Source of the DNA: Candidatus Buchananbacteria bacterium
Lineage (GTDB): Bacteria > Patescibacteriota > Patescibacteriia > CAIXNZ01
Assembly (NCBI GenBank): GCA_014729025.1
Contig: WJKP01000018.1
Span: forward strand, 1-47,154
Length of the DNA: 47,154 nucleotides
Reading direction: 5' to 3'
Part shown: piece by piece, positions 1-47,154 of the stretch
Layout: the number at the start of each line of letters is the position of its first letter
How positions within the stretch are numbered: the stretch's first letter is position 1
The notes under the pieces: model-generated
Seen by the model: the letters and a program-made list of their open reading frames with translations, nothing else
Database searches by the model: none
What the model was told of the DNA's origin: nothing
Made by a program: the position numbers and the translations under genes

Positions 1-2
1 CT

Positions 3-356
3 ACTCCTGCTTTAGCAGCTAGTCCTTCCCCCTCTCCGTCTCCATCGCCTTCTCCTTCTCCCACGGGCACACCTTCCGGTGGCACTGTCAACCTGGCTGA
101 TGTCAGCCCGGTTGGTGAAACCGATGTACCCACTATTATTGGTAATGTAATTAAAGCGGTTTTGGGTATAATCGGCGCAGTTGCTTTATTTATGTTTGTC
201 TATGGCGGTATTTTACTTTTAAGTTCCGGGGGCAGGCAGGATCAAATCAAAAAAGGCAAAGACGTACTGATCTGGGCTATTATTGGTATTGCCGTGATAC
301 TGGCAAGTTATGCCTTGGTCTCTTTTGTTATTTCCGGCTTAACTGCTGGCGCTTAA
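3..356 (+). CDS. TrbC/VirB2-like T4SS pilin-type membrane protein, 5'-truncated by the window edge
   Basis: Frame 3 is open from base 3: TPALAASPSPSPSPSPSPSPTGTPSGG linker, then two TM segments around the YGGILLLSSGGRQDQIKKGKDVLIWAIIG motif shared with the downstream paralogs. Confidence 0.85.
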   Translation, partial: TPALAASPSPSPSPSPSPSPTGTPSGGTVNLADVSPVGETDVPTIIGNVIKAVLGIIGAVALFMFVYGGILLLSSGGRQDQIKKGKDVLIWAIIGIAVILASYALVSFVISGLTAGA

Positions 357-382
357 TTAAGTTTAATAATTTACATTTTATT

Positions 383-925
383 ATGAAAAAAATTATTATA
401 ATCAGTTTATTGCTTTTATTAACCAGCTTAGTTTTTATAGTATCTCCTACCCAAGCTCAAACAGAATGTAAAAGTGACGCAACAGCTCAAAGAATTTGCC
501 AACCCAAAGGCAACTGCGTCTCCCCCTGGAAAGATATTGGGCAATTAAATTGTTCCGATCCTCATCTCACCATGACTTGCTGTGAACGTGCTCTAAGTAC
601 TAGCCCCTCTCCCAGCCCATCCCCAGGCAGTGGTGGCGGGACCAGTGTTTCTTTTGGCGGTTTAAGTCCGGTTGGTCAAGATACTTCTATACCGCAAATT
701 ATCGGCAGTGTTGTCAAGGCTGTTTTAAGCGTAGTCGGTGCTTTGGCTTTATTTATGGTTGTTTATGGCGGTATTATCTTATTAAGTTCAGCCGGCAAAC
801 AAGACCAGATCAAAAAAGGCAAAGACGTATTAATCTGGGCAACAATCGGGGTAGCTGTGGTTCTGGGCAGTTATGTTTTGGTTGATTTTATTATTACTGG
901 CATTGAAGGCGGGGGGGGGCAATAA
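383..925 (+). CDS. TrbC/VirB2-like pilin with signal peptide, Cys-rich N-terminal segment and PSPSPS linker; ends just after a G9 tract
   Basis: 180 aa ORF; signal peptide, ECKSDATAQRICQPKGNC...CC, SPSPSPSPG, then the conserved YGGIILLSSAGKQDQIKKGKDVLIWA core. Confidence 0.85.
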   Translation: MKKIIIISLLLLLTSLVFIVSPTQAQTECKSDATAQRICQPKGNCVSPWKDIGQLNCSDPHLTMTCCERALSTSPSPSPSPGSGGGTSVSFGGLSPVGQDTSIPQIIGSVVKAVLSVVGALALFMVVYGGIILLSSAGKQDQIKKGKDVLIWATIGVAVVLGSYVLVDFIITGIEGGGGQ

Positions 926-1148
926 TGGAGGCAGCGCAACTACAACGTCTGAGACAAGATGTGAAGATTCTGGAACAGGCGATGAACTTTGGGCTTGCAT
1001 GAACTTAATGGAATATAGTGTTGGAACTACATGTTTAAAAACAGATTCAGTTTTAGAATGTGCCAATAAGCTCGGATTTACAAACTGCAAAACAGGCCTA
1101 TGCCCGGGAGATAAATGGAATATTTGCTGTGAATGGGAAATCCCTTAG
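921..1148 (+). other. Cys-rich C-terminal extension in frame 3, out of frame with the upstream pilin by one base
   Basis: NNGGSATTTSETRCEDSGTGDELWACMNLMEYSVGTTCLKTDSVLECANKLGFTNCKTGLCPGDKWNICCEWEIP; same style as the Cys-rich tails at 2206-2820 and 3265-3825. Confidence 0.6.
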
Positions 1149-1361
1149 ACAAAAACTTGGTCTATATTAAATTGATTATTTTTAAATAGATACCTGCTTG
1201 TAATGCCAGATAAAAAAATATTAACAGTTTATTTGGTTAATTTTTTAAAATATTGTATAATATAGTTAGTTTGTAATTTTACAATAAAAATAATTTAATA
1301 AAATAATTTAAATCAAATGCTTGATTTTTTTAGATTAAGCATTTAAGAAAGGTCTAAAAAA

Positions 1362-1742
1362 ATGAAAAAAGGTTTAATCTTTGTTTATCTTTTAACAATC
1401 TTTAGCCTTGTAGTTGCACCGCAATTAGCCCTTGCTGCTGTTGGGACACCGCCTAACGTAGGTTTAAACACAATTGCAGATGTAATTCAATTAGGTACCC
1501 AGGATATCCGTGTAACTGTTGCCCGAATTATTAATGTTGCTATGGGCCTTTTAGGTATAGTAGCAGTTGTTATTATCCTGTTAGGCGGCTTTAAATGGAT
1601 GACAGCCGGCGGTAATGATGAAAATGTCAAACAAGCTAAAAAGTTGATTGTTTCCGGTATTATTGGCTTGGTTATTATCTTAACAGCTTATGCTATTGCT
1701 CAATTTGTACTTAACTCTTTACTAGAAGCAACTGCTGAATAA
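1362..1742 (+). CDS. TrbC/VirB2-like pilin paralog
   Basis: Signal peptide plus two TMs around GGFKWMTAGGNDENVKQAKKLIVSGIIG. Confidence 0.85.
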   Translation: MKKGLIFVYLLTIFSLVVAPQLALAAVGTPPNVGLNTIADVIQLGTQDIRVTVARIINVAMGLLGIVAVVIILLGGFKWMTAGGNDENVKQAKKLIVSGIIGLVIILTAYAIAQFVLNSLLEATAE

Positions 1743-1806
1743 ACTGGCTAATCTTTTTTAAGGGTAGGATTAATTTCCTACCCTTAAAAGTTTAAATTAA
1801 AAAATT

Positions 1807-2187
1807 ATGAAACTAAAATATAAAAATCTAAATAAATTAAGTTTTTTTGCCTTACTGGCAAACCTGTTTATTGTTCAGCATGCTTTAGCGGGTGATTATG
1901 GTTTAGGTACAGCCGCCCAAAAAGCAGGATTACCAGGCCAGGGAGAAGAAGGCGGTGCCGGCATTGCTACTTTTTTAGGCAGTTTTGCCGGGGCAGCTTT
2001 AGCTTTAAGCGGTTCAATTTTCTTATTCTTAATTATTTACGGCGGTATTTATATCATGACTGCAGCCGGGAATCAAGAAAAAGTCAAAAAAGGCAAAGAT
2101 GTTATTATCTGGGCAATTATCGGGGCTGTAATTTTGGGCAGTGCTTATGCCATCACCAGTATTGTTTTTGGTGTTTTTGGCCAATAA
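1807..2187 (+). CDS. TrbC/VirB2-like pilin paralog
   Basis: YGGIYIMTAAGNQEKVKKGKDVIIWAIIG core. Confidence 0.85.
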   Translation: MKLKYKNLNKLSFFALLANLFIVQHALAGDYGLGTAAQKAGLPGQGEEGGAGIATFLGSFAGAALALSGSIFLFLIIYGGIYIMTAAGNQEKVKKGKDVIIWAIIGAVILGSAYAITSIVFGVFGQ

Positions 2188-2205
2188 AAAGTATAATTTA
2201 CTTAC

Positions 2206-2820
2206 ATGAAAAAAACTTTTTTAATTTTATTAATTTTAATTATCGGGCTTTTTCTTGTTTTTAATTCGGCTCTGGCTTTTCAATTTGGCGACATACAAGG
2301 CTTTTACAGCCAGACCGCTTCTAAAACAGGTTTAAGCCAAACAGATCCAGGCCAAATTGTGGCTGAAGTTATTCAAGCAGCCTTAACACTCGTTGGCGCT
2401 CTTTTGGTTATCTTGATGGTCTATGGCGGTATTACCTGGATGACAGCTGGCGGGAACGAAGAAAAAGTCGGCAAAGCCAAAAAAACTATAATTTATTCAA
2501 TCATCGGAGTTTTGGTAATCATTGGTTCTTATTCTATTACTTTTTTTATAAGTTCAACTATTGAAGATGTAGAACAAGAAGGTGAAACCGCCAGTCCTGG
2601 TGCGACTGGTCAAGGCTGTGCTGATTTAGGTGGTGTTTGCGAGACACTTTATTCTTGTTCACAAAAAAATGGCAATATCTTAAATGTTTGCGCTGGTGGC
2701 GAACTTGACGGAGTTACATGTACTTATGACGGTGACTGTCCTGGCGGTAATTGTAATGATTTTGGCTGTACCGGTCAAATTTGCTGCCAAGTACCTGATA
2801 AACCTGATGAAACAGAATAA
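2206..2820 (+). CDS. TrbC/VirB2-like pilin paralog with Cys-rich C-terminal tail
   Basis: YGGITWMTAGGNEEKVGKAKKTIIYSIIG core followed by a tail with about 10 Cys. Confidence 0.85.
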   Translation: MKKTFLILLILIIGLFLVFNSALAFQFGDIQGFYSQTASKTGLSQTDPGQIVAEVIQAALTLVGALLVILMVYGGITWMTAGGNEEKVGKAKKTIIYSIIGVLVIIGSYSITFFISSTIEDVEQEGETASPGATGQGCADLGGVCETLYSCSQKNGNILNVCAGGELDGVTCTYDGDCPGGNCNDFGCTGQICCQVPDKPDETE

Positions 2821-2858
2821 TTATTCAAAAAAATCAATTAAATTTTTATATTCTTTCT

Positions 2859-3251
2859 ATGAGAAAAATTTTAATCAGCTTAATTGGTATAACTTTATTA
2901 ATCAGTTTAAGTTTAACTTTCGCCAATCATTTTATTATGGCTGAGGATCTTGATATTGGTGATGCCGGTAATCTAGCCGGCCGGACTGCTGATGAAGCCG
3001 GGGTCCAAAAAACTCCTGACCTGACTCTTTTAGCCAGTGCTGTGGTCAGAACCTTATTAGGTTTAATCGGGATCGTCTTTTTTATATTGATCATTTATGG
3101 CGGTTATTCTTGGATGACAGCCGGTGGAAATGATGATAAAATTTTAAAAGCTAAAAAACTGATTATTCGAGCTGTTATCGGCCTAGCTATTGTAGCCAGT
3201 GCTTATTCAATTGCTTATTTTGTTACTCAAGCAATTGAACAAACACCTTAA
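2859..3251 (+). CDS. TrbC/VirB2-like pilin paralog
   Basis: YGGYSWMTAGGNDDKILKAKKLIIRAVIG core. Confidence 0.85.
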   Translation: MRKILISLIGITLLISLSLTFANHFIMAEDLDIGDAGNLAGRTADEAGVQKTPDLTLLASAVVRTLLGLIGIVFFILIIYGGYSWMTAGGNDDKILKAKKLIIRAVIGLAIVASAYSIAYFVTQAIEQTP

Positions 3252-3264
3252 TTACTTTTTTTTT

Positions 3265-3825
3265 ATGAAAAATTTTCTTACTCTATTAATCCTTGCTATT
3301 CTTGTTTTATTTGGTTTTTGTTTTGCTTTAGAAGTTGATGCCACCAGCAGTTTTCAGCAAGGCCTGGAAAATACTGGCCGTCAAGTTGAAGGTCTGGCTC
3401 AAGATCCGCCTGAAGTAATCGCTGCCAACGTAGTCAGAGCTCTTTTAACTTTAGTCGGAGTTATTTTTGTTGCTTTATTAATTTACGGCGGATTTCTTTA
3501 CATGACTTCAAGGGGCGAAGACGAAAAAATAAAAAAAAGCAAAAAAACCTTAGTTGCAGCAGTAATCGGTATAATAATTATTATGACTGGTTATTCTATT
3601 ACTTTTTTTGTAACCAGTACTCTAGAATCACCAGGACAAGTAACTCCTTCTTATAACGAAGATTGTGAAAATTCAGGCTCGCTTAATTATTATTCCATTA
3701 ATTGTTGTGAATATCGTTTTCGAGTTTATGGCAGTGTTAGTAATTCCTGTTGTTCACAAACTACTTTTTGCAATGCTCATGAATCTAAATGTATACAAGA
3801 AGGCGGTGTCTCAAATTGCCCCTAA
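3265..3825 (+). CDS. TrbC/VirB2-like pilin paralog with Cys-rich C-terminal tail
   Basis: The in-frame ATG at 3265 gives a proper signal peptide (MKNFLTLLILAILVLFGFCFA), so it is preferred to the ORF-track start at 3199. Confidence 0.8.
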   Translation: MKNFLTLLILAILVLFGFCFALEVDATSSFQQGLENTGRQVEGLAQDPPEVIAANVVRALLTLVGVIFVALLIYGGFLYMTSRGEDEKIKKSKKTLVAAVIGIIIIMTGYSITFFVTSTLESPGQVTPSYNEDCENSGSLNYYSINCCEYRFRVYGSVSNSCCSQTTFCNAHESKCIQEGGVSNCP

Positions 3826-3839
3826 TTATTTTAAATATT

Positions 3840-4283
3840 ATGAAAATCAAAAAAATAATTACGATTTTATTAATAATTTCTACAGGTATTTTTCTGCTAA
3901 CAGGTCTGGTTGCAGCACAATCCCCTGATCCGGCAGAAGGTATTAGCGGCGGAGTTCAATCATTTGGCGACATGGTTTATGGTGGCGAACCCAAACCACC
4001 GGCTCAATTAGCTGCTTTAATAATCAAATCGGCTTTAACTTTATTAGGTATTTTATTTGTCGCTCTTTTGATTTACGGCGGTTATTTATACATGACAGCC
4101 CAAGGCAAAGAAGATCAGATCAAAAAAGCCAAACAAACCATTATCGCGGCAACTATTGGCGTAGCCATTATTGTTATGTCTTATGCTATTGCCAGCTTTA
4201 TTTTAAATGCTGTAATTGAAAGTTCAGGTCCTGGTTATACTGGTTCGGATGGTGATACCGGCCAAACCGGTGGCGGTGGTTAA
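3840..4283 (+). CDS. TrbC/VirB2-like pilin paralog
   Basis: The ATG at 3840 gives MKIKKIITILLIISTGIFLLTGLVAA; YGGYLYMTAQGKEDQIKKAKQTIIAATIG core. Confidence 0.8.
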   Translation: MKIKKIITILLIISTGIFLLTGLVAAQSPDPAEGISGGVQSFGDMVYGGEPKPPAQLAALIIKSALTLLGILFVALLIYGGYLYMTAQGKEDQIKKAKQTIIAATIGVAIIVMSYAIASFILNAVIESSGPGYTGSDGDTGQTGGGG

Positions 4284-4307
4284 AAAAACAAATTTAAATA
4301 AAAAAAG

Positions 4308-4338
4308 AGGGGCGGTTCTTACTAGAACCGCCCCTTTG
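4308..4338. terminator. Bidirectional intrinsic terminator
   Basis: Perfect 12-bp stem AGGGGCGGTTCT-TACT-AGAACCGCCCCT between convergent genes, A-run and T-run flanks. Confidence 0.85.
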
Positions 4339-4349
4339 CTTAAAAGGAG

Positions 4350-4886
4350 TTATGGCTTGTACCAATAGACAAAATCCACGTCCTGGTTAGCCAGCCGGGA
4401 ATGCCGATCAGCTCCTTTACGATTAATAATCGCGTCGGCCGAAGCGATCAGCAAAATATTTTTCCGATGAACTTGTCGTTCAACAGAATAATCGTATTTA
4501 CCAGGACTAAGATTAAGCCTGGCAAAGCTTTTAGCCGGGATAACAACAGAATACTTTTCTTTGCTTGGCAAAGGCCCGACAAAAGTGACCTTGATATCAA
4601 ACTCGGCATAATTCTCAAAAATACCGGATTGATCACCGTCACTGCCATCTCCGATGTAGGTAAATCCCGGCGTAACAACCGTGGCCTGAGAATTTTCCTC
4701 AATAACTTTAGCCACTCGCGGACCAAGAACATAATCGTTCTCGTCATCTATGGCTTCGGCCGCCACGGCTCTATCATAAGTCCTGACCGAAACATCACCG
4801 TTACCGCTTCTCTTGATCTTAGTTGAACAGGCCAGATTGCCGATAACCAAAACGCTGAGCAAAACCATAATCCAGACCTTTTTCAT
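4350..4886 (-). CDS. Putative lipoprotein of unknown function
   Basis: MKKVWIMVLLSVLVIGNLACS lipobox; strong SD AAAGGAGGAAC directly upstream. Confidence 0.8.
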   Translation of the reverse strand: MKKVWIMVLLSVLVIGNLACSTKIKRSGNGDVSVRTYDRAVAAEAIDDENDYVLGPRVAKVIEENSQATVVTPGFTYIGDGSDGDQSGIFENYAEFDIKVTFVGPLPSKEKYSVVIPAKSFARLNLSPGKYDYSVERQVHRKNILLIASADAIINRKGADRHSRLANQDVDFVYWYKP

Positions 4887-5029
4887 TTTGTTCCTCCTTT
4901 ACTCCTATTTTTCAGGAGTTAATGTTTTTTTACAAAAGCCAAATCATTTTATAATAATAGCATATTTTAACAAAAAAGTCAACACCGTCTTTATTTTTAT
5001 TTTTTTTTAAGCTACAATTATAATAATTT

Positions 5030-6904
5030 ATGTTAAATTATCTACAAAATTTAACCTGGCCAAAATTAGCTAAAATTACTATAATTTTAGTTATTATTTA
5101 TATAGCCTTAGTGTTTGGCTTTTGCTTATTCAAATACCAGACTTTTAATTATAATGCTTTGGATTTGGCGATTTTTAATCAGGTTTTTTATAATTCTTCA
5201 TTGGGTGATTTATTTGAATTTACAATTCACCCCACTTCTTATTTGGGAGATCATTTTACCCCGATTATTTTATTATTATTACCGTTTTATTCCCTTTTAC
5301 CCCATCCCCTAAGCCTGCTTTTTTTACAAACTTTTTTTATTGCTTTAGCCACTATTCCTTTATTTTTAATTGCTAAAAAGCATTTGTCAAGATTACCAAC
5401 ACTTTTGATTATTGTCCTCTACTTGTTTAATCCGGCAACTTTAAATATGAATTTGTATGAATTCCATTTGCTGGCTTTTCTGCCTTTTTTTATTTTTTGG
5501 ACTTTTTATTTTTATCAAAATAATAATTTTAAAGCTTTTTTAGCTTTAGCCGGTTTAAGCTTATTAATCCGAGAGGACGTGGCTTTTGTTATTTTTATGT
5601 TTGGCCTAGTAGCTGTTTTGGATAAGAAAAAATTTAAATGGATATTAACACCGCTAATTCTTAGCAGCCTTTACTTTTTTACTGCTTTAAAAATTTCAGC
5701 CGACTTTGCCAGCAGTAAAGATTATAAATTTTTAATTTATTATCAATGGCTGGGCAATAATCTTTATGAAATTTTTATTAATTTCTTTTTAAAATTTAAT
5801 TTGGTTTTGGAAAGGGTTATTAATATCCATTTTTTTGAATTAATTTTAGGCTTATTTTTTATATTTTTATTTCTGCCCATTTTCCGGCCTAAATATTTAC
5901 TTTTAAGCTTAGGCATGTTTATGCAGATTATTTTAGCCAGATATTCTGGTGAATCTATTTTACAATCACATTATGCGGCTATTTTTTTAATTACGTTTAG
6001 TTTGGCCGCAATTTTTTCTTTAAAATATTTATTGACAAATCAAAAATTTATTAGTCTTTATAAAAAATACAAAACAGTTATTCTAACGATTTTAATAATC
6101 GGATTAATTTATAACTTTTTAATCTTGGGTCCGCTTATACCATTAATAAAAGCGGTAATAACAACTGATTATCAGCAAGTCACCCTAAAAAAAGAATTTA
6201 TCAAGCAAATACCTGCTCAATCTTCGGTAATAACAACTTATGATTTAATTACGTCTTTATCTTCTAGGCAACAAATTTATTCTTTAAATTATACTTTTTT
6301 AAACCAGCAGCAATATGAGCAAGGCCAATATCAAATTCCCAAAGATACCCAATATTTATTAATTAATTTTAATGACTTTATCAGTTATAAATTTCAATAT
6401 AAGCAACGATACACTAATAATTATTACCAAGGCGATAACACTTTAAGAGCGCTGATAAAAACAAATAATTATCAATTAAAAAAAGCTAAACAAAATTTAG
6501 CTTTATGGCAAAAAAACATAGACTCAAATTTAACTTTATATAAAATTTATGATCAATTGCCTGAAATTAAAAATCAACAAAATCAATCTATTGACCAGCA
6601 AATTGAATTTTTAGGTTATAATTCAAACAATAATCGGATTTCTTTATATTTTAAATCTTTAAAACCAATTTCTAAAAATTATTTTATTGAAATGAATCAA
6701 CAAATTTATCCTTTGGGTTATGGGCTTTATCCGACCAGTGAATGGCGAACCGATCAAATTATTCAGATGAATTTTTATAATCCGGGAAAATTTAACAAAT
6801 TCCAAATTATTGATATTCAGGGGGGCGTGGAACAAAATAATATCTGTTCTATTACTAATATTTTTGATCAAATCCAAGTTTTAGCTGAAATTAGTCTAAA
6901 TTAA
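5030..6904 (+). CDS. DUF2079-type multi-pass membrane protein
   Basis: 624 aa, many TMs, N-terminal ALDLAIFNQVFYNSSLGDLFEFTIHPTSYLGDHFTPI. Confidence 0.75.
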   Translation: MLNYLQNLTWPKLAKITIILVIIYIALVFGFCLFKYQTFNYNALDLAIFNQVFYNSSLGDLFEFTIHPTSYLGDHFTPIILLLLPFYSLLPHPLSLLFLQTFFIALATIPLFLIAKKHLSRLPTLLIIVLYLFNPATLNMNLYEFHLLAFLPFFIFWTFYFYQNNNFKAFLALAGLSLLIREDVAFVIFMFGLVAVLDKKKFKWILTPLILSSLYFFTALKISADFASSKDYKFLIYYQWLGNNLYEIFINFFLKFNLVLERVINIHFFELILGLFFIFLFLPIFRPKYLLLSLGMFMQIILARYSGESILQSHYAAIFLITFSLAAIFSLKYLLTNQKFISLYKKYKTVILTILIIGLIYNFLILGPLIPLIKAVITTDYQQVTLKKEFIKQIPAQSSVITTYDLITSLSSRQQIYSLNYTFLNQQQYEQGQYQIPKDTQYLLINFNDFISYKFQYKQRYTNNYYQGDNTLRALIKTNNYQLKKAKQNLALWQKNIDSNLTLYKIYDQLPEIKNQQNQSIDQQIEFLGYNSNNNRISLYFKSLKPISKNYFIEMNQQIYPLGYGLYPTSEWRTDQIIQMNFYNPGKFNKFQIIDIQGGVEQNNICSITNIFDQIQVLAEISLN

Positions 6905-7614
6905 TCTTTAAACTTTAAACGTAAAACCTCTTTAAAATATTGCCAAGAAACTTTAAGCAAATTAACTCGGCTTTTATTTCCCTTAGTTCTGGGTTCGTGC
7001 CATTTAACTGGCACTTCCTTTATTTTATAGTTGTTTTTTTCCGCTAAATATACCATTTCAGTATCAAAAAACCAGGTATTATTTTTAATTTGGGGAATAA
7101 TCTCTTTTACAATTCTGGGGGTAACGGCTTTAAATCCACAAGGGAAATCTTTTATCTTTGTGCCTAAAAATATTTTTAAAAATAAGCGATAAACTAAAGA
7201 AAATAAACGACGTAAAACAGTTCTTTTAACTTTTGCTTCTTTTAAATATCTTGAACCAATCGCCATATCAGCACCGTTTTTAATTTCTTGAATTAAGCCA
7301 TTTGTGGCGCTTAAATCAGTGGCCAGATCAGCATCCATAAAAATAAAAACATCAAAACTATCAATATACTTTTGCCACGCTGCTTTTATAGCCAAACCCT
7401 TGCCTTTTTGTTTAATAAAAAAATAATAAATATTTTTATTTTGCTCTACCAATTTCTGTATCTGTTCTGCTGTACGATCAGTTGAATTATTATCAGCCAC
7501 AACTATTAAATATTCGTCAACCAAATTATCCGCTAAATAAGTATTTAGCTGTAAAAGATTTTCTTTTATAATCTTTTCTTCATTATAAACCGGCAAAACA
7601 AATAAAATCCTCAT
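6901..7614 (-). CDS. Family 2 glycosyltransferase (dolichyl-phosphate glucosyl/mannosyltransferase-like)
   Basis: VLPVYNEEKIIKENL, VADNNSTDRT, FMDADLATD, GSRYLKEAKV. Confidence 0.85.
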   Translation of the reverse strand: MRILFVLPVYNEEKIIKENLLQLNTYLADNLVDEYLIVVADNNSTDRTAEQIQKLVEQNKNIYYFFIKQKGKGLAIKAAWQKYIDSFDVFIFMDADLATDLSATNGLIQEIKNGADMAIGSRYLKEAKVKRTVLRRLFSLVYRLFLKIFLGTKIKDFPCGFKAVTPRIVKEIIPQIKNNTWFFDTEMVYLAEKNNYKIKEVPVKWHEPRTKGNKSRVNLLKVSWQYFKEVLRLKFKD

Positions 7615-7615
7615 A

Positions 7616-9259
7616 TTATTTGGTTAATTTAAAAATAGTGCCGTCCTGATCTTCATAGACTTGAACAAATCCACTATACCTTTGCAAATTACGTTTCAAT
7701 TGCCCACGATCCGCATCAACAATGAAATATTTGGCTTTAAATTTATTTTTAACCTCATTATATAAATTGTCAAATTTTCTGGCGGTTGTAATCTCGGTAA
7801 ACAAATTATATAAATCAGCATCATAATTATACATAAAAGTGGGATCCAGCCCAATAATATAATAATTTTGATGATTATGATAAAAAAGCATGGGAAAATC
7901 ATCCCAATCAGTCTGCATAACAATATCGCCTGGCCGGCTTTTTTGCTTTAAATAATTGGCTATACCTTCAAAACGCTGATATTCAATCCCCCCGCGATAA
8001 CTTTGGCTTGTTAAATAAGCATTGCGAATAATTATACAAGGAAAAATAATCGCAATATAAATTATTAAAAAAATAAGCAAGCTACCCAAAATATAATTTT
8101 CTTTTTTAAATTGTCTTAAAAACTTTTTAAAATTAATTTCAGCTAAAATATAACCACAAGTAAAAGCTGAAAAATAAACTAAATTAGGAGTCAAGTATTC
8201 CACATAACGCCTCGATTTTAAAGTTAAAACAAAAAATAATAAACTGGTCAATAAAAAGAAAATGCTGGGAGGTTTTTGTTTTTTTATAAAAATAAAAAAC
8301 AAAATAACGGAAACAATAAAAATGATAACAACAATACCGCTGTTGGTCATTAATTCCGCAAGACTATAAGGATACCATTCACCACCAACATTAACCAAGC
8401 CTCTATAATTAATCACGCCTATTTCAATTACTTGCTGCCAATAAAATTTTAAATTTTTAGGAAAATAGGGGTTTAAAACCAGGCCTAAAATAATACCTAA
8501 AAAGGGAGCCAAAATTAATTTTAAATTATCTAAACTGAATAAATTTTTAAAAAATAATTTAAAATAATTTTTTATTTTGATTAACTTTAAAAAATTTTTT
8601 AATTCAAACCATAATGGCTGAGCTATAAAAGTATGATAAATGGTTTTAGCCAAAACAAAAATAAAAGCTGCAATGAAAATCAATAAAAAACCGCCATAAG
8701 ACCAAACATATAAAAAAGAAATTAAGGCCAAAAGCCAATACTTTTTTTTAAAAAGACAATAAATTCCTAAAAATAAGAAAATCAAAGATAAGGCGACGGC
8801 TTTAGCCAAAGATATACGGAATAAAAAAGCTGAGGAAAAAAGTAAAATTAAAGTAAAAATTTCAGCATATTTAATCTTATATTTTTTAAAAAATATATAA
8901 GATAATAAAACAAACAAAGTAGCCAAAATAACGGTAAAAAATTTCAAACCTTCAAAATCACCCAAAATTTTAATAAACGGTATGGCAAGAACATGATACA
9001 AAAAATGATGATCAATATAATAATCCTTTAAAACCGTATATTGTAACCAGGGAAAATCCCAAATGGGCCCCTGTTCAGCAATTAATTTTGATATTTTTAA
9101 ATGATAAAAAGAATCCGGATCTAAAAAAGTGGGATTAGCTTGAACCCATAAAAAAACAAAATAAATTATAAAAAAAATAATCAAATACAAAATAAACTGA
9201 TTGTTTTGAATCAGTTTTTTTATCTTTTTAGCCCATTTAAATCTAATTTCCATATTCAA
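7616..9259 (-). CDS. Multi-pass GT-C-like membrane protein with an STT3/oligosaccharyltransferase-like pattern
   Basis: FLDPDSFYHLKISKLIAEQGPIWDFPWLQYT near the N-terminus, many TMs, QTDWDDFPMLFYHN in a soluble C-terminal part. Confidence 0.55.
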   Translation of the reverse strand: MNMEIRFKWAKKIKKLIQNNQFILYLIIFFIIYFVFLWVQANPTFLDPDSFYHLKISKLIAEQGPIWDFPWLQYTVLKDYYIDHHFLYHVLAIPFIKILGDFEGLKFFTVILATLFVLLSYIFFKKYKIKYAEIFTLILLFSSAFLFRISLAKAVALSLIFLFLGIYCLFKKKYWLLALISFLYVWSYGGFLLIFIAAFIFVLAKTIYHTFIAQPLWFELKNFLKLIKIKNYFKLFFKNLFSLDNLKLILAPFLGIILGLVLNPYFPKNLKFYWQQVIEIGVINYRGLVNVGGEWYPYSLAELMTNSGIVVIIFIVSVILFFIFIKKQKPPSIFFLLTSLLFFVLTLKSRRYVEYLTPNLVYFSAFTCGYILAEINFKKFLRQFKKENYILGSLLIFLIIYIAIIFPCIIIRNAYLTSQSYRGGIEYQRFEGIANYLKQKSRPGDIVMQTDWDDFPMLFYHNHQNYYIIGLDPTFMYNYDADLYNLFTEITTARKFDNLYNEVKNKFKAKYFIVDADRGQLKRNLQRYSGFVQVYEDQDGTIFKLTK

Positions 9260-9295
9260 ATTATAGCAAGATTAAAAAAAAATAGGTAGTTATTT

Positions 9296-9958
9296 TTACT
9301 TTTTATATATATAAAGTTTATTACTTAAAGCATTTTTTCTTTTTTCGTTAATAACAATAAAATTTTCCGGCTGCCAATTTTTAAATTTAAAAGTATTAGA
9401 AATAACCAAAGCACCTGGTTTTAATTCCTGTTTTAATTTTTTTTCTAATTTTGCCATCTCATCCGTAATTAAATAACAAAAAACATAATCAGCTTGAGAC
9501 AAATCAGCTTTAAAAAAATTTTTTAATTTAATCTTTACTTTATTTTTACTGAATAAATTATAAATCTGCCCGATTATATAAGGCATTAAAAAATACTCGT
9601 AACCAATGCCTTGAATCTGCTTATGTTTTTTTAATTGTCTTAAAAACCGACCGTCACCACAACCCAAATCATAAACTACTGAATTAGGTTTAAAATTTAT
9701 TTCCTTAATAATTTTTTTTATTAATTTATTGCTGCTGCAAATATAAGGAGCATGACCTTTAAAAATCACTCTATAGACCTCTATAAAAATAAAAATTAAA
9801 ATAATTAAAGTGGTAAAAATTATAAAATAGGAAAAATATAAAGCAATAAAATATAATTGTAAATGATATAAAAGCAATAGAATTGCTCCGCATAATAAAA
9901 TTGTTAATAAAATAACGATCATAAATATAAAAACCCTGCTAATCATTTCACTTAGCAT
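9296..9958 (-). CDS. Membrane-anchored class I SAM-dependent methyltransferase; start could be 9946
   Basis: Two N-terminal TMs, then VVYDLGCGDGRFLRQLKK (motif I). Confidence 0.7.
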   Translation of the reverse strand: MLSEMISRVFIFMIVILLTILLCGAILLLLYHLQLYFIALYFSYFIIFTTLIILIFIFIEVYRVIFKGHAPYICSSNKLIKKIIKEINFKPNSVVYDLGCGDGRFLRQLKKHKQIQGIGYEYFLMPYIIGQIYNLFSKNKVKIKLKNFFKADLSQADYVFCYLITDEMAKLEKKLKQELKPGALVISNTFKFKNWQPENFIVINEKRKNALSNKLYIYKK

Positions 9959-10100
9959 GAGTTAGTGAAACAATTAAGCAGGGATATTTATCATAAGTAA
10001 TTATTATTATTGTATTATTCTTATATTTTTACCTCCTTTATTCCTTAAAACTCAGTATACCAGCTTTACTGAGACTAGCAAACTTAAATTGTGGATATCC

Positions 10101-10129
10101 TTGAAAATTTCCTTAAAATCTTATACAAT
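10101..10129 (+). promoter_or_regulatory. Candidate promoter for the yebC-like gene
   Basis: TTGAAA-N17-TACAAT. Confidence 0.5.
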
Positions 10130-10209
10130 CAAAATATTCCTATTAATAACAAATAATGCCTGCCCTGAGCAAAAGCCAAGGGCATAATTATTAATTTATC
10201 AATATTGTT

Positions 10210-10938
10210 ATGTCAGGACACTCTAAATGGGCCACAATTAAACGCACTAAAGGAGCTGCTGACGCTAAACGGGCTTCTTTATTTACAAAATTAGCCCGGT
10301 CTATTACTGTAGCTGCTAAAGAAAAAGGCGGAGACCCTGAAACTAATTTCTCGCTACGCTTAGCCATAGAAAAAGCCAAATCTGCCAATATGCCCAAAGA
10401 TAATATTGAACGGGCAATTAAAAGAGGCACGGGTGAAATACAAGGCGAAGAAATTGAAGAAATCTTTTATGAAGGCTTTGGTCCGGGCGGCACAGCTTTA
10501 ATTATAAAAGCTTTAACTGATAATCGTAACCGCACCTCTCAATCAATGAAACATCTTTTATCAAAATACGGCGGTTCTTTGGGTGGACCGAATTCAGTCA
10601 TGTGGCAATTTGAGCAAAAAGGCGTAATCAGGCTAGGTTCAGATAAATTAGCTGATAAAAACCCCGAGGAGCTGGAATTAACCATAATTGATTTAGGTGC
10701 TCAAGATATAAAAAAAGAATCAGATTATTGGGTTATTTATACCAAAGTGGAAGATTTACAAAAAGTTAACAAAGGCATTGAAGATTTGGGGCTTGAAGTT
10801 GAATATGCTGACCTTGAATATATCGCTAAAGAAAAAATAAAAGTTAGTCCTGAAATAAAAGAAAAAAATCAAAAATTATTTGGGGCCCTGGATGAAGATG
10901 AAGATGTTGATGATTATTATACAAATTTACAGGAATAA
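10210..10938 (+). CDS. yebC: YebC/PmpR family regulator
   Basis: MSGHSKWATIKRTKGAADAKRASLFTKLARSITVAAKEKGGDPETN signature. Confidence 0.95.
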   Translation: MSGHSKWATIKRTKGAADAKRASLFTKLARSITVAAKEKGGDPETNFSLRLAIEKAKSANMPKDNIERAIKRGTGEIQGEEIEEIFYEGFGPGGTALIIKALTDNRNRTSQSMKHLLSKYGGSLGGPNSVMWQFEQKGVIRLGSDKLADKNPEELELTIIDLGAQDIKKESDYWVIYTKVEDLQKVNKGIEDLGLEVEYADLEYIAKEKIKVSPEIKEKNQKLFGALDEDEDVDDYYTNLQE

Positions 10939-11060
10939 AAAAGGCGGTCAAAGGATCGCTCTTTTATATTGAATAAATCTTCCACCCAAACTTTCTAAAA
11001 AAAAATACAATTAAGGGGGTAATCTTTTCTTGGTTTGTTTTTTTTGCTAAACTTAAACTA

Positions 11061-11576
11061 ATGAAACCAAAAAAACAACAAATCATCCTGGGCATTGATC
11101 CTGGCTTGGCTATAACAGGCTATGCATTTGTAAAAGAAAGCAATCCCCAATTAACCGTTATTGACTACGGCACAATTTTAACTTCAGCCAAATTAGATTT
11201 TTCTATTAGATTAGCCCAAATTCATCAAGACTTAACTTTTTTAATAAAAAAATTCAAACCAAATGTTATTATTGTTGAAAATCTATATTTTGCTAAAAAT
11301 GTCAAAACAGCTTTACAAGTCGGCCAAGCCAGAGGCGTTATTCTTTTAACTGCTATTTTACATAAACTGCCCCTTTATGAATTCACCCCTTTACAAATTA
11401 AACAAGCTATTTGCGGTTATGGCCAGGCTGATAAATGTCAAGTACAAAAAATGGTTAAAAATATTTTAAAATTAAAAGAAATACCAAAACCTGATGATGC
11501 CGCTGATGCTTTGGCTATTGCCATTACCTATACACAAGCTCAAAATTTCTTAAAAAAAACCAGCCAGAAGACTTGA
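11061..11576 (+). CDS. ruvC: Holliday junction resolvase RuvC
   Basis: ILGIDPGLAITGYAFV, VIVENLYFAKNVKTALQVGQARG, PDDAADALAIA. Confidence 0.93.
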   Translation: MKPKKQQIILGIDPGLAITGYAFVKESNPQLTVIDYGTILTSAKLDFSIRLAQIHQDLTFLIKKFKPNVIIVENLYFAKNVKTALQVGQARGVILLTAILHKLPLYEFTPLQIKQAICGYGQADKCQVQKMVKNILKLKEIPKPDDAADALAIAITYTQAQNFLKKTSQKT

Positions 11577-11621
11577 TTTTTTCTTTAAATTACGCTATAA
11601 TAAGGCTACTATACTAAAAAT

Positions 11622-14513
11622 ATGCCCATTTCACAGCTTAATAAAAGAACAAAAAAATATAATAAACGCAAAAACATCTCACAAAAAAGACTAGCCCAAA
11701 AAGCTGCTAGCCAGCGATATCAGCGCAAGAAAAAAAACAAAGCCCTAGCTAAACGTTTAATTGCCTGGCTGGTGGTTCTGGCTGTTATTGGCAGTTTAAT
11801 GGGCGGTATTTTTTTAATTGGCGCTTTTGCTTGGTATTCCAAAGACTTACCTGACCCCAATAAAGTAATTGACCGTATTGTAGCTGAATCAACTAAAATT
11901 TATGATCGAACAGGTGAGAACTTACTTTGGGAAATTCATGGTGATGAGAAAAGAACCGTTGTGGAATTAGACCAAATCTCTGATCATATTAAATGGGCAA
12001 CGATTTCAGCTGAAGATAAGCATTTTTATGAACATCATGGTATTAATATTTTTTCAGTTATTCAAGGCGTTATTTTGGATCCGCTAAGAGGTAAAAGAGC
12101 CAGAGGAGGCTCAACTTTAACTCAGCAATTAGTTAAAAACGCTATTTTAACCAATGAACGTAAAGTTTCCAGAAAAATTAAAGAATGGATTTTATCTTAT
12201 CAAATTGAAAAAAAATTTAGTAAAGACCAGATTTTAAAAATGTATTTTAATGAAATTCCTTATGGTTCAGTCAATTATGGTGTAGAATCAGCAGCTAATT
12301 ATTTTTTTGGCAAATCTGCTAAAGACATTGATTTGGCTGAAGCTGCTGTTTTAGCTGCTTTACCCAAAGCACCGACCAGACTTTCACCTTATGGCTCTCA
12401 TACAGATGAACTGTTTGCCCGGCAAAAATGGATTTTAAATGAAATGGTTGATGAGGGTTATATTACCCAAGAAGAAGCTGAAGCAGCAAAAAATCAACAA
12501 TTAGATTTTAAAAAAGAAAACATCAGCGGCATCAAAGCGCCTCATTTTGTTTTTTATATCCGGGAGGTTTTGGCTGAAAAATTAGGCGAAAAAGTTTTGG
12601 AACAAGGTGGACTAAAAGTTATTACTACTTTGGATATGGAAAAACAGAAAATAGCCGAAGAAGCCGTCCATGGAGCCAAAGAAAGGATCAAACAATATGG
12701 AGCAACCAATGCTTCTTTTGTTTCAGTTGACGCAAAAACCGGTGAAATTCTGGCCATGGTCGGATCAATGGATTTTAACGACGAAGAAATTGATGGACAA
12801 GTCAATGTATCTATTATGCCACGCCAACCGGGCTCTTCAATTAAACCAGTGGCATATTCAGCGGCTTTTGCCAAAGGTTTTACAACTGAAACAGTTTTAT
12901 ATGACGTTGAAACAACTTTTCCCGCTACACCTAAAAATTATACTCCAAAAAATTATGACCTTGGTGAAAGAGGCCCGATTACTATTCGCCGAGCCCTAGG
13001 AGGTTCTTTAAATATTCCAGCGGTTAAAGCACTTTATTTAGCTGGAATTGAAAATGTTAAAAACTTAATGAAAGATATGGGGTACAGCACCATTACTGAT
13101 AAAAGTCAATGCGGTTTATCTTTGGTATTGGGTGGTTGCGAAGTAAAATTACTCGACCATGTCGGGGCTTTTACTACTTTTGCACGTGACGGTGAACGAG
13201 CTGAAATCGCCTCTATTTTAAAAGTTGAAGATAAAGACGGTAAAATCGTAGAAGAACTTAAACCAACAAAACATAAAATTTTAGATACCAATACGGCTCG
13301 GCAGATTAATAGTATTTTATCAGATGATAATGCTAGAGCCTGGGCTTTTGGGGCCGGTTCAAATTTGACTTTGCCAGATCGCCCAGTTTGCGCTAAAACA
13401 GGCACAACCAATAATAATAATGATGCCTGGACTATTGGCTATACGCCTTCTTTTGTGACAGGTGTCTGGGTTGGTAATAGCGATGGTACAGATATGAAAG
13501 GTTCGGCAACAGGCTCTAGTCTAGCTTCACCGATCTGGAATCAATATATGAGAAAAATTTTAGAAGGAACTCCTGTTGAATATTTCAAATCACCAGCCGA
13601 AATCAACGAAGACTTGCATCCGGTTTTAAAAGGGGAAATGACAGGTGAAATAGAAGTTGAAATAGACAAAGCCTCTGGTAAATTAGCAACACCGTTAACG
13701 CCCGAATCTTTTATAGAAAAAAAGACTTTTAGGCAAGATCATTGTATTTTGCATTATATTAACAAAGACGATCCAACTGGCCCGTCTCCTGAAAATCCTG
13801 CTAGCGACCCAATGTATCAGCCGTGGGAAGAAGCAATTGAAGAATGGCTAAAAAAACAAGAAGAAGAATTAGATGAAGAATTTATTAGAGAAGAACCGCC
13901 AACAGAATATGATGATTTACATGTCCCTGAAAATACACCGACTATTACTTTGCTTTCTCCTAAAAATAATGAAACCATAGAAAATTATCCTGTTAATTTT
14001 GAAGTTGTCGCTAGTGCTCCACGAGGAATTAGCCGGGTAGTTTTTGCTATAGATGAAGAATTTATTGGTAGTGTCAGAAATAAACCTTACTCTTTAGAAA
14101 TTAACTCACTAGACATTGCCAATGGTTATCATAAATTAAGAGCCATGGCTTATGACGATATTGATAATGGTAATTTTATTGAAATTGAAATTAATTTAAA
14201 ACTACCGCAAACTGCATCGCAGATTACCTGGTTAACCCCCAGACAAAAGGCTTCTTTTTATTCTTCCAATTTTCCTTTAAGTATTAATTTTACTTTATCT
14301 AAAATTAATAATCTCAATAAAGCGACTTTTTACTATACAAATAATAATTTATCCCAACAATTTGCTGAAATTCGACAATTCCCACAAAAAGAATTAAGTA
14401 TTAACTGGCAAAATTCAGCTGGATCAGGTAATTATCAAATATATGCGGAACTGGAACAAGCTGATGGAACTATAACAAAAACCATTCCGCTTGAACTGAC
14501 AATTTTACAATAA
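11622..14513 (+). CDS. Class A penicillin-binding protein (transglycosylase/transpeptidase) with C-terminal Ig-like domains
   Basis: EDKHFYEHHGIN, RGGSTLTQQLVKN, QPGSSIKPVAYSAAF, AKTGTTNNNNDAWTIGYTPSFVTGVWVGN. Confidence 0.93.
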   Translation: MPISQLNKRTKKYNKRKNISQKRLAQKAASQRYQRKKKNKALAKRLIAWLVVLAVIGSLMGGIFLIGAFAWYSKDLPDPNKVIDRIVAESTKIYDRTGENLLWEIHGDEKRTVVELDQISDHIKWATISAEDKHFYEHHGINIFSVIQGVILDPLRGKRARGGSTLTQQLVKNAILTNERKVSRKIKEWILSYQIEKKFSKDQILKMYFNEIPYGSVNYGVESAANYFFGKSAKDIDLAEAAVLAALPKAPTRLSPYGSHTDELFARQKWILNEMVDEGYITQEEAEAAKNQQLDFKKENISGIKAPHFVFYIREVLAEKLGEKVLEQGGLKVITTLDMEKQKIAEEAVHGAKERIKQYGATNASFVSVDAKTGEILAMVGSMDFNDEEIDGQVNVSIMPRQPGSSIKPVAYSAAFAKGFTTETVLYDVETTFPATPKNYTPKNYDLGERGPITIRRALGGSLNIPAVKALYLAGIENVKNLMKDMGYSTITDKSQCGLSLVLGGCEVKLLDHVGAFTTFARDGERAEIASILKVEDKDGKIVEELKPTKHKILDTNTARQINSILSDDNARAWAFGAGSNLTLPDRPVCAKTGTTNNNNDAWTIGYTPSFVTGVWVGNSDGTDMKGSATGSSLASPIWNQYMRKILEGTPVEYFKSPAEINEDLHPVLKGEMTGEIEVEIDKASGKLATPLTPESFIEKKTFRQDHCILHYINKDDPTGPSPENPASDPMYQPWEEAIEEWLKKQEEELDEEFIREEPPTEYDDLHVPENTPTITLLSPKNNETIENYPVNFEVVASAPRGISRVVFAIDEEFIGSVRNKPYSLEINSLDIANGYHKLRAMAYDDIDNGNFIEIEINLKLPQTASQITWLTPRQKASFYSSNFPLSINFTLSKINNLNKATFYYTNNNLSQQFAEIRQFPQKELSINWQNSAGSGNYQIYAELEQADGTITKTIPLELTILQ

Positions 14514-14523
14514 AGCAATAAAT

Positions 14524-14557
14524 AAAAAAGAATCGCTATATAGCGATTCTTTTTTTG
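14524..14557. terminator. Bidirectional intrinsic terminator
   Basis: AAAAAAGAATCGCTATATAGCGATTCTTTTTTT. Confidence 0.85.
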
Positions 14558-14573
14558 TTTTTATAATTATTGT

Positions 14574-15731
14574 CTATTTTATTAATTGATTATAATAAGT
14601 AATTAACTGTCGGGTTATTTTATCAATACTGAATTCTTGAGCAATTTTTAAGGCATTGGCTATCATTTTATGATAAAGCTTTTTATCATCTAAAATTTTT
14701 AATACTTTTGTAGCAAATTCTTTTTTGTTTTCCCTAACCAAAAAACCATTAAAGCCTTGTCTCACCATATTTATAAAAGCCAAATCTTTGACCGCCACAA
14801 CTGGCAAGCCGCAGGCTAAGGCTTCTAAAATAACCATGCCTTGAGTATCGGTCTTAGAAGCAAAAACAAATAAATCACTAGCCTGATAAGCTTTAATAAC
14901 TTGATCTTTTCTAAAATAACCTGTAAAAATAATTGCTTTTTGTAAATTTAATTTTTTAGTTAAAGTTTTTAAATTTTCTATATATGGACCGTCGCCAACA
15001 ATTATTAATTTTATATTATTATTAACTTTTTTTAAATCAGCCATTGCTTTAATTAAAAAATCTATATTTTTTTCTTTAGCTACTCGTCCAACATAAATCA
15101 AAACTTTGTCTTTTTCATGTAATCCATATTTTTTTCTAAAATTATTATTAATAATTGGCTTACATTCTTCTAAATCCAAACCGGTCGGTAGAACTTTAAT
15201 TGTATTTTCCGCGCCATACGATCTTAAAAGTTTTTTTATTTTTTCTGAAGGTGCAATGGTTAAATCACAACGATTAGAAAAAACCGCACTTAATTTCTTA
15301 ACCATTTGCGGAGTTAACACTTTGCCTTTCATTATATAAGTTTTAACATATTCCGGATAAAGTGTATGATAAGTATGTATAAAAGGAACTTTTTTTATTA
15401 CTGAGTAATAATAGCCTAATTGGCCCAAACTAAAAGGTGTGTGAGCATGGACAATATCTAAATCGTTTTGCCATAAGTATTCTATAGTTTTTCTGGAAAA
15501 AGGTAACGAAATATAATATTCGGGCTGGAAAAAAAACTTAACTGACCTAAACCGAATAATTTTTTTACTAGACTTTTTGTTTTTAATTTTAGGACAATAA
15601 ACATACACCTGATGCCCTTGTTTTTCTAATTCTAAACGAAAAGCTTCTACCGAAGAAACGACCCCATTAATCTGAGGCTTATAAGTATCCGTAAAAAAAC
15701 CTATTTTTAATTTTTTATTGATTTTAGCCAT
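14574..15731 (-). CDS. Family 4 glycosyltransferase
   Basis: IGFFTDTYKPQINGVVSSVEAF, IYVGRVAKEKNIDFLIKA, FASKTDTQGMVILEALACGLPVVA. Confidence 0.9.
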   Translation of the reverse strand: MAKINKKLKIGFFTDTYKPQINGVVSSVEAFRLELEKQGHQVYVYCPKIKNKKSSKKIIRFRSVKFFFQPEYYISLPFSRKTIEYLWQNDLDIVHAHTPFSLGQLGYYYSVIKKVPFIHTYHTLYPEYVKTYIMKGKVLTPQMVKKLSAVFSNRCDLTIAPSEKIKKLLRSYGAENTIKVLPTGLDLEECKPIINNNFRKKYGLHEKDKVLIYVGRVAKEKNIDFLIKAMADLKKVNNNIKLIIVGDGPYIENLKTLTKKLNLQKAIIFTGYFRKDQVIKAYQASDLFVFASKTDTQGMVILEALACGLPVVAVKDLAFINMVRQGFNGFLVRENKKEFATKVLKILDDKKLYHKMIANALKIAQEFSIDKITRQLITYYNQLIK

Positions 15732-15744
15732 AAATTAATTATAC

Positions 15745-15779
15745 AAAAAAAAGACTAACTTGAATAGTTAGTCTTTTTT
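15745..15779. terminator. Bidirectional intrinsic terminator
   Basis: AAAAAAAGACTAACT-TGAAT-AGTTAGTCTTTTTT. Confidence 0.8.
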
Positions 15780-15788
15780 AAATTACAA

Positions 15789-16877
15789 TTAATAACAAAA
15801 TTCTTTTATAAAATTATCATATAAAAACTCTGCCTTTTTTAATTGATCTTTGCTAATATACTCATTGGGCTGATGCGCCAAACCATTCCCTGGACCTAAA
15901 ATCACACAATCATAACCATATTTTTTATAATAAGTTCCTTCAGTCGCACCGTTAATTCCCACTACTTTTTTATTTGTTAACTTTTCCATACTATTAATCA
16001 GCTTTTTATTTTTAATCAGCATGGGCTCTATTTGATTTATTAATTTTATTTTAAATTTACAATTCATTTTTTTTAAAATTGCTAAAATATCCTGATAAAT
16101 CAAAACTCCCTGATTATAATTAACTGTCCTGTATTCAAATTCCAAGCAACAATAAGAAGGTATACGATTAATTAAATCTCCCCCTAAAACTTTGGCTACA
16201 TTAACAGTCGCAAAAGGCGCTTCAAATAAACTATTAAGCTTATTTTTTTGTTTTTTAAAATATTTTTCTAACTTATCAATAAAATCTTGTGCGATTAAAA
16301 TAGCATTAACGCCTTTATTAATTTCGGCGCCATGAGCTGCTTTGCCTTCAAATTCTATTTTAATAGCATAGGCTCCTTTTGAAGCAACAACCGGACCTAA
16401 CCCGGTATCTTCTGCTAAAATAATGTATTTGGTTTTTAATTTTATTTTTTTCAAAAAGCTCTGAATCCCTTCTATGGCCTCTTCTTCGCCAAAGGTAAAA
16501 ACTAAATTAAGTCCTTTTTTTAAATTTTTCAAATCTTGTTTTAAAACAGCTTGCAAAAAAGTTGCGATACCCCCTTTCATATCACTGGTGCCCAAGCCGT
16601 ATAATTTATTGCCTTTTTGTGTTAATTTAAACGGATCATAATTCCAGTCTTTGGTTGCAGGAACTGTGTCGGTATGGCCAGAAAAAGTTAAAACCGGTTT
16701 TTTTTGATTAAATTTTGCCAATAAGTTTAAATTTTTAGTTTTTTTATCTTTAACCATTTGTATTTTAAAACCAACTGGTTTTAACAAATCAGCAAGATAT
16801 TTCATAATGATTTTATTCTCTTGATCTTTAACTGTATTAAATTTGATTAATTTAGCTAAAATCTGTTGACTCTTCAT
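15789..16877 (-). CDS. M20 family metallopeptidase (DapE/ArgE-like)
   Basis: FSGHTDTVPATKDWNYDPF, GLGTSDMKGGIATFLQA, FTFGEEEAIEGIQSF, HQPNEYIS. Confidence 0.88.
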   Translation of the reverse strand: MKSQQILAKLIKFNTVKDQENKIIMKYLADLLKPVGFKIQMVKDKKTKNLNLLAKFNQKKPVLTFSGHTDTVPATKDWNYDPFKLTQKGNKLYGLGTSDMKGGIATFLQAVLKQDLKNLKKGLNLVFTFGEEEAIEGIQSFLKKIKLKTKYIILAEDTGLGPVVASKGAYAIKIEFEGKAAHGAEINKGVNAILIAQDFIDKLEKYFKKQKNKLNSLFEAPFATVNVAKVLGGDLINRIPSYCCLEFEYRTVNYNQGVLIYQDILAILKKMNCKFKIKLINQIEPMLIKNKKLINSMEKLTNKKVVGINGATEGTYYKKYGYDCVILGPGNGLAHQPNEYISKDQLKKAEFLYDNFIKEFCY

Positions 16878-16905
16878 ATATTTAAATTAATTTGTGTTTG
16901 ATTAA

Positions 16906-16943
16906 GGGCAGACTAAAATTAAAATTTTAATTTTAGTCTGCCC
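16906..16943. repeat. Perfect 38-bp palindrome (terminator-like hairpin)
   Basis: GGGCAGACTAAAATTAAAATTTTAATTTTAGTCTGCCC, directly after a 25-aa micro-ORF. Confidence 0.9.
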
Positions 16944-16951
16944 ATCTTGAT

Positions 16952-17029
16952 TTAGTGCCACTCGTCAAAATCTCCCTCAGGAAAAACCGAATGGCTAAAC
17001 AATGTCCTTAACCGCGCTGAGTTTTTCAT
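16952..17029 (-). CDS. Candidate 25-aa microprotein MKNSARLRTLFSHSVFPEGDFDEWH
   Basis: SD AAAAAAGGAGAAAAA directly before ATG; ORF followed by the 38-bp palindrome. Below the ORF-track size cut-off. Confidence 0.55.
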   Translation of the reverse strand: MKNSARLRTLFSHSVFPEGDFDEWH

Positions 17030-17059
17030 TTTTTCTCCTTTTTTCTTGAAGTTAGTTTT

Positions 17060-17090
17060 GAGCAGGCGGGCCTTAAAGGCCCGCCTGCTC
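17060..17090. repeat. GC-rich perfect inverted repeat (15-bp arms)
   Basis: GAGCAGGCGGGCCTT-A-AAGGCCCGCCTGCTC between the two micro-ORFs. Confidence 0.85.
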
Positions 17091-17098
17091 AGTGCTCT

Positions 17099-17140
17099 TT
17101 ACTTCCACGAACGATGGCCTTTGTAACCCTTGCAGCTCAT
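17099..17140 (-). CDS. Candidate 13-aa microprotein MSCKGYKGHRSWK
   Basis: GAGAAAGGAGGCGCTTAGT-ATG: SD at good spacing; GC-rich hairpin follows the stop. Confidence 0.5.
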   Translation of the reverse strand: MSCKGYKGHRSWK

Positions 17141-17205
17141 ACTAAGCGCCTCCTTTCTCCCATATATTTAACCAATTGCTTGGTTATGGGACCTGTTAAA
17201 GGTAC

Positions 17206-17242
17206 AAATAAAAAATAGCCCTTGATGCTAGGACTATTTTTT
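17206..17242 (-). terminator. Intrinsic terminator-like hairpin
   Basis: Minus strand AAAAAATAGTCCTAGCATCAAGGGCTATTTTTTATTT. Confidence 0.65.
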
Positions 17243-17394
17243 ATGTAAAAATATCTATTGATTCTATTTTAGCGGTAAATTCATTACATCAAAAAAATAA
17301 CCTAGCACATTAATGGGGCATCGTCTGTAATGTTTCCAATTATTAATTTGTAGATTATTTTTCAAATTCATAAATTTTTTTAGCTTATATCTTA

Positions 17395-17423
17395 TTTGTA
17401 CCAAACTGCTAATTTATTGTCAA
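17395..17423 (-). promoter_or_regulatory. Candidate promoter TTGACA-N17-TACAAA
   Basis: Located 3' of the glycoside hydrolase gene; reads toward the micro-ORFs. Confidence 0.5.
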
Positions 17424-17476
17424 TGCTTTTAGGGTTATCAATGTGTAAAAGTCAACTTTTTTATTCATAAATTTAT

Positions 17477-18481
17477 TTAAAAATATTGTTTGGCAGCCTG
17501 CCAAACTGAAGCATCGTTATGAACGGTTTTTAACCAATACCACCATTCTGCACCCCAAAAATAAGCCCTGGCAAAATTAGTTTTTTTAGCATATTCCGCA
17601 TTTTTTATTAACTGCCTGGCATTCATTGAATGGTAATGAATATCAATTGGAGTCTCTAATGGTCCGTAAGGAAACCATGGTTCCGCCTGTAGCTCCGCGA
17701 TTAATAAATTTTGCTCTTCTTTGCCAAAAATTGCGGCCTTAACTCTATAAAAAGAAGGGGGTAAAAAGAAATACTCCCAATAACCTATATATTTATTATA
17801 AGTAATCCGGTATAATGTGGTCCCAAAATAATCACCCATTTTTATAACCGGATACCAAGAACTTAATTCACCCGAATCAGTTAATAAAATCGGCCGATCA
17901 TCCAAAGCCCTGACAATATCGATTTCTTCTTGTAATTCTTTTTTAGTCATTTGGGGACATTCTCCAAAAAAATCTAAAAAGGGCTCGTTTTCAACTTGCC
18001 ACATTTCAACAGCTGGATGATCTTTATATCTCTCAACAACAACTCTAATATTTTTTCTGGCCCGGGCCCTGGCATCAGCTGGGTTTAATTGATTAACCCA
18101 ATCGGGCTCATGACATTCAGGCCAGCGTGGCTGTCTTCGGCCTACGACTAATATAATTTTTACATCTCTTTTTTTCGCTTCGTCTAATTGCCAATCAATT
18201 GCGGAAAAATCATATTGATCTTGAGCTGGTTCAATATCTTCCCAATAAGTAGGTATTCTTATATATTTAACTTTTAAATCGTCCAAAATGGCTTGATAAT
18301 TTTCACGCCAATTAAGCTTTAAATGTGAAGAGAATTTTTTAGAAAAAGTAATTCCATAATTCATTTTTGGATTAGCTTCATGAGTCTGAACAGCCAAAAT
18401 TATATAAGTAATAACAAAAATCACCAAAAGAACTATAATAATTGTTATTATAAGTTGTTTTATGTTTAATTGCTGTTTCAT
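17477..18481 (-). CDS. Membrane-anchored clan GH-A-like glycoside hydrolase (TIM barrel)
   Basis: YIRIPTYWEDIEPAQDQYDFSAIDWQLDEAKKRDVKIILVVG and MWQVENEPF (catalytic NEP-type motif). Confidence 0.75.
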   Translation of the reverse strand: MKQQLNIKQLIITIIIVLLVIFVITYIILAVQTHEANPKMNYGITFSKKFSSHLKLNWRENYQAILDDLKVKYIRIPTYWEDIEPAQDQYDFSAIDWQLDEAKKRDVKIILVVGRRQPRWPECHEPDWVNQLNPADARARARKNIRVVVERYKDHPAVEMWQVENEPFLDFFGECPQMTKKELQEEIDIVRALDDRPILLTDSGELSSWYPVIKMGDYFGTTLYRITYNKYIGYWEYFFLPPSFYRVKAAIFGKEEQNLLIAELQAEPWFPYGPLETPIDIHYHSMNARQLIKNAEYAKKTNFARAYFWGAEWWYWLKTVHNDASVWQAAKQYF

Positions 18482-18486
18482 AAATC

Positions 18487-19383
18487 TTATTTTATTGTTA
18501 ATAAATATAAACCAAAAGCTATTAATATAATAGCAATTATTTTTTGAATAACCTGTTTATAATTCAAGGATTCTTTTAACTGAGGTGTTTTTGTGCCCAA
18601 AAGAGTTGCTAAAATAAAAACAAAAGCATATTGAATTGCTTGTAAAGCATTAATCAAGGTAGCACTGGCCAAAGAAAAAGCATAATTTTGGCCAATTACC
18701 CCAGCTCCGCCAAAAATTTGAATTGCTAAAATTAAACCGCCTTTTTGTTTTTTGGGCCTTTGCCAATCAATTTTAATAGCACGTCGATTTTGTGGTATAA
18801 GAAAAATAAACAAAGCTGTTACAAATCCGCCTAAGCGGACCCAAACAAATCCCGAGATAAAAGGTTGATAAAGATAAACGTATTTAGCTAATACATAACT
18901 ACAAGCAAAGGCTACCCCGGATAAAACTGCCCAAAAAATTAATTGCTTGGCAGTTTTTTGTTTTTTACTTTCTAATGGCCAGGAAATCACAATAATAGCT
19001 AAAACTAAAATCGCAAAGGACACAATTTGATTGCCTGTTAATCTTTCGCCTAAGAATTGATAGGAAAGCAAAAAAGTAAAAATAGGAGCCGAACTCCCCA
19101 TGATTGTTATGGCTCTAGTTGTTTCACCAGCATTAATCGCCTTATACATAAAAAATAAAGCAAAAACAAAAGCTACTCCCCCCCAAAAACACCAAAAAAG
19201 CTGAAACCAGCCCGGCCAAATTACGCCAAAAGGAATCAAGATTAAAGTAACGATGCCCATAAAGCCGACGTAAAAAGCATACACGATTGGTTTTGTTTTA
19301 TACTTACTGACTACTAATTTATCGCCTATATTCGCCAAAGCAAAAAGCAAATAGGCACTAACGGTAATTAATAACCAAGTCAT
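18487..19383 (-). CDS. EamA/DMT-family transporter
   Basis: About 10 TMs, internal duplication, MGSSAPIFTFLLSYQFLGERLTGNQ. Confidence 0.8.
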   Translation of the reverse strand: MTWLLITVSAYLLFALANIGDKLVVSKYKTKPIVYAFYVGFMGIVTLILIPFGVIWPGWFQLFWCFWGGVAFVFALFFMYKAINAGETTRAITIMGSSAPIFTFLLSYQFLGERLTGNQIVSFAILVLAIIVISWPLESKKQKTAKQLIFWAVLSGVAFACSYVLAKYVYLYQPFISGFVWVRLGGFVTALFIFLIPQNRRAIKIDWQRPKKQKGGLILAIQIFGGAGVIGQNYAFSLASATLINALQAIQYAFVFILATLLGTKTPQLKESLNYKQVIQKIIAIILIAFGLYLLTIK

Positions 19384-19437
19384 ATTAGTAATAATTTATA
19401 ATTAGCTCTTAAAATCTCTCCGTCTCAGGCTAAAATC

Positions 19438-20151
19438 TTATTTAATATTTATATACTTATCCCATTTTTCATACAAATCTCTCGTGGCAGAAAGATCTCC
19501 CACATTATAACGGGCAATTTTTTGATATTCTTTAGCTTTAAATAAAGGCTGAACTTCATCACCTGTCACACCGCCATCTTTGGGGCTTTGAAGACCCAAG
19601 GCTCGACAAAAAAGATGCAGACTGCCCTTTCGTCTAACTGCGCCATAAAAAGATAATTGATCCATTAAATCAATGTGTAAAGCATTAAATTTTTGATTAT
19701 TTAAATAACGATTGGACATTAAATCTTTTGAAGGCTTGACTTCATGAACCGCTGAACGAATCATTAAAAAGGGGACATCAAAACATCTACCATTAAAACT
19801 TATAAATTCATTGTATTCTAAAATACCCTGCCAAAAATTTTCCAGCATTTGTTTTTCTGTCATGGCTCGAAAAACAATTCCGTTTTCTTCAAAATCCTGA
19901 TAATTTTGGTCTGGTGCTTGATAATAAACCGCACCCTTATTAGTTTCATAATCCAAAACGCCAATAGCCACTATTTCACCGGTTAAGGGCGAAAAGCCCA
20001 ACCCGTTTTTTATGTCTTCCACTCCTTTTTCAAATTCTTCTTCAGAAACAGTTTCTCTTTTTAACCAACGGGTTAAATTCTCTTGCGTTGTTTTATCCAG
20101 GTTATCCCAATCTTCACCAATTGTTTCTATGTCAAAAATTAATTTAGGCAT
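19438..20151 (-). CDS. Predicted 3'-5' exonuclease (PolB-exonuclease-like, RNase H fold)
   Basis: LIFDIETIGEDWDNL, FISFNGRCFDVPFLMIRS, YNVGDLSATRDLYEKW. Confidence 0.8.
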   Translation of the reverse strand: MPKLIFDIETIGEDWDNLDKTTQENLTRWLKRETVSEEEFEKGVEDIKNGLGFSPLTGEIVAIGVLDYETNKGAVYYQAPDQNYQDFEENGIVFRAMTEKQMLENFWQGILEYNEFISFNGRCFDVPFLMIRSAVHEVKPSKDLMSNRYLNNQKFNALHIDLMDQLSFYGAVRRKGSLHLFCRALGLQSPKDGGVTGDEVQPLFKAKEYQKIARYNVGDLSATRDLYEKWDKYINIK

Positions 20152-20154
20152 ATT

Positions 20155-20349
20155 TTATTTTTTTTTATTCTTTTTAAAAAAATATTCAATTGAACGATCA
20201 TAAGTCTTTTCTTGTTCAGCCGTAAAATAACAAGCCGGGACTTCATTTTTAGCACGATGATAAGCCAAACATTCACAACAAAATCCTTTTTTATCACAAG
20301 GATAATTACAATTACAAAATTCTAAGTTTTTTGGGTTTTGACATTCCAT
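20155..20349 (-). CDS. Small Cys-cluster protein (DUF6485-like)
   Basis: [31 protein letters not shown]. Confidence 0.65.
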
Positions 20350-20391
20350 ATGTTACTTTAATTTTAGCACAAATTACTTAGTTATAAAAAT

Positions 20392-20421
20392 AAAAAAGAC
20401 GTGTTTTTATACGTCTTTTTT
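20392..20421. terminator. Intrinsic terminator downstream of dnaN
   Basis: AAAAAAGACGTGTTTTTATACGTCTTTTTT. Confidence 0.8.
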
Positions 20422-20431
20422 TATTATCTTC

Positions 20432-21595
20432 TTATTGTTTTATCGGCATAATTATATATAAATAATCTTCAGAAGCAATAGGTTCTTCACCTTCTGGTAA
20501 GCTTTCAGCCGGTTTAATCACACAAGGATTAGACTCATCAGACATTTCAAAAATAAGTTGCGAAGCATCAATATTTTGCAAACCATCCAATAAATATCGA
20601 TAATTAATAATGATTTTATTATCCTCGCCTGTTACAATACTTTCAACCTTAGAACGATTCTCACCTAATTGATTATTGGTTGAAGAAACTGTAACACCAT
20701 TTTTATCTAATTCCAAATTAATATCATAAATGCCTGTTCGAGAAAAAAGAGCCGCTGTTTTGGTTGCTTTTATTAAATCATTAATATTAACAATAGCTTT
20801 TGTTTTATAATCAGAAGGAATGATTTGCTGATAATTAGGATATTGGCCTTCAATTATTCGTGAAACTAATTCGACATTATCAAAAACAAATAAAACCTGA
20901 TTGTCTTCAAAATAAATCTCTAAACCCGAATTGCTTTCTTCATCGCTGACCCTTTCGTTTTGTCCGGTAAGATTAGATAAAATTCTAAATAATTCCTGAA
21001 TGGTTTTGGCGGGAATAATCACTTCTTTTTCAGTTTTTACTTTTTCTTTAAGTTTAATCTTTTTTTCGGCCAAACGATAACTGTCAGTAGTAGCTAAAGT
21101 TAAAAGATCTTCTTTGAAATTAAAATAAACGCCTGAAATTTCCGGTCTTGTTTCCGACACAGAAACAGCTAACAAAACCTGGGAAAAAGCTTTTAATATT
21201 TCATTTATTTTACAGCTATAAACTTCACTTCTTGTCACTTGAGGAATCAAAGGAAACTCTTCCGGACTATTACCTTTTATCTTGGTTTCCTGTTGCTCTG
21301 TTTTTATTTCTAAATTATCGTCTTTTTGCTCTAATAAAACTTTTTGATTTGGCAACAAATTAACATAATCGTTTATTAATTTTGAATGAACAGTATAACT
21401 ACCATCTTTTTCTATTTTTCCTCTTATTTGACAATTAATCCCGATTTCCAAATTTGTTGTAGTTAAATTTAAAATGCCTTTTTCCGCTTTAATTAAAACA
21501 TTATTTAAAATGGGTAAAGAAGTATTTTTACTGGCGATATGTGAAACAATATTTAGTCCTTGATTTAAATTTTCTTGAGTACAAGTTATTTTCAT
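20432..21595 (-). CDS. dnaN: DNA polymerase III beta sliding clamp
   Basis: MKITCTQENLNQGLNIVSHIASKNTSLPILNNVLIKAE, TRPEISGVYF, LFSRTGIYDINLEL; adjacent to dnaA. Confidence 0.95.
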   Translation of the reverse strand: MKITCTQENLNQGLNIVSHIASKNTSLPILNNVLIKAEKGILNLTTTNLEIGINCQIRGKIEKDGSYTVHSKLINDYVNLLPNQKVLLEQKDDNLEIKTEQQETKIKGNSPEEFPLIPQVTRSEVYSCKINEILKAFSQVLLAVSVSETRPEISGVYFNFKEDLLTLATTDSYRLAEKKIKLKEKVKTEKEVIIPAKTIQELFRILSNLTGQNERVSDEESNSGLEIYFEDNQVLFVFDNVELVSRIIEGQYPNYQQIIPSDYKTKAIVNINDLIKATKTAALFSRTGIYDINLELDKNGVTVSSTNNQLGENRSKVESIVTGEDNKIIINYRYLLDGLQNIDASQLIFEMSDESNPCVIKPAESLPEGEEPIASEDYLYIIMPIKQ

Positions 21596-21901
21596 AAAAT
21601 TATATTTTTAATAATAAATATATATAATTTAATAATAATAATAATAATAAGGAAGGGGATAAAAGTAGTTATTAGAACGTTTTTGTTTATTTTTAGGGAA
21701 AAATTCAGATAATCAGCTGTTTAAAAAGGCTGGAAAACTTTTTAATGTAACTGTGTTTATTTTGTTGATTTAATTTGGTTCTTTTTTTTCTTGGGGAAAT
21801 GTTCTATTTTTATTCACCTTTTTTCATTAGTTTTTATAAATATTATCCCTGCTTTTTCCCAATAAATTTTACCTTTATTAACTATTTTTACACAAGCAAA
21901 T

Positions 21902-23302
21902 CTACATGGCGTATAATCGCTGTTTAATTTGCTCTATTTCTCTTCTAGTTCTTTCGTCATTATCATAATTATTTTTTATTTTATTAACAGCATGCATAGC
22001 TGTGGTATGATCACGGCCTCCCAATTCATGTCCGATGGTCGGAAAAGAGCTTTTTATTTCTTCTCTTAATAAAAACATGGCGATCTGTCTCGGAGTAACT
22101 AATTTTTTTTCTCTGCACTTGCCAATTAAATCATCTAAAGCAACATCGTAAAAATTGGAGACGGCATGCAAGATTTCTTTTGAAGTTACTGATTTTTTTT
22201 GTAAATTTGTTGTTAAGCCAGATAAAATCTTTTTAACCGAATCTAAGGTTGGTTTTGTGTTATTTAATTGATTGTAAGCAATTATTCTGTTTAGAGCACC
22301 TTCAAGCTCCCTGACGTTGCTGGAGATATTATTGGCTAAATAAGTTATAATGTCTTTTTCTAGTTTTTGTTTTTTTTCGTTCATTTTGGCTTCTAAGATA
22401 GCTACACGAGTTTCATAATCTGGCAATGAAATATCAGCAATCATTCCCCATTCAAATCTTGTCAAGAGACGATTTTCTAAGGCAGGAATAGATTTGGGCG
22501 GACGATCAGAAGACAAAACAATTTGTTTGTTGTTTTGATGTAAGGCGTTAAAAGTATGGAAAAATTCTTCTTGTGTTCCTTCTTTACCGGCTAAAAATTG
22601 GATATCATCAATTAATAAGACGTCAACTGAACGGTAAAGATCTTTAAAATTGGTGGCTTTCCCGTTTGAAATTGAATTAATAAAATCATTAGTGAATTTT
22701 TCACAAGTAATGTAAAGAATTTTTTTATCGCCGGTTTTATAAATAATTTCATGCCCGATAGCTTGCAGTAAATGAGTTTTTCCCAAACCAGCTCCCCCAT
22801 AAAGAAAAAGAGGATTATAGGTCAGCCCTGGATTAGAGGCTACGGCCAAGGAAGCTGCTCTAGCTAATTCATTGTTTTTCCCCACAATAAAAGCATTAAA
22901 AGTATATAATGGGTTCAAACCATAAGAAGTTGTTTTTGGGACGCCAGCATTTTTAGATGCTTGTTGAATAAAATTTTTTTCTGTTTCAGAGGTATTAAAA
23001 TTTTCAGGATTTTTGTCTTCGTTTTTTTTAATTTCTTTGGCCTGGCTTTGTTTTATGGAGGCTACTTTATAATTTATGTTTTTTATCTCTTTTTCTGTTA
23101 TATTCCTTAAGGCTTTTAAAATTTCAGAATTATATTTTTTTTCCAGCCAGCTTTTGGTAAAACCATTGGGTACGCCAAGAATAACACTTGTTTCATCAAG
23201 CTCTAAAATAAAAGTTCCTTTAAACCAGGTAGTGAAATTTGCCTTGCTTAAAGAAAGTTCTAATTCACCAAGAACAGCTTGCCAAATTTGTTGAGTATTC
23301 AT
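21902..23302 (-). CDS. dnaA: Chromosomal replication initiator DnaA
   Basis: NPLFLYGGAGLGKTHLLQAIGHEI, LLIDDIQFLAGKEGTQEEFFHTFN, GGRDHTTAMHAV. Confidence 0.97.
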   Translation of the reverse strand: MNTQQIWQAVLGELELSLSKANFTTWFKGTFILELDETSVILGVPNGFTKSWLEKKYNSEILKALRNITEKEIKNINYKVASIKQSQAKEIKKNEDKNPENFNTSETEKNFIQQASKNAGVPKTTSYGLNPLYTFNAFIVGKNNELARAASLAVASNPGLTYNPLFLYGGAGLGKTHLLQAIGHEIIYKTGDKKILYITCEKFTNDFINSISNGKATNFKDLYRSVDVLLIDDIQFLAGKEGTQEEFFHTFNALHQNNKQIVLSSDRPPKSIPALENRLLTRFEWGMIADISLPDYETRVAILEAKMNEKKQKLEKDIITYLANNISSNVRELEGALNRIIAYNQLNNTKPTLDSVKKILSGLTTNLQKKSVTSKEILHAVSNFYDVALDDLIGKCREKKLVTPRQIAMFLLREEIKSSFPTIGHELGGRDHTTAMHAVNKIKNNYDNDERTRREIEQIKQRLYAM

Positions 23303-23423
23303 AATTCCCCTGAAAATTATTAGCTAGAGAAATTTTCTTTTAATATATAAAATATAATAACACAAATAAATTTAGAAAAAAACAAAGAAAAACAAGTGAA
23401 ATGTTAATATATTGTTTATATGT

Positions 23424-23472
23424 TGTGGATTTATTTTAAACTATTAATTTAATTTTGACAAATTTTTCCACA
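23424..23472. promoter_or_regulatory. Two DnaA-box-like 9-mers in the dnaA-rpmH intergenic region (oriC candidate)
   Basis: TGTGGATTT at 23424-23432 (7/9 to TGTGGATAA) and TTTTCCACA at 23464-23472 (8/9 to TTATCCACA). Confidence 0.45.
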
Positions 23473-23515
23473 ACTGTTACAATAATGTTGACTTTTAAAT
23501 CTTAAAATTTGAAAT

Positions 23516-23677
23516 ATGCCGAAAAGAACATACAAACCGAAACGACGCAAAAGAGCAAAAACTCATGGTTTTCGAGAAAGAATGAAAACAAAAAAGGGCC
23601 AGCAAACATTAAACCGAAGACGAGCTAAAAAACGTACTAAACTGACTGTTTCAGATGAAAAAAAAGGTAAAAAATAA
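23516..23677 (+). CDS. rpmH: 50S ribosomal protein L34
   Basis: [53 protein letters not shown]; 53 aa, absent from the supplied ORF track. Confidence 0.95.
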
Positions 23678-23741
23678 GAGTTATTGTTCGACTGATTAGA
23701 AAAAACTAGGCAAAATCGTCTAGTTTTTTTATAATAAAACT

Positions 23742-24095
23742 ATGTTAGAAAAAAAGCAACGTTTAACCAAAAAAAAAGAGTTTGAAAAAATAACTCAAAG
23801 GGGTAAGGCTTATTATTCCCCGATTTTAATTTTAAAAATTTTAAAAAACGATTTATCTTATTCCCGGTTTGGCCTTATTGTTTCTAATAAAGTTAGTAAG
23901 AAAGCCAGTCAGCGTAATTTAATAAAAAGAAGAATTAGAGAAATTATCCGTTTAAATTTAAATAGAATTAATGCCGGTTATGATATCTTAATTATTGTTT
24001 CCCCCAAAATAATAGCTCAAGATAAGAAAGTTTTAAAATATCAAGCAATCGAAAAATCTTTAATGACAGCGTTTTCTAAAGCCGATTTAATATGA
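23742..24095 (+). CDS. rnpA: Ribonuclease P protein component
   Basis: [49 protein letters not shown]; follows rpmH. Confidence 0.92.
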
Positions 24096-24349
24096 TAAAA
24101 AATTTAAAAATTTTAATTAAAATAGCGGTTTTATCATCAATAAGATTTTATCAAAAAACGTTATCTTTTGATCATGGACCTTTAGCTAAATTTTTCCCTT
24201 TTTGGGGTTGTCGTTTTTATCCTTCTTGCAGTGAATATACTTATCAGGCCATTACTAAATTCGGAGTCATTAAGGGTTGTTATTTGGGTTTAAAACGTTT
24301 GCTTCGTTGTCATCCTTGGTCAAGCGGTGGTCCTGATCCAGTACCCTAA
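24092..24349 (+). CDS. yidD: Membrane protein insertion efficiency factor YidD
   Basis: [63 protein letters not shown] overlap with rnpA. Confidence 0.93.
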
Positions 24350-24358
24350 GCATAAAAG

Positions 24359-24385
24359 AAAACGGCTCTATTAAGAGCCGTTTTT
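24359..24385. terminator. Bidirectional intrinsic terminator
   Basis: AAAACGGCTCTATTAAGAGCCGTTTTT. Confidence 0.85.
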
Positions 24386-24907
24386 AAGAAATTTAAAGGA
24401 TAAGATTATCTGATCATATTTTTTTTTATATTTTTGCTTTTTTTCTTTTTCCGGGATGTAAGCAATGATCAGAGTTTTATAATTATTACCTTTAACTACG
24501 GAGAGAATATAAAACAGATAAGGATGCTCGGCTTGTTTATCAGTTACTTTTTTGCAGTATTGGTTTATTTTTTCTTTCTTTTTTTGTAAAACAAAACAAG
24601 TTGTCATGCCGTTTGTCATTTGAGTAAAAGTTGCTGCCCGATTTTTATTTAAAGTCAAAATTTCGATTTTAATCCCGCAAAGCAATTCATTTGTTTTATA
24701 TTTTTGATTGGCAGCTAAAGCATCAGGTGAATAAAGGGCTAAATACCCTTTTTTCGCATCATCAGCTTGCAAAACCCAGTTTTTAGGATAAGCAAACTGA
24801 AATTTATAACTTTTGTCTTGATAAGACGCTAATTCTTGTTTTTCTCCCTCAGTTTTAAGGCTAATTAAAAGAACAATAATCCCCCACAACAGTATATTTT
24901 TCCTCAT
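24371..24907 (-). CDS. Secreted protein of unknown function with weak PsbP-like resemblance
   Basis: Short N-terminal hydrophobic segment, SYQDKSYKFQFAYPKNWVLQADD; purine-rich SD GGAGGAGGAAGCAG upstream. Confidence 0.6.
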   Translation of the reverse strand: MRKNILLWGIIVLLISLKTEGEKQELASYQDKSYKFQFAYPKNWVLQADDAKKGYLALYSPDALAANQKYKTNELLCGIKIEILTLNKNRAATFTQMTNGMTTCFVLQKKKEKINQYCKKVTDKQAEHPYLFYILSVVKGNNYKTLIIAYIPEKEKKQKYKKKYDQIILSFKFLKNGS

Positions 24908-24978
24908 TCTGCTTCCTCCTCCCCGCTTAATTTAAAATTACTTGGCTTTAAGCTATTTTAAGGTATTTATGAAAAAAG

Positions 24979-25602
24979 TCAAGTAGGTTGTTTTAGATCA
25001 ATAAAATTAAGATCACCTTGGCCTTTTCTTATTATTTCAATTTCATCTTGACTTAAGTCAATAATGGTTGAAGGTTTATCAGGTAAATACCCTGCATCAA
25101 GCATTAAATCTATTTTATTGCGGATCTCCTTACTTAATTCTTGTAAATTTTTAATATTTTGTTCCCCGGATATATTTAAACTGGTAGTAATAATCGGTGA
25201 ACCTAATTGTTTGGTAATTTGCAAACAAAATTGATTATCAGGAATTCTTATGCCAACGGTTTTATTTTTAGCCAAAATGTTTTTAGGCATATTATTACGA
25301 GCTTTTAAAATAAAAGTATAAGGACCTGGCAAGATTTTTTTCATTAGTTTAAAAGCGTAATCAGGTATAATCACATATTGGCTTGCTTGTTTAAAATCAG
25401 CACATAAGATACTAAGCGGTTTTTTTTTATCGCGTTTTTTTATATTGTAAATTTTATTAACTGCTTGTTTATTAAAAATATCACAGCCCAGTCCATAAAC
25501 GGTATCGGTCGGATAAGCAATTACAGCGCCGTTTTTTATCGCAGTAACGGTTTTTTTTATTTTATTGGTCTGCGGTGAATCTGGGTTTATTTTTAAATAC
25601 AT
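24979..25602 (-). CDS. Sua5/YciO/YrdC-family threonylcarbamoyl-AMP synthase
   Basis: GAVIAYPTDTVYGLGCDIFNKQAVNKIYNIKKRDKKKPLSIL, PGPYTFIL, SPIITTSLNISG. Confidence 0.92.
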   Translation of the reverse strand: MYLKINPDSPQTNKIKKTVTAIKNGAVIAYPTDTVYGLGCDIFNKQAVNKIYNIKKRDKKKPLSILCADFKQASQYVIIPDYAFKLMKKILPGPYTFILKARNNMPKNILAKNKTVGIRIPDNQFCLQITKQLGSPIITTSLNISGEQNIKNLQELSKEIRNKIDLMLDAGYLPDKPSTIIDLSQDEIEIIRKGQGDLNFIDLKQPT

Positions 25603-25823
25603 ATTTTAACGATTTTAGTTTTATTTGTTTGTCCGGCTAAAATTTCAATATTATTTTTAGGGATTTTAAAATATTTCCCTAAAAATTCAATTAGTTGCTT
25701 GTTGGCTTTGCCTTTTTCAGGTGGGGCGGTTAATTTTATTTTAAGAGAATTTTGGTTTAGCTTTATTATTTTATTTTTTTTACTGCCAGGAATAACCTTG
25801 ATAGTATAGATTTTTTCAGCCAT
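25593..25823 (-). CDS. DUF167 (YggU-like) family protein
   Basis: IKVIPGSKKNKI, LKIKLTAPPEKGKANKQLIEFL. Confidence 0.88.
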   Translation of the reverse strand: MAEKIYTIKVIPGSKKNKIIKLNQNSLKIKLTAPPEKGKANKQLIEFLGKYFKIPKNNIEILAGQTNKTKIVKICI

Positions 25824-25826
25824 ACA

Positions 25827-26105
25827 TTATTGAGCTAATTGGCAGCCTTGCTCGCTGGCAAAGCAGGAATATGGAATGCCAATTTCCGGAGCTTCATATA
25901 AAACCCAATCAGCTGGAGCGTCTTTGCATACACCATTGGCACAGCCAAAACAATCAACTTCACCTGTTTCAGGATTTTGCAATAAAACGCATTCTTCATA
26001 GCTAATTTTATCATTTTCGCCTGGACTAATAAACAAAGAAAAGGCAATAGAAATAAAAACAACAAAAATAACAAAAATTACAATAATTAAAAATGTTTTT
26101 CCCAT
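25827..26105 (-). CDS. Small membrane-anchored hypothetical protein
   Basis: One TM and a short Cys-containing domain. Confidence 0.55.
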   Translation of the reverse strand: MGKTFLIIVIFVIFVVFISIAFSLFISPGENDKISYEECVLLQNPETGEVDCFGCANGVCKDAPADWVLYEAPEIGIPYSCFASEQGCQLAQ

Positions 26106-26192
26106 TTTAATAAAAAGTTAATTTTTAGATTTTTGAAAAAGGTTAAAATTAAGGTGTTTAATTATTTTGTTATCAATCTAAAATTGCGGAGA

Positions 26193-26660
26193 TTAAAACC
26201 ACCATTTCTTTTTTTTGTGTGATGCTCCCCATAAAGTGTTTTTTGATTTTAATTCATATTCTAATTTTCCGAGCACAAATAAAACAAAAAAGATTAAAAA
26301 AGCAGTAATAATAGCTACGGCAAACCAACCCAATCCAATGGCCACTCCCATAGCTGCGCTTGTCCATAAAGCAGCTGCTGTAGTTAGTCCTTCAATTTCA
26401 TGTTTTTCAAAGATAATTAACCCAGCTCCAATAAAACCAATACCAACAATAATTTGCCCGACAATACGGGAAGGATCAATATTGGCAAATTGATTAAAAC
26501 CTTCAAGGGCGATTATTGTAAATAAAGTGGCGCCAAGACTAACCAAGGCATAAGTTCGGCTGCCAGCGGGTTTTCCTGTTGATTCACGTTCTAAGCCAAT
26601 ACAATAACCCAAAATGATTGCTAATAAAAGTTTCCCCAAGATAATTAAAAGACTATTCAT
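26193..26660 (-). CDS. MgtC/SapB family membrane protein
   Basis: ILGYCIGLERESTGKPAGSRTYALVSLGATLFTI, RIVGQIIVGIGFIGAGLI, GLTTAAALWTSAAMGVAIGLG; start at MNSLLIILGK preferred. Confidence 0.9.
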   Translation of the reverse strand: MNSLLIILGKLLLAIILGYCIGLERESTGKPAGSRTYALVSLGATLFTIIALEGFNQFANIDPSRIVGQIIVGIGFIGAGLIIFEKHEIEGLTTAAALWTSAAMGVAIGLGWFAVAIITAFLIFFVLFVLGKLEYELKSKNTLWGASHKKKKWWF

Positions 26661-26720
26661 AATTTTGCTTAAAAAATTAAAATATACTAGTATTATAACA
26701 AACATTTAAGGAGGGGGAAA

Positions 26721-26921
26721 ATGGGCAAGGGAAAAAATCCGGGGGTGACTCCCCTGCAAAAAGAAATGCAGCGATTAGATGAACAACAAAAAAAAGCCTT
26801 ACAACATGGCTGTCCCAATTGCCAGGGCGAATTAAAAAGGGAGACAATTATTCAACTTCGCTGTTTGGCTTGTGGCAATTTTTATTGTGTTGAGGATTTA
26901 ATAAAAGGTACTATAAAATAG
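26721..26921 (+). CDS. Small zinc-ribbon protein
   Basis: HGCPNCQGELKRETIIQLRCLACGNFYCVEDL; SD AAGGAGGGGG. Confidence 0.7.
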   Translation: MGKGKNPGVTPLQKEMQRLDEQQKKALQHGCPNCQGELKRETIIQLRCLACGNFYCVEDLIKGTIK

Positions 26922-26931
26922 TACCTTTTTT
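26903..26931. terminator. Bidirectional intrinsic terminator
   Basis: AAAAGGTACTATAAAATAGTACCTTTTT; contains the zinc-ribbon stop codon. Confidence 0.8.
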
Positions 26932-27430
26932 AAATTTTTTCTAAAATAATCAGCCGTGCTTTTTTAGTTTGCGTATCAAAGATAGCAAAAGTTGCTTTAG
27001 TAAAAAGTCCGGCTAGAGTGCCCGGATTAATTAAAATTGTTTTGCCATTTTTTTCTTGCCAAGGAGTATGCGTGTGGCCGTAAAAAATAAAATCATATTT
27101 TTGTGATTGGGCCATTTTTTTAGCCAGAGAAGGTTCATGAGCCCAAACAAGTTTTAAATTATCAATTTCCAGTTTACCGGTATGGCCATAAAATTTTAAA
27201 TTTTTATGTTTTTGGGATTGATTTTTAACTTCTTCAATATCATTGTCAGCATTACCTTTAACCAAATGAATTTCACTTTTATATAATTTAGCCATTTCAG
27301 CCAAAGTTGAAGGAGCGCAAACATCCCCGCAATGAATCATCAAGGGGATTTTATGTTTATTTAGATATTTAATTGCTTTTTCAGTATTCACCCAATTATC
27401 ATGAGTATCGGAAAAAATAGCGATTTTCAT
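26930..27430 (-). CDS. YfcE/MJ0936-family metallophosphoesterase
   Basis: IAIFSDTHDNW, IHCGDVCAPSTL, VKGNADND, YGHTHTPW, INPGTLAGL. Confidence 0.9.
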   Translation of the reverse strand: MKIAIFSDTHDNWVNTEKAIKYLNKHKIPLMIHCGDVCAPSTLAEMAKLYKSEIHLVKGNADNDIEEVKNQSQKHKNLKFYGHTGKLEIDNLKLVWAHEPSLAKKMAQSQKYDFIFYGHTHTPWQEKNGKTILINPGTLAGLFTKATFAIFDTQTKKARLIILEKI

Positions 27431-27526
27431 AGTTTAAGTTTAACAATTTTTAAACAAAAGAAAAAGGAGCGTGATCGTTGTCGTGTTATGATTTTACAAA
27501 AAATAATTTTAGGCGCTTGGTAAATT

Positions 27527-27556
27527 AAAAAAACGCGATAATTTCGCGCTTTTTTA
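27527..27556. terminator. Intrinsic terminator downstream of trigger factor
   Basis: AAACGCGATAATTTCGCGCTTTTTT hairpin. Confidence 0.6.
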
Positions 27557-27565
27557 ATATATGTT

Positions 27566-28891
27566 TTACTCGTGATTGTGCTTTATTTTAGGATTTTTTT
27601 CATTTTTAGTGATACAGGTTTGTTTGATTATCTCCATGACTTTACGATTACCCATTAAGTTTCTGACATAATCACGATATTGGGCTGATTCCAGTTGCTT
27701 GATTATTTCAGGATTATTTTGATACATAGCTTTGGCCTGTTCCAGTTCTTTGTCTATTTCGGCTTCAGGAATTTCAATATTTTGATCAAAAAATATTTGG
27801 CGCATAATTAAAGCGCTTTGGACTCTTTTTAGGGCTTGAGACGCAAAATCTAGTTTTAGCTGGTCAACGGTTTTATTTAAGTGTTTTAAATAGTCGTCAA
27901 ATTTTAAACCTTGTTGGCTAATATTTGATTCCAATTCTTGAATCATTTTATCGGTTTCAGATGTCAAAAGCATATCAGGTATTTCTCCAAATTCTGACTT
28001 GGCAATTAATTTTTCCAAAAGTTCGCGATCTAATTTTTCCTCAGCTTTATGTGATTCTTCGTGTTCTAGGTTTTGTTTGATTTGTTGTTTTAATTTAGCC
28101 AAGGATTCTTGCCCTAATTCTTTGGCAAATTCATCATTAAGTTCTGGCAGTTCGCGTTTATAAACATTTAAAATTTTAACTTTAAATTTAGCAGGTTTAC
28201 CAGCCAAATCTTTATTATGATATTCTTCTGGAAAATTTAATTCAAATTCTTTTTCTTCGTCTTTTTTCAAACCGATCAAATTTTTCTCAAAACCGGGTAT
28301 AAAATGATCAGAACCAATAACTAACGGATATTTTTTTTGCGCACCGCCTTCAATCGGAACATTATCACGAAATACATCAAAATCAAGTTCAACTTTATCG
28401 CCTTTTTCAATTTTTTTATCTTCCAATGTTTCTTTAGCTCTGGATTCTCTTAATTCTTCCAAAACTTTATTAACTTGTTCATCGGTAATTTTTATTTCTG
28501 GTTCTTTTATTCTAATTGATTGCCAGTCACCAAGCTTAACTTCAGGAATTAAAGCAATAGTTGCTTTGTAAACAAAATCATTCTCCGGGGCTAATTTGAC
28601 AAATTCAACCTTTGGAGAGCCCAAGGGCTCTAGTTTTTCTTTAGTTGCTAGATCAATATATGATTTTTCTACGGCTAAACCGGCTGCTTCTTCATAGAGT
28701 TTCATCTCACCAACTCTTTGTTTGATGGCATCAATTGAAGCTTTGCCTGGCCGAAACCCTTCAATTTTGGTTGATTGAGAAATGTTTTCTGCTGCTTTTT
28801 GTAAAAATGATTTTAATTCTTCATTAGGAATAGTAACTGTCATTTCTACTTCATTTTTTGGTAATTTTTTTATTTCGTGTTGATAATTCAT
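27566..28891 (-). CDS. tig: Trigger factor (peptidyl-prolyl isomerase chaperone)
   Basis: KIEGFRPGKASIDAIKQRVG, KGDKVELDFDVFRDNVPIEGGAQKKYPLVIGSDHFIPGFEKNLIGLKKDEEKEF. Confidence 0.93.
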   Translation of the reverse strand: MNYQHEIKKLPKNEVEMTVTIPNEELKSFLQKAAENISQSTKIEGFRPGKASIDAIKQRVGEMKLYEEAAGLAVEKSYIDLATKEKLEPLGSPKVEFVKLAPENDFVYKATIALIPEVKLGDWQSIRIKEPEIKITDEQVNKVLEELRESRAKETLEDKKIEKGDKVELDFDVFRDNVPIEGGAQKKYPLVIGSDHFIPGFEKNLIGLKKDEEKEFELNFPEEYHNKDLAGKPAKFKVKILNVYKRELPELNDEFAKELGQESLAKLKQQIKQNLEHEESHKAEEKLDRELLEKLIAKSEFGEIPDMLLTSETDKMIQELESNISQQGLKFDDYLKHLNKTVDQLKLDFASQALKRVQSALIMRQIFFDQNIEIPEAEIDKELEQAKAMYQNNPEIIKQLESAQYRDYVRNLMGNRKVMEIIKQTCITKNEKNPKIKHNHE

Positions 28892-29140
28892 AATTTGATT
28901 TTTTAATTAAATTAGCGCGAAAAGTACTGGGAGTACGATAACGCGTTGTTTTTTTATTAATTTTTTTAGCGTGATTTTTCATAAATAAATTCTGGGTAGC
29001 TGAGAATTTTTAAATGTTAAATTAAGCACTACCCGAAAAATAAATATTATTACAAGTCTAATAGAAAATTATAAAAATGTCAAGGCATAAAAAAGGAAGA
29101 CCCACCCAATGGCGAGCCTCCCTTTTTATGTAAATCAATT

Positions 29141-30997
29141 TTATTGAATCACTTTATTTAATTCTTCTTCTGAAAATATAGCAGTCGTAATATTTTTACC
29201 TGAGGCTGTTAAAAACGCACCGGTTTTGGCATCAGTTGCTGTGGCCGTAATATTGGTCAATAAAGCCGGGCTGGCGCCTGCTTGCTTGGCAGAAGGAATA
29301 ATTGCCAATTGAATTCGGGCTTCTGGCGCTGGTCTAAAAATACCAGCAAAACGTTCAATATCCCCAATAGTCCAAGTAATTGTATTATTTTCAGCATTAT
29401 AAACAATCTGATTACCTTCAGTTACATTATAAATATCAGCAAATTCTACTGCAGCCGGGATTTGAGCGGTTATTTTTAAATCTTTGATAGCATTATTAGT
29501 ATTAATAACTTTAATTAATGTCCAATAAGAAGTATATTCGCCCACTGCCGGTGGGACTGAGCCAACACCGATTTGATCACCTTGCGGAGTGTAAAATAAG
29601 CCGGTAGTCTGTAAGGATACATTTGAATTAACAGCTGTAATAATAGGTTTGCTTTCTACTGTGATTCTTGATTTTTCAATCGGATCATCATAACTGGCAA
29701 CAGCTCTTACTTCCAGATTGTAATTTCCTTGTTCTTGTGAAAAATCAATAATTGATTTGGTTGTTAATGGTATTTGAATAGAAGCTGATTGGCCTGATTC
29801 TAACTCAGCTAATTGCTGATAATCGTTCTGATTAACCTTGATTAAGCTTTGTTTGGCATAATCACCTTTGACTGAGAGACCGATTTCTAAATTGGTAATA
29901 GTATAATCTTCGCTATTTTTATAATTAATGGTATAAGTTGTTTGCTGGCCAGGACTGACTGATAAATTATTTTCTAAATTTGTAAAATTAACTGTTACTT
30001 TAGAAAAATCCACCCAAAGCAAATTTTGTGCTTGAGCTAATAAATATTGCTCGTTGTCATAAGTAGCATAAAAATCCGTAGTAAGATTAAGATTTTGAGG
30101 TTTATTTACATAAGCTTTGGCAATAAAAGAGTAAGTATTTTCTTGGTTTGGTTTATAATTACCAATAGTCCAGGTTGATTGATTAGCTTTACCTAATTCT
30201 GTTGAAATCAATTTTATTTGCTCAGGCCAGCTGATTTTTATTTGTAAATTATCAAAAGTTATTTCAGAGGAATTTTTTATATTAAGTTTGGCTTCAAACG
30301 GGCTGGTAGCAATGGCTTTATTCGGTAAAAACATTTCTGTTTGCAACGCCGAGCCATTTAAATTAAATTCTTTTTGCCAAAATTCCTGACGCTCCTGTCC
30401 ATATTTATTTTTATAATTCATAACAGCCAGAAACTCTTGGCTAGTATCAAGATTACCCAATAAAAAACCTGTAATTTTAAATTGGCCATGCGCATTTGGT
30501 GCCAAATCCCCGATTTTTAAAGTATTGGTTTTTGTATTAAACTCTGTAGTGCTGTATTTTGGCTGATGTAAGCTAGCTGGTTTTTTTAAAACCAAGTTTA
30601 CATCAGTTAAAGTCTGATCAGTCGTATTGGTATAATTAATTATAAACTCGGCTTCCTGACCGTTGATTACTTCATGAGTTGTAACTTGAAAATCAATTAA
30701 ATTTACCAGTTTGTTTTTGGAAAAAAACCACAGATTTAAAATAACGCCCAGTAAAATTAAAATAATGGCAGCTAAAACAATATCAATAATCAAATGTGTT
30801 TTATCGGTTTTATAATGTTTTTCATAACGTTTTTTTAATGGTTTCGCTACCATGTTTAAGGTTAAGTTGCCGATTCTGTCAATTCGAATATTATCAACTC
30901 TAGAAGGCGTTGGTTCTTTTTTTTCTTCAACCGGTTTTGGTTCAACCATAATAACTTCTTTTGATTCTTTGTCTTGTTGTTTTTTTTGTTTAGCCAT
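29141..30997 (-). CDS. Membrane-anchored protein with repeated DUF11/Ig-like domains
   Basis: One TM after a basic cytoplasmic segment, then repeated NFTNLENNLSVSPGQQTTYTINYKNSEDYTITNLEIGLSV-type modules. Confidence 0.65.
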   Translation of the reverse strand: MAKQKKQQDKESKEVIMVEPKPVEEKKEPTPSRVDNIRIDRIGNLTLNMVAKPLKKRYEKHYKTDKTHLIIDIVLAAIILILLGVILNLWFFSKNKLVNLIDFQVTTHEVINGQEAEFIINYTNTTDQTLTDVNLVLKKPASLHQPKYSTTEFNTKTNTLKIGDLAPNAHGQFKITGFLLGNLDTSQEFLAVMNYKNKYGQERQEFWQKEFNLNGSALQTEMFLPNKAIATSPFEAKLNIKNSSEITFDNLQIKISWPEQIKLISTELGKANQSTWTIGNYKPNQENTYSFIAKAYVNKPQNLNLTTDFYATYDNEQYLLAQAQNLLWVDFSKVTVNFTNLENNLSVSPGQQTTYTINYKNSEDYTITNLEIGLSVKGDYAKQSLIKVNQNDYQQLAELESGQSASIQIPLTTKSIIDFSQEQGNYNLEVRAVASYDDPIEKSRITVESKPIITAVNSNVSLQTTGLFYTPQGDQIGVGSVPPAVGEYTSYWTLIKVINTNNAIKDLKITAQIPAAVEFADIYNVTEGNQIVYNAENNTITWTIGDIERFAGIFRPAPEARIQLAIIPSAKQAGASPALLTNITATATDAKTGAFLTASGKNITTAIFSEEELNKVIQ

Positions 30998-31037
30998 ATA
31001 TGTATTGTAGCAAAAATTTGTAAATTAGTAGATTAAA

Positions 31038-33101
31038 TCACCAGTTTTTAAAAGCGGTAGTAAAAGTATCAGGACTGGCAGCTAAAATTTCAGCGGCACC
31101 GTCATTATCCAAATCATTAATAACGACTCTTACACCGGTTCTTGAATCTTTACCAAACGCCCAAAAACCAGGACTTAGAGGTTCAAATTTAGAATTAAAA
31201 TATCTGACATGAGAAGAACCACCATAGCCTGCACCAGTTACGATTTCATCAACCCCATTACCATCAATATCACCGCAAGCGACATTAACACCACCACGAA
31301 AAGATTTATTATAAGCAAAAAATCCACCGGATAGCACTTTGCCGTTTTTATCAAAAATTCTGACCAAAGGACCGCCCATATAACCGGCTCCAGTCACTAT
31401 TTCTTTTTTACCATTTCCGTTTGTATCACAAACAGCCACATTAACACCGCCTTTATATTCGGCTTGATAAGCATTAAATCCTTCACCTTGTTGTTCGCCC
31501 AAATGATTAAAGACTCTGATTTCTGGACCATAGCCTTTCATTGTTCCGGTAGTAATTTCATAAAAACCATCATCTTCATAATCATTAAGAGAAAAATTAA
31601 TACCATAATTATAATTTTGCCCATAAGGATAAAAAGTTTTCATAACTGATTTATTGGGCTTATAAATAATTATTTTATTTTTATCTGCAACAAGCGTTTC
31701 TATTTGGTTGTCTTTATTAATATCTTTTTTAACGACCACATTGCCACCTTTAAATTGTTTTTCATATAAAAAGAATCCGTTTCTGACAGAATCACCGTAT
31801 TTATTAAAAACACGCACAAAAGAACCGTTAAAATAAGAACTGCCAGTAACTTCTTCTACTCTGCGTAATAAAATAATACCGTCATATGGTTTTAAAGTAA
31901 CGGATCTGACAATCGCGCCATTATTAGTAATGGGATCTTGGTTACCTTTGATTTTTTCAAATTCTTTATTAAAATTTATTTCTTGCTCCACGCCGGTTGA
32001 ATTAACCAATACTAAACCATTTTGAAAATCTCTTTGCCAAACTCCTGGTTGGATTTGTTTTGAACCAGCTGATAGTAAATTTTCAATATCATTTAAGGAA
32101 CGGCCTAAATAAAAATTATATTCATCATACCACCAAAGACTTTCATGTGCTTTATCGCCATGATCAAAACTATAATAACCGTCACCCAATAAGGTCGAAG
32201 TTAAACCAAAGCGAAAATCACGATAATCTTCGCTGTTACCGGTATTAGCAGTATTATTATTAATAATAAAATATTTAGGCTCATAACCCAGCTTATCATT
32301 TAAATATCTTTCCATGGCGCCTTGCCAGTGACCTTCATAATAAGCCGGGAAATTTTCCTGCATGCGACCGTTTAAATGTGAATTATAAATATTATCATTA
32401 GAATTAGCCACTATTAATTTATTAGGCGCCAGTTGTCTGGTTTTTTTTAAAATATTAGTCAGCCCTTTTTGCCAGTTTGAATCCATGAAATTTTTTGAAT
32501 CAACAGAACCGTTTTTGTCAGTATCAATTGGTTGATCCATCCAGGACACCCCGTTCCAAACATTATCATAAAAAACACCGTCCCATTGGCCTGATTTTAA
32601 AAATTCATCATAAACCAGTTTTGGCAAATAATCAGACCAATTTTGACCGTTTGATTTTGGTGCAACACTTGAAGTATTTATCATCCAGGTGCCAGGCCAA
32701 AAAGTTACATGTTGATTATCATTGGTTCTTAACCACCAGTTATTTTGATTGACTTCATTATAAATTTTTTGCCAAAAAGCTGTTTTATTCAAAATATCCT
32801 GATTAACATTTATTTCTTCAGCTAAAACATAGACCAAGATTTTGATTTGCGGATTATATTGTTTTAATTTGGTAATAATTTGCGGATTATTTTCAACTGC
32901 TTGTGGACTTAAAATAACAACATCCCATTTAGCCAATTCTTTAATAGAGGAATCTTCAATATACCACTCCAAGTAATAGTTAGCTAATTTAGGATAATTA
33001 TCATGCTGAGCAAAACTTTTTTGAGGAAGAACAAAAGCACTCGTTATAATCAAAATAACCAGTAAAAGTAAGATTTTTAGTTTTACTAATTGAAAACGCA
33101 T
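31038..33101 (-). CDS. Secreted protein: putative GH-like TIM barrel plus four FG-GAP/VCBS-like repeats
   Basis: Signal peptide; WDVVILSPQAVENNPQIITKLKQYNPQIKILVYVLAEE; C-terminal D(I/T)DGNG..EIVTGAGYGG repeats. Confidence 0.7.
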   Translation of the reverse strand: MRFQLVKLKILLLLVILIITSAFVLPQKSFAQHDNYPKLANYYLEWYIEDSSIKELAKWDVVILSPQAVENNPQIITKLKQYNPQIKILVYVLAEEINVNQDILNKTAFWQKIYNEVNQNNWWLRTNDNQHVTFWPGTWMINTSSVAPKSNGQNWSDYLPKLVYDEFLKSGQWDGVFYDNVWNGVSWMDQPIDTDKNGSVDSKNFMDSNWQKGLTNILKKTRQLAPNKLIVANSNDNIYNSHLNGRMQENFPAYYEGHWQGAMERYLNDKLGYEPKYFIINNNTANTGNSEDYRDFRFGLTSTLLGDGYYSFDHGDKAHESLWWYDEYNFYLGRSLNDIENLLSAGSKQIQPGVWQRDFQNGLVLVNSTGVEQEINFNKEFEKIKGNQDPITNNGAIVRSVTLKPYDGIILLRRVEEVTGSSYFNGSFVRVFNKYGDSVRNGFFLYEKQFKGGNVVVKKDINKDNQIETLVADKNKIIIYKPNKSVMKTFYPYGQNYNYGINFSLNDYEDDGFYEITTGTMKGYGPEIRVFNHLGEQQGEGFNAYQAEYKGGVNVAVCDTNGNGKKEIVTGAGYMGGPLVRIFDKNGKVLSGGFFAYNKSFRGGVNVACGDIDGNGVDEIVTGAGYGGSSHVRYFNSKFEPLSPGFWAFGKDSRTGVRVVINDLDNDGAAEILAASPDTFTTAFKNW

Positions 33102-33181
33102 CTTTATTTAAATTTTATTATTAATTCATTTTATTATAGCAAAAAAAAAGGATTTTGTCAATAATTTTTATTATAAATAAC

Positions 33182-33210
33182 TTGACAATTGATTTATAAA
33201 GTTTTACTAT
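33182..33210 (+). promoter_or_regulatory. Candidate rpsP promoter
   Basis: TTGACA-N17-TACTAT. Confidence 0.6.
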
Positions 33211-33259
33211 TTAGATACCGTCAAAATGCTCATAATTATTAATTCTTAAAAATTTAAAT

Positions 33260-33871
33260 ATGTTAAGTATTAGATTATCGCGTAAAGGCAAGAAAAAACA
33301 GCCTATTTATCGCATAATTCTTTGTGAAAAACAAAAAGATCCTTGGGGTGATTATTTGGAAAATTTAGGTAATTATAATTCAGCTAGCAAAGAATTGGTT
33401 ATCAACGCTGATAGAATAAAATATTGGCTTGATAAGGGTGCCCAACCAACTGATACGGTTTGGAATATGTTGGTTGAAAAGGGTATTGTTGAAGGTAAAA
33501 AAAGAACAGTATCTAAAATTTCCAAGAAAAAATTAGCAAAACAAGAAGAAAAAAAGGCTAAAGATGTGCCGGCCGGAGAGCCAAAAGAAGAGGTAAAAGA
33601 AGAAACCCCCACGGAGGAAGTTAAGCCTGAAGAGCCGAAAGAGGAGACCAAACAAGAAGTGATTGACGAAGTAAAAGAAGCTCCAGCTGAGGAATCAAAA
33701 GAAGAGGTTCAAGAGAACGTTAAGCCTGAAGAGCCGGAAGAAGAGACTAAACAAGAAGAAGCGCCTGTTGAAGAACAAAAAGCAGAGGAACAAGAAGATG
33801 TTAACGGCGCAGCTTTATCTGAAGAACCTAAAAAAGAAGATTTAAATGAACAAGATAATACAGAAAAATAA
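33260..33871 (+). CDS. rpsP: 30S ribosomal protein S16 with a long Glu/Lys-rich C-terminal extension
   Basis: MLSIRLSRKGKKKQPIYRIILCEKQKDPWGDYLENLGNYN; about 120 aa acidic tail. Confidence 0.93.
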   Translation: MLSIRLSRKGKKKQPIYRIILCEKQKDPWGDYLENLGNYNSASKELVINADRIKYWLDKGAQPTDTVWNMLVEKGIVEGKKRTVSKISKKKLAKQEEKKAKDVPAGEPKEEVKEETPTEEVKPEEPKEETKQEVIDEVKEAPAEESKEEVQENVKPEEPEEETKQEEAPVEEQKAEEQEDVNGAALSEEPKKEDLNEQDNTEK

Positions 33872-33895
33872 ACAATAAAATTTTATATAAATAAA

Positions 33896-33925
33896 GATGC
33901 GACTGGAGTTCCAGTCGCATTTTTG
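33896..33925. terminator. Bidirectional terminator
   Basis: GATGCGACTGGAGTTCCAGTCGCATTTTT. Confidence 0.85.
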
Positions 33926-33938
33926 TTGGTAGCTTTTT

Positions 33939-33995
33939 TTAGCACGATTGTTTGTACTTGCACAGTCCGTGTTTTGTTCTTTTAACCTTTTTCAT
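33939..33995 (-). CDS. Candidate 18-aa basic microprotein MKKVKRTKHGLCKYKQSC
   Basis: SD AAGGAGGACTAAAC-ATG; upstream TTGACA-N18-CATACT; downstream bidirectional terminator. Confidence 0.6.
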   Translation of the reverse strand: MKKVKRTKHGLCKYKQSC

Positions 33996-34197
33996 GTTTA
34001 GTCCTCCTTGGTTGTTTTTTGCCTATAAACTTTAGTATGTTAAAAAATTAAAACTTTTGTCAATTTTAACTTTTTAAGTTTCTTGACTTTTTTATCTGAT
34101 ATGCTATAATATAAATATCCGTTTAAGCGGATGTATTTTAAAAATTAAGCTTTTGATCAGATTTACCTGATTAAAAGAGTTAAGGATTTTTAAACCT

Positions 34198-34533
34198 ATG
34201 GCAGAGAAATTTCCAGAAGTTGAATTTGTCGAATACATCGTCAAAAACATTGTTGCTCATCCAGAAGATGTAAAAGTCGACAGAAAAGTTGATGAAATGG
34301 GAGTTTTATTAACTCTTGACATCAATCCAGAAGACATGGGTTACATCATCGGTAAAAGAGGCAACACTGCAAGAGCAATTCGCACTCTTTTAAAAATCGT
34401 TGGTGCTAAAAATAATGCCCGTGTTAATTTAAAGATCAATGAACCAGAAGGCTCTCAAAGAGCTCCAAGATCTACTGAAGCTACTGAATCTACTGACGTA
34501 GATACAGACGTAGTCGATGATCTAAAAATCTAA
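34198..34533 (+). CDS. KH-domain RNA-binding protein (KhpA/YlqC-like)
   Basis: NPEDMGYIIGKRGNTARAIRTLLKIVGAKNNARVNLKINEP. Confidence 0.88.
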   Translation: MAEKFPEVEFVEYIVKNIVAHPEDVKVDRKVDEMGVLLTLDINPEDMGYIIGKRGNTARAIRTLLKIVGAKNNARVNLKINEPEGSQRAPRSTEATESTDVDTDVVDDLKI

Positions 34534-34557
34534 ATTTAAATTTTTTAGATAAAACAG

Positions 34558-34586
34558 CTCCGCACCTTTTATAAGGGGGTGCGGAG
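34558..34586 (+). terminator. Intrinsic terminator
   Basis: CTCCGCACCTTTTATAAGGGGGTGCGGAG followed by a T-rich tract. Confidence 0.8.
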
Positions 34587-34663
34587 TTTGTTTTTTGAAA
34601 AAAAGTTTACTTTTAAGCTAATTTTTGTTAAATTTATAAAAAATAAGAATTAATTAAAATTTT

Positions 34664-35371
34664 ATGAAAAAAGTGATTTTGTGGGGGATTATTTTTATTT
34701 TAGCTTTTGCGCCTTGCTTTGTTTTTGCGGCTGGTTTTGATCAGTATGGTTATTATATTAATACGGCTGGCCAGGCCAGTTATACTTTTATTCCGGATTA
34801 CCCCGAATATTTAAGCGGTTATTTAGACAGACCAATGTCACCATATATTTTTTATCAGCCTGAACTTGCTAAAGCTGAATTGGCTGATAAAGCACCTTTA
34901 ATTTTTACTCCACAATTAGCCAATAATCCAGAGAAAGATAAATTATTCTGTCAGGATGCCCAAATTTTTGCTGACGGACGCTATATAATGGATAATAAAA
35001 ATAGGATAAAACCGGTTTGCGCTAAAGAGGTAGAACTTATTGAAACAGAAAATAATAGCAAACCAAAAAATTATTATACTAATTTACCGATAAATAATTC
35101 AAAAATCGAAAAAGTTTATCCTTATCATGAATATTTAAACAAAAAAGTTTTTACTTCACGGCCGGATTTAGAAGCTATAAAAGGATATTTAATTCAAGGC
35201 GCAACTGATCCTGCTTTATATTATGTTGACAAACAAGAAGACCAAATAGTGTTGCGTCAGATTATGCCAGATAAAGCTCAGTCTCTTTTTGGTCAGGACT
35301 ATAAATCAAAAATAATTTATTTTTCAGATTCAATTATTTATAGCTTTAAACCAGGCAAGGATCTTTGGTAG
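34664..35371 (+). CDS. Secreted protein of unknown function
   Basis: Signal peptide MKKVILWGIIFILAFAPCFVFAA; 235 aa. Confidence 0.65.
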   Translation: MKKVILWGIIFILAFAPCFVFAAGFDQYGYYINTAGQASYTFIPDYPEYLSGYLDRPMSPYIFYQPELAKAELADKAPLIFTPQLANNPEKDKLFCQDAQIFADGRYIMDNKNRIKPVCAKEVELIETENNSKPKNYYTNLPINNSKIEKVYPYHEYLNKKVFTSRPDLEAIKGYLIQGATDPALYYVDKQEDQIVLRQIMPDKAQSLFGQDYKSKIIYFSDSIIYSFKPGKDLW

Positions 35372-35410
35372 ATTTTTAAAATTTATAATTTAATCCGCAA
35401 ATGACCAGAA

Positions 35411-35451
35411 GCCATTTGCTATAAGCCATTCGCTATAAGCTATTCGCTAAT
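35411..35451 (+). repeat. Three tandem 13-14-nt repeats abutting the trmD start codon
   Basis: GCCATTTGCTATAA GCCATTCGCTATAA GCTATTCGCTAAT-ATG. Confidence 0.9.
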
Positions 35452-36105
35452 ATGCAGTTCAATATAATTACAATTTTTCCTGATATTTTTGAGTCTTATT
35501 TTGAAAAGGCCATGATTAAGCGTGCTCAAGAAAATAAGATCATAGAAATTAAGCCGGTTGATTTGCGTAAATACACTGACAAAAATGATCCTCATAAATC
35601 CATTGACGATACCCCTTATGGTGGCGGAGCTGGAATGGTTTTAAAAATAGAACCAATTTATAAGGCTTTAAAATCAATTCGGCGTAAAAAAAAGAGCCGG
35701 GCAATTTTATTTTCAGCTAAGGGTAAACAACTGAAGCAAGCAGATTTAAAACGTTTAACCAAATATGACCAGTTAATCATGATTTGTGGCAGATATGAAG
35801 GAGTTGATAATCGCGTAGCAGAACATTTGGCTGATGAGGAAATTTCTATCGGCAATTATGTTTTAACAGGTGGAGAAATTCCGGCAATGGTTTTAGTTGA
35901 TGGTATTACTCGTCTTTTACCGGGCGTTTTAGGTAATATTGAATCAGCTGAAGACGAATCTTTTGCCAAGAAAAATGAATTAGAATATCCGCAATATACC
36001 AAGCCAGAAGAATTTAAAGCGTGGAAAGTGCCAGATGTATTGCTTTCAGGTCATCATCAAAAAATTAAAGAATGGAGAGAAAGGCAGAAAAAGAAAATAG
36101 GATGA
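35452..36105 (+). CDS. trmD: tRNA (guanine-N1)-methyltransferase
   Basis: MQFNIITIFPDIFESYFEKAMIKRAQ, DDTPYGGGAGMVLKIEPI, ICGRYEGVDNRVAEH, GNYVLTGGEIPAMVLVD. Confidence 0.95.
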   Translation: MQFNIITIFPDIFESYFEKAMIKRAQENKIIEIKPVDLRKYTDKNDPHKSIDDTPYGGGAGMVLKIEPIYKALKSIRRKKKSRAILFSAKGKQLKQADLKRLTKYDQLIMICGRYEGVDNRVAEHLADEEISIGNYVLTGGEIPAMVLVDGITRLLPGVLGNIESAEDESFAKKNELEYPQYTKPEEFKAWKVPDVLLSGHHQKIKEWRERQKKKIG

Positions 36106-36109
36106 GATG

Positions 36110-36138
36110 TTGACATTTGTGAATTTTATTGTTATAAT
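36110..36138 (+). promoter_or_regulatory. Consensus sigma70 promoter P1 for 16S rRNA
   Basis: TTGACA (36110-36115)-N17-TATAAT (36133-36138). Confidence 0.8.
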
Positions 36139-36181
36139 ATAATTATTGATATTTTGTTAATAATTTGTTGAAGAAAAATAC

Positions 36182-36210
36182 TTGACATTTTTTTTAACTT
36201 AATTTAAAAT
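36182..36210 (+). promoter_or_regulatory. Second candidate promoter P2 for 16S rRNA
   Basis: TTGACA (36182-36187)-N17-TAAAAT (36205-36210). Confidence 0.65.
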
Positions 36211-36284
36211 ACTAATATCTTAAAAGTAATCTTAAAATTTTCATTTTACTCTAAATAAAATTTTTTCGATGATATTTCGCACTC

Positions 36285-36515
36285 GGCTCGCCTTCGCTTT
36301 TCGTAAGGCTCAAAGCTTCGGCGAGTGTGGAGAGGAGAAAAAACAGGTGAATTCGACCTATTAAAAATGTCGTAAAGCATACTTTAATAGGCAATGGAAT
36401 TTTCCTGTTTTTTCTTCTTTAAAAATGAAGAAAAATGTACCCTTCGCCCTTTAAGGCTTATGGGTTCACTCAAAAATTTAAAATATTAACAGATAAGATT
36501 TTGAGTGTGAAATTT
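36285..36515 (+). ncRNA. Structured leader of the pre-16S transcript (putative; family not recognised)
   Basis: Nested pairings: CACTCG/CGAGTG; GGAGAAAAAACAGG/CCTGTTTTTTCTTC enclosing CCTATTAAA/TTTAATAGG; CACTCAAAA/TTTTGAGTG. Confidence 0.4.
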
Positions 36516-36521
36516 GACAAA

Positions 36522-36540
36522 TAAAAAGTGATAGAATCGT
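36522..36540 (+). repeat. 5' arm of a 16S-flanking processing stem
   Basis: TAAAAAGTGATAGAATCGT, perfect reverse complement of 38181-38199. Confidence 0.85.
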
Positions 36541-36610
36541 CAATTCAATTTTTATTCCCTTTTTTAGGGAATCTCCAATAATGTCCGTGGTGAACTTTAT
36601 CATCACATTT

Positions 36611-38110
<1,500 letters not shown>

Positions 38111-38180
38111 TAGGGAGTTTTGAGTAAATTGTTATTTTGTAATATTTTGCTCTGATTCGGTCGGGCCCTTTTTTAGGGCA

Positions 38181-38199
38181 ACGATTCTATCACTTTTTA
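38181..38199 (+). repeat. 3' arm of the 16S-flanking processing stem
   Basis: ACGATTCTATCACTTTTTA pairs with 36522-36540. Confidence 0.85.
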
Positions 38200-38210
38200 G
38201 AGGTTAAATA

Positions 38211-38271
38211 AAAAAGGCTAGCTAAGTTAATATTTTTAAATATTTAGATATTGGTTTAGCTAGCCTTTTTT
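38211..38271 (+). terminator. Long-stem terminator ending the 16S transcription unit
   Basis: AAAAAGGCTAGCTAA ... TTAGCTAGCCTTTTT (15-bp arms) plus T-run. Confidence 0.75.
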
Positions 38272-38360
38272 GCTATAATTTGATGTATAATTTGAGTATT
38301 TAGTTTTGAGTAATTAGCAAAGAGTAATTACAAATTATTATATTCAGAGTGTATAGCTCT

Positions 38361-38390
38361 GTCTACGCTAATGCTTTGGCGGGCAGGCAG
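38361..38390 (+). repeat. Interspersed repeat copy 1
   Basis: GTCTACGCTAATGCTTTGGCGGGCAGGCAG; 25/30 identical to copy 2. Confidence 0.75.
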
Positions 38391-38455
38391 CTGGTTAAAA
38401 TAATTAATTTTTTATGCCAGCTTCGCTCAAGTATTTTCAAAATCATAATCTTTAT

Positions 38456-38529
38456 GGGCGTATAGCTCAGCTGGTTAGAGCGCATCGCTGATAACGATGA
38501 GGTCCCTGGTTCGAATCCAGGTACGCCCA
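38456..38529 (+). tRNA. tRNA-Ile(GAT)
   Basis: GGGCGTATAGCTCAGCTGGTTAGAGCGCATCGCTGATAACGATGAGGTC...GGTTCGAATCCAGGTACGCCCA; complete cloverleaf, no encoded CCA. Confidence 0.95.
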
Positions 38530-38681
38530 CCTTTACGTCGTAAAAGTTCAGGCCTAAAGACCTTTGAGCCAAGGAACTGACGAACAAATTGAGGAAGTGA
38601 CTAATTATTTATGAAGCAAAAGAGGTTCACGAAAGATAAATTTTTTGACAGACCATATTGGACAAGACTACAATTAAAATA

Positions 38682-38753
38682 GCCCGGGTAGCTCAGTGGT
38701 AGAGCAAAGGACTGAAAATCCTTGTGTCGTGAGTTCGATTCTCACCCCGGGCA
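38682..38753 (+). tRNA. tRNA-Phe(GAA)
   Basis: GCCCGGGTAGCTCAGTGGTAGAGCAAAGGACTGAAAATCCTT...GAGTTCGATTCTCACCCCGGGCA. Confidence 0.95.
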
Positions 38754-38780
38754 CAGTTGTATTATCGGCGCGTGACGCCC

Positions 38781-38810
38781 GTCGTCGCTAAAGCTTCGGC
38801 GGACAGGCAG
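38781..38810 (+). repeat. Interspersed repeat copy 2
   Basis: GTCGTCGCTAAAGCTTCGGCGGACAGGCAG. Confidence 0.75.
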
Positions 38811-38877
38811 ATTGATTAAGTTTTTATTATATTTAGGCCAACTGCGTTCGAATTTTTAAAACAACAACATATTTTAC

Positions 38878-38954
38878 CGGGGCGTGGCGCAGTTGGCTAG
38901 CGCGCATGGTTTGGGACCATGAGGTCGTGGGTTCAAGTCCCACCGCCCCGACCA
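38878..38954 (+). tRNA. tRNA-Pro(TGG), CCA encoded
   Basis: CGGGGCGTGGCGCAGTTGGCTAGCGCGCATGGTTTGGGACCATGAGGTC...GGTTCAAGTCCCACCGCCCCGACCA. Confidence 0.95.
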
Positions 38955-38972
38955 TAAAAAAGCAGGTAAAGA

Positions 38973-39048
38973 GCGGGTGTCGTATAATGGCTTATTATAT
39001 CAGCCTTCCAAGCTGAGGATGGCGGTTCGATTCCGCTCACCCGCTCCA
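38973..39048 (+). tRNA. tRNA-Gly(TCC), CCA encoded
   Basis: GCGGGTGTCGTATAATGGCTTATTATATCAGCCTTCCAAGCTGAGGATGGCGGTTCGATTCCGCTCACCCGCTCCA. Confidence 0.95.
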
Positions 39049-39083
39049 TGTCTGTTTTTTATAAAGTATAAAGTTTTTATAAT

Positions 39084-39122
39084 AAAACACCTGTTAAAAT
39101 TTTTAGTAAAACAGGTGTTTTT
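39084..39122. terminator. Bidirectional terminator
   Basis: AAAACACCTGTT...AAACAGGTGTTTTT. Confidence 0.75.
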
Positions 39123-39363
39123 ATTTTGTTTCAGGTGGCAAGAACCTTTCTGCTATTTTACAGTTTTGGCGGTCTGGACAGGCAAAACCACAAAAAATTT
39201 CCCTCATTAACCAGCCGAATTCTTTAATAAAGTCCTCTTTGCCTCTCTGATCATCAGCGATTTGCCTACACCATTTATGCTCGTCAATATGGCGTTGTAA
39301 AATGATTCTTTGTGTTTGTAAAAATTCAGCCAAATGAACACAATGATCAATTTTTTCACACAT
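39121..39363 (-). CDS. 80-aa Cys/His-rich hypothetical protein
   Basis: SD AAAAGGAGGCAATA-ATG; MCEKIDHCVHLAEFL...IFCGFACPDRQNCKIAE. Confidence 0.65.
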   Translation of the reverse strand: MCEKIDHCVHLAEFLQTQRIILQRHIDEHKWCRQIADDQRGKEDFIKEFGWLMREIFCGFACPDRQNCKIAERFLPPETK

Positions 39364-39493
39364 TATTGCCTCCTTTTGTCTTTTTAAGCATTTTTTTGAG
39401 TATAAAAAAATTTTAATATTTTAGCAATAGCTTGATCTTTTTTAACATAAATTATATAATTGAATGATTAAGAAAAAAAGGGAGGGCTAAAAA

Positions 39494-39787
39494 ATGAATT
39501 CAACCGCTCATGATCCTTTAGCCGGCTTAATTATTGGAATTATTCTTTTGCTAATTTGTTTATATTTAATCACTGGTAAAAAATTTTTTGGCAAAATGAT
39601 AAGTGATCTGGCTAGTTTTATAATAGGGTTATTCACAAGATTAATTAAAGGGTTATTTCAAGGTATTTGGTGTGCAATTTTAAAAAAACAACCAGAACCA
39701 AAGGGAAGTAAGCATGAGACTGAACACCATTTTCATTTTTATTTTCATGGTAAACCCGGCTCTAATGAACCTGATGAAAATGAATAA
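39494..39787 (+). CDS. Small membrane protein of unknown function
   Basis: SD-like AAAAGGGAGGGC; two hydrophobic segments; His-rich tail (HETEHHFHFYFHG). Confidence 0.6.
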   Translation: MNSTAHDPLAGLIIGIILLLICLYLITGKKFFGKMISDLASFIIGLFTRLIKGLFQGIWCAILKKQPEPKGSKHETEHHFHFYFHGKPGSNEPDENE

Positions 39788-39809
39788 AAGAGGCAAATAG
39801 CCTCTTTTT
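39786..39809 (+). terminator. Intrinsic terminator
   Basis: AAAAGAGGCAAATAGCCTCTTTTT. Confidence 0.75.
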
Positions 39810-39910
39810 GTTTTTGCCAAACAAAATGTTTTGTGATAAAATTGGGTTATAATTAGTAAAGAATTTAGCTCTTTTAGCTAGAGTTTTTATAGTTAAAAAT
39901 TTTAAAAAAT

Positions 39911-42337
39911 ATGCCTCCTAAAAGTAAAAGATTAGCCAAATTGAAAAAGAAGAAAAAAACTAAAAATAGCCCCAAAATAGAAATACATCCGGAAACTAAA
40001 CGCTGGATTTTTATAATTATCTTGTTTACTTTCGCGGGTATCAGTTTTTTAGGTTTATTTGATTTAGCTGGCAGTGCCGGCCAGTTTATTAATCGAGTTT
40101 TATCTTTATTTTTTGGCTGGGCTAAGATCCTTTTTCCCCTTATCTTGGTTTTATGGGGTTATTTTTTACTTAATAAAAAAATTCAAATTAAACCAGTTAA
40201 TTATTTTGGTTTATTTTTATTTATTTTTAGTTTAACCGGGCTTTTACATTTATTTGTTGATTTTAATGAAGCTATTTTAGCTGTTGATCAAGGTCGTGGT
40301 GGCGGTTATTTAGGGTTATTTTTAAGTTATGCTTTTCAAAATATAATGGGATTTTGGGCCGCTTTAATTGTTTTACTGGCAATTTTTGTAATTGGATTAT
40401 TACTGATCATTAATACTTCAATAGAAGGGTTAAAAGAATCAAAGACTCTTTTAGGTCGAATTTTAGGTAAATTTTTACAAAAACTTTCAATAGTTTATTA
40501 TAATATTAAATTAAAATTAGTTAGAGAGCCCAAAGAAGATGATGAAGAACAAGCTGATTATGAAGATGAAGAATCAGAGATTGAACAAGATGATCAGCCA
40601 GAAGATGAAGAAGCTAAAGCAGTTGCTTTTGCCAAAAAACAATTAGCCCAAAAAGATAAATCGGCATTAAAAAAAGATGACATAAAACTTGATGAACCTA
40701 AAGTTAAAAAAACTTATCGTAAAATAGATTTACCCATGGATTTACTTGATGGACGTGCCGGGAAACCAACTTCCGGTAATATTGCTGCTAATAAAATGGT
40801 TATCCAAAAAACTTTAGAGAGTTTTAATATTCCGGTTGAAATGGCTGATGTAGCGGTTGGCCCGACTGTGACTCAATATACTTTAAAACCAGCTGAAGGG
40901 ATTAAACTTTCTAGGATAACGGCTTTAAATGATGATTTAGCCTTGGCTTTAGCGGCTCATCCTTTAAGACTTGAAGCCCCTATTCCCGGGAAATCATTGG
41001 TTGGTATTGAGGTTCCTAATCAATCCGTGGCAATAGTTCGTTTAAGAGAACTTTTGGAAAGCTCTGAATTTAAAGGGCGTAAATCAAATTTAAATTTAGC
41101 AATTGGTCGGGATGTTTCCGGTAAGACTTGGGTTGATGATTTGGCTAAAATGCCTCATCTTTTGGTTGCTGGGCAGACCGGCTCTGGAAAGTCTGTTTGT
41201 TTGCATTCAATTATTGTCAGCTTGCTGTATCAAAACGGCCCAGATACTTTAAAATTCATCATGGTTGATCCCAAAAGAGTAGAAATGCCGGCTTATAATG
41301 ATATTCCCCATTTGTTAACACCGGTTATTACTGATTTAAAGAAAACAGTTAATGCTTTAAAATGGACTTTGGCTGAAATGGATCGACGTTATCAGTTTTT
41401 GGAAAAATTTGCTAAACGCAATATTGAAGATTACAATAAAATAGCCGAAGAAAAAATTCCTTACATTGTTTTTGTTGTAGATGAAATGGCTGATTTAATG
41501 TCTAGCATGGGTAATGAAGTCGAGTCTTTAATTATTCGTTTAGCTCAAATGGCCAGAGCTGTCGGGATTCATTTGGTTTTAGCGACTCAAAGACCATCAG
41601 TGGAAGTAATCACAGGTTTGATTAAAGCTAATGTGCCGGCTAGAATTGCTTTTGCCGTAGCATCAATTACTGATTCTCGCACAATTTTGGATTATGCTGG
41701 CGCAGAAAAATTAATTGGTCGTGGTGATATGCTTTATACTACAGCTGAATTGCCAAAACCAAAACGATTACAAGGCGCGTTTGTTACTGACGCCGAAGTT
41801 AAAAGAGTTGTTGATTATTTAAAACAAAGTGGTGAAAAACCTGATTATGAAACAGGTGTAGTGGAAAAACAAACAAAATTAAATGGTGACGGCACAATTA
41901 ATTTTTCAGATTCTGATGAAGGCGATGAATTATTTGAAGAAGCCAAGGAATTAATATTGCAAGCTGGTAAGGCTTCTACTTCTTATTTACAAAGACGTTT
42001 AAAAATAGGTTATTCCAGGGCGGCACGTTTAATGGATTTATTAGAAGAAGCTGGTGTGGTGGGGCCGGCTGATGGCGCTAAACCTCGTGAAATTTTAATT
42101 ACTGAAAAAGAAGTTGAGACAGAACCTGATTATGAGGGGCCGGACATGCAGCCTGTGTCACAAGAAGATTTAGATTTTGAAGAATCAGAAGAAAACAGTG
42201 AGGTAGAAGAATCAGCAATTGAAGAAGAAAAAGAAGCAGATGAAGATCAAGAAGAATTACCAGAAGAAGGTGTTGCTGAAGAAGATAATGAAGAAGATAA
42301 TAAAAAAAATAATACCAATAATTGGGAAGATTGGTAA
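39911..42337 (+). CDS. ftsK: FtsK/SpoIIIE-family DNA translocase
   Basis: HLLVAGQTGSGKSVCLHSIIVSLLY, VVDEMADLM, LVLATQRPSVEVITGLIKANVPARIAFAVAS, C-terminal gamma-like winged helix. Confidence 0.95.
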   Translation: MPPKSKRLAKLKKKKKTKNSPKIEIHPETKRWIFIIILFTFAGISFLGLFDLAGSAGQFINRVLSLFFGWAKILFPLILVLWGYFLLNKKIQIKPVNYFGLFLFIFSLTGLLHLFVDFNEAILAVDQGRGGGYLGLFLSYAFQNIMGFWAALIVLLAIFVIGLLLIINTSIEGLKESKTLLGRILGKFLQKLSIVYYNIKLKLVREPKEDDEEQADYEDEESEIEQDDQPEDEEAKAVAFAKKQLAQKDKSALKKDDIKLDEPKVKKTYRKIDLPMDLLDGRAGKPTSGNIAANKMVIQKTLESFNIPVEMADVAVGPTVTQYTLKPAEGIKLSRITALNDDLALALAAHPLRLEAPIPGKSLVGIEVPNQSVAIVRLRELLESSEFKGRKSNLNLAIGRDVSGKTWVDDLAKMPHLLVAGQTGSGKSVCLHSIIVSLLYQNGPDTLKFIMVDPKRVEMPAYNDIPHLLTPVITDLKKTVNALKWTLAEMDRRYQFLEKFAKRNIEDYNKIAEEKIPYIVFVVDEMADLMSSMGNEVESLIIRLAQMARAVGIHLVLATQRPSVEVITGLIKANVPARIAFAVASITDSRTILDYAGAEKLIGRGDMLYTTAELPKPKRLQGAFVTDAEVKRVVDYLKQSGEKPDYETGVVEKQTKLNGDGTINFSDSDEGDELFEEAKELILQAGKASTSYLQRRLKIGYSRAARLMDLLEEAGVVGPADGAKPREILITEKEVETEPDYEGPDMQPVSQEDLDFEESEENSEVEESAIEEEKEADEDQEELPEEGVAEEDNEEDNKKNNTNNWEDW

Positions 42338-42347
42338 AAGTAGGTAT

Positions 42348-42375
42348 TAGTAATTAGTAATTAGTAATTAGTAAT
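42348..42375 (+). repeat. Four perfect tandem TAGTAAT heptamers abutting the start codon
   Basis: (TAGTAAT)x4 at 42348-42375 followed by ATG at 42376. Confidence 0.95.
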
Positions 42376-43005
42376 ATGAAAAAAGAGACTTTGGGGCAAG
42401 TTTTTCAAAGATATCGGCAGGTTGAAGATTTAACAATTGAACAGATTGAAAAAGAAACAAAAATAAGTCATAAAATGATTAAGGCTTTGGAAAATGACGA
42501 TTATTCAAGTTTGCCTGATGATTTATATGCCAAACATTTAATAAAAGCTTACGCTAAATATTTATCATTGGATTATAATAAATTATTAAATCTATATGAA
42601 CAAGGCAAAATTCAGTCTTATATTAATAAAAAAAAGCCGAAAGAAAAAAAATTACGTATTTATTTAACACCTAAAATGGTTAGAATCGGCTTGGTTGTTA
42701 TAATAATTTTAGCGTTAGGCACATATTTAGGGTTTCAGGTAAACAAAATATTTAGCCCACCAGAATTGGTAATTTATAATCCAGCTAATGATGCTAAAAT
42801 TTCGGAAAATTTTATTGAAATTAAAGGACAGACTGAAGAAGAAGCCAGAGTTTTTATTAATGAAAAAGAAATTTTTTTAGATTCGCAAGGCTTGTTTAAA
42901 ACAACGATTGATTTGCAAAAAGGTATAAATTACATTAAAATATCAGCTGTAAAGAAACATAGCCGACCAAATACTATTTTTAGACAAGTTTTAGTTAATA
43001 ATTAA
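42376..43005 (+). CDS. RodZ-like protein: N-terminal HTH, one TM, extracellular Ig-like domain
   Basis: [90 protein letters not shown]. Confidence 0.8.
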
Positions 43006-43022
43006 TTATTAATTTAATTTAT

Positions 43023-44048
43023 ATGTCGAAAAAAGCTGATCAGGGGGATAATAAAGAAAAACAAAAAGCAGCTGAAATCGCAATTTCACAAATAAAAGAA
43101 AGATTTGGCGAAGGCGCTATTATGAAATTTGGTGAAGCAAAAACTATGCAGGTTGATGCAATCAGTACTGGCTGTCTTTCACTTGATATTGCCTTGGGTG
43201 TTGGTGGCGTACCTCGTGGCAGAATAATTGAAATATTTGGGCCGGAAGCTTCTGGTAAAACAACTTTAGCCCAGCATATTGTAGCTGAGGTTCAAAAACA
43301 AAGTGGTATGGCGGCTTTTGTGGACGCAGAACATGCCTTGGATCCTGAATATGCCAAAAAAATTGGAGTTAGTGTTAGTGATCTTTTTATTTCTCAGCCT
43401 GATACTGGTGAACAAGCGTTGGAAATTGTAGAAACTTTGATTCGTTCAAATGGAGTTGACGTGATTGTGGTTGATTCAGTCGCTGCTTTAGTGCCAAAAG
43501 CTGAAATTGAAGGTGAAATGGGCGACCAGCATATGGCTTTGCAGGCTCGTTTAATGTCACAAGCGTTACGTAAACTTGCCGGTATAATTTCCAAATCAAA
43601 TACTATTTTAATTTTTATCAATCAAACTAGACATAAAATCGGTGTCTTTTTTGGGAATCCGGAAACAACAACTGGTGGTAATGCTTTAAAATTTTATTCT
43701 TCGGTCAGAATTGAAGTTCGTCGTGCAGCTCAGATTAAACAAGGTGATAAATTTATTGGTAATCGGGTTAAAGCTAAAATAGTCAAAAACAAAGTAGCTG
43801 CGCCTTTTCAAAACTGTGAATTTGATATTATGTATAATGAAGGCATTTCCATTTCTGGTGATGTTTTGGATAAAGGTGTTGAATTGGGTATTATTAAAAA
43901 AGCAGGTAATTCATATACTTATGAAGATGCTAAAGAAGGTGAAATAAAATTAGGTGTTGGCCGTGAAAATGCCAAGACTTATTTAAAAGAAAATCCAAAA
44001 TTGATTAATAGAATAAAGAAACAGGTTTGGGCGGTAGTGGGAGAATAG
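43023..44048 (+). CDS. recA: Recombinase RecA
   Basis: [65 protein letters not shown]. Confidence 0.97.
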
Positions 44049-44103
44049 GAATTAGACTCCCGGCATTAGGAATTAGTAATAGGAAATTGATTATAATAAA
44101 AAA

Positions 44104-44132
44104 GTTCCCGCTGTAAGGCGGGGATTTTTTAT
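44104..44132 (+). terminator. Intrinsic terminator downstream of recA
   Basis: TTCCCGCTGTAAGGCGGGGATTTTTTATTTTT. Confidence 0.75.
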
Positions 44133-44159
44133 TTTTAAGTTAGTGCGTTTCAGTGACTT

Positions 44160-44903
44160 TTATTTTTTACACATATCATACATGAATTGAAACCAGGTTT
44201 TATAACTTTCGGCTAATTGCCTGTCTCGTAAAACAAATAATGTCCCGTTATCATCAATTCTTTTAAAATGCAAACCTGTAAAAGTCACCACATAATCACC
44301 AAAAATATCCACACCGGAATTGGTTGAATATTTTTTAGGTAAAAATCTGTAGTTTTCCTGCAGTTTTTTTATTTCCTCGGCATGTTTTTCTTTTACTTCA
44401 TAATCAAAAATATGATAAAACTTAATTTTTTTACGTTTAACTTCTTTAAAAAATTGTTCCCGAAAAGCTTTTAATCTGGGATCAAACCAGCCCAGTTTGG
44501 CGCCAATAAAGTAGCCAGCCTCACCTACTCTTAATAAATCTCTCATATAATTTTTAAAACCCTCAATACCTCGATAAATATAAGCCTCTTGCGGGCCCAC
44601 TCTTTGTTCATATTTATGCCTTAACTCAGGTAAGGCTTTATTTAAAATAGTTTCTTTTTCTTTGACCAATTCCAAAAGTTTATCAGGGTCAACCGGTGAA
44701 TAGAGGTTCTCACCTTTAGTTAAAATCGGGAAAATCAAACCTTTGTCAATTAAACGATTAATTGCATCATAAACATTGCGGCGATGAATTTCAGCTTGTG
44801 ATGATATTTCTCCTACTCCAGCCTCTTTTAATTCAAGCAAAGCTTCATATATTTTGGCTTCGTTGGGAGAAAGACCTAATTGTTGCAAAACTTCTATACT
44901 CAT
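44160..44903 (-). CDS. TrmB-family transcriptional regulator
   Basis: LQQLGLSPNEAKIYEALLELKEAGVGEISSQAEIHRRNVYDAINRLIDKGLI winged helix plus TrmB-like C-terminal domain. Confidence 0.85.
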   Translation of the reverse strand: MSIEVLQQLGLSPNEAKIYEALLELKEAGVGEISSQAEIHRRNVYDAINRLIDKGLIFPILTKGENLYSPVDPDKLLELVKEKETILNKALPELRHKYEQRVGPQEAYIYRGIEGFKNYMRDLLRVGEAGYFIGAKLGWFDPRLKAFREQFFKEVKRKKIKFYHIFDYEVKEKHAEEIKKLQENYRFLPKKYSTNSGVDIFGDYVVTFTGLHFKRIDDNGTLFVLRDRQLAESYKTWFQFMYDMCKK

Positions 44904-44911
44904 ATGCTTTT

Positions 44912-44940
44912 ATTATAAGTTATAGTTTTTTATATGTCAA
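44912..44940 (-). promoter_or_regulatory. Consensus promoter of the TrmB-type gene (predicts a leaderless mRNA)
   Basis: Minus strand TTGACA-N17-TATAAT; -10 ends about 9 nt from the ATG at 44903. Confidence 0.75.
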
Positions 44941-44956
44941 GGTGGTAAATACCACC
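44941..44956. promoter_or_regulatory. Candidate TrmB operator palindrome
   Basis: GGTGGT-AAAT-ACCACC directly adjacent to the TrmB -35. Confidence 0.6.
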
Positions 44957-44967
44957 ATAGGGTCATA

Positions 44968-44996
44968 TTGGCCACTCGTATTAAATATGATATGCT
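44968..44996 (+). promoter_or_regulatory. Candidate promoter of the divergent gene at 45055
   Basis: TTGGCC-N17-TATGCT. Confidence 0.45.
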
Positions 44997-45054
44997 GTGA
45001 CATCAAGCTGAAACAGGGTTTTTGAGCCTTGAACCAAAAGAAAGGAGAAAAATA

Positions 45055-45438
45055 ATGGAAATTTTAGGGAATTTGAGTGAAATGTTGCCAAAGGGTATTT
45101 CAGTAGAGTTTTGGGTAAATAGGCCAAGCAAGGTTTTTACTGACAAGGAGGAGGTAATACCTTTGGGCTGGTACAGTTTTAGGAACTGGTATGATATTTG
45201 GCAGGCAGGGATAACTCTTTCTCGGCCCAGACTGGGCACAGTAGTTAAAGCCAATAAGGGTATAATCTATGTTTGTTCTCGCTCGGCAATACCTAATAAG
45301 AGGTATAATCCCAATTCATTACACGCTGATGAACAGCAGCCGAATAAATTTTCTGCTGAATGGACTGAGTTGCCGGACGAGATAATATTTCTTATCTGGC
45401 CCATGCGAAACTATCGCCAAATGTCTGTTCGTAACTGA
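45055..45438 (+). CDS. Hypothetical protein, 127 aa
   Basis: The ATG at 45055 has SD AAAGGAGAAAAATA, better than the ORF-track start at 45022. Confidence 0.65.
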   Translation: MEILGNLSEMLPKGISVEFWVNRPSKVFTDKEEVIPLGWYSFRNWYDIWQAGITLSRPRLGTVVKANKGIIYVCSRSAIPNKRYNPNSLHADEQQPNKFSAEWTELPDEIIFLIWPMRNYRQMSVRN

Positions 45439-45452
45439 ACCGCATTAAAATC

Positions 45453-45469
45453 GGGGATCTTTGATCCCC
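45453..45469 (+). terminator. Hairpin/terminator candidate
   Basis: GGGGATCTTTGATCCCC. Confidence 0.5.
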
Positions 45470-45558
45470 TTCAACTCCAGTCTATTAAGTAATTAATAGG
45501 CTGAAGTGGGAAACGTTTTTGAAAGTTTAAAGTATAAAAACAACAAAAAGGAGAAAAA

Positions 45559-46134
45559 ATGAAGAAAATGATTTTGGCGGTAATGGCGGTTGTTATGATC
45601 ATGGCAACTTCGGCTAAGGCAGAGACTCGTCCAGCGCGGCTGAGACTGCTGGTTCACGGGCATATCAATGTCCAAGAAGGAATTGATCTTCGAGCTCACT
45701 TTATCCCGGCAGGCAATCTGGTTAACGACATTGCCCCTCTGGGCTATTTGGGGCTCGGTTATCAGGTCAATGATTGGCTTAATCTCGAGCCGGCGATTGG
45801 CTACGATTACACGGCTAATGAAATGATTTATTCATTGCGGCTTGAAGCTGGACAGGATAAATTCTACACTTGGGCTGATTACGAATACACAGCCGGCGTA
45901 GATGCCAGTTACTGGTTTGTTCAAGCGCAGTACAAGGTAAAACCCTGGCTGCATGTCGGTTTTGAAGAGGAGTCTTGGGGGCGTTTTGCCCGGTCAGAAG
46001 ATTTTAGTCACGGTGGTGGCCCCAATATTCTTTTTCGCAGCAATCACTGGGGTGTTGATCTAGCTTGGCATTACCGAAATTTTGAGGATCAGCCGGGCAC
46101 AGAGTTTTTCACCAGAGTTCATTTATTTTTCTAA
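45559..46134 (+). CDS. Secreted beta-barrel-like protein of unknown function
   Basis: SD AAAAAGGAGAAAAA-ATG; signal peptide; alternating aromatic strands (YLGLGYQVNDWLNLEPAIGYDY, WADYEYTAGVDASYWFVQAQYKV); C-terminus TRVHLFF. Confidence 0.6.
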   Translation: MKKMILAVMAVVMIMATSAKAETRPARLRLLVHGHINVQEGIDLRAHFIPAGNLVNDIAPLGYLGLGYQVNDWLNLEPAIGYDYTANEMIYSLRLEAGQDKFYTWADYEYTAGVDASYWFVQAQYKVKPWLHVGFEEESWGRFARSEDFSHGGGPNILFRSNHWGVDLAWHYRNFEDQPGTEFFTRVHLFF

Positions 46135-46147
46135 ATAGTAAAAGCAA

Positions 46148-46179
46148 ATCCCCGTTAGTAATGGCGGGGATTTTTTATT
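46148..46179 (+). terminator. Intrinsic terminator
   Basis: ATCCCCGTTAGTAATGGCGGGGATTTTTTATT. Confidence 0.8.
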
Positions 46180-46256
46180 ATTGACTTTAAGTTAAAAATA
46201 TGCTATACTGACTAATTGTTAAATTTGGAGAATGCTCAAGCTCAAAGGAGGTAAAT

Positions 46257-46751
46257 ATGAAAAAGTGGTTAATTGTGGAAGCGGTTATGGTCGTGGCGAT
46301 TATTTTTCTGGTTCACTTGATTAAAATTCAGTTAATAGCCGAAGCCCATGTCCAGGATAATAGTTTTGAACTTTTAGTTCAAACAGAAAACGGCTTGGTT
46401 CCCTATTCTCAGATTAAAATAGTGAAAATTAAGAAGCCACGGCCTGTAAGTAAAATTCAAAATAATAACCAGGTTATTTATGCTCATCGCCAGTCTATTC
46501 AATTTCGTATTTACGAGATTGAGCCAGAGCTTGGCAAGACATTGATTCAGCTGGCGCACTGTGAAAGCAGCTTGAACCCCGAGGCCGTCGGAGATAATGG
46601 CAATAGTTATGGCTTGTATCAAATTTATTTGAAGTGGCATCCTGATGTTAATAAAAAACAAGCTCAGGACATTGAATTTGCTACCAAATGGACAGCCAAT
46701 AAAATCCGGCAAGGCAAAGGTGATCTTTGGACTTGCTGGAACAAGATTTAA
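46257..46751 (+). CDS. Membrane-anchored lysozyme-like/SLT transglycosylase-type protein
   Basis: SD AAAGGAGGTAAAT-ATG; N-terminal TM; LAHCESSLNPEAVGDNGNSYGLYQIYLKWHPDV. Confidence 0.65.
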   Translation: MKKWLIVEAVMVVAIIFLVHLIKIQLIAEAHVQDNSFELLVQTENGLVPYSQIKIVKIKKPRPVSKIQNNNQVIYAHRQSIQFRIYEIEPELGKTLIQLAHCESSLNPEAVGDNGNSYGLYQIYLKWHPDVNKKQAQDIEFATKWTANKIRQGKGDLWTCWNKI

Positions 46752-46756
46752 AACAA

Positions 46757-46786
46757 TAACCTCGGTTAACATATCCGGGGTTTTAT
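46757..46786 (+). terminator. Intrinsic terminator
   Basis: ATAACCTCGGTTAACATATCCGGGGTTTTAT. Confidence 0.65.
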
Positions 46787-46951
46787 AATTAAAAAACCGG
46801 CGCTATCATGATTTTTCATGTACTCGCGCCGGTGTTTGCCCTTATCACGCTTGGACTGGGCTTTGTCCTTTTTAGACAAGATGATTTGGCGGCTTTTGCG
46901 CCCCAATTTGTCGCTTTGCTGTCGCGGTAGCCATTTTTTCTTTTGAGCCAT
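46766..46951 (-). CDS. Small, highly basic 61-aa protein
   Basis: SD AAGGAGGGTGAAA-ATG at 46951: MAQKKKWLPRQQSDKLGRKSRQIILSKKDKAQSKRDKGKHRREYMKNHDSAGFLIIKPRIC. Confidence 0.65.
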   Translation of the reverse strand: MAQKKKWLPRQQSDKLGRKSRQIILSKKDKAQSKRDKGKHRREYMKNHDSAGFLIIKPRIC

Positions 46952-47087
46952 TTTCACCCTCCTTTTTGAATTATTTAAACAGTTTAGCAAATTTTCAAGT
47001 ATTTGTCAATGTAATGTACAGTTAACACCATGGGGTTACAAAGAGTATACTTAAGGGTAACACATGTTAACTATTAAATTTAAGTAT

Positions 47088-47154
47088 ATGAACAAGACAA
47101 AATATGATAGAGAAGAACGATTTAAGTGGTACCGACAAGTAGATAAATACAAAC
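47088..47154 (+). CDS. 5' end of an ORF truncated by the window (possibly a transposase-like protein)
   Basis: MNKTKYDREERFKWYRQVDKYK..., open to the window end. Confidence 0.35.
   Translation, partial: MNKTKYDREERFKWYRQVDKYK

Follow-up and report, generated by a model that had tools for sequence, protein, structure and literature searches.

Predicted leader-peptide attenuation and two conserved micro-ORFs upstream of an M20 deacylase gene in Patescibacteria

Background

In attenuators of the trp and his type, a leader ORF is followed by a terminator with a U-run and a downstream structural gene, an antiterminator overlaps the 3' part of the leader ORF, and the position of the ribosome decides between the two RNA structures. 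The locus we describe here, from the genome of a Candidatus Buchananbacteria bacterium, shares this arrangement, and in silico folding of the window predicts that ribosome position decides. It differs in that the leader ORF (ORF A) has neither a run of one control codon nor a Shine-Dalgarno sequence (SD), and in that two extra SD-led micro-ORFs (ORFs C and B), each with its own hairpin, lie between the terminator and the gene. The literature we searched contained no paper on a leader-peptide attenuator in Patescibacteria.

Two further classes of short peptide bear comparison with B and C. Gram-positive signal peptides of the RRNPP type have a variable N-terminus and a few conserved C-terminal residues, a pattern that B and C share, but the latter carry no clear secretion signal (by eye) and have no receptor gene among their eight neighbours. 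In TnaC and SpeFL, the ribosome stalls at the stop codon (PMC8429421). Like them, B and C are short and precede a gene of amino-acid metabolism, and the conserved residues of B and C are the stop-proximal ones, with a variable N-terminus. On the other hand, stalling is putative for B and C, what follows each of them is a hairpin and not a rut site, and two ORFs stand in series with an order that is swapped between genomes.

Results

Two SD-led micro-ORFs with adjoining hairpins

The source genome comprises 1.08 Mb in 61 contigs (97% complete), and the window, meaning the whole stretch of 47,154 nucleotides that we analysed, is its contig C4. A first-pass annotation of this DNA had proposed two SD-led micro-ORFs of 13 and 25 aa, and both are indeed present on the minus strand, in a 599-bp gap between a glycoside-hydrolase-like gene and an M20 gene (Table 1), with dnaN and dnaA 3-5 kb away. 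ORF C is headed by AAAGGAGGCGCTTAGT-ATG (minus strand 17156-17138) and ORF B by AAAAGGAGAAAAA-ATG (minus strand 17042-17027). The hairpin reported between the two is a perfect GC-rich repeat as described, although it extends over 17091-17059 with 16-bp arms rather than over 17060-17090 with 15 bp, and the 38-nt perfect palindrome was recovered exactly as placed, at 16943-16906. The first of these structures starts 7 nt past the ORF C stop and the second 8 nt past the ORF B stop; neither has a T-run on the minus strand, in contrast to the majority of strong hairpins that follow larger genes in the window. The hairpin directly 5' of the ORF C SD was not seen in relatives.

Table 1 Features of the hydrolase-M20 gap and its borders, in window coordinates
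Feature	Position	Strand	Basis or remark
Glycoside-hydrolase-like gene	17477-18481	minus	upstream border of gap
23-nt box AAAAAA[CG]T[CT]GACTT[AT]TNNACATT, just 5' of -35	17440..17462	-	three-locus comparison
Promoter-like TTGACA-17-TACAAA	17395..17423	-	read from sequence
ORF A, 35-aa predicted leader peptide MNLKNNLQINNWKHYRRCPINVLGYFFDVMNLPLK*, no SD	17264..17371	-	translation
Putative attenuator region 2, within ORF A (codons VLGYFF), complementary to terminator 5' arm	17291..17308	-	duplex, folding
U-run terminator	17205..17242	-	sequence, folding
Hairpin CCCATA..TATGGG, directly 5' of ORF C SD	17159..17190	-	fold, coordinates
SD AAAGGAGG of ORF C	17149..17156	-	sequence
ORF C, 13 aa, MSCKGYKGHRSWK*	17099..17140	-	translation, tail comparison
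Perfect GC-rich hairpin, 16-bp arms, 1-nt spacer	17059..17091	-	inverted-repeat search, fold
SD AAAAGGAG of ORF B	17035..17042	-	sequence
ORF B, 25 aa, MKNSARLRTLFSHSVFPEGDFDEWH*	16952..17029	-	translation, tail comparison
38-nt perfect palindrome	16906..16943	-	inverted-repeat search, fold
M20 metallopeptidase / ArgE-DapE-like deacylase gene	15789..16877	-	Pfam PF01546 1.8e-29

G+C content between the ORF C SD and the palindrome is 45%, compared with 33% for the window, and the region folds far better than its dinucleotide shuffles (z = -8.5; 0/100 shuffles as good). Most larger genes of the window lack an SD and have an AT-rich start region instead, so that tiny ORFs with a strong SD stand out here, as had been remarked at first pass. 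Neither peptide matched an entry in Rfam, Pfam, NCBIfam or PHROGs.

Elsewhere in the window, a further SD-led micro-ORF (33939-33995, minus strand; SD AAGGAGGACTAAACATG, peptide MKKVKRTKHGLCKYKQSC*, 18 aa) has a promoter-like TTGACA box of its own as well as a hairpin resembling a terminator, and seems to form a gene by itself; no match to a degenerate pattern derived from it was found in the other family genomes. Positions 36608-39048 hold a 16S rRNA gene, then four tRNA genes, then protein genes, and since no 23S rRNA was found in the window, the rRNA genes seem to be unlinked.

Peptide tails are conserved at one locus in three genera

The source genome, as the sole member of its genus compared, was set beside eight other genomes of the family (nine in all), and relatives of the micro-ORFs were found by reading out the syntenic hydrolase-M20 gaps in full. 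The hydrolase gene is present in all nine. The M20 gene is present in three (the window, G008 and G006, at 65-68% identity), which belong to three genera, and every one of these carries micro-ORFs with matching tails directly upstream of it; in the six genomes without M20 the micro-ORFs are absent and other genes come after the hydrolase. At G005:C4 (c. 27950-28600; L048 / L042), the last 30 codons of the hydrolase gene recur about 520 bp downstream, and each copy is followed by a small gene of its own; this looks like a local duplication.

ORF B ends in FDE[FW]H* and is 25 aa long in the window (MKNSARLRTLFSHSVFPEGDFDEWH), 61 aa in G008 (...YSGHGDSYYPTGSFDEFH) and 59 aa in G006 (...WVYSEDPFCRGPEENFDEFH*), with a longer common C-terminal stretch of about 12-20 residues. 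ORF C, of 13, 17 and 13 aa in the three genomes, ends in HRSWK* or HDWK*: the G006 relative (MSRHSCNIHRSWK) has HRSWK in common with the window and the G008 relative (MKKYRKDWTHRIYHDWK) has WK. The ORFs of the G006 and G008 gaps are likewise SD-led. N-termini, lengths and gene order all vary: C precedes B in the window, B precedes C in G008, and in G006 an extra 42-aa basic ORF stands between B and a following C. In C-anchored shuffles, similarity of ORF B was equalled by 0/5000 for all three pairs, and that of ORF C gave p = 0.0004, 0.006 and 0.017, with the G008 copy weakest. Three HRSWK* codons differ between the window and G006, all synonymously.

When 381 genomes of the class were scanned for the two tail patterns, HRSWK* preceded by an SD turned up in the window and G006 alone, and FDE[FW]H* was matched at four other places, all inside other genes and rejected as relatives because of those positions; this latter pattern left out the G006 copy, which ends in TAG. 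One HRSWK pattern match, in G119, was discarded by eye because the reading frame of its ATG does not give this tail. No match was returned for a degenerate search pattern of the 13-residue peptide in genome contigs or for a similar pattern in viral contigs, and a nucleotide search of the region in the 381 genomes matched only at the A-rich SD motif. A protein search of the family with the 25-aa peptide came back empty at E<=1, because only the tail is conserved. The first-pass annotation would have given up its proposal had relatives lacked the peptides or shown non-coding substitutions, and we found the opposite: the peptides recur at the same locus in two other genera, and the changes in their tails are mostly synonymous. 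By comparative sequence criteria, then, both micro-ORFs are real and conserved.

A predicted attenuator precedes the micro-ORFs

Between the hydrolase gene and ORF C lie elements that the first-pass annotation had not described, namely an upstream box, a promoter, leader ORF A and a U-run terminator. The degenerate motif of the 23-nt box is matched exactly at the three M20 loci and at no other locus fetched; 0.10 matches would be expected in the window at <=3 mismatches, and an exact one was found. The box could be the site of a regulator. We dropped a reading of it as a DnaA box (TTTTACACA), such matches occurring at chance frequency in the window. The TTGACA of the promoter-like element is found at the aligned position in all three M20 genomes, and a consensus scan did not list this element because its second hexamer ends in A.

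Across the three loci, counterparts of ORF A of 27-35 aa are followed by a U-run terminator. The G008 homologue (MNLQNSPQFNSWKHKRTHLKELGYFCRC), whose link to M20 runs through two contig ends overlapping at about 92% identity, resembles that of the window more closely than any of 5000 shuffles (0/5000); the end of contig C61 in this split locus loops back on itself, which suggests an assembly artefact. The ORF at the same place in G006 is not similar by sequence alone (p 0.40), and weak matches to ORF A elsewhere in the 381 genomes were at chance level (best E 8.7e-4).

In the window, the 5' arm of the terminator (17242-17227) can partner either with its own 3' arm or with region 2, the complementary 3' part of ORF A (GTGCTAGGTTATTTTTTT), to form an antiterminator. 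We first spotted this arrangement by eye and tested it afterwards. Predicted leader-terminator duplex energies in the three genomes are -17.4 (window), -17.6 and -20.1 kcal/mol, with shuffle p of 0 (window, 0/1000), 0 and 0.002. A codon-preserving test of the leader-arm pairing gave p = 0.029 (window), 0.026 and 0.004, and a codon-order control gave 0, 6 and 3 of 500. Each leader also pairs best with its own arm when compared against the other two arms and nine ordinary terminator arms.

Folding of the window locus suggests that the choice between these helices depends on the ribosome. Before the 3' arm is made, region 2 pairs with the 5' arm with probability 0.91. Free RNA goes to the terminator (0.99), as does RNA with a ribosome mask at the ORF A stop (1.00). 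A ribosome stalled at W12 gives the antiterminator (0.91), as does one at H14 (0.85), and with the ribosome at Arg16 or Arg17 the terminator and antiterminator are more evenly matched. G006 behaves largely like the window, but with the antiterminator as default. In G008, a ribosome effect appears only before the terminator 3' arm is transcribed. Once complete, the terminator is in every case the more stable structure there, and control would have to be kinetic.

A cluster of Trp, His and Arg codons occupies codons 10-18 of ORF A in all three genomes. His (p 0.005) and Arg (p 0.004) are enriched in ORF A with no codon run of a single residue. Cys enrichment is just as strong, so that all of this may reflect base composition. 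Rfam listed no RNA leader in the region above gathering score, and a permissive scan gave sub-threshold, chance-like matches only. As predicted from three genomes, the layout is that of a leader-peptide transcription attenuator, with a leader ORF before an intrinsic terminator and an antiterminator overlapping the leader.

The downstream gene encodes a putative acetylornithine deacetylase-like M20 protein

The M20 protein scores well above the PF01546 cut-off, and stays under the cut-offs of the acetylornithine deacetylase family TIGR01892 (249.7 bits against 297.7) and the ArgE/DapE subfamily TIGR01910 (202.8 against 217.6). Its nearest solved structure is an acetylornithine deacetylase. By sequence it thus appears closest to acetylornithine deacetylases, with scores that fall short of membership in ArgE. 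Seven distant M20 homologues in the class (29-35% identity) have no such micro-ORFs upstream; in 4/7, which come from other families (L063, L067, L068, L069), a GNAT acetyltransferase gene lies upstream of M20 with a hairpin between, an adjacency that would fit N-acetyl amino-acid chemistry. Hairpins without a U-run also stand 5' of some distant M20 genes in the class.

Discussion

The mutually exclusive helices, the conserved tails and SDs and the gene linkage to M20 are read from the sequences of three genomes, and on this comparative basis we propose, with a probability of roughly 55%, a regulated micro-ORF-M20 operon in which A serves as an attenuator leader and B and C as further cis-acting leader peptides. 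A ribosome finishing ORF A would cover region 2, so that the terminator forms and transcription stops, and a ribosome slowed at Trp/His/Arg codons 12-17 would leave region 2 free to form the antiterminator, allowing the micro-ORFs and M20 to be transcribed. Several observations count against this reading: ORF A of G006 is not recognisably similar to the other two, G006 has the antiterminator as its default, the finished terminator of G008 stays the more stable fold, ORF A has no run of one control codon, and the G008 link from ORF A to M20 depends on the imperfect contig overlap. More tentatively, B and C would then be translated and act in cis, where a delay in termination at ...SWK* or ...DEWH* could adjust mRNA stability or readthrough toward M20.

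We favour a cis role for B and C because the only conserved residues are those nearest the peptidyl-transferase centre at termination, because TnaC and SpeFL offer precedents for stalling at a stop codon (PMC8429421), and because in the window a hairpin begins 7-8 nt past each stop, where it would be within reach of a stop-paused ribosome. Against this, ORF B at 59-61 aa in two genomes is long for a leader, and the absence of a U-run from the hairpins after B and C also seems to speak against such a role. An extension of this model, which we regard as speculative and doubtful, would make the locus a multi-input nascent-chain sensor for the deacylase of an ultra-small bacterium, built of tandem interchangeable leader modules (SD, micro-ORF with a stop-proximal tail, hairpin) behind an attenuator, with HRSWK* and FDE[FW]H* as new termination-arrest motifs.

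The main rival to the cis role, possible but less likely, is that B and C act in trans, as a pair of microproteins or peptide signals expressed together with M20, with the upstream attenuator controlling all three; the active part, possibly after trimming, would be the conserved C-terminal residues, and the variable N-terminus would serve as their carrier. B and C do have the strongest SDs of the region, with M20 and most genes having none, B shares more of its C-terminus than a bare tail, and the swapped order and the additional basic ORF in G006 are changes that cis-acting leaders would tolerate less easily. Yet no version of B or C shows a clear hydrophobic or secretion-like segment by eye, a Pfam scan of the eight neighbour genes found no receptor, peptide transporter or modifying enzyme, and relatives of B and C are confined to one locus. 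The first-pass annotation had left leader peptide, signal and microprotein family side by side, a question now settled only in part, with the newly found attenuator favouring leader peptides.

It is improbable that B and C are translated merely as generic upstream ORFs that protect or space the mRNA, with their peptide sequence immaterial. Such a role would accommodate the hypervariable N-termini, the hairpins after each ORF, which are the clearest feature, and the U-run-free hairpins that precede some distant M20 genes too, but the peptide tails are conserved between genera beyond what shuffles predict, and their codons change synonymously, which argues that some of the peptide sequence matters. 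That the micro-ORFs are chance ORFs or decaying intergenic fragments is very improbable: they are short, absent from most relatives and without a family match, but the same locus, tails and SDs in three genera, together with 381-genome pattern scans that were otherwise essentially empty, have largely refuted this already.

Peptides of 13-25 aa with about five conserved residues fall under the detection of gene finders and family libraries, and micro-ORF modules of such size may be widely missed. Patescibacteria have reduced genomes, and little is known of their gene regulation. If the proposed attenuated operon is correct, a conserved attenuator with two extra conserved micro-ORFs would demonstrate ribosome-based sensing of amino-acid supply even in such cells.
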